Shown piece by piece: positions 1 to 23,792 of a stretch of DNA of 23,792 nt. The translations under genes and the position numbers were made by a program. Numbering within the stretch: the stretch's first letter is position 1; every line of letters starts with the position of its first letter. The stretch is taken from positions 1-23,792 of the IMG/VR virus record IMGVR_UViG_3300042894_000330; one strand, 5' to 3'. This stretch comes from a virus. Below the pieces are notes generated by a model. That model worked only from the letters and a program-made list of their open reading frames with translations. It was not told the DNA's origin and made no database searches.

Positions 1-1
1 T

Positions 2-232
2 AAGTTTGCCCTGACAGTGCCACAGGCTACCTTGACATCAGACTCAACTGTTGTTGCTGTTGCTGACACTTTAGTGGCTCAGAATGCCTATGCTCGTGCT
101 TTGGTAGAGCGTGGTGAAGATGGTGGTTTGACTTCATCTGAGGCATACCAGTTGTATAAAGCTATGTTGTCTGACAGCATTGCTTTGGAAGGCACTCGCT
201 ATCCTGAGAATCAGGAGTTTGTTGCGATATGA
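2..232 (+). CDS. C-terminal part of a virion-region protein, cut by the left edge
   Basis: The reading frame is open from base 2, so the true start probably lies outside the window. A GTG at 17 could be used but has no convincing ribosome-binding site in view. The visible 77 residues are mostly helical in character and end in RYPENQEFVAI. I recognise no catalytic motif. Its stop overlaps the next start as ATGA (229-232), which indicates translational coupling to the following tail protein. By position it belongs to the head-tail or tail-accessory block, but its function is unknown. Confidence 0.6.
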   Translation, partial: KFALTVPQATLTSDSTVVAVADTLVAQNAYARALVERGEDGGLTSSEAYQLYKAMLSDSIALEGTRYPENQEFVAI

Positions 233-1788
233 GTCAGCAAATACAAACCTTTAGCGTTTCAGCGCCAGCACTATATGGGCTGAATACGCAAGATTCACCT
301 CTTGATCTTGCGGCTGGATATGCTTTGGTTGCGACAAATTGCATTATTGACCAATATGGTCGGATGGGTTCGCGCAAAGGTTGGTCAAGGGTTAATTCTT
401 CAAGCGGCGATCTAGGCGCTAATGACGTAAAAGTTATCCATGAGTTAGTCCAAGCTGATGGCACTTTGACTGTATTGTTTGCTGGAAACAACAAGATATT
501 TAAACTTGGTGCAAGCAATGTAGTTACTGAGTTAACTTATGGTGGTGGTGGTACTGCACCAACCATTACTGATAGCAATTGGCAATGTGCATCATTAAAT
601 AACATAACTTATTTCTTTCAGTCTGGTCAAAATCCTTTGATCTATGACCCTGCTGTTAGCACCACAACCTATCGTAGAGTGTCTGAGAAGTCAGGTTATG
701 TTGCTACTGTTCCTGATGCTAATATCTGTATTTCAGCGTTTGGTCGTTTATGGGCGGCAAATACAACAACAAATAACTCTACTGTCTTTTTCTCTGATTT
801 GATTGCTGGTTATGTTTGGTCAACGGGTACGGCTGGTTCTTTGAATGTAGATCGTGTATGGGCGAATGGCGCTGACCAGATTACAGGTCTTGCCGCACAC
901 AATGGCTTTCTATTCATTTTTGGCAAGCGTCAAATTCTGATTTACCAAAATGCCACTACACCAGCGTCAATGTCGTTAAGTGACACTGTTGAGGGTATTG
1001 GTTGCATTGCAAGAGACAGTATTCAGACTACCAGCACTGATGTGCTTTTCTTGTCTAATTCTGGTGTTCGTTCTTTGATGAGAACAATTCAAGAGAAGTC
1101 TTCACCTGAGAGAGACTTGTCTAAGAACATTCGTAATGATTTAATGACTATCATTGCTGGTGAGACATTGGCAAATGTTAAGTCCGTCTATTCTGAGCGT
1201 GAAGCGTTTTACTTATTGAGTACACCATCTGTAGGCGGTGTATTTTGCTTTGACACTAAGGCTTATTTGCCTGATGGTGCGGCAAGAGCAACGACTTGGG
1301 ACTCAATTACTCCAACAGCTTTTCTATCTAGGCGTGATGGTAGTTTATACATTGGCAAGAATGGTTATATTGGTTTGTATGGCACTTACCAAGACTACCA
1401 AACTGCATATCGTATGTTGTATTACACAAACCATGCAGACCTTGGGAATCAGAACCAAACTTCTATTCTGAAGAAGTTGTCCATTGTGGTTATTGGCGGC
1501 ACAAATCAGGTTGTTACCTTTAAGTGGGGATTTGACTTTAAGACAAATTATTTGTCTTCTGATGACACTATCCCAACTCAAGGCGAGTCTTACTATGGTA
1601 TTGCTGAGTATGGTGCTAATGCCACGGTGATTGCAGAATACTCTGATGGTGTTGCGTTGCAGACTTTAACTGTTTCAGCATCTGGTAGTGGGAAGGTTGT
1701 TCAAACTGGATATGAGACAGACATAAATGGTACTGCATTGTCTATTCAGAAGATTGAAATTCAAGCCAAAAATGGCAAAGTAAGTTAA
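229..1788 (+). CDS. Putative tail hub/DNA-stabilisation-type protein
   Basis: This is a 519-residue protein. Its N-terminal region (about residues 13-55) has the pattern GLNTQDSPLDLAAGYA, then NCIIDQYGRMGSRKGW. I recall this pattern from podovirus tail proteins that sit between the adaptor and the fibres, in the role of P22 gp10. The rest is rich in beta-strand-like segments with repeated aromatic and glycine turns, which would suit a propeller-like fold. There is no signal peptide, membrane segment or enzymatic motif. It is coupled to the upstream gene by ATGA and followed 10 bases later by the tail fibre. The tail-protein role rests on position and remembered family resemblance, so the exact name is uncertain. 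Confidence 0.6.
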   Translation: MSQQIQTFSVSAPALYGLNTQDSPLDLAAGYALVATNCIIDQYGRMGSRKGWSRVNSSSGDLGANDVKVIHELVQADGTLTVLFAGNNKIFKLGASNVVTELTYGGGGTAPTITDSNWQCASLNNITYFFQSGQNPLIYDPAVSTTTYRRVSEKSGYVATVPDANICISAFGRLWAANTTTNNSTVFFSDLIAGYVWSTGTAGSLNVDRVWANGADQITGLAAHNGFLFIFGKRQILIYQNATTPASMSLSDTVEGIGCIARDSIQTTSTDVLFLSNSGVRSLMRTIQEKSSPERDLSKNIRNDLMTIIAGETLANVKSVYSEREAFYLLSTPSVGGVFCFDTKAYLPDGAARATTWDSITPTAFLSRRDGSLYIGKNGYIGLYGTYQDYQTAYRMLYYTNHADLGNQNQTSILKKLSIVVIGGTNQVVTFKWGFDFKTNYLSSDDTIPTQGESYYGIAEYGANATVIAEYSDGVALQTLTVSASGSGKVVQTGYETDINGTALSIQKIEIQAKNGKVS

Positions 1789-1798
1789 AGGAGTAACT

Positions 1799-2668
1799 AT
1801 GTCAAACTATACAAAATCAACAAACTTTGCAACCAAAGATGCTTTATCTTCTGGTAATGCTTTAAAGATTGTCAAAGGCACTGAGATTGATACTGAGTTC
1901 AATAACATTGCGACTGCTGTTGCTACAAAATCAGATAGTGCATCTCCTACATTTACAGGTACTGTAACCATTCCTACGTTGGCTGTTACTGGTACATCAA
2001 CACTAACAGGTGTAGCAACATTAACTTCTCAACCAATTTTATCTAGCTTGACGGCTTCTAAGCCTGTGTTCACAGACGCATCTAAAGGTTTGGTGAGTAC
2101 AGGTACTTTAGGGGCAGATCAAGGCGGTACAGGGGTTGCAAACAATGCAGCAATGACTGTTACAGGTTCTGGTAACTTTGCTTACACTCGAACTTTGACA
2201 GGCGCAACAAACGTAACTTTACCTACAACTGGCACTTTAGCTACTCTTGCAGGGACAGAGACTTTTACTAATAAAACTTTAACAAGTCCAACGCTGACAA
2301 CACCAAATATTAACTCGGCTCAAATTCCTACTGTGTCAGGCACTGCGCCTTTGTATATGGCAAGGGCTTGGGTAAACTTCAACGGCACTGGCACTGTGGC
2401 TATTCGTGCATCAGGTAATGTGTCAAGCATTACTGACAATGGCACTGGCGATTACACAGTGAACTTCACAACCGCTATGCCTGATGTAAATTATTCAATG
2501 GAAGCAAGTTGTTCGTACCGTTCTGGAAATTACAATTCAGTCCATATTTTTACTGACGCTGCGGGGACAATTGTTCCCCCTACAACTACAGCCGCTAGAC
2601 TTCAGCTATCAACAATCACATTAGGTTCTGGCGATTCTGAGTATGTTTGCGTAGCAGTCTTCCGTTAA
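1799..2668 (+). CDS. Tail fibre protein
   Basis: This is a 289-residue Ser/Thr/Gly-rich fibre. The N-terminal part (residues 1-48) has the KSTNFATKDALSSGNALKIV and KGTEIDTEFNNIATAVATKS pattern common at the virion-attachment end of podovirus fibres. Short beta repeats follow, including LGADQGGTG (about residue 104) and ETFTNKTLTSPTL (about 154), both widespread in phage fibres. The C-terminal 100 residues form a distinct AWVNFNGTGTVAIRASGNVS domain, probably the receptor-binding tip or trimerisation part. A strong AAAGGAG site lies just before the ATG. At 289 residues it is short for a whole fibre, so it may be a distal fibre or a minimal host-range determinant. Confidence in fibre identity is high; the receptor is unknown. 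Confidence 0.85.
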   Translation: MSNYTKSTNFATKDALSSGNALKIVKGTEIDTEFNNIATAVATKSDSASPTFTGTVTIPTLAVTGTSTLTGVATLTSQPILSSLTASKPVFTDASKGLVSTGTLGADQGGTGVANNAAMTVTGSGNFAYTRTLTGATNVTLPTTGTLATLAGTETFTNKTLTSPTLTTPNINSAQIPTVSGTAPLYMARAWVNFNGTGTVAIRASGNVSSITDNGTGDYTVNFTTAMPDVNYSMEASCSYRSGNYNSVHIFTDAAGTIVPPTTTAARLQLSTITLGSGDSEYVCVAVFR

Positions 2669-2681
2669 CCAAGGAGCAACC

Positions 2682-2858
2682 ATGACCCAACGAATAATCT
2701 ACCCAACTGACGATGGCGGCGTGGCTGTCATTATCCCTGCTGAATCTATTGAGGCAGCAATGAAAGACATTCCTGAAGGCAAGCCCTACAAGATTGTGGA
2801 TGTGTCAGACATTCCGACAGACCGCACATTTCGCAACGCATGGGAGTACACAGCGTGA
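2682..2858 (+). CDS. Small conserved phage protein downstream of the tail fibre
   Basis: This is a 58-residue protein beginning MTQRIIYPTDDGGVAVIIPA and ending RTFRNAWEYTA. AAGGAG stands 7 bases before the ATG. Similar short proteins with the IIYPTDDGGVAVIIPA and DVSDIPTDRTFRNAWE patterns occur beside fibre genes in many phages, but I know of no demonstrated function. Its TGA overlaps the GTG of the next gene as GTGA, so the two are probably translated together. Confidence 0.75.
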   Translation: MTQRIIYPTDDGGVAVIIPAESIEAAMKDIPEGKPYKIVDVSDIPTDRTFRNAWEYTA

Positions 2859-3082
2859 TTACTATCAACGTAACCAAAGCCAAGGCAATAGCGCATGAAG
2901 TTCGCCGCGCTGCTCGTACTGAAGAGTTTGCTCCCTATGACGATGCCATTGCCAAACAAATACCCGAGCAGGCAGAGGGCGCAGAAGCCGCAAGGCAAGT
3001 CATTCGTGACAAGTACGCCGCCATGCAAACAGCAATTGATTCAGCAACAACAACAGATCAACTTAAAGCAGCAATGCCATGA
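2855..3082 (+). CDS. Small helical phage protein
   Basis: I place the start at GTG 2855, giving MITINVTKAKAIAHEVRRAA and 75 residues. That start overlaps the previous stop as GTGA, and the product matches the usual beginning of this small family. An ATG at 2840 would add five residues with no better ribosome site. The protein is predicted to be nearly all helix, with alternating charged and alanine residues, and ends in TTTDQLKAAMP. It is coupled to the cupin gene by an ATGA overlap. It always seems to travel with the preceding 58-residue gene, so a structural or fibre-assembly role is plausible but not shown. Confidence 0.7.
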   Translation: MITINVTKAKAIAHEVRRAARTEEFAPYDDAIAKQIPEQAEGAEAARQVIRDKYAAMQTAIDSATTTDQLKAAMP

Positions 3083-3375
3083 TTACCCACCATTTTTCTG
3101 ATGGACTGTACGCAAAGGAAGCTAGGTTTCCTGCTGGTGTAGCCATCTTAAAACACACCCATAACTTCAGTCACTTGTCTATCTTGGCTGAAGGCAAGGT
3201 TGCTGTGTTGCGTGGGAATGAAATTGATATTGTGAATGCTCCTGCTTGTTTAGAGATTAAAGCGGGATTGATACATGGGGTTAAGGCGATTACTGATTGT
3301 GTTTGGTTTTGTATTCATGCCACAGACGAGAAAGACCCGTCTAAAGTGGATGAGATTTTAATTAAAGGAGAATAA
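3079..3375 (+). CDS. Small cupin-fold protein
   Basis: This is a 98-residue single-domain cupin. Cupin motif 1 is visible as KHTHNFSHLSILAEGKV (H26, H28 and H32 as candidate metal ligands), and motif 2 centres on AGLIHGVKA (H66). The length fits a minimal cupin barrel. Its substrate is unknown; small cupins in phage tail regions are usually annotated only by fold. It is coupled by ATGA to the previous gene and ends two bases before the ejection-protein gene. It may be a virion component or an accessory sugar- or small-molecule-binding protein. Confidence 0.7.
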   Translation: MITHHFSDGLYAKEARFPAGVAILKHTHNFSHLSILAEGKVAVLRGNEIDIVNAPACLEIKAGLIHGVKAITDCVWFCIHATDEKDPSKVDEILIKGE

Positions 3376-3376
3376 T

Positions 3377-4462
3377 ATGCCATTCGGTGCAATTATAGGC
3401 GGGGCATTAGGATTTTTAGGATCGCAAAGTCAAGCTGATGCTATGGAGAGTGCGGCGGCTCAGTCTGCGGCGGCTCAACGTGATGCGGCTAGGCAAGCGG
3501 CTGAAGCGGCTAAGTTTCGCCCTGTAGGGATTACTACACGTTACGGCACATCCAACTTCCAATTTGACCCTAGTGGTTATTTGTCTGGTGCTGGTTATAA
3601 CGTAAGCCCTGAACTAAAAGCCTATCAAGATCGTTTGATGGGTTTAACTGGTGGTGCTTTAACTCAGGCAGAACAGGCTCAACAACAGTATGCTCCTTTG
3701 CAGACTGCGGCTTCAGGTCTGTTTGGCTTGGGTCAGCAGTACCTTGCACAGAGTCCTGAACAGGTTGCGGCTAAATATATCCAACAGCAACAGGACTTGC
3801 TTGCACCTAGCCGTGAGCGTCAGATGGCTCAGTTGCAGAACCAGTTGTTCCAACAAGGTCGTAGCGGTCTATCGGTAGGTGCTACAGGTATGCGCCCAAG
3901 TGGTGCTGGTGGATTGGGTGCTACTACACCTGAGATGGAAGCCTACTACAACGCATTAGCGCAACAAGACTTACAGTTAGCGGCACAAGCACAGCAAGCT
4001 GGTCAACAGAATGTTGCGTTTGGTACAGGATTATTTGGAACAGGAAGCCAGTTGTTAGGTCAGTATCAAGCTGGTCAAGTTGGCGCATTGAGTCCATTTA
4101 CAACTTATTTGGGCGCTGGTCAAACCATTGAGTCACTTGGACAACAGCCTTTGGATATTGGCGCACAGTTAGGTGGTCGTGCGGCTACTGCTGGCGCTAA
4201 TGTTGGTCAGTCATTGTTAACTGGTGGTATTAGTGCCGCTAGAGCGCAACAAGCTGGCGCTGGATTTAGTCCATTAGGCGGTTTGTTGCAGGGTGCTGGT
4301 AGTAGTCCACAGTTAAGAACTGGCTTTGAGAACTTTTTTAGTGGATTTGGTCAACCTAGTGGCATGACAGGAGCGCAGAATGATCTTTTGGCGGCTCAAG
4401 GTGGATACTATAGACAACAGCCATCTGCATCTGCATTTTCATTTAATGGACAACAAATCTAA
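3377..4462 (+). CDS. Putative internal virion/DNA-ejection protein (Gln/Ala-rich)
   Basis: This is a 361-residue protein with an AAAGGAG site at 3364-3370. The N-terminus MPFGAIIGGALGFLGSQSQA is a glycine-zipper-like hydrophobic stretch that could insert into membranes. It is followed by an Ala/Gln-rich helical segment (about residues 20-50), then long Gln/Gly/Ala stretches. This composition, and its place as first of three large genes between the fibre and the lysis cassette, match podovirus ejection proteins such as T7 gp14 or P22 gp7/gp20, which leave the capsid and build a channel across the envelope. No sequence motif proves the assignment. Confidence 0.6.
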   Translation: MPFGAIIGGALGFLGSQSQADAMESAAAQSAAAQRDAARQAAEAAKFRPVGITTRYGTSNFQFDPSGYLSGAGYNVSPELKAYQDRLMGLTGGALTQAEQAQQQYAPLQTAASGLFGLGQQYLAQSPEQVAAKYIQQQQDLLAPSRERQMAQLQNQLFQQGRSGLSVGATGMRPSGAGGLGATTPEMEAYYNALAQQDLQLAAQAQQAGQQNVAFGTGLFGTGSQLLGQYQAGQVGALSPFTTYLGAGQTIESLGQQPLDIGAQLGGRAATAGANVGQSLLTGGISAARAQQAGAGFSPLGGLLQGAGSSPQLRTGFENFFSGFGQPSGMTGAQNDLLAAQGGYYRQQPSASAFSFNGQQI

Positions 4463-4471
4463 GGAATAATC

Positions 4472-5953
4472 ATGGCAACCTCAGACATTCTCGGTTTGTT
4501 TACCACTCCTGAACAGTATCAACTTGCTCAACGTCAAGCACAACAAGCGCAAGCTATTCAGTATGCAAATCTTGACCCAATGGCTCGTGCCAACTATGGG
4601 ACTTTCCTTGCTGGTCAACAGTTAGGTGGTGCTATTGGCGGTGCTTTGGGTGGTCAAGACCCTATGCTGCAAAAGATTAGTCAGCGTCAGCAGTTGATTG
4701 GGATGATTGACCCATCTAACCCTGACTCCTATGTTCAAGCTATTCAGATGGCATTGCAGGGTGGAGATCAAGAAGCTGCTTTCCTGTTGCGTAATGAGAT
4801 GATGAAGGCAAAGCAACAGGCTCAAGGGTTGAAGCGTCAGGCTCAACAAGAACAGTTGCAGGATTTGCAAATAACTGATGCCCTTACCGAGCGTGGTTTA
4901 GGTATGCAAGAGCGTGGACTTGCAAACTTAGCCAATGAATTGCTTGGTCAATTACAGAAGGCAGATGGCACTTTAAATCCAGATGTTTTGTCAAGATTGC
5001 AATCTTTCCCACAAGGTCGTGCAGCACTTAAAGCACTTGCACCCGAAACCATTACGGCTAAAGAAGGCGAAACAATTTACCAAAAGCCTACATTGCCTAA
5101 TCAACCATTCAAACCACTTTTAAGTGGAACTCCTAAACCAGTGCCATTTACAGGCGCTGAATCAAATGCGGCTCTTGATTTATATCAAACAAATGACCCT
5201 GTAAAGATTTTCAATACCTATGGTCGGGCTGGACTTGATGCGGTTGCCCAAAAAGCAAAAGAAACAAGACTAACCGAAAGACCAGTAACAAACATATCTG
5301 TTCAAAATCAAATGCAAAAAGGTTTTGGAGAAAACTTAACAGACGCTATTACATCAAACATCAAGGCTGGAAGTTTAGCTAGACCAATTTTGGGTGCGGT
5401 TGACAGTATGCAAATCTTGTTAGATGAAGGTGTAAAAACTGGATTCGGTCAAGAAACAATGCTGCAAGTTGGCAAGGTTGGTCAAGTCTTTAACCCTGAC
5501 TTCAATGTCAAAGGATTGGCAGGACAAGAAGCATTGCAGTCTATTTCAACTAACTTAGTCTTACCACAAGTTAAACAGCTTGGTGTTAATCCAACTGATA
5601 CTGATTTGAAGTTCATCAACACTGGTTCACCTAGCCTATCAAAAACAGTTGCTGGTAATAAGTTGATGTTGTCAGCACTTAAATTAAAGGGACAGCGTGA
5701 CCAAGATTTGGCAAGATTTTCAAACACTTGGTTGTCTCAAAACAATAGATTGACAATAACAAATCCAACTCAAGCATATGTTAAATTTAATACTGATTTT
5801 GATGCATATACACAAAGCAGCCCTTTATATGCACCAGCAGCAAGTCAATTAAGAGAGCAATTTAATGCACTTGGCTCAACAACACAAAGAGGTGCAAGAA
5901 CCCCTAATGCTAGGGAAGCTACAGATCGTGGCGGTTTGACTAAACCTAAGTAA
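4472..5953 (+). CDS. Putative internal virion/DNA-ejection protein
   Basis: This is a 493-residue protein starting 9 bases after the previous stop. Residues 1-130 are Gln/Ala-rich and helical, with a glycine-zipper-like LGGAIGGALGG segment at about residues 50-60. The central part (about 255-440) looks more globular and is polar. No catalytic motif such as a lysozyme or protease is evident. It is the middle member of the three-gene set between fibre and lysis genes, the usual place for proteins that pass into the host with the DNA. The annotation depends on composition and order. Confidence 0.55.
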   Translation: MATSDILGLFTTPEQYQLAQRQAQQAQAIQYANLDPMARANYGTFLAGQQLGGAIGGALGGQDPMLQKISQRQQLIGMIDPSNPDSYVQAIQMALQGGDQEAAFLLRNEMMKAKQQAQGLKRQAQQEQLQDLQITDALTERGLGMQERGLANLANELLGQLQKADGTLNPDVLSRLQSFPQGRAALKALAPETITAKEGETIYQKPTLPNQPFKPLLSGTPKPVPFTGAESNAALDLYQTNDPVKIFNTYGRAGLDAVAQKAKETRLTERPVTNISVQNQMQKGFGENLTDAITSNIKAGSLARPILGAVDSMQILLDEGVKTGFGQETMLQVGKVGQVFNPDFNVKGLAGQEALQSISTNLVLPQVKQLGVNPTDTDLKFINTGSPSLSKTVAGNKLMLSALKLKGQRDQDLARFSNTWLSQNNRLTITNPTQAYVKFNTDFDAYTQSSPLYAPAASQLREQFNALGSTTQRGARTPNAREATDRGGLTKPK

Positions 5954-5971
5954 CCCATAAAGGAATAAAAA

Positions 5972-8026
5972 ATGTCATCTCTTAAAGACCAGATTCTAGA
6001 CTTGCGTGATGAGTTAATGATTGCCAAAGATGAGGGTCAATTAACTCCTGATGGGCAAAAAATGCTAGACCAACTTGATACAAAAAGTTGGACTACTCAA
6101 GGCTTTGGTCAATTTCTGCAAGGGTTATCAGCAAATTTTTCTGAGAATGCAATTGGCTCAATTAAATCTTTTTTAAGCCCTGCACCAGCTAATGTCGCTA
6201 AACAAGTTGGCATGGCTTCACCAGATCAGCCAGCACCATCACCATCAGATGTTGGAGTTGCGTTAGAGCGAATTGGCTTAGAAGAATACAGCAAAGAGAA
6301 CCCTGTTAAATCAGTCGCGGCTAATATTGCTGGCGCAGCTACTCCAGCATTTCTTACCAAAAAACCAATAACCTCATTACCCGCACAAGTTGGGGTAACT
6401 ACTGCCGCTGCTTTTACCGCTGGACTTGGTGAATCTGAAGCTGAATTATTTAGCCCAGAATCTTTGAAAACTGGTGCTACAGGTGCGGCTACAGCATTAG
6501 TGATGCTTCCAATTACCAAAGTTGTAGGCATGGGTGCTGGCACTGTTTATCGTGGTGTTGTGAAGTCTATATTCGATAACCCACAAAAGCTAGGAACTGA
6601 TGAAGCTAGGTCGCTAATCAAACAAGCATTAGTGTCTGATGTTGGTGGGGTTGATGAAGCTATTAAGTATGTCTTAGAGCGTAAGGGTAAGCCATATGCT
6701 TTAGCTGATGTAGGCGCAAATACCAGAGCATACTTAGATGCCGCTAACACCATACCTAGTGTCGGTAAAAAAGAAGCAAATGAATTTATAACTAATCGTG
6801 ACAAAGGTATGTTGGCAAGATTGACAACAGACTTGCAAGTTGCTTTTGGTTCAAAAGCCGCATTCTTTGATGAGTTCAATGCTCTTAAACAAGCACGATC
6901 TCAGCTTGGTGGGGCTTTATATGATAGAGCGTTAAAGAAAGATATTCCTGTAACTCCTGACTTGGTTGCTTTAATGGATAGACCAAGTGTTAAAAATGCT
7001 TTTGTCAGAGCGCAAGAATTAGCCAAAGAACAAGGAGTTAAATTGCCCGATGTACAAGTGGTAAATGGAAAACTTGTTACATCAGATGGCAACCCAGTTA
7101 CAAATATAAACACAACTTTTTTGCATTATGTAAAGATGGGTTTGGACGATGGTATTTTTACTGGCAAAAGTCCGACAAGTGGAATTGGGTCAACCCAACT
7201 CAATGCCTTTAAAGATACAAGATCAAAGTTTCTTGATTTGTTAGATTCATCTAATGGCACATACAAAAATGCAAGGCGTGTGTGGGCATCTGATACAGCA
7301 GTCATGGATGCTATGGAAGAAGGCAGGACAGTCTTCAACAAAAGCCCTAAAGATGTTGACGTATTGCTAAAAGATATGAAGACAATGACTAAATCAGAAC
7401 TTGAAGGTTTGCGTCTTGGAACTATGCAAAACCTTTTAGATCGTTTAGGTGGAGCGCAAGTGGCTGACACTGTTGTTGGCGCAACTGGAAATCCAGCATT
7501 GAAGATCATCAACAACCCAAAGAATTTAAGAATTATTAGAGAGACTTTCCCAAAAGATGAAGCTGGAGACAAGGCTTTTGGTCAATTCATGAAAAACTTG
7601 AAGACTGAAGTTGAGATGAAAAGCACTTCAAAACAAGTATTGCAAGGGTCGCAAACTGCTGAACGAACTCAAGCAATTCAAGATGTTCGTGCTGGCGGTA
7701 AAGCAATGCGAGAAATGCCTGTAATGAGTATTCAAGGCATTCTGACTAGGGCATTGCAAAGAGATTATGCAAACTTAGGTGATGAACAAACTAGGGCGGT
7801 TGCCACTGAAATGGTTAGAATTTTGACAACAACTAATCCTGCAAAACTGCAAAAGATTGGCAAGGAGTTGTCTGGTCGTAGTCTTTACGATGTAATCAGT
7901 AAAGATGTTCCAGAACTTCTGCCAGCTTTAGGCAGGACTATTTTGAGTCCCTCATCTGTTGGCGTTATGTCTGGTACAGCAGCACCCAATATCCAAAATG
8001 CAGCAGGCTTGTTCTCAACCCAATAG
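5972..8026 (+). CDS. Large putative internal virion/ejection protein
   Basis: This is a 684-residue protein and the largest gene in the window. Residues 1-60 are an amphipathic helical start. About 120-200 is an Ala/Gly-rich low-polarity stretch with possible membrane-active helices. About 210-560 is a polar helical body that includes the segment LGGALYDRALKKDIPVTPDL. I see no catalytic site. Position and layout suggest the third ejection protein. The stop is TAG at 8024-8026, and the same frame stays open afterwards into the next gene, which starts 9 bases later with an ATT. Normal termination is likely because other genes here also end in TAG. Confidence 0.6.
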   Translation: MSSLKDQILDLRDELMIAKDEGQLTPDGQKMLDQLDTKSWTTQGFGQFLQGLSANFSENAIGSIKSFLSPAPANVAKQVGMASPDQPAPSPSDVGVALERIGLEEYSKENPVKSVAANIAGAATPAFLTKKPITSLPAQVGVTTAAAFTAGLGESEAELFSPESLKTGATGAATALVMLPITKVVGMGAGTVYRGVVKSIFDNPQKLGTDEARSLIKQALVSDVGGVDEAIKYVLERKGKPYALADVGANTRAYLDAANTIPSVGKKEANEFITNRDKGMLARLTTDLQVAFGSKAAFFDEFNALKQARSQLGGALYDRALKKDIPVTPDLVALMDRPSVKNAFVRAQELAKEQGVKLPDVQVVNGKLVTSDGNPVTNINTTFLHYVKMGLDDGIFTGKSPTSGIGSTQLNAFKDTRSKFLDLLDSSNGTYKNARRVWASDTAVMDAMEEGRTVFNKSPKDVDVLLKDMKTMTKSELEGLRLGTMQNLLDRLGGAQVADTVVGATGNPALKIINNPKNLRIIRETFPKDEAGDKAFGQFMKNLKTEVEMKSTSKQVLQGSQTAERTQAIQDVRAGGKAMREMPVMSIQGILTRALQRDYANLGDEQTRAVATEMVRILTTTNPAKLQKIGKELSGRSLYDVISKDVPELLPALGRTILSPSSVGVMSGTAAPNIQNAAGLFSTQ

Positions 8027-8035
8027 GAGACTGAA

Positions 8036-8725
8036 ATTGACCCAATCTCTATCTGCCTCCTTGCGGGATCGCTGGTTAAGAGCATCCAATCTTCTGTCGA
8101 GTTGTATCAACAAACTCGTGAGCAGTTTGTCTCAATTAAAAAAACCGCTGATGATGTTGTTGCCATTGGCAGGGACGTTAAATCGTTTTGGGGTACGTTG
8201 CGGAAGTTATTTGGTGGTAGTCCCAAGCCTCAAGCTACAAAGTCTGTGGCAACGGCTAAAGGCTCACAAGAGTGGGTCAATGTCGATGAAACAACAGTCA
8301 AAGCAAAAATCGTAAAAGATTTAAGTTCTTTTTTTAAGCTGCAACAACAATTACAAGAGCATATAGAACAGGAAGAACTTAAAGCCAGAACAGTTGTATT
8401 TGCTGATGATGTGAACTTGATGGAAGAAGCCCTGAACAGAGTTCTTGCCGCCCAAGAAATGGAACGGATGGTCGTTCAAATTCGTGAGGTTATGGTATAT
8501 GGCTCTAAGGATATGGGCGCTTTGTACTCAGAAGTTTTTGCCATGAGAGATGTGATTGCAGCAGAGCAAGCAAAGGCAAGGAAGAATCGGGATGCAGAAA
8601 TATGGCAACGAAAGCAAAAGGAGCGTCTTCTAGCCGAAAAACAAGCGTATCTAATGGTGACTATCCTCTGCCTCCTATATTTGTGGCTTCTGATAGCGTT
8701 CATAAGCAAGATTGGGAGAACGTAG
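8036..8725 (+). CDS. Membrane-anchored coiled-coil protein with probable ATT start
   Basis: I extend this gene to ATT 8036, giving M(I)DPISICLLAGSLVKSIQS and 229 residues. AGGAGA at 8025-8030 sits five bases before the ATT, ideal spacing. The only other start in the frame, TTG 8102, has no ribosome site and would remove a well-formed N-terminus. Residues 20-60 and 75-200 are charged helices of coiled-coil type; a hydrophobic segment near the C-terminus (VTILCLLYLWLLIAFISKI) should cross the membrane. Its last 124 bases overlap the next gene in another frame. Function is unknown; it lies between ejection and lysis genes. ATT starts are rare (infC is the known case), so the start needs support. 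Confidence 0.65.
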   Translation: MDPISICLLAGSLVKSIQSSVELYQQTREQFVSIKKTADDVVAIGRDVKSFWGTLRKLFGGSPKPQATKSVATAKGSQEWVNVDETTVKAKIVKDLSSFFKLQQQLQEHIEQEELKARTVVFADDVNLMEEALNRVLAAQEMERMVVQIREVMVYGSKDMGALYSEVFAMRDVIAAEQAKARKNRDAEIWQRKQKERLLAEKQAYLMVTILCLLYLWLLIAFISKIGRT

Positions 8726-8889
8726 TGGGGTGGATTGCCGCTTGTGTGCTTGTAATAGTGTTGTTGCCTATTTTGGCTATGATTCTGCTAGACACGCTAG
8801 AGGCAAAGCATGAGGTTAGGCAATCGGTAGAGAAGGTTGAGAAACTCAGAAGACAGATTGAGCAGAAAGAAAGGGAGAAGGAAAAATGA
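8602..8889 (+). CDS. Small single-pass membrane protein, lysis region
   Basis: This is a 95-residue protein. Residues 1-40 are polar with a PLPPIFVAS segment, residues 41-64 form one strong transmembrane helix, and residues 66-95 are a highly charged coil ending in KEREKEK. The start overlaps the end of the preceding gene by 124 bases in a different frame. A later in-frame GTG could shorten it, but the ATG has a purine-rich GGAAGAAT stretch upstream at 8580-8587. It is coupled to the lipoprotein gene by an ATGA overlap. A helper role in lysis or superinfection exclusion is plausible from context only. Confidence 0.6.
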   Translation: MATKAKGASSSRKTSVSNGDYPLPPIFVASDSVHKQDWENVVGWIAACVLVIVLLPILAMILLDTLEAKHEVRQSVEKVEKLRRQIEQKEREKEK

Positions 8890-9071
8890 ATATTTACTGT
8901 ATTTGGGGCTTATCAATCCTGTTGGTTCTGCTGATGGGTTGTTCAGATAGGTACAGGTATCCCTGCCAAGACCCATTGAATTGGTCTAGTGCTGAATGTA
9001 AACCCCCAATCTGTACCGCCGCTGGTACTTGCCCTGAAATGTTAGTCAAACCCGAACAGGAGAAGAAATGA
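8886..9071 (+). CDS. Small cysteine-rich lipoprotein
   Basis: This is a 61-residue protein. Residues 1-18 are a signal peptide ending in the lipobox LMGC, with Cys19 as the predicted lipidated residue. The short mature part SDRYRYPCQDPLNW has cysteines at 27, 38, 43 and 49, which could form two disulphides in the periplasm. The SDRYRYPCQDP pattern is familiar from other phage genomes, where it is annotated only as a lipoprotein. It is linked by ATGA overlaps to both neighbours. A role at the outer membrane during lysis or exclusion is possible, but it is not a classical o-spanin; that gene is found further on. Confidence 0.75.
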   Translation: MNIYCIWGLSILLVLLMGCSDRYRYPCQDPLNWSSAECKPPICTAAGTCPEMLVKPEQEKK

Positions 9072-9391
9072 TGCCTACTATTGGATATAAACCTAACAAC
9101 CGCCTGACTGCTGATGAGATTGAGGTCAGAGTATGGGCATTTGTTATCGTAGTCTTGGTGAGCATTCTGTTGGCTTCTATGGGTATGTTCTTGTACTCAG
9201 TATCTTTTGTTACGCAACCAATGAACGGCAGTATGGCGGCGATTGACAAGGTGTATACCCAACAGATCAGCACCATAATGGTTTTCATCACTGGGGTACT
9301 TGGCGGTGTAGCTGGGCGCTCTGGCGTCAAGGCGATTGCCAATGCAAGCGCCAAGGCTGAAGCTAATGACAACGAGCCACCAGCACCATGA
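9068..9391 (+). CDS. Holin-like membrane protein
   Basis: This is a 107-residue protein with two predicted membrane helices (about residues 23-47 and 66-83) joined by a loop, and a polar tail ending NDNEPPAP. Size, helix count and position immediately before Rz/Rz1 and the endolysin fit a small holin that permeabilises the inner membrane to trigger lysis. No family-specific motif can be seen, so this is inferred from topology and neighbours. The first ATG overlaps the previous stop; a second ATG follows directly, a dual-start arrangement that some holins use for timing, but the two products would differ by one residue here. Confidence 0.6.
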   Translation: MMPTIGYKPNNRLTADEIEVRVWAFVIVVLVSILLASMGMFLYSVSFVTQPMNGSMAAIDKVYTQQISTIMVFITGVLGGVAGRSGVKAIANASAKAEANDNEPPAP

Positions 9392-9852
9392 GCCTGTTTA
9401 ATCCTTGGGTGCTGTTGGGTATCTTGATGGCGGTATTGTCTGCTGCTGGCGGTGGGTACTTCAAAGGCAGCCATGATGAGAATGTGCGCCAGCAAGTAGA
9501 AATAGCCGCCTTGAATGCTAAAGCAAGGGAAACTGAGCAAAACATGGCAAAGGTAGCAAATACCTATGCTGAAACTTTAAGGAAGTCACAGAATGCTGCT
9601 AGAACTAAAGAAACTAAGTTACGGGCTGATGTTGCCTCTGGTGCTTTGCGCCTGTCAATCCCCACCCAAAGCCCCGTATGTTCCCCCTCAGTTACCGCCG
9701 TTACCGCTGGAGATAACAGCGGAGAGACACGAACCGAACTTAGTGGACAGGTTAGTGAAACTCTTATCGCCATCGCCTCAGAAGGAGATGCCGCCATCCG
9801 AAAACTCAACCAATGTATCCAAACCTACGAAACCTTGAAAGGAATGAAATGA
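9388..9852 (+). CDS. Rz: i-spanin (Rz-like inner-membrane subunit)
   Basis: This is a 154-residue protein. One N-terminal membrane anchor (about residues 7-25, WVLLGILMAVLSAAGGGYFK) is followed by a periplasmic coiled coil (about 30-80). After it comes RADVASGALRLSI, the conserved region seen in Rz proteins, then a C-terminal helical part. Together with the embedded Rz1 it would span the periplasm and fuse the two membranes after the endolysin has cut the wall. It is coupled by ATGA to the holin-like gene and to the endolysin. Presence of spanins indicates a Gram-negative host. Confidence 0.85.
   Translation: MSLFNPWVLLGILMAVLSAAGGGYFKGSHDENVRQQVEIAALNAKARETEQNMAKVANTYAETLRKSQNAARTKETKLRADVASGALRLSIPTQSPVCSPSVTAVTAGDNSGETRTELSGQVSETLIAIASEGDAAIRKLNQCIQTYETLKGMK
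9593..9838 (+). CDS. Rz1: o-spanin (Rz1-like lipoprotein) nested in Rz
   Basis: This is an 81-residue protein encoded wholly inside Rz in the +1 frame. A signal peptide ends in the lipobox LCAC (predicted lipidated Cys21), and the mature part is proline-rich (SPPKAPYVPPQLPPLPLEI), the hallmark of Rz1. AAGGAA stands about 8 bases before the ATG. It would be anchored in the outer membrane and bind the C-terminus of Rz. The full nesting is the same arrangement as in lambda. Confidence is high because lipobox, proline content and location agree. Confidence 0.88.
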   Translation: MLLELKKLSYGLMLPLVLCACQSPPKAPYVPPQLPPLPLEITAERHEPNLVDRLVKLLSPSPQKEMPPSENSTNVSKPTKP

Positions 9853-10313
9853 ACCTCTCCGCAAACTTTACCCTCAAAGAACTAACCAAATCAGACACTG
9901 CTACCAGACTGGGGCTGGAAAATAGTCCTGATGATGAGGCACTGGAGAACTTGAAGACTTTATGCGAAATGGTGCTTCAACCTGTGCGTGAGCATTTTGG
10001 TAAATCTGTGACTGTTAACTCAGGTTATCGTAGCCCTGAGTCCAATGCCGCTGTTGGTGGGTCTAAGACCAGCGATCACTGCAAGGGCATGGCGGCAGAT
10101 ATTGAGATAGTTGGTGTTGCCAATGCTGATTTAGCGCAGTGGATTATGGATAACTTGGACTACACCCAGTTAATCTTAGAGTTCTACACACAAGGTATCC
10201 CTGATTCAGGTTGGGTTCATGTCAGCTATGACCCTAATAACCTCAAGAAGCAGGAATTGACTGCCGTTAAGGTTGCGGGGAAGACTCAGTATCTCCAAGG
10301 ACTACAGGCTTAA
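9849..10313 (+). CDS. Endolysin, peptidase M15-type L,D/D,D-peptidase
   Basis: I choose ATG 9849 (ATGA overlap with Rz, AAAGGA upstream), giving 154 residues starting MNLSANFTLKELTKSDTATR. The zinc-binding pattern of the M15 peptidase family is complete: SGYRS at 58-62, H77 and D84 in the SDHCKGMAADI segment, and H124 in GWVHVSY. The enzyme would cut peptide cross-links in host peptidoglycan. It has no signal peptide, so export depends on the holin-like protein. The 3' end overlaps by 47 bases the end of the leftward gene coming from the other side. Confidence 0.88.
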   Translation: MNLSANFTLKELTKSDTATRLGLENSPDDEALENLKTLCEMVLQPVREHFGKSVTVNSGYRSPESNAAVGGSKTSDHCKGMAADIEIVGVANADLAQWIMDNLDYTQLILEFYTQGIPDSGWVHVSYDPNNLKKQELTAVKVAGKTQYLQGLQA

Positions 10314-10470
10314 TTAGCCGCCTACAGAAGTGTTTAGGGGTGAGGTGTTCGTACAAGATCACCTCACCACACTTCTCACATAACCATGCTACGCCAATGT
10401 CTACAGTGGTCTGCTTATTCCCATGCTGACCATTCTGTTTGCCGTAGAAGGTTCTTATCTTACGAATCAT
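10267..10470 (-). CDS. Small putative zinc-binding protein
   Basis: This is a 67-residue protein and the last gene of the leftward cluster. The middle contains a CEKCGEVILYEHLTPKHFC segment: C31, C34, H47 and C49 could bind one zinc ion. The N-terminus MIRKIRTFYGKQNGQHG is basic. Its ATG overlaps the upstream stop as ATGA, the main reason to accept it. The last 47 bases run antisense through the end of the endolysin gene. Its function is unknown; nucleic-acid binding is a reasonable guess from the basic zinc-finger character. Confidence 0.6.
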   Translation of the reverse strand: MIRKIRTFYGKQNGQHGNKQTTVDIGVAWLCEKCGEVILYEHLTPKHFCRRLIKPVVLGDTESSPQP

Positions 10471-10646
10471 TTACTAAGTTTAGCCCTTGAATAGATAGTA
10501 ATTTGCTGCTTCTCTTGAAGCCCAATTTTAGCTTGTGCAGCCTGACCCCATGCCCTACCCTGCGCTATCTGGCGCATCTCCTTATCTCTTGTCCAGATTG
10601 AGGGAGTGCCATCTTTCCAATCGAATACAGTCTTTGGCTTATTCAT
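10467..10646 (-). CDS. Small hypothetical protein of the leftward cluster
   Basis: This is a 59-residue protein, MNKPKTVFDWKDGTPSIWTR followed by a basic helical half rich in Gln and Ala. It lies between two other leftward genes: it starts three bases after the stop of the 165-residue gene, with an AGGA ribosome site inside that gene's end, and its TGA overlaps the next ATG as ATGA. The tight packing supports a real gene. I recognise no domain. Confidence 0.6.
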   Translation of the reverse strand: MNKPKTVFDWKDGTPSIWTRDKEMRQIAQGRAWGQAAQAKIGLQEKQQITIYSRAKLSK

Positions 10647-10649
10647 TCG

Positions 10650-11147
10650 TTAATCCTGTGGTGGTGTGCAAGTGTGAATGGTGGTCAGGTCTGCTGTGCG
10701 TTTGCCGCATCTTGAGCAGAAGTTTTGCTCTGTGCGCTGTGGTGGGTGGGTGTGCCAATCCTGTACCTTTGCATCATCCAGCGACAAGTTACGCATCTTT
10801 GCAAACTCTGTAATGGCTTCTACTGCGGGTGATGCGTTATCAGCAGAAGACAAAACAATGCGTTCTTTGCGTGATGTAAGCCATCCCATAAAGTCAAACA
10901 ATACGCCAGCAATAACAGGGTGCGCCACAGGCTCTTGGCTTTCCAACTGTGCAATGGTTTTCTTGCCTGCTTGGATGGCTTGTTTACATTTGTCAATGTA
11001 AGGCTTGTCATCACTCAACGCACATTCCAATGCCTCTACCATCTGTTTCAATACTTCAATCATGCTTATTTCTTGTTCACCACACCAATTGCATTCTTTC
11101 TCAAATGCAACCATTGATTGCTCTGCTGGACAAAAGTGCTGTTTCAT
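10650..11147 (-). CDS. Hypothetical protein with cysteine pairs at both ends
   Basis: This is a 165-residue protein with a near-perfect AAGGAGG site before its ATG. N-terminal cysteines are C6, C19 and C22 (NWCGEQ); C-terminal ones are C144, C147 (FCSRCGK) and C160. The two ends may together bind zinc. The centre (about residues 70-131) carries EPVAH, then GVLFDFMGWLTSRKERIVLS and an ITEFAKMRNLSLDDA stretch, a segment I recall from many small phage proteins of unknown function. It is coupled by ATGA to the upstream ribbon-helix-helix candidate. A regulatory or anti-host role is possible but not shown. Confidence 0.7.
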   Translation of the reverse strand: MKQHFCPAEQSMVAFEKECNWCGEQEISMIEVLKQMVEALECALSDDKPYIDKCKQAIQAGKKTIAQLESQEPVAHPVIAGVLFDFMGWLTSRKERIVLSSADNASPAVEAITEFAKMRNLSLDDAKVQDWHTHPPQRTEQNFCSRCGKRTADLTTIHTCTPPQD

Positions 11148-11299
11148 TTCTTTGCCTCCTTAATTTTTTTCTGAATGCCTGCGCTCGTCTGTAGGAATAG
11201 TCTCAAAAACTTCACACCGCCCAAACGAACATATTCTGCATACTCTGATTGGGTAAGGCGCAAATTAACAGCCCTACCCTGCTCTGTCTTTTCTTTCAT
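11144..11299 (-). CDS. Putative ribbon-helix-helix DNA-binding protein
   Basis: This is a 51-residue protein. The segment AVNLRLTQSEYAEYVRLGGV followed by KFLRLFLQTS has the order of a ribbon-helix-helix fold: a short beta strand with alternating residues (VNLRL), a first helix (QSEYAEYVRLGG) and a second helix. The tail is lysine-rich. Such proteins usually bind operator DNA as dimers. It overlaps both neighbours by ATGA, with AGGAA upstream of the ATG. The fold is inferred by eye from a short sequence. It could act as the repressor of its own cluster. Confidence 0.6.
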   Translation of the reverse strand: MKEKTEQGRAVNLRLTQSEYAEYVRLGGVKFLRLFLQTSAGIQKKIKEAKK

Positions 11300-11496
11300 G
11301 ATTTCATGTTCCTGATGTAAATAGTCAAGCCATCAATCGTGTCTTTCCCAAAGCCAGTTAGCTTCTCAACCTCTTTGGCTACTTCTTCAATGACTTGATT
11401 GCGGTGTGGGTTTTTGGATATTGCAGCTTGTACGGCACGTTTACGCCACATACTCTGCTTCTCAATCTCGTTGAATGCCTCATCTTCATCTGTCAT
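11296..11496 (-). CDS. Small hypothetical helical protein
   Basis: I use ATG 11496 (MTDEDEAFNEIEKQSMWRKR, 66 residues) because AAGGGG lies about 8 bases before it. A GTG at 11505 would add three residues but places that site too close. The first half is acidic then basic helix, and the second half (VIEEVAKEVEKLTGFGKDTI) is also helical. It overlaps the preceding gene by 11 bases and the following gene by ATGA. The MTDEDEAFNEIEKQS start resembles small phage proteins of unknown function. Confidence 0.65.
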   Translation of the reverse strand: MTDEDEAFNEIEKQSMWRKRAVQAAISKNPHRNQVIEEVAKEVEKLTGFGKDTIDGLTIYIRNMKS

Positions 11497-11707
11497 AGTA
11501 TTCACCCCTTAACTCAGCAATGATGTTGTTTAGCCTGTGGATGCGTTTCTCGTTGTACCCGACAATTGATTGAGCGTATTCAACAGCACTCTCACCCTGC
11601 ATCTTTAAATGTTGCGCCTCGACAAGTTCCTTTTCAGCTACTTCCAAAGGGGTCTTGGCTCTAAGCAAGTCTTTAACGTACTTTGTGGTCAATTCTCTCC
11701 ATCCCAT
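11486..11707 (-). CDS. Small coiled-coil phage protein
   Basis: I place the start at ATG 11707 (MGWRELTTKYVKDLLRAKTP, 73 residues), because AAAAGGA stands 6 bases upstream and similar phage proteins begin MGWRE. An ATG at 11737 would add ten residues without support. The rest is one long helix with heptad-like spacing (LVEAQHLKMQGESAVEYAQS) that probably forms a dimeric coiled coil. It overlaps the end of the small CxxC gene by 35 bases. I know of no function for this family. Confidence 0.68.
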   Translation of the reverse strand: MGWRELTTKYVKDLLRAKTPLEVAEKELVEAQHLKMQGESAVEYAQSIVGYNEKRIHRLNNIIAELRGEYYDR

Positions 11708-11813
11708 ACTTTTTCCTTTTCTTGATTTGAGTCGCAAGAATCACTCGTTCAATCTTCTTGCACATATAGCGGTTGTCAGGTGTTCTCACCCAATCGCAAA
11801 CTGGACACTTCAC
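11673..11813 (-). CDS. Tiny CxxC protein, possible zinc ribbon
   Basis: This 46-residue candidate starts at GTG 11813: M(V)KCPVCDWVRTPDNRYMCK, then a basic tail. C3, C6 and C18 could form part of a zinc site. The GTG overlaps by one base the stop of the 37-residue membrane gene; an AAGGA lies 12 bases upstream, which is far. This sequence is in the same frame as the longer reading frame starting at 12020, so it could instead be the C-terminal part of that protein. Evidence for an independent start is modest. Confidence 0.45.
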   Translation of the reverse strand: MKCPVCDWVRTPDNRYMCKKIERVILATQIKKRKKYGMERIDHKVR

Positions 11814-12020
11814 TACTCGTCTTGTTCCTTGTTTAGTAGGTACAACACAAACCCGATGCAGACGCAAATTCCCAATGCGAACCCTGAAATCCCCATTACG
11901 GCTACCCAAATGACTGTTTCCCACATTGCTTTTCTCCTTTGGTTGGTTGTCTAGAGAATCAAAGTACATCAGAGCCAAGGCACAAGCAGCAGCAATGACA
12001 AACTTGATGAGCGTATTCAT
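11673..12020 (-). CDS. Uncertain longer reading frame with N-terminal membrane segment
   Basis: This open frame of 115 residues starts MNTLIKFVIAAACALALMYF, a clear membrane helix or signal anchor. Its ATG overlaps the upstream stop as ATGA, which argues that translation does begin here. The middle (about residues 31-69) overlaps the 37-residue membrane gene in another frame and looks like its shadow. The end is the KCPVCDW segment. Possible readings are a true fused protein, a short membrane protein whose own stop has been lost, or a coupled start feeding the smaller genes. I list it with low confidence. Confidence 0.35.
   Translation of the reverse strand: MNTLIKFVIAAACALALMYFDSLDNQPKEKSNVGNSHLGSRNGDFRVRIGNLRLHRVCVVPTKQGTRRVVKCPVCDWVRTPDNRYMCKKIERVILATQIKKRKKYGMERIDHKVR
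11813..11926 (-). CDS. Tiny single-pass membrane protein
   Basis: This is a 37-residue protein beginning MWETVIWVAVMGISGFALGI and ending LNKEQDE. Almost the whole length is one membrane helix with a charged end. AAAGGAG stands about 8 bases before the ATG, one of the best ribosome sites in the cluster, and the stop touches the next possible start. It lies out of frame inside the 115-residue frame starting at 12020. Many phages carry such small membrane proteins near early regulators. Its function is unknown. Confidence 0.62.
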   Translation of the reverse strand: MWETVIWVAVMGISGFALGICVCIGFVLYLLNKEQDE

Positions 12021-12283
12021 TTGCTCTCAGCCGCAAGCAAGTCGAGTTCAAGGGACTTCATCTGCTCCTTGATGATGGTCATTTCCTGTTCCATCAGGTC
12101 AATTTTCTTCTCCAAACGCTTTCGGGTCATGCTCTCTGCATGAGTCCAGCCGATAGCAACGGCATCATTGGCAACCTTGTCAATGAGTTGAATGATCTCG
12201 TTGCGGCTCATAAAGCCGCCGACAATGCCTTTAGCTGGCGCTATGCGGTTTATCAGTTCTGTGATTTCTGATGCGATGCTCAT
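12017..12283 (-). CDS. Small coiled-coil hypothetical protein
   Basis: The start is ATG 12283 (MSIASEITELINRIAPAKGI, 88 residues), with AAGGAG 7 bases before it and an ATGA overlap with the upstream stop. An upstream ATG at 12316 lacks this support. The N-terminal half contains GGFMSRNEIIQLIDKVANDA. The second half (about residues 50-88) is a strongly charged heptad-like coiled coil. It is coupled by ATGA to the reading frame below. Function is unknown. Confidence 0.65.
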   Translation of the reverse strand: MSIASEITELINRIAPAKGIVGGFMSRNEIIQLIDKVANDAVAIGWTHAESMTRKRLEKKIDLMEQEMTIIKEQMKSLELDLLAAESK

Positions 12284-12531
12284 GCTGTTTCTCCTTGGGG
12301 TTGTGGGGTATGCCATGCTGACTGCAAGGCGGTGAAGTTAACTGGCGCAACTGTGACTGTGGACAGGAAAAGACCCTTGCCATGCAGCTTGCGCCCCCAA
12401 TCGTCAGTTGCCTTGGTGTTGGTCAACTCCTTGCGTTTGACTGCGTTGTAGACGTTGGTAGGCTTGTAGCCAGCCTCTACCAACTCATCCATTGTGCGAG
12501 GTTCTTGGCAGAAGTCTTGAAGGTCAGTCAC
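12280..12531 (-). CDS. Putative small winged-helix DNA-binding protein
   Basis: I choose GTG 12531 (83 residues, M(V)TDLQDFCQEPRTMDELVE) because it overlaps the stop of the 28-residue membrane gene as GTGA; ATG 12543 is an alternative that adds four residues. The order TMDELVEAGYKPTNVYNAVK, then KRKELTNTKATDDWGRKLHG resembles a helix-turn-helix followed by a two-stranded wing, as in small phage winged-helix regulators. The C-terminus is proline-rich. It may regulate this operon or host genes. Assignment is by eye. Confidence 0.6.
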   Translation of the reverse strand: MTDLQDFCQEPRTMDELVEAGYKPTNVYNAVKRKELTNTKATDDWGRKLHGKGLFLSTVTVAPVNFTALQSAWHTPQPQGETA

Positions 12532-12614
12532 GTTAACCACCATGAAGCCAAGAGAACAGCTAGACCAACGCCGATAGCAATGGCGGTGAGAATGTCGAGG
12601 ATTGTTTCTTTCAT
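12528..12614 (-). CDS. Tiny membrane peptide
   Basis: This is a 28-residue peptide, MKETILDILTAIAIGVGLAV followed by LLASWWLT. It is nearly all one hydrophobic helix with a short charged start. AAGGAGA stands about 4 bases before the ATG, and its TGA overlaps the next start as GTGA. The ribosome site and coupling make a translated peptide likely despite its size. The helix could insert into the inner membrane. Its role is unknown; one possibility is a leader for the downstream winged-helix gene. Confidence 0.58.
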   Translation of the reverse strand: MKETILDILTAIAIGVGLAVLLASWWLT

Positions 12615-12632
12615 GTTGTCTCCTTAAAGTTG

Positions 12633-12646
12633 GGGGCTTGCGCCCC
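12633..12646 (-). other. Small GCAA-tetraloop hairpin between leftward genes
   Basis: On the leftward transcript the sequence reads GGGGC, loop GCAA, GCCCC: a perfect five-pair stem with a stable GNRA-type loop. It lies between the first gene and the 28-residue peptide gene, shortly before the ribosome site. There is no U run after it, so it is more likely an RNA stability or processing element, or a weak attenuator, than a terminator. Confidence 0.45.
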
Positions 12647-12656
12647 GTTGGGTTGA

Positions 12657-12947
12657 TTAAGCTAAACATCCATCCATCCACCAGCGAGCCACTTGAATGG
12701 CACGAACTCGGCAATCAAAATCAGCAAATACTTTGCTACCATCAACATAAACAGCAAACTCTTTGTCAGTGCTGAAATCTGTTTCGATGATGGTGATGCG
12801 TTGACCAGCTGCGTTAGTCATACGACCAATACAACGCTCAGTTGGGGTTTCAACAACATCATTTGCGTCACCACGATCAAATCCATCCCAACGGCTGTTA
12901 CATGATGCGCTATGAGCAATGTGTTCTTCATATTGAGTTGCGTACAT
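12657..12947 (-). CDS. First gene of the leftward cluster, hypothetical
   Basis: The start is ATG 12947 (MYATQYEEHIAHSASCNSRW, 96 residues), with AAAGGA 7 bases upstream. An upstream ATG at 12989 would fall inside the promoter -10 region and is rejected. The protein is acidic, with cysteines at 16, 39, 79 and 94 and a beta-rich central part (QRITIIETDFSTDKEFAVYV), and ends in ARWWMDGCLA. I recognise no family. As the gene next to the early leftward promoter it would be among the first phage products made, so a host-directed or anti-defence role is plausible. Confidence 0.65.
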   Translation of the reverse strand: MYATQYEEHIAHSASCNSRWDGFDRGDANDVVETPTERCIGRMTNAAGQRITIIETDFSTDKEFAVYVDGSKVFADFDCRVRAIQVARWWMDGCLA

Positions 12948-12984
12948 TTTGTTTTCCTTTAAGTTCGTTGTTGTCAAGGTTCTA

Positions 12985-13012
12985 ATCATACAGCGTTTGA
13001 CTACCTAGTCAA
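12985..13012 (-). promoter_or_regulatory. Leftward early promoter with palindromic operator
   Basis: On the minus strand there is a -35 TTGACT (13012-13007), a 16-base spacer and a -10 TATGAT (12990-12985), predicting transcription from about 12978, about 30 bases before ATG 12947. The -35 is one arm of a 16-base palindrome at 12997-13012: TTGACTA, CC, TAGTCAA. Such an operator would let a dimeric repressor block the promoter. The most likely binder is the divergent XRE-type protein. Confidence 0.7.
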
Positions 13013-13065
13013 CCCCCACCTATTTAATCCCACACATTTAACTAGGGTATTTAATCAGATAGGAC

Positions 13066-13095
13066 TTGACTAATCAATCCAATGTTCCCTAGAAT
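13066..13095 (+). promoter_or_regulatory. Rightward promoter of the regulator gene, with operator half-site
   Basis: A -35 TTGACT (13066-13071), an 18-base spacer and a -10 TAGAAT (13090-13095) predict a start of transcription at about 13102, only one or two bases from ATG 13104. The -35 lies in an imperfect palindrome at 13066-13077 (TTGA, CTAA, TCAA) that repeats the TTGACTA half-site of the leftward operator. A third related copy, TTAACTA, is at 13038-13044. The layout suggests autoregulation of the regulator and shared control of both directions. Confidence 0.68.
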
Positions 13096-13103
13096 CCTTG
13101 GCT

Positions 13104-13331
13104 ATGAACACTCCAACCATGCAAACCATTGAAAACATTAGGGAAAAGGCTGAGAAAGCTGGCTACACCATTACTGATGTTGCCCGTCATGCTGGCTTTG
13201 ACCCCTCTCAGGTATCTCGTTACGCCACTGGTAGAACCATACCATTGGTGACTTCAATACAACGGCTAGAAGAATCGGTAGATTCCCTTATTCAGCAACG
13301 TCTTATGGCTTTAAACAAAGGTACAGAATGA
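13104..13331 (+). CDS. XRE-family transcriptional regulator (repressor-like)
   Basis: This is a 75-residue protein made of little more than one helix-turn-helix domain: ITDVARHAGFDPSQVSRYAT (residues 23-42) contains the two helices that bind the operator. There is no C-terminal cleavage or dimerisation domain as in lambda CI, so it is closer to Cro-size proteins. I take ATG 13104 and not TTG 13098, because the promoter predicts an RNA beginning at about 13102 and there is no ribosome site, so the message is probably leaderless. Its stop overlaps the next start as ATGA. It probably binds the TTGACTA sites just upstream and chooses between leftward and rightward transcription. Confidence 0.8.
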   Translation: MNTPTMQTIENIREKAEKAGYTITDVARHAGFDPSQVSRYATGRTIPLVTSIQRLEESVDSLIQQRLMALNKGTE

Positions 13332-13819
13332 CCACTCAATTCTTCACCCCCAAACGCATCATTGGCATTGATGTAGGGCTTAACGGCGCTATAGCCATGA
13401 TGAGAGGTGAAACATTAACTGGTGTAGTCGATATGCCAACTGTCACCCTAACTCGCAATGGCAAAGCTAAGAGGCAAATTTCCATCCCTGAACTGATTGA
13501 AATACTTGAGTTGTTCAAGCCTGAAGAGGCTTTTATAGAGCGTGTTTTTGCTAGAAGTGGGCAGGGCGTTACCAGCGTTTTTAGCTTTGGCAGAAGCCTT
13601 GGTGCGATTGAGGGAGTCATTGCCGCAAGGTCAATTAAGACTACCCTTGTTCTCCCTCAAGTTTGGCAGAAAGCTATGGGAGTTTCAGGCGGCAAAGATG
13701 GCGCTAGAGCAAGGGCAATGGAAGTCTTTCCTTGGAATGTTGACCTGTTCAAAAGAGTTAAAGATGATGGTCGTGCTGATGCAGCACTCATTGCTTGTTG
13801 GGGGTTAAGGCATGGCTAA
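13328..13819 (+). CDS. RuvC-like Holliday-junction resolvase
   Basis: This is a 163-residue protein with an RNase H fold signature: IIGIDVGLNGAIAM gives the first acidic residue D15, AFIERVF gives E71, and KDDGRADAALIACWGL gives D147 and D151, the usual catalytic set of RuvC enzymes. GQGVTSVFSFGRSLGAIEG lies between as in bacterial and phage RuvC. It would cut branched DNA made during replication and recombination before packaging. It is coupled to the regulator by ATGA and overlaps the next gene by 8 bases. Confidence 0.85.
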   Translation: MTTQFFTPKRIIGIDVGLNGAIAMMRGETLTGVVDMPTVTLTRNGKAKRQISIPELIEILELFKPEEAFIERVFARSGQGVTSVFSFGRSLGAIEGVIAARSIKTTLVLPQVWQKAMGVSGGKDGARARAMEVFPWNVDLFKRVKDDGRADAALIACWGLRHG

Positions 13820-14609
13820 TCCATTTGAGATCAAAGAACCTACCTGTATCAGCTTCTCAGGCGGTAGGACTTCTGCTTATATGCTTTACAAGGTGTTAGA
13901 GGCTAACCAAATGACACTGCCAAAGCAAGCAAAGGTGATTTTCTGTAATACAGGAAAAGAGCATGAATCAACATTAGATTTTGTCAGAGACATAGAGAAA
14001 AATTGGAATATTCCTATTGTTTGGCTTGAATACGCTAGGAATGAGGCTAAATTTAATGTTGTAAACCACACGACAGCCAGCAGAAACGGCGAGCCTTTTG
14101 CCGCTTTGATTGAGTCCCGTAGCTTTTTGCCCAATTCAGTTATGCGATTCTGCACCACAGAATTAAAGATTAATCCAATTAATCGTTATATGGCATCTAT
14201 TGGCTTTCCTGAGTTTCAAACAATGGCAGGGATTAGGGCAGATGAACCCCGCAGAGTTGTAAAACTAAGAGAAACCTTAGTTGCGCCACTTGCCATAGCT
14301 GGTGTAACTCAATCCCATGTTCAGGCTTTTTGGAAGGCTAACAGCTTTGATTTGGGTCTTGAGTTCAGGGATAAGATTACCCCATTAGGAAACTGCGATT
14401 TGTGCTTTATGAAGGGCGCACATCAGTTAATGAGCATCATCCAGCAAGAACCCAAACGGGCTATTTGGTGGGCAGAACAGGAAAAGAAGATAGGCGGCAG
14501 ATTCTCAAAAGACCGACCCGACTACACTCAAATGATGAATTTCGGCATTAACCAAACTGATATGTTTGATGCAACAGAGGAAACAATCGCTTGTTTCTGT
14601 GGAGATTAA
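13812..14609 (+). CDS. PAPS-reductase/ATP-pyrophosphatase family protein
   Basis: This is a 265-residue protein. SFSGGRTSAYML (residues 14-25) is the PP-loop of the adenine-nucleotide alpha-hydrolase superfamily. FCNTGKEHESTL, RFCTTELK (C114) and GIRADEPRR (140-148) are further conserved parts of PAPS-reductase-like proteins. Two extra cysteine pairs, C195/C198 (NCDLC) and C261/C263 (CFCGD), could hold iron-sulphur or zinc. Known members activate sulphate, nucleobases or tRNA bases by adenylation. In phages the true substrate is generally unknown. No DndA, DndD, DndE or deazaguanine genes lie nearby, so a complete DNA phosphorothioation system is not supported. Confidence 0.75.
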   Translation: MANPFEIKEPTCISFSGGRTSAYMLYKVLEANQMTLPKQAKVIFCNTGKEHESTLDFVRDIEKNWNIPIVWLEYARNEAKFNVVNHTTASRNGEPFAALIESRSFLPNSVMRFCTTELKINPINRYMASIGFPEFQTMAGIRADEPRRVVKLRETLVAPLAIAGVTQSHVQAFWKANSFDLGLEFRDKITPLGNCDLCFMKGAHQLMSIIQQEPKRAIWWAEQEKKIGGRFSKDRPDYTQMMNFGINQTDMFDATEETIACFCGD

Positions 14610-14813
14610 ATGCAAGTCTTAGAAGCATCCGCACAAGTTTTCTTTGGAACTATTTTGATATTCATATCAAATTTAATTTTCTTTCCATTGCTTGGCATAG
14701 AAGCAACTACAGAGGCAAACATTGCAATAGTTGCAATCAATACTGTTATTGCTTTTGCTAAATCGTATGGTGTTCGTTTTCTATTTAAAAAAATTGAGAC
14801 TAATCATGGATGA
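14610..14813 (+). CDS. Small two-helix membrane protein (DUF7220-like)
   Basis: This is a 67-residue protein starting directly after the previous stop codon. Two membrane helices are predicted (about residues 8-28 and 36-52), with SYGVRFLFKKIE as a basic cytoplasmic end. The pattern of an FFPLLGIEA turn between helices followed by ARSxxxRxLF-like residues recalls the DUF7220 family of phage and prophage proteins; that name is from memory. Function is unknown. It overlaps the start of the next gene by 8 bases. Confidence 0.6.
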   Translation: MQVLEASAQVFFGTILIFISNLIFFPLLGIEATTEANIAIVAINTVIAFAKSYGVRFLFKKIETNHG

Positions 14814-15030
14814 CAAAGAACGGCAAACCTTGCGTGAGCATATCGTCTGGCTTGGCTCACAACTTGAGCAAGAACGCAAGCAGAACCAGCAGACTATCGT
14901 CTTCATAAAGCGTCTGCTAGACCCTGAAGACTTGGGTCATGCAGTCTCAAATGAAACAAGGCAACTCGCCTATCAACTACTCATTGAAAACCATCACATT
15001 GAAAGAGCATCATGGCAATCAAACAATTAA
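14806..15030 (+). CDS. Small hypothetical helical protein
   Basis: I choose ATG 14806 (MDDKERQTLREHIVWLGSQL, 74 residues), which overlaps the end of the membrane gene; the longer frame upstream is that gene's shadow. The protein is highly charged and helical, with a probable coiled coil in the first 35 residues, and ends IERASWQSNN. It overlaps the nuclease gene by 19 bases. I recognise no domain. Position in the recombination operon is the only clue to its role. Confidence 0.6.
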   Translation: MDDKERQTLREHIVWLGSQLEQERKQNQQTIVFIKRLLDPEDLGHAVSNETRQLAYQLLIENHHIERASWQSNN

Positions 15031-16100
15031 GCCTTAGAGCATCATCAGCATCCCGATGGATTGCCTGTCCTGCCAGTGCAAGACTCTCAGCACTCATGCC
15101 CTACGTTGAGGGTGGAGAAGCGGCAAAGATCGGGACTGCCATTCATGCCTTGGCGGAGACTTGCTATCAGTTGGACTCTGACCCCATGAAGTCAGTCGGT
15201 ACAGTCGTTGAAGGTATCAAGATGACTGAGGAAAACTGTGAGATGGCGCTAGAGCATCTGAAAGCTATTTGGGCTATAGAGGATGAACTTGGCAAGGGTA
15301 GCGTCACAGTCGAGAAGTTCCTGCAATACCAAGACACTTATAAAGCCAAGGTAGGCGGCACTACTGACGTAATTGGAGTCAGCAAACAGAAACGCAAACT
15401 CATCATTGCAGATTTGAAAACTGGTCGTGGATATGTTGACGCTGACAATGACCAGCTACGCCTTTACGCATTGGCTGCATTTGAAGATGGCAACCTGTAC
15501 CAAGACATTGATAAGGTCGAGTTGTGGATTATCCAACCGCATCATGGTGAGACTCGTAAGCACTCAATGACAACGCAAGAACTCGTGGATTGGGAGCATT
15601 ACATCCTAGTCCCTGCAATTGAGAATGCACTCAATCCCCTGTTTCAACCAGTGCCATCAGACTCTGCTTGCCAATACTGCAACGCAAGAACTATCTGCCC
15701 TGCACAAGCAAACATCGCTGAAGTTGTAGCCACTGCACCCCCTGTAGAGATGCTCACAGAGAGTCAAATCAGCGTCTTGCTGACTAAGTTTGACATGGTT
15801 GAGGGCTACATCAAGGCGGTGAGAGATCATGCCCTTAAACGCATGGAATCAGGCTCAGTCATTGATGGATGGCAACTGCAACCTAAGAGAGCGTTGAGGT
15901 CGTGGACTGATGAGAAAGAGGCTTATGCTGGACTCTTGGCACTTGGACTTGACCCAAGGCAAGTAACGAAGACCGAACTCATCACCCCTGCACAAGCTGA
16001 GAAACTGCTAACAAAAGACCAAAAGCCTAGCCTTGAAGCGTTAACTTCCCGTATATCCAGCGGATTAACGCTTGCACGTGACAAAGGTTTGACTCAATAA
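15012..16100 (+). CDS. PD-(D/E)XK nuclease with Fe-S cysteines (DUF2800/Cas4-AddB-like)
   Basis: This is a 362-residue protein. ASSASRWIACPAS gives C19; GTAIHALAE (41-49) is the conserved histidine motif; VGGTTDVIG (D119) and IIADLKTGRG (D134, K136) form the PD-(D/E)XK active site; DQLRLYALAA (147-156) is the QxxxY-like motif. CQYCNARTICP gives C220, C223 and C229, which with C19 make the four-cysteine iron-sulphur pattern of AddB and Cas4-type nucleases. It probably resects DNA ends to 3' single strands for recombination. The SSB-like gene just downstream supports that. It is DUF2800-like in phage annotation. Confidence 0.82.
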   Translation: MAIKQLSLRASSASRWIACPASARLSALMPYVEGGEAAKIGTAIHALAETCYQLDSDPMKSVGTVVEGIKMTEENCEMALEHLKAIWAIEDELGKGSVTVEKFLQYQDTYKAKVGGTTDVIGVSKQKRKLIIADLKTGRGYVDADNDQLRLYALAAFEDGNLYQDIDKVELWIIQPHHGETRKHSMTTQELVDWEHYILVPAIENALNPLFQPVPSDSACQYCNARTICPAQANIAEVVATAPPVEMLTESQISVLLTKFDMVEGYIKAVRDHALKRMESGSVIDGWQLQPKRALRSWTDEKEAYAGLLALGLDPRQVTKTELITPAQAEKLLTKDQKPSLEALTSRISSGLTLARDKGLTQ

Positions 16101-16170
16101 TCAGCACCCCGAATCCCCCAACCCTGTGGCATAAGCCACTTCAACTTTAACTTTAAACAGGAAACTTCAA

Positions 16171-16764
16171 ATGAACTTAAACCTCTCAAACTCTGGCGGC
16201 TCTGGTAACTACATCCGCTTCTCCCCCCAAGCTAACGCTTGGTCAAACCAAGATGGTGAATTTGTCTTAGAGAAATTTGTATTCGATCACGAGAACTTGC
16301 AAACTGGTTGGATGTTGATTGCAACTGGAGTCTTTGAATTCCAACCTGATGAGTCTCTTGGTCGCAAATCAGCGCAGCCATCACCCGAACATAAGAGGGG
16401 CTTCAAAGCAGTGTTTTATAACAAACAGATGAATGTGGCGGAATTTAGTGCTAACGGTGCAGGCGCTAACATGGGCTTGGAAGGTCTGTGGAAGCAAGTG
16501 CAAGCGCAAGCTGGCGCCAATGTGGGTAAGTTGCCTGTGGTCGAGTACACAGGCTCACGCCCCGAAAAGGTTGGCAAGGGTAGCACCCGTGTACCTGAGT
16601 TCACTGTCACAGGTTGGGTAGCTAGACCCGCGGCTTTGCAAGAAGGTGCAGCGCAAGCAGAACCTGAGTTCTCTGCGCCAGCACCAGCCGCTAAACCCGC
16701 ACCTAGCAAGCCAGCACCCTCTAAGCCAGCACCATCACTTGATGATGACGAGATGTTTAGCTAA
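16171..16764 (+). CDS. SSB-like single-stranded DNA-binding protein
   Basis: This is a 197-residue protein. The N-terminal 150 residues are a beta-rich domain with aromatic residues (NYIRFSPQANAWSNQDGEF). A flexible Ala/Pro/Lys linker with a repeated SKPAP unit follows, and the end is acidic: LDDDEMFS. Globular domain, proline linker and acidic tip ending in Phe is the layout of SSB proteins that recruit partners through the tail. No family match can be proven by eye. It sits between the end-resecting nuclease and a transcription terminator, with AAACAGGAAA upstream of the ATG, which suits a recombination and replication role. Confidence 0.7.
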   Translation: MNLNLSNSGGSGNYIRFSPQANAWSNQDGEFVLEKFVFDHENLQTGWMLIATGVFEFQPDESLGRKSAQPSPEHKRGFKAVFYNKQMNVAEFSANGAGANMGLEGLWKQVQAQAGANVGKLPVVEYTGSRPEKVGKGSTRVPEFTVTGWVARPAALQEGAAQAEPEFSAPAPAAKPAPSKPAPSKPAPSLDDDEMFS

Positions 16765-16783
16765 CTCTAAACACTCAACAGCA

Positions 16784-16814
16784 CCAGAGTTTCGGGGGAG
16801 ACTCTGGTTTTTTT
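16784..16814 (+). terminator. Rho-independent terminator
   Basis: CCAGAGT (16784-16790) pairs with ACTCTGG (16801-16807) over a ten-base loop, and seven T residues follow at 16808-16814. It lies 20 bases after the SSB-like gene and before the primase-helicase, so it ends or attenuates the early rightward operon. Confidence 0.9.
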
Positions 16815-16836
16815 GTCCCTTTAATAAAGATACCTA

Positions 16837-18858
16837 ATGTCAGCACAAGAAATAGCGTCCATCTTGGGTAACGCAAAGAAAGTTGGTGGTGGTTACCTAG
16901 CTAGTTGCCCCGTACCTAGTCATGGGCAAGGCAACGGAGACAAGCACCCAAGCCTGTCTATCACCATGTCGGATGATGGCAACCCCCTGTTCAAATGTCA
17001 TGGTGGGTGCGATCAGCATACAGTCTTCTCAACTATCAAAGAGATGGGACTCTTGCCAGCATTACCCGACAGACCTGACTACCTCGACAGTATCAAACCA
17101 ATGAAGCCAATCCCACTCATCTCTACGCCTGTGCTAGAGCATGAATGGCACTACACAGATGAAGATGGCATCAGCCTGTTCATCAAGCAAAGATTCAAGA
17201 CCTTTGACTCTAAAGGCAAGACATATAAGACCTTACGAGTCATGCCTGATGGCACAAGAGTGGGCAAGTTGGGAGATTGCAGACTCGTACCCTACAAGTT
17301 GCCCGATCTGCGACAGGCTACTGCCGCTGGAAGGGTTGTCTACATTACAGAAGGTGAGAAGGCGGCAGATGCCTTGGGCAGCTTGGGCGTGGTAGCTACG
17401 ACAAGTCACGCTGGCGCTGGTGGTTGGAATGATGAGTTAAACCAATACTTTAAAGATGCTAATGTGGTAATCGTGCCTGACAATGACCTAGTAGGTTGGC
17501 ATTACGCCTCAAAGGTTACTGAGGCACTCATACCATTTGCCAAAAGCGTCAGAGTCTTGGACTTGAACCTAAGTAATCCCAAAGAAGACGCTTACGAGTG
17601 GGTCAATAGATACGATGGCAGCAGAACCTTGCTGGCGCAAATAGCCAAAGCCTGTCCTATCGTTAAGTCACCAGAAGAAGTCTGGACTCCGCAAAGGCTA
17701 AGTCTTTATGTCCCTGAGACTCCACAAGAATCTGAAGAACCTCCCAAATCCAAGTTCATGGTCGAGTCATGGGACTCAATCAAGGATGAACCAGTTGAGT
17801 GGTTGGTTGAATCCATCATCCCCAAACGTAGTTTCGTAGCCCTGTTTGCACCCCCTGCCAGTTGGAAGTCATTTATAGCCTTGGATTTGGCAGAGGCAAT
17901 CGCTACAGGTCGTGAATGGATGGGCTACAAAATACCCAAGAAAGGCGCTGTATTGTTCATATCAGGTGAGGGTCATGGCGGTATGGGCGCAAGGGTTAAG
18001 GCTTGCAAAATACAGAATAACAGTCCAGATGGGGCAAACCTGTACGTCATCAGAGCGCAAATTAACATCAGATCAAGCCAAGAAGACTTTGATGCCTTAA
18101 CCAGCGCAATCAACGAGTTAGTGGCGCAAATTGATGAACCACTTGAAATCATCATCCTAGATACCTTGATGCGTATGAGTGGCGGTAACTTCAACGAGAA
18201 TTCCTCGGAAGATATGGGCGGCTTTATCGCCCAAACAGGCAAGCTGCAGCAACTCTACAACTGTGCCTTGATGGTCATTCACCACTCAGGCAAGCACATA
18301 AAGGGACTAAGAGGTCATAGTTCGCTGCTTGGTGCTGTAGACACTGAACTTGAAATACAGCGTCAGGATTCGGTTATCAACTCGGCAGACCCGTCAGTTA
18401 TAGGCAATGCAGTCCTCAACGTGTCAAAACAGAAAGATGGTGCAGACTCCATAGCCGTGGGCATTGAGGTCGTACTGGTGGAGATTGGGACTTCAACGCT
18501 AGGCTTTGAAATCACCACCTCATTAGCCGTGAGGCATAACCCTGAGATCGCCAGTAGCAACTCAAAAGGCAACAAAAACAACGCTGGTAGCGGTGGAAAT
18601 CAGCGGATTGAGATGGATTCGTTAATGAAAGTAATTAAAGCTAAAGGCTCATATCGTGAAGTAGATGGTACTAGTAGGTATGGAGTGGCTTTGGACGATT
18701 GGAGAGCAGAGTTTTGGGGCATGAAAGGCTGTACTGAGGATGATAAAGCAGCCTTTAAGAAAGCATGGCTACGAGCAAGGGAGAGACTTGTAGCCGTAAA
18801 TAAGATTGTTATAGGCTCTGGTTGGGTGTGGTTGAAGTCCAATTCAGAGGCTTTCTGA
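16837..18858 (+). CDS. Primase-helicase (CHC2-type zinc finger, TOPRIM, RepA/AAA-type ATPase)
   Basis: This is a 673-residue protein of three parts. A zinc-binding N-terminus has C24, H29, C54 and C58 (CPVPSHG and FKCHGGCDQ). A TOPRIM primase core follows, with VVYITEGEKAADAL (E172, E174) and VIVPDNDLVG (D215, D217). The helicase-type ATPase has a P-loop APPASWKSFIAL (338-349), Walker B LEIIILDTLMRM (D442) and VIHHSGKHIKG (480-490). A C-terminal part (about 600-673) could bind DNA. It would prime and unwind DNA at the phage origin. The P-loop has Trp where Gly of GKS is usual, a variant I recall in some phage RepA-like ATPases. No DNA polymerase is in view. Confidence 0.88.
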   Translation: MSAQEIASILGNAKKVGGGYLASCPVPSHGQGNGDKHPSLSITMSDDGNPLFKCHGGCDQHTVFSTIKEMGLLPALPDRPDYLDSIKPMKPIPLISTPVLEHEWHYTDEDGISLFIKQRFKTFDSKGKTYKTLRVMPDGTRVGKLGDCRLVPYKLPDLRQATAAGRVVYITEGEKAADALGSLGVVATTSHAGAGGWNDELNQYFKDANVVIVPDNDLVGWHYASKVTEALIPFAKSVRVLDLNLSNPKEDAYEWVNRYDGSRTLLAQIAKACPIVKSPEEVWTPQRLSLYVPETPQESEEPPKSKFMVESWDSIKDEPVEWLVESIIPKRSFVALFAPPASWKSFIALDLAEAIATGREWMGYKIPKKGAVLFISGEGHGGMGARVKACKIQNNSPDGANLYVIRAQINIRSSQEDFDALTSAINELVAQIDEPLEIIILDTLMRMSGGNFNENSSEDMGGFIAQTGKLQQLYNCALMVIHHSGKHIKGLRGHSSLLGAVDTELEIQRQDSVINSADPSVIGNAVLNVSKQKDGADSIAVGIEVVLVEIGTSTLGFEITTSLAVRHNPEIASSNSKGNKNNAGSGGNQRIEMDSLMKVIKAKGSYREVDGTSRYGVALDDWRAEFWGMKGCTEDDKAAFKKAWLRARERLVAVNKIVIGSGWVWLKSNSEAF

Positions 18859-19012
18859 TATGTATGGATATACAGTGACAAAGGGGACAAACGGGGACAA
18901 ATGTCCCAAATGTCCCCTTGAGGAGATGGGGACAAACCACCCCTTGTCTATAAACAAGGGGTTTGTCTCCTGTCCCTTTGTCTCTTTGTCTTTTATTTAA
19001 GGAGTTTTTAAA
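18859..19012 (+). repeat. GGGGACA repeat array with long hairpin, between primase-helicase and next gene
   Basis: This non-coding stretch holds three direct copies of GGGGACAAA (18883-18891, 18893-18901, 18928-18936), the first two spaced exactly 10 bases. Three inverted TGTCCC copies start at 18902, 18911 and 18971, and TTTGTCTC-like inverted copies start at 18962 and 18977. A compound hairpin forms from 18928-18936 with 18962-18970 (9 pairs, one G-T), a three-base bulge, then 18940-18947 with 18954-18961 (8 perfect pairs) and a six-base loop. A small palindrome (TGTAT, GGAT, ATACA) lies at 18861-18874. AAGGAG before ATG 19013 closes the region. It could be a protein-binding iteron set, a replication site or a regulatory RNA. 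Confidence 0.75.
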
Positions 19013-19669
19013 ATGGTTAGATCAAGGTCGAGAAAAGATGTTCCAGATGTTCAAGTACCTAAACGTCAGGCAACGCAGTGGGAGATTCAGTCTAATGCTG
19101 TACTGGTTGAACTTGAGCGTAAAAAGGGTCAGCACTACGAGAAATGGGGAGTTGACCGATTGATTACTTTAGTTGACATTGAGTTTAGGACTAAGTTTTG
19201 GGTTCAGATGGGTAGAGTTTGGGATGCCGTGGACTTGGGTGACATTGATAGGCTGCATAAAGCAGTCAATGGAATGTGCAAGGGTTTCGATGCTTTGGAG
19301 ACTTGGGCTTTAGAAAATGAGATTGAACCCAACCCATCAATCCAGTTCCTTGAGTGGAAGTCAGTCCGAGGTGTACCGATGGTAGTGGTCAGGACTGAAG
19401 CTGATGCGGTTGAACTCCAGACCCACCGCAAAGACATAAGCAATGGCAACATCTGGACTCTTGAGGAGATTGAAGTGTTCCTGCAAGAGCCGCAAGTCCA
19501 AGAGATCATCAAGCTGAAGGCACTTGTGCCAACAGCAAGGATTACTAAGTTCACGCCCAAAGAAGGGTTTGGTCAGGGTTCAGGGTTTGATGACATGGAA
19601 AGCGATCTGGATGCGATCTTCTCTGGTGAGCCTTATGAGCCTAAGTACAAGCCTTTGAATCGTGGCTAG
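19013..19669 (+). CDS. Hypothetical protein following the repeat array
   Basis: This is a 218-residue protein with AAGGAG about 9 bases before the ATG. The N-terminus MVRSRSRKDVPDVQVPKRQA is basic. The body (about 40-130) is helical with WGVDRLITLVDIEFRTKFWV and KAVNGMCKGFDALETWA, a pattern I have seen in other phage hypothetical proteins. The C-terminal part ends in an acidic stretch (DDMESDLDAIFSG). I recognise no catalytic motif. It lies between the repeat array and the DnaA-box region, so a link with replication initiation or packaging should be considered, but this is inference. Confidence 0.7.
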   Translation: MVRSRSRKDVPDVQVPKRQATQWEIQSNAVLVELERKKGQHYEKWGVDRLITLVDIEFRTKFWVQMGRVWDAVDLGDIDRLHKAVNGMCKGFDALETWALENEIEPNPSIQFLEWKSVRGVPMVVVRTEADAVELQTHRKDISNGNIWTLEEIEVFLQEPQVQEIIKLKALVPTARITKFTPKEGFGQGSGFDDMESDLDAIFSGEPYEPKYKPLNRG

Positions 19670-19865
19670 ACCCCCGACTACAACCACAGTCCAGTTCAGG
19701 CGCAAGTTGACTGATGCCGATAGGACAATCCTGCTTTGCGCTGGCAAGGGAAACATCAGCAATGGGTTTAAGAATGTCTTGGATTGCTACGCAATCTTGT
19801 GGGAACTAGGATACCGCCCTAAAGCCGATCTTAGGGATTTCTTAGGGGTAGACAAGGATAGCTAG
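19662..19865 (+). CDS. Small hypothetical basic protein
   Basis: This is a 67-residue protein with GTG start at 19662 overlapping the previous stop by 8 bases. It begins M(V)ARPPTTTTVQFRRKLTDA and is basic, with helix-like segments further on (NGFKNVLDCYAILWELGYRP). I see no known domain. It is the last gene before the 650-base non-coding region and stops at 19865, right where an inverted-repeat structure begins. A regulatory or DNA-binding role is possible. Confidence 0.6.
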   Translation: MARPPTTTTVQFRRKLTDADRTILLCAGKGNISNGFKNVLDCYAILWELGYRPKADLRDFLGVDKDS

Positions 19866-19902
19866 TAAAACTGCTTTAAGCCTTGTTTTAAGGCTTCCTA
19901 GC
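19861..19902. other. Nested inverted repeat after the small basic gene
   Basis: Inner arms AAGCCTT (19878-19884) and AAGGCTT (19890-19896) close a five-base loop; outer arms GCTAG (19861-19865) and CTAGC (19898-19902) flank them. The position after the last gene suits a transcription end, but no U run follows on the plus strand, so it may be a weak or Rho-assisted terminator or a protein site. Confidence 0.45.
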
Positions 19903-19952
19903 GGTATTGCTATGACGATCTTTAGCGTGGCTTTGGTAACTAATTATTGAAT

Positions 19953-19977
19953 GCGAATGCGAGTGATTCTCATTGAC
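19953..19977. promoter_or_regulatory. Fur-box-like palindrome
   Basis: The core at 19956-19974 reads AATGCGAGTGATTCTCATT, in which 7 of 9 paired positions are complementary. It differs at only two defined positions from the general AATGANAATNATTNTCATT pattern of Fur sites. A second palindrome, ATTACA, A, TGTAAT, lies at 19979-19991. No gene starts close by, so its role here is unclear and it may be a chance match. Confidence 0.35.
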
Positions 19978-20093
19978 AATTACAATGTAATCTAAACCGC
20001 ATTGCGATGACAGTCCCCCAATAAAGCACCCACCGCCTCTCTCCCTCTCCGCCCACCGCCCAAAAAATCCTTTTCAGATTGAGAAATGCCAAG

Positions 20094-20326
20094 TTATCCA
20101 CAGGTTATCCACAGATCGGAGGGCAAGTTATCCACAATTTGCCAATCTGGTTTCATTTCCTGTCACAGTTTGCAGATGCGTGTAACACTTTCAGATATTT
20201 AAAGTTAACATAATGGATGTTGTATAAAACCGTTTTTGTAAGTATTCTGTAAGCGTTTTGTAAATGTCCAATAGAATCAACAACTTACAGAAGTTATCCA
20301 CAGAATCCACAGTTGCCTGTGGATAA
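20094..20326. other. Candidate replication origin with five DnaA boxes
   Basis: Perfect DnaA boxes TTATCCACA occur at 20094-20102, 20105-20113, 20128-20136 and 20294-20302, and a fifth on the minus strand at 20318-20326. The first two are spaced 11 bases. A degenerate AATCCACA lies at 20304-20311. Between the groups is an AT-rich stretch (about 20190-20270) that could melt, with TGTAAG-type repeats at 20237, 20248 and 20259 spaced 11 bases and an inverted CTTACA at 20284. The last two boxes form 12-base perfect inverted arms (20292-20303, 20317-20328). This is the architecture of a bacterial origin and suggests that host DnaA starts phage or plasmid-like replication. Confidence 0.75.
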
Positions 20327-20368
20327 CTCGGCGATTTTTGGACGGGGGGGGAGGGGGTGGTCGCTGGT

Positions 20369-20506
20369 CGTGATAGTTGTGGGAGCCTCCTCTGTACTCA
20401 AGAAGCGAAATTAGAAAAAAAGCCAACCCACCACTCCCCGCTACGAAAAAAAAGACTATCGCCCTCTAATTTGCTATAGTCCCCACCTATCACGCCCACA
20501 ACTCCC
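20369..20506. other. Inverted modules around the terminase promoter, possible packaging or control site
   Basis: CGTGATAG (20369-20376) recurs inverted as CTATCACG (20487-20494), and GTTGTGGG (20376-20383) recurs inverted as CCCACAAC (20495-20502). The modules keep the same order on both sides, so they do not form one simple stem. A run of G8, A, G5 precedes at 20344-20357. A further inverted pair GACTAT/ATAGTC (20454-20459, 20476-20481) covers the -10. The place directly before the small terminase gene suits a pac/cos-type or operator site, but there is no direct proof. Confidence 0.4.
20472..20480 (+). promoter_or_regulatory. Extended -10 promoter for the terminase genes
   Basis: TGCTATAGT is an extended -10 element differing at one position from the consensus TATAAT core; no good -35 is visible, which such promoters do not need. 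Transcription would start near 20487, about 30 bases before the TerS start. The ATAGTC part of a six-base inverted pair overlaps the -10, a possible operator. Confidence 0.5.
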
Positions 20507-20516
20507 AAGGACAATC

Positions 20517-20957
20517 GTGAAGATAGAGCAGATTGACAGTATCCAAGACGAGGTAGACCAACCGACAACTGAAAAGAAGAAGGCTGGCAGACCCAAGGGT
20601 GTATTTGGCTTAAAGCGTCAGATACAGGAGTACGCAAGGAATCCTGACTTGGCGCTTCCCAAGACTGACAACCAGCGCATCAAAGACCTGAAGGATATGC
20701 TCATCAGGTCGAGTGGCAAGGATGTTGTCGAGAAGATGATCTCAATAGCGTTGAACGACAACCACCCTGCTCAAATGGCAGCTATCAAGATGTGTGTAGA
20801 CCGCACCCTGCCTGTATCCATGTTTGAGAAGGATAAGAGCCAGAGGAGTGCAATCCACATTAATATCACGGGCATAGGCGCACCCACAGTAGCCACAACG
20901 ACAATTGACGCTGAAGAACCCAAAGACATAGAAGACATAGAGGCTAAAGATGGCTGA
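20517..20957 (+). CDS. terS: Small terminase subunit
   Basis: This is a 146-residue protein starting at GTG 20517, with AAGGA 6 bases upstream. The N-terminus is charged, and KKKAGRPKGV (about residues 21-30) is an AT-hook-like basic segment common at the start of phage TerS. The central part (RIKDLKDMLIRSSGKDVVEK, AAIKMCVDRTLPVSMF) is the helical oligomer region; the C-terminal 25 residues are very acidic. TerS would recognise the packaging site and form a ring that activates the large subunit. It overlaps terL by 8 bases. Position before TerL makes the call likely though the family is diverse. Confidence 0.8.
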   Translation: MKIEQIDSIQDEVDQPTTEKKKAGRPKGVFGLKRQIQEYARNPDLALPKTDNQRIKDLKDMLIRSSGKDVVEKMISIALNDNHPAQMAAIKMCVDRTLPVSMFEKDKSQRSAIHINITGIGAPTVATTTIDAEEPKDIEDIEAKDG

Positions 20958-22209
20958 CTTGAACTTTGCGCTACTGCCTTGGCAGCAGGAGGTCTATGCC
21001 GACAAGACGAGGTTCAAGGTCGTGGTTGCTGGCAGGCGGTGCGGTAAGTCAAGACTTGCGGTAACGACTCTATTAATAGAGGGGTTGAGTTGCCCTGCAG
21101 GTAGTGCGGTGCTGTATGTGGCGCCGACTCAGGGACAGGCTAGACAGATTGTGTGGGATGTTTTGCTTGACGTAGGCAGGGAGATTATTCAGAGCAGCCA
21201 TGTCAACAACATGGAAGTGACTCTTATTAACGGAGCAAAGATATATGTAAGAGGCTCAGACAGACCTGATACTTTGCGTGGAGTCTCATTGACTTACGCC
21301 GTACTGGATGAGGTAGCTGACATTAAGCCTGAGACTTGGGAACAGGTAATTAGGGCAAGTTTGTCAGACAAGAAGGGTAAAGCCATGTTTATCGGCACAC
21401 CCAAGGGTAGGAACTGGTTTTTTGATTTGTACAACTTAGGGCAAGAGGGGAGTGACCCTGATTGGAAATCGTGGCACTTTACGACTCAAGACAACCCTTT
21501 GATCGACCCTAGTGAAATCGAGAGTGCGAAGAAGACCCTAAGTTCGTTCGCCTTCAAGCAAGAGTATATGGCATCTTTTTCAAATGCTGGCTCTGATGTA
21601 TTCAAGGAAGAATGGATTAAGTACGGGGAAGAACCTGAGTATGGTTCTTACTTTGTAGCTGTTGACTTGGCTGGATTTGAGGAAGTAGCTAGACAGGCGG
21701 CTAACTCGAAGAAGCGTCTTGACCAGACTGCCATTGCTGTGGTTAAGGTGACTGATGAGGGCAAATGGTTTGTTAAAGAGATTGTTTATGGGCGTTGGGA
21801 CATTCGGGAGACTGCGGCAACTATTCTGCTGAAGATGCGGGAATACCGCCCTTTGAGTGTTGGAATTGAGCGAGGTGCGTTAAAAAACGCTGTTTTGCCT
21901 TATTTGAGTGACCTAATGAGGAAAAATAATGTATATTCGCACATAGTTGACTTGACGCATGGCAACAGGAAAAAGACTGACAGAATTATCTGGAGTCTCC
22001 AAGGAAGGTTTGAGCATGGGCGTATTGTGCTGAACTCTGAGGAAGATTGGGATGAATTCAAAGATCAACTTTTGATGTTCCCCGCCCAAGGTGTTCACGA
22101 TGACTTGCCTGATGCTCTTTCCTACATTGACCAACTGGCGATAACCTCTTACTTCCAAGATGACCAAGAAGATGAGTGGGAGCCTTTAGACATAATAAGT
22201 GGCATTTAG
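20950..22209 (+). CDS. terL: Large terminase subunit
   Basis: This is a 419-residue packaging motor. The ATPase part has a Walker A VVAGRRCGKS (25-34), Walker B YAVLDEVAD (D120, E121) and coupling motif FIGTPKGR (147-154). The nuclease part has the RNase H-type acidic residues D239 (FVAVDLAG), E307 (VGIERGA) and D384/D385/D388 (HDDLPDAL). The enzyme pumps DNA into the prohead through the portal and cuts the concatemer. Length is compact but complete. The gene follows terS with an 8-base overlap and precedes the portal region. Whether packaging is headful or site-specific cannot be read from the sequence. Confidence 0.97.
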   Translation: MADLNFALLPWQQEVYADKTRFKVVVAGRRCGKSRLAVTTLLIEGLSCPAGSAVLYVAPTQGQARQIVWDVLLDVGREIIQSSHVNNMEVTLINGAKIYVRGSDRPDTLRGVSLTYAVLDEVADIKPETWEQVIRASLSDKKGKAMFIGTPKGRNWFFDLYNLGQEGSDPDWKSWHFTTQDNPLIDPSEIESAKKTLSSFAFKQEYMASFSNAGSDVFKEEWIKYGEEPEYGSYFVAVDLAGFEEVARQAANSKKRLDQTAIAVVKVTDEGKWFVKEIVYGRWDIRETAATILLKMREYRPLSVGIERGALKNAVLPYLSDLMRKNNVYSHIVDLTHGNRKKTDRIIWSLQGRFEHGRIVLNSEEDWDEFKDQLLMFPAQGVHDDLPDALSYIDQLAITSYFQDDQEDEWEPLDIISGI

Positions 22210-22218
22210 GAGCAATAA

Positions 22219-22677
22219 ATGGCAACAATGGGTAATGCAGGTCAAGGAATAGTTAAGGGATTGTTTCCTGACTTCCTTGGCTCGTCTGAATCAAACCCAC
22301 TTGCACCATTTGGCTTGAGACATTCAAACTCTGTATATGACCAACCTGAAATAAAAGGTCGTGGTTATATGGGCGTTATCCCTACATCAGTGGGTGAGCC
22401 AATGACAGAGTTGTCATCTTCTTTTGAGATGGATGGTCGTGTAATTCAGCATCCTTTGATTGTTCCAACATTGTCAGCACAAGAGATTGAACTGTTGCGT
22501 ATGGGTGGAGAGCCAACACCTGAGATTTACAGCAAGGCACAGCAATTTGCTTTGGGTCGTATTCAACAAGGTCTTAGCCCATTTGCAACACCTCAAGACT
22601 TGCAGATGCCAGTTTCTGAAACATCACCAACATTTACCGACCCCTTTGCAAATACAATCGGTTCATCAATAAGGTAA
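22219..22677 (+). CDS. Small virion-type protein of unknown function
   Basis: This is a 152-residue protein, ATG preceded by AGGAG at 22208-22212. The central region (about residues 55-125) contains TELSSSFEMDGRVIQHPLIV, PTLSAQEIELLRMGGEPTPE and KAQQFALGRIQQGLSPFA. I recognise this pattern as a small domain that recurs in many phage virion and ejection proteins as EIPTLVPTLT...KAVAHARQRMAEGKSPFA. Its function is not established. Location between TerL and portal suggests a structural or packaging accessory role. Confidence 0.65.
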   Translation: MATMGNAGQGIVKGLFPDFLGSSESNPLAPFGLRHSNSVYDQPEIKGRGYMGVIPTSVGEPMTELSSSFEMDGRVIQHPLIVPTLSAQEIELLRMGGEPTPEIYSKAQQFALGRIQQGLSPFATPQDLQMPVSETSPTFTDPFANTIGSSIR

Positions 22678-22681
22678 CACT

Positions 22682-23792
22682 ATGGCAACAGACAAAGAAG
22701 TCAAGCTAGAACAAGGCGAATTTTATGAGCCTACTGAGGCTGATAAAGAGTTGACCGATTTCATCACTAGCCACTGCGACAAGTGGAGAGATTGGCGAGA
22801 TACAAACTTTCTCCCTGATTATCTAGAGTACGAGCGCATCTTCCGTGGTCAATGGGCTTCTGAAGACAAGACCCGTGAGTCTGAGCGTAGCCGTATCGTT
22901 ACTCCTGCTACCCAACAAGCTGTTGAGACTCGCCATGCTGAGATCATGGAAGCTATCTTTGGGCAAGGCGATTTCTTTGACATTGAAGACAATATCCAAG
23001 ATATAGGTGGAAACCCTATAGATGTTGAGTTAATTAAGGCTCAACTGATGGAAGACTTCAAGAAAGACAAGATCAGAAAAGCTATCGACCAGATCGAATT
23101 GATGGCTGAAATCTATGGTACAGGCATTGGCGAGATCATTGTCAAGACCGAGAAAGAGTACATCCCATCGACTCAAGCTATTCCTAATCAGATGGGTCAA
23201 GCGGCTATTGGTGTGATGGAGCGTGAGCGCATATCTGTAAAGATCATGCCTATCAATCCCAAGAACTTTCTATTCGACCCGAATGGTACTTCGGTCGATG
23301 ACTGCATGGGGGTGGCGATAGAGAAATACGTGAGTATTCATAAGATTGTAGAGGGTATTGAACGTGGAATCTACCGCAAGGTGGACATTACGCCCACCTA
23401 TGAAGATACTGACCTAGAGCCTACTCAAGAGGTTAGCCAGTACCAAGACGAGAAGGTACTGTTGTTGACATACTACGGATTAGTACCCCGTGAGTATTTG
23501 AACAACATGAAAGAAAACAAGGACATAGTTGAGTTGTTTCCTGAGAATTCAGCGGCAGAAGACTACACCGATATGGTTGAAGCCATTGTCGTGATTGCCA
23601 ATGATGGTATGTTACTCAAGGCTGAAGAAAACCCTTACATGATGAAAGATAGACCTGTGTTGTCATACCAAGACGATACAGTTCCAAACCGCCTGTTGGG
23701 GCGAGGTACAGTGGAAAAAGCCTTCAATATGCAAAAAGCTATTGATGCTCAGACTCGCGCTCACTTGGATTCACTCGCTTTGACCACTGCCC
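22682..23792 (+). CDS. Portal protein, cut by the right edge
   Basis: The frame opens at ATG 22682 (MATDKEVKLEQGEFYEPTEA) and runs without a stop for 370 codons to the window end, so the C-terminus is missing. FLPDYLEYERIFRGQWASED, the TPATQQAVETRHAEIMEAIF segment and the PINPKNFLFDPNGTSVDDCM segment have the order of P22-type portal proteins, the twelve-part ring through which DNA enters and leaves the capsid. The GRGTVEKAFNMQKAIDAQTR segment near the edge is another typical portal part. Position after the terminase pair agrees. Ribosome site is weak (AAGGTAA). Confidence 0.85.
   Translation, partial: MATDKEVKLEQGEFYEPTEADKELTDFITSHCDKWRDWRDTNFLPDYLEYERIFRGQWASEDKTRESERSRIVTPATQQAVETRHAEIMEAIFGQGDFFDIEDNIQDIGGNPIDVELIKAQLMEDFKKDKIRKAIDQIELMAEIYGTGIGEIIVKTEKEYIPSTQAIPNQMGQAAIGVMERERISVKIMPINPKNFLFDPNGTSVDDCMGVAIEKYVSIHKIVEGIERGIYRKVDITPTYEDTDLEPTQEVSQYQDEKVLLLTYYGLVPREYLNNMKENKDIVELFPENSAAEDYTDMVEAIVVIANDGMLLKAEENPYMMKDRPVLSYQDDTVPNRLLGRGTVEKAFNMQKAIDAQTRAHLDSLALTTA

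Follow-up and report, generated by a model that had tools for sequence, protein, structure and literature searches.

What use does a small tailed phage, known from metagenomes only, have for five perfect DnaA boxes packed into a stretch between its replication and packaging genes, and might its replication start there? The window (i.e., the whole stretch of DNA that was analysed, a virus record of 23.8 kb) contains five TTATNCACA sites, all of them within 20094-20326:

20094..20102, + strand: DnaA box 1, TTATCCACA; spacing the same in most relatives
20105..20113, + strand: DnaA box 2, 11 bp from box 1
20128..20136, + strand: DnaA box 3, 23 bp from box 2
20294..20302, + strand: DnaA box 4, inside the 12-base arm 20292-20303
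20318..20326, - strand: DnaA box 5, inside the 12-base arm 20317-20328

An earlier note on this DNA had described five perfect boxes flanking an AT-rich stretch, two of them within 12-base inverted arms and no gene inside, and all of this was borne out: the boxes are exact and are the only such sites in the window, the arms (AGTTATCCACAG at 20292-20303, CTGTGGATAACT at 20317-20328) form a perfect inverted repeat, and no ORF of at least 60 aa overlaps the block. Five perfect copies of TTATCCACA in 233 bp have a Poisson probability of ~4e-16, and none of 400 Markov simulations placed even two in one 233-bp stretch; in the shuffle check that the note had proposed, five TTATNCACA sites anywhere in the window were reached in 2 of 100 whole-window shuffles. 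Against permuted 9-mers, boxes were not significantly avoided in the rest of these genomes. The GC-skew check, also proposed there, revealed no switch at the block, but skew says little here because almost all genes in the window point one way.

Upstream of the boxes lie the genes of DNA replication, and downstream lie a putative terS, TerL and the portal gene:

13328..13819, + strand: RuvC-like Holliday junction resolvase
15012..16100, + strand: PD-(D/E)XK exonuclease (DUF2800)
16171..16764, + strand: probable ssDNA-binding protein (SSB), from its position and acidic tail; no family match
16837..18858, + strand: primase-helicase with an AAA_25 (RepA-type) ATPase domain; DNA-primase families match residues ~100-280
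19013..19669, + strand: 218-aa protein with no recognised initiator fold, between the helicase and the candidate origin, kept in groups A and B
20517..20957, + strand: putative terminase small subunit (terS), from position and co-variation; no family match
20950..22209, + strand: terminase large subunit (TerL)

Relatives of this phage have circles of ~34-36 kb, and we take the map of one of them, G016, to be complete and circular because 99 bases at its two ends are identical. A PAPS-reductase-like gene (13812-14609) sits between the RuvC-like and exonuclease genes, and box-less relatives have one too. The 67-aa protein encoded at 19662-19865, 5' of the candidate origin, is 54% identical to short proteins encoded ahead of the packaging genes of G016, and short ORFs that look similar are present in L283 and G018, which lack boxes. 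One 41,153-base contig (L041/L277) carries two different primase-helicase copies 33 kb apart, and is probably an assembly that ran round a circular genome and joined two strains.

Between and around the boxes, further elements are arranged as in a bacterial or plasmid origin:

20187..20295, no strand: AT-rich, probable unwinding element (DUE), from a nearest-neighbour stability profile
20236..20253, + strand: two direct TGTAAG repeats, TTGTAAG at 20236 and CTGTAAG at 20247
20275..20287, + strand: IHF consensus AATCAACAACTTA (WATCAANNNNTTR), a predicted site with a perfect match
20284..20291, - strand: third TGTAAG repeat, inverted, CTTACAGA, overlapping the end of the IHF consensus

The interval between boxes 3 and 4 is AT-rich, and the stability profile, a check suggested in the earlier note, places the start of the 100-bp minimum of the window at 20196. 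The strict IHF consensus, which is found elsewhere in the window too, is kept at this position in 44 of 44 relatives, with changes among the N4 spacer bases and, at the R position, an exchange of A and G. We consider 20094-20326 to be probably the origin of this phage, of a bacterial or plasmid type and opened by host DnaA and IHF, where the binding of DnaA and IHF, the need for DnaA and the start point are what we infer from this arrangement. Host DnaA would occupy the direct boxes 1-3 at one flank and boxes 4 and 5 at the opposite flank, with host IHF bending the DNA from its site at 20275; DnaA and IHF together would melt the AT-rich DNA at ~20187-20295. The phage primase-helicase, which is also described as TOPRIM/AAA_25 and is probably the helicase loaded at the origin, would then be loaded, and the host polymerase would copy the DNA. 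Phage P1 offers both a parallel and a warning. Its lytic replicon, oriL/repL, likewise combines DnaA sites, an IHF site and AT-rich DNA; when two DnaA sites and an IHF site of the presumed oriL were mutated, RepL-driven amplification was not significantly reduced (PMC9948254), and DnaA and IHF sites can thus be dispensable. The P1 sites, however, lie within repL, whereas the block described here is intergenic, conserved and without repL.

The direct TGTAAG repeats are possibly iteron-like or DUE repeats, and this raises a less probable reading, though one to be taken seriously, in which the block is an origin but a phage protein initiates, e.g., the 218-aa protein (19013) acting on these repeats, with DnaA and IHF merely assisting as in iteron plasmids. 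The repeats (two direct, one inverted) are conserved in groups A and B, the same groups that encode the 218-aa protein, and group C lacks both. Iteron plasmid origins of the pSC101 and P1 oriR type also have DnaA boxes, IHF, an AT-rich stretch and short repeats in common with the block, but the phage block comes without a recognised Rep initiator gene or ParA, and its repeats are few and short. Moreover, the AlphaFold model of the 218-aa protein (pLDDT 80.6) is a generic helical bundle with no recognisable initiator or winged-helix match, the protein matches no Rep family, and G016 has the boxes without a recognisable homologue of it. An initiator fold was also sought by structure comparison and found no convincing match in the PDB, the VIA-align rows being generic helical bundles; matches in BFVD were, with few exceptions, phage proteins that are uncharacterised, and one among them carries the annotation terminase small subunit.

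An origin of the bacterial type is supported by how the site is inherited. At least two boxes are present in every one of the 62 helicase relatives (49-95% identity) whose contigs extend at least 1459 bases past the helicase, and they sit ~1.2-1.6 kb downstream of it. Most close relatives share the box spacing of 11/23/166/24, and column conservation in the aligned block is highest at the boxes, the TTAACATAATGG core and the IHF consensus. Where the earlier note suggested looking for relatives that had lost the boxes despite having the same replication genes, the opposite was found: where TerL is 87-99% identical, all phages with the primase-helicase have boxes (18 of 18) and none without it does (0 of 22; Fisher 9e-12), and the box-less ones have an alternative module comprising a Sak-like annealing protein, a RecE-like exonuclease and a replication-initiation-like protein. 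Among named phages with related helicases, no DnaA boxes were found in Vibrio phage 1.210.O or MW202711, and CRP-811 has two scattered ones; comparison with cultured phages and plasmids returned box-level matches alone as candidates for a homologous origin.

The type of putative terS also tracks the presence of boxes, and packaging and replication are partly confounded within group A because terS type follows the same split. We weighed the block as a signal for packaging (cos or pac) or for injection (a stop signal like that of T5), and regard this as very improbable. The block adjoins the terminase genes, several contigs terminate in the region, and conserved G-rich and C-rich blocks flank it; the injection stop signal of phage T5 is itself a non-coding block with DnaA boxes and inverted repeats (PMC13250531), a precedent indicating that phages may put DnaA boxes to other uses. 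But contig ends here are scattered over hundreds of bases rather than meeting at a single point, phages that have no boxes but a TerL 88-91% identical manage packaging without the block, and, unlike the T5 signal, the presence of the module tracks replication genes and not TerL type. A cos or pac site was also looked for as a pile-up of contig ends (ends of contigs, not of virions), and none was seen. The conserved C-rich and G-rich blocks (20014-20062, 20342-20360), in which GGGGGGAGGGGGTGG is nearly invariant, lie on either side of the origin candidate and possibly have a G-quadruplex or packaging role.

More distant phages separate the module from its neighbours. In group B, whose helicase is ~50% identical, the same core lies between the boxes; the module is placed after the terS-like gene and before the next large gene, unlike its position relative to the packaging genes in group A, which again speaks against a packaging signal. 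Two members of group B, L065 and L085, carry the entire module in inverted orientation with the direction of the surrounding genes unchanged, which is easier to reconcile with an orientation-independent origin than with a promoter or a packaging signal. DnaA is also a transcription factor, and the block sits between early and late genes, such that the boxes might titrate DnaA or control a late-operon promoter rather than start replication; we think this very unlikely, however, given the flips in orientation, the conserved DUE and IHF site and the tie to the primase-helicase, and because the single promoter-like site is weak, lies on the minus strand and does not exceed what shuffles give. A bacterial-type origin is thus well supported by conservation, by joint inheritance with the primase-helicase, by the DUE and the IHF site and by orientation-independence. 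Since several divergent phage lineages have retained the site, it is probably host DnaA that starts replication.

The association of boxes and module does not depend on having searched for boxes. A signature picked without any DnaA box (TTAACATAATRG...ATCAANNNNTTRC) retrieved at least 120 viral contigs, and among the matches listed, 112 of 119 signature sites have a box no more than 250 bp away, box density being 5.8 per kb at these sites and 0.007 elsewhere. An unbiased search for box clusters likewise returned at least 120 viral contigs, and the matches listed include many phages with ~55% identical TerL and clusters near terS, with the IHF consensus occurring near box clusters at 0.51 against 0.04 per kb. 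Box clusters are thus not rare in phages, and the finding is the conserved module. Several phages with ~55% identical TerL (L101, L115, L185, L087 and L131) have six to eight or more boxes beside terS, and L101 has two separate clusters.

The module holds one further element, which resembles the site at which XerC and XerD act:

20203..20230, - strand: dif-like element with an XerD-type arm, TTATGTTAACT (10/11), the centre CATCCA and a weak XerC-type arm, GTTTTATACAA (3/7)

Read backwards, the invariant TTAACATAA gives the inner XerD arm of dif, and the arm is near-invariant across group A in sequences that were not selected for it. In group C, whose helicase is ~28% identical, AGTGCGTATAA-CACCCA-TTATGTTAAAT lies beside the boxes with 6-7 of 7 positions of the XerC arm matched, and in two members (L377 and L429) the dif arms match at 18 of 18 scored positions: the most conserved element of the module is, in one lineage, an almost perfect match to a host-type dif (XerCD) site. 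For reference, chromosomal dif was recovered from genome data in 20 of 56 genomes, and in none with a reversed control. An unrelated 155-kb viral contig (L112:184-400) has five DnaA boxes adjoining two near-perfect dif sites, GGTGCGCATAA-GACATA-TTATGTTAAAT at 276 and the other at 372.

Xer sites are common on plasmids. The block might be, in first place, a Xer site (dif or cer type) serving to resolve multimers of the circle or to integrate the phage at the host dif, with the DnaA boxes and IHF as accessories. We judge this unlikely, despite the dif-like cores of group C, the near-invariant XerD arm of group A and the finding of no integrase in 46 viral records: the XerC arm of the window matches at 3 of 7 positions, its total dif-like score is reached by chance elsewhere in the window, and the AT-rich minimum and the link to the primase-helicase would go unexplained. 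The window element may still be a Xer site, by its position and by homology, i.e., its synteny with lineages in which dif is near-perfect. Its central hexamer differs from the chromosomal dif centre, which would make resolution of circles more plausible than integration. Among the genomes sampled, no integrated copy came up with the signature (369 of the class) or with the helicase (399 of the order), and the search for a host through the order of a lake MAG met no closely related helicase (best 36%). Known users of host XerCD at dif, the IMEX phages such as CTXphi and the enterogokushoviruses (PMC5357621, PMC7062461), share with the module a dif-like site and the lack of an integrase, but they are filamentous phages or microviruses, whereas the module is that of a tailed phage with no integration seen and a weak XerC arm in the window. 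Unlikely, but worth stating, is a combined reading in which ~250 bp form a host-run replicon, with its DnaA boxes, DUE, IHF site and a Xer site of dif-like kind, that DnaA starts and XerCD either resolves as circles or integrates at dif.

The genes that were not found in these phages agree with reliance on the host. The earlier note had remarked on the lack of a phage polymerase or classical initiator, and this extends to the complete circular G016, in which neither a polymerase nor an integrase, ParA or Rep initiator was recognised; Pfam searches of 33 of its ORFs, ten of them also searched against PHROGs, named no polymerase or initiator, and the scanned genes of the window gave no Rep-family match either. 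Family-A polymerase was absent from 28 records, tyrosine integrase from 46 viral records and ParA from 23. Their absence fits dependence on the host replisome and leaves the plasmid or cell-cycle lifestyle envisaged earlier unsupported. The term chromosome-style, also used there, is apt in part: perfect DnaA boxes adjoin an AT-rich minimum and an IHF consensus as in oriC, but, unlike oriC, the phage block has no dnaA-type gene that was found next to it, is linked to a phage primase-helicase and contains the dif-like element. The check for acquisition from a host oriC, also proposed there, gave no sign of a copy in the genomes sampled, with the module signature in 0 of 369 genomes of the class, tandem boxes in 1 of 41 genomes of the order and no sequence likeness past the boxes at 42 genome loci.

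Cumulatively, these phages probably leave the start of replication to host DnaA, and the results suggest that host DnaA drives the replication of a phage without its own polymerase. If the XerCD reading were true, tailed phages that have no integrase, partition or polymerase genes would be using Xer in a lifestyle not recognised before, and if the dif-like element works, a single 250-bp phage element would use both the chromosome-start and the dimer-resolution systems of its host. For a phage group without a cultured close relative, the block supplies a defined origin candidate, and phages that share near-identical packaging genes but have either of two replication modules, with DnaA boxes accompanying just one of them, constitute a natural experiment.
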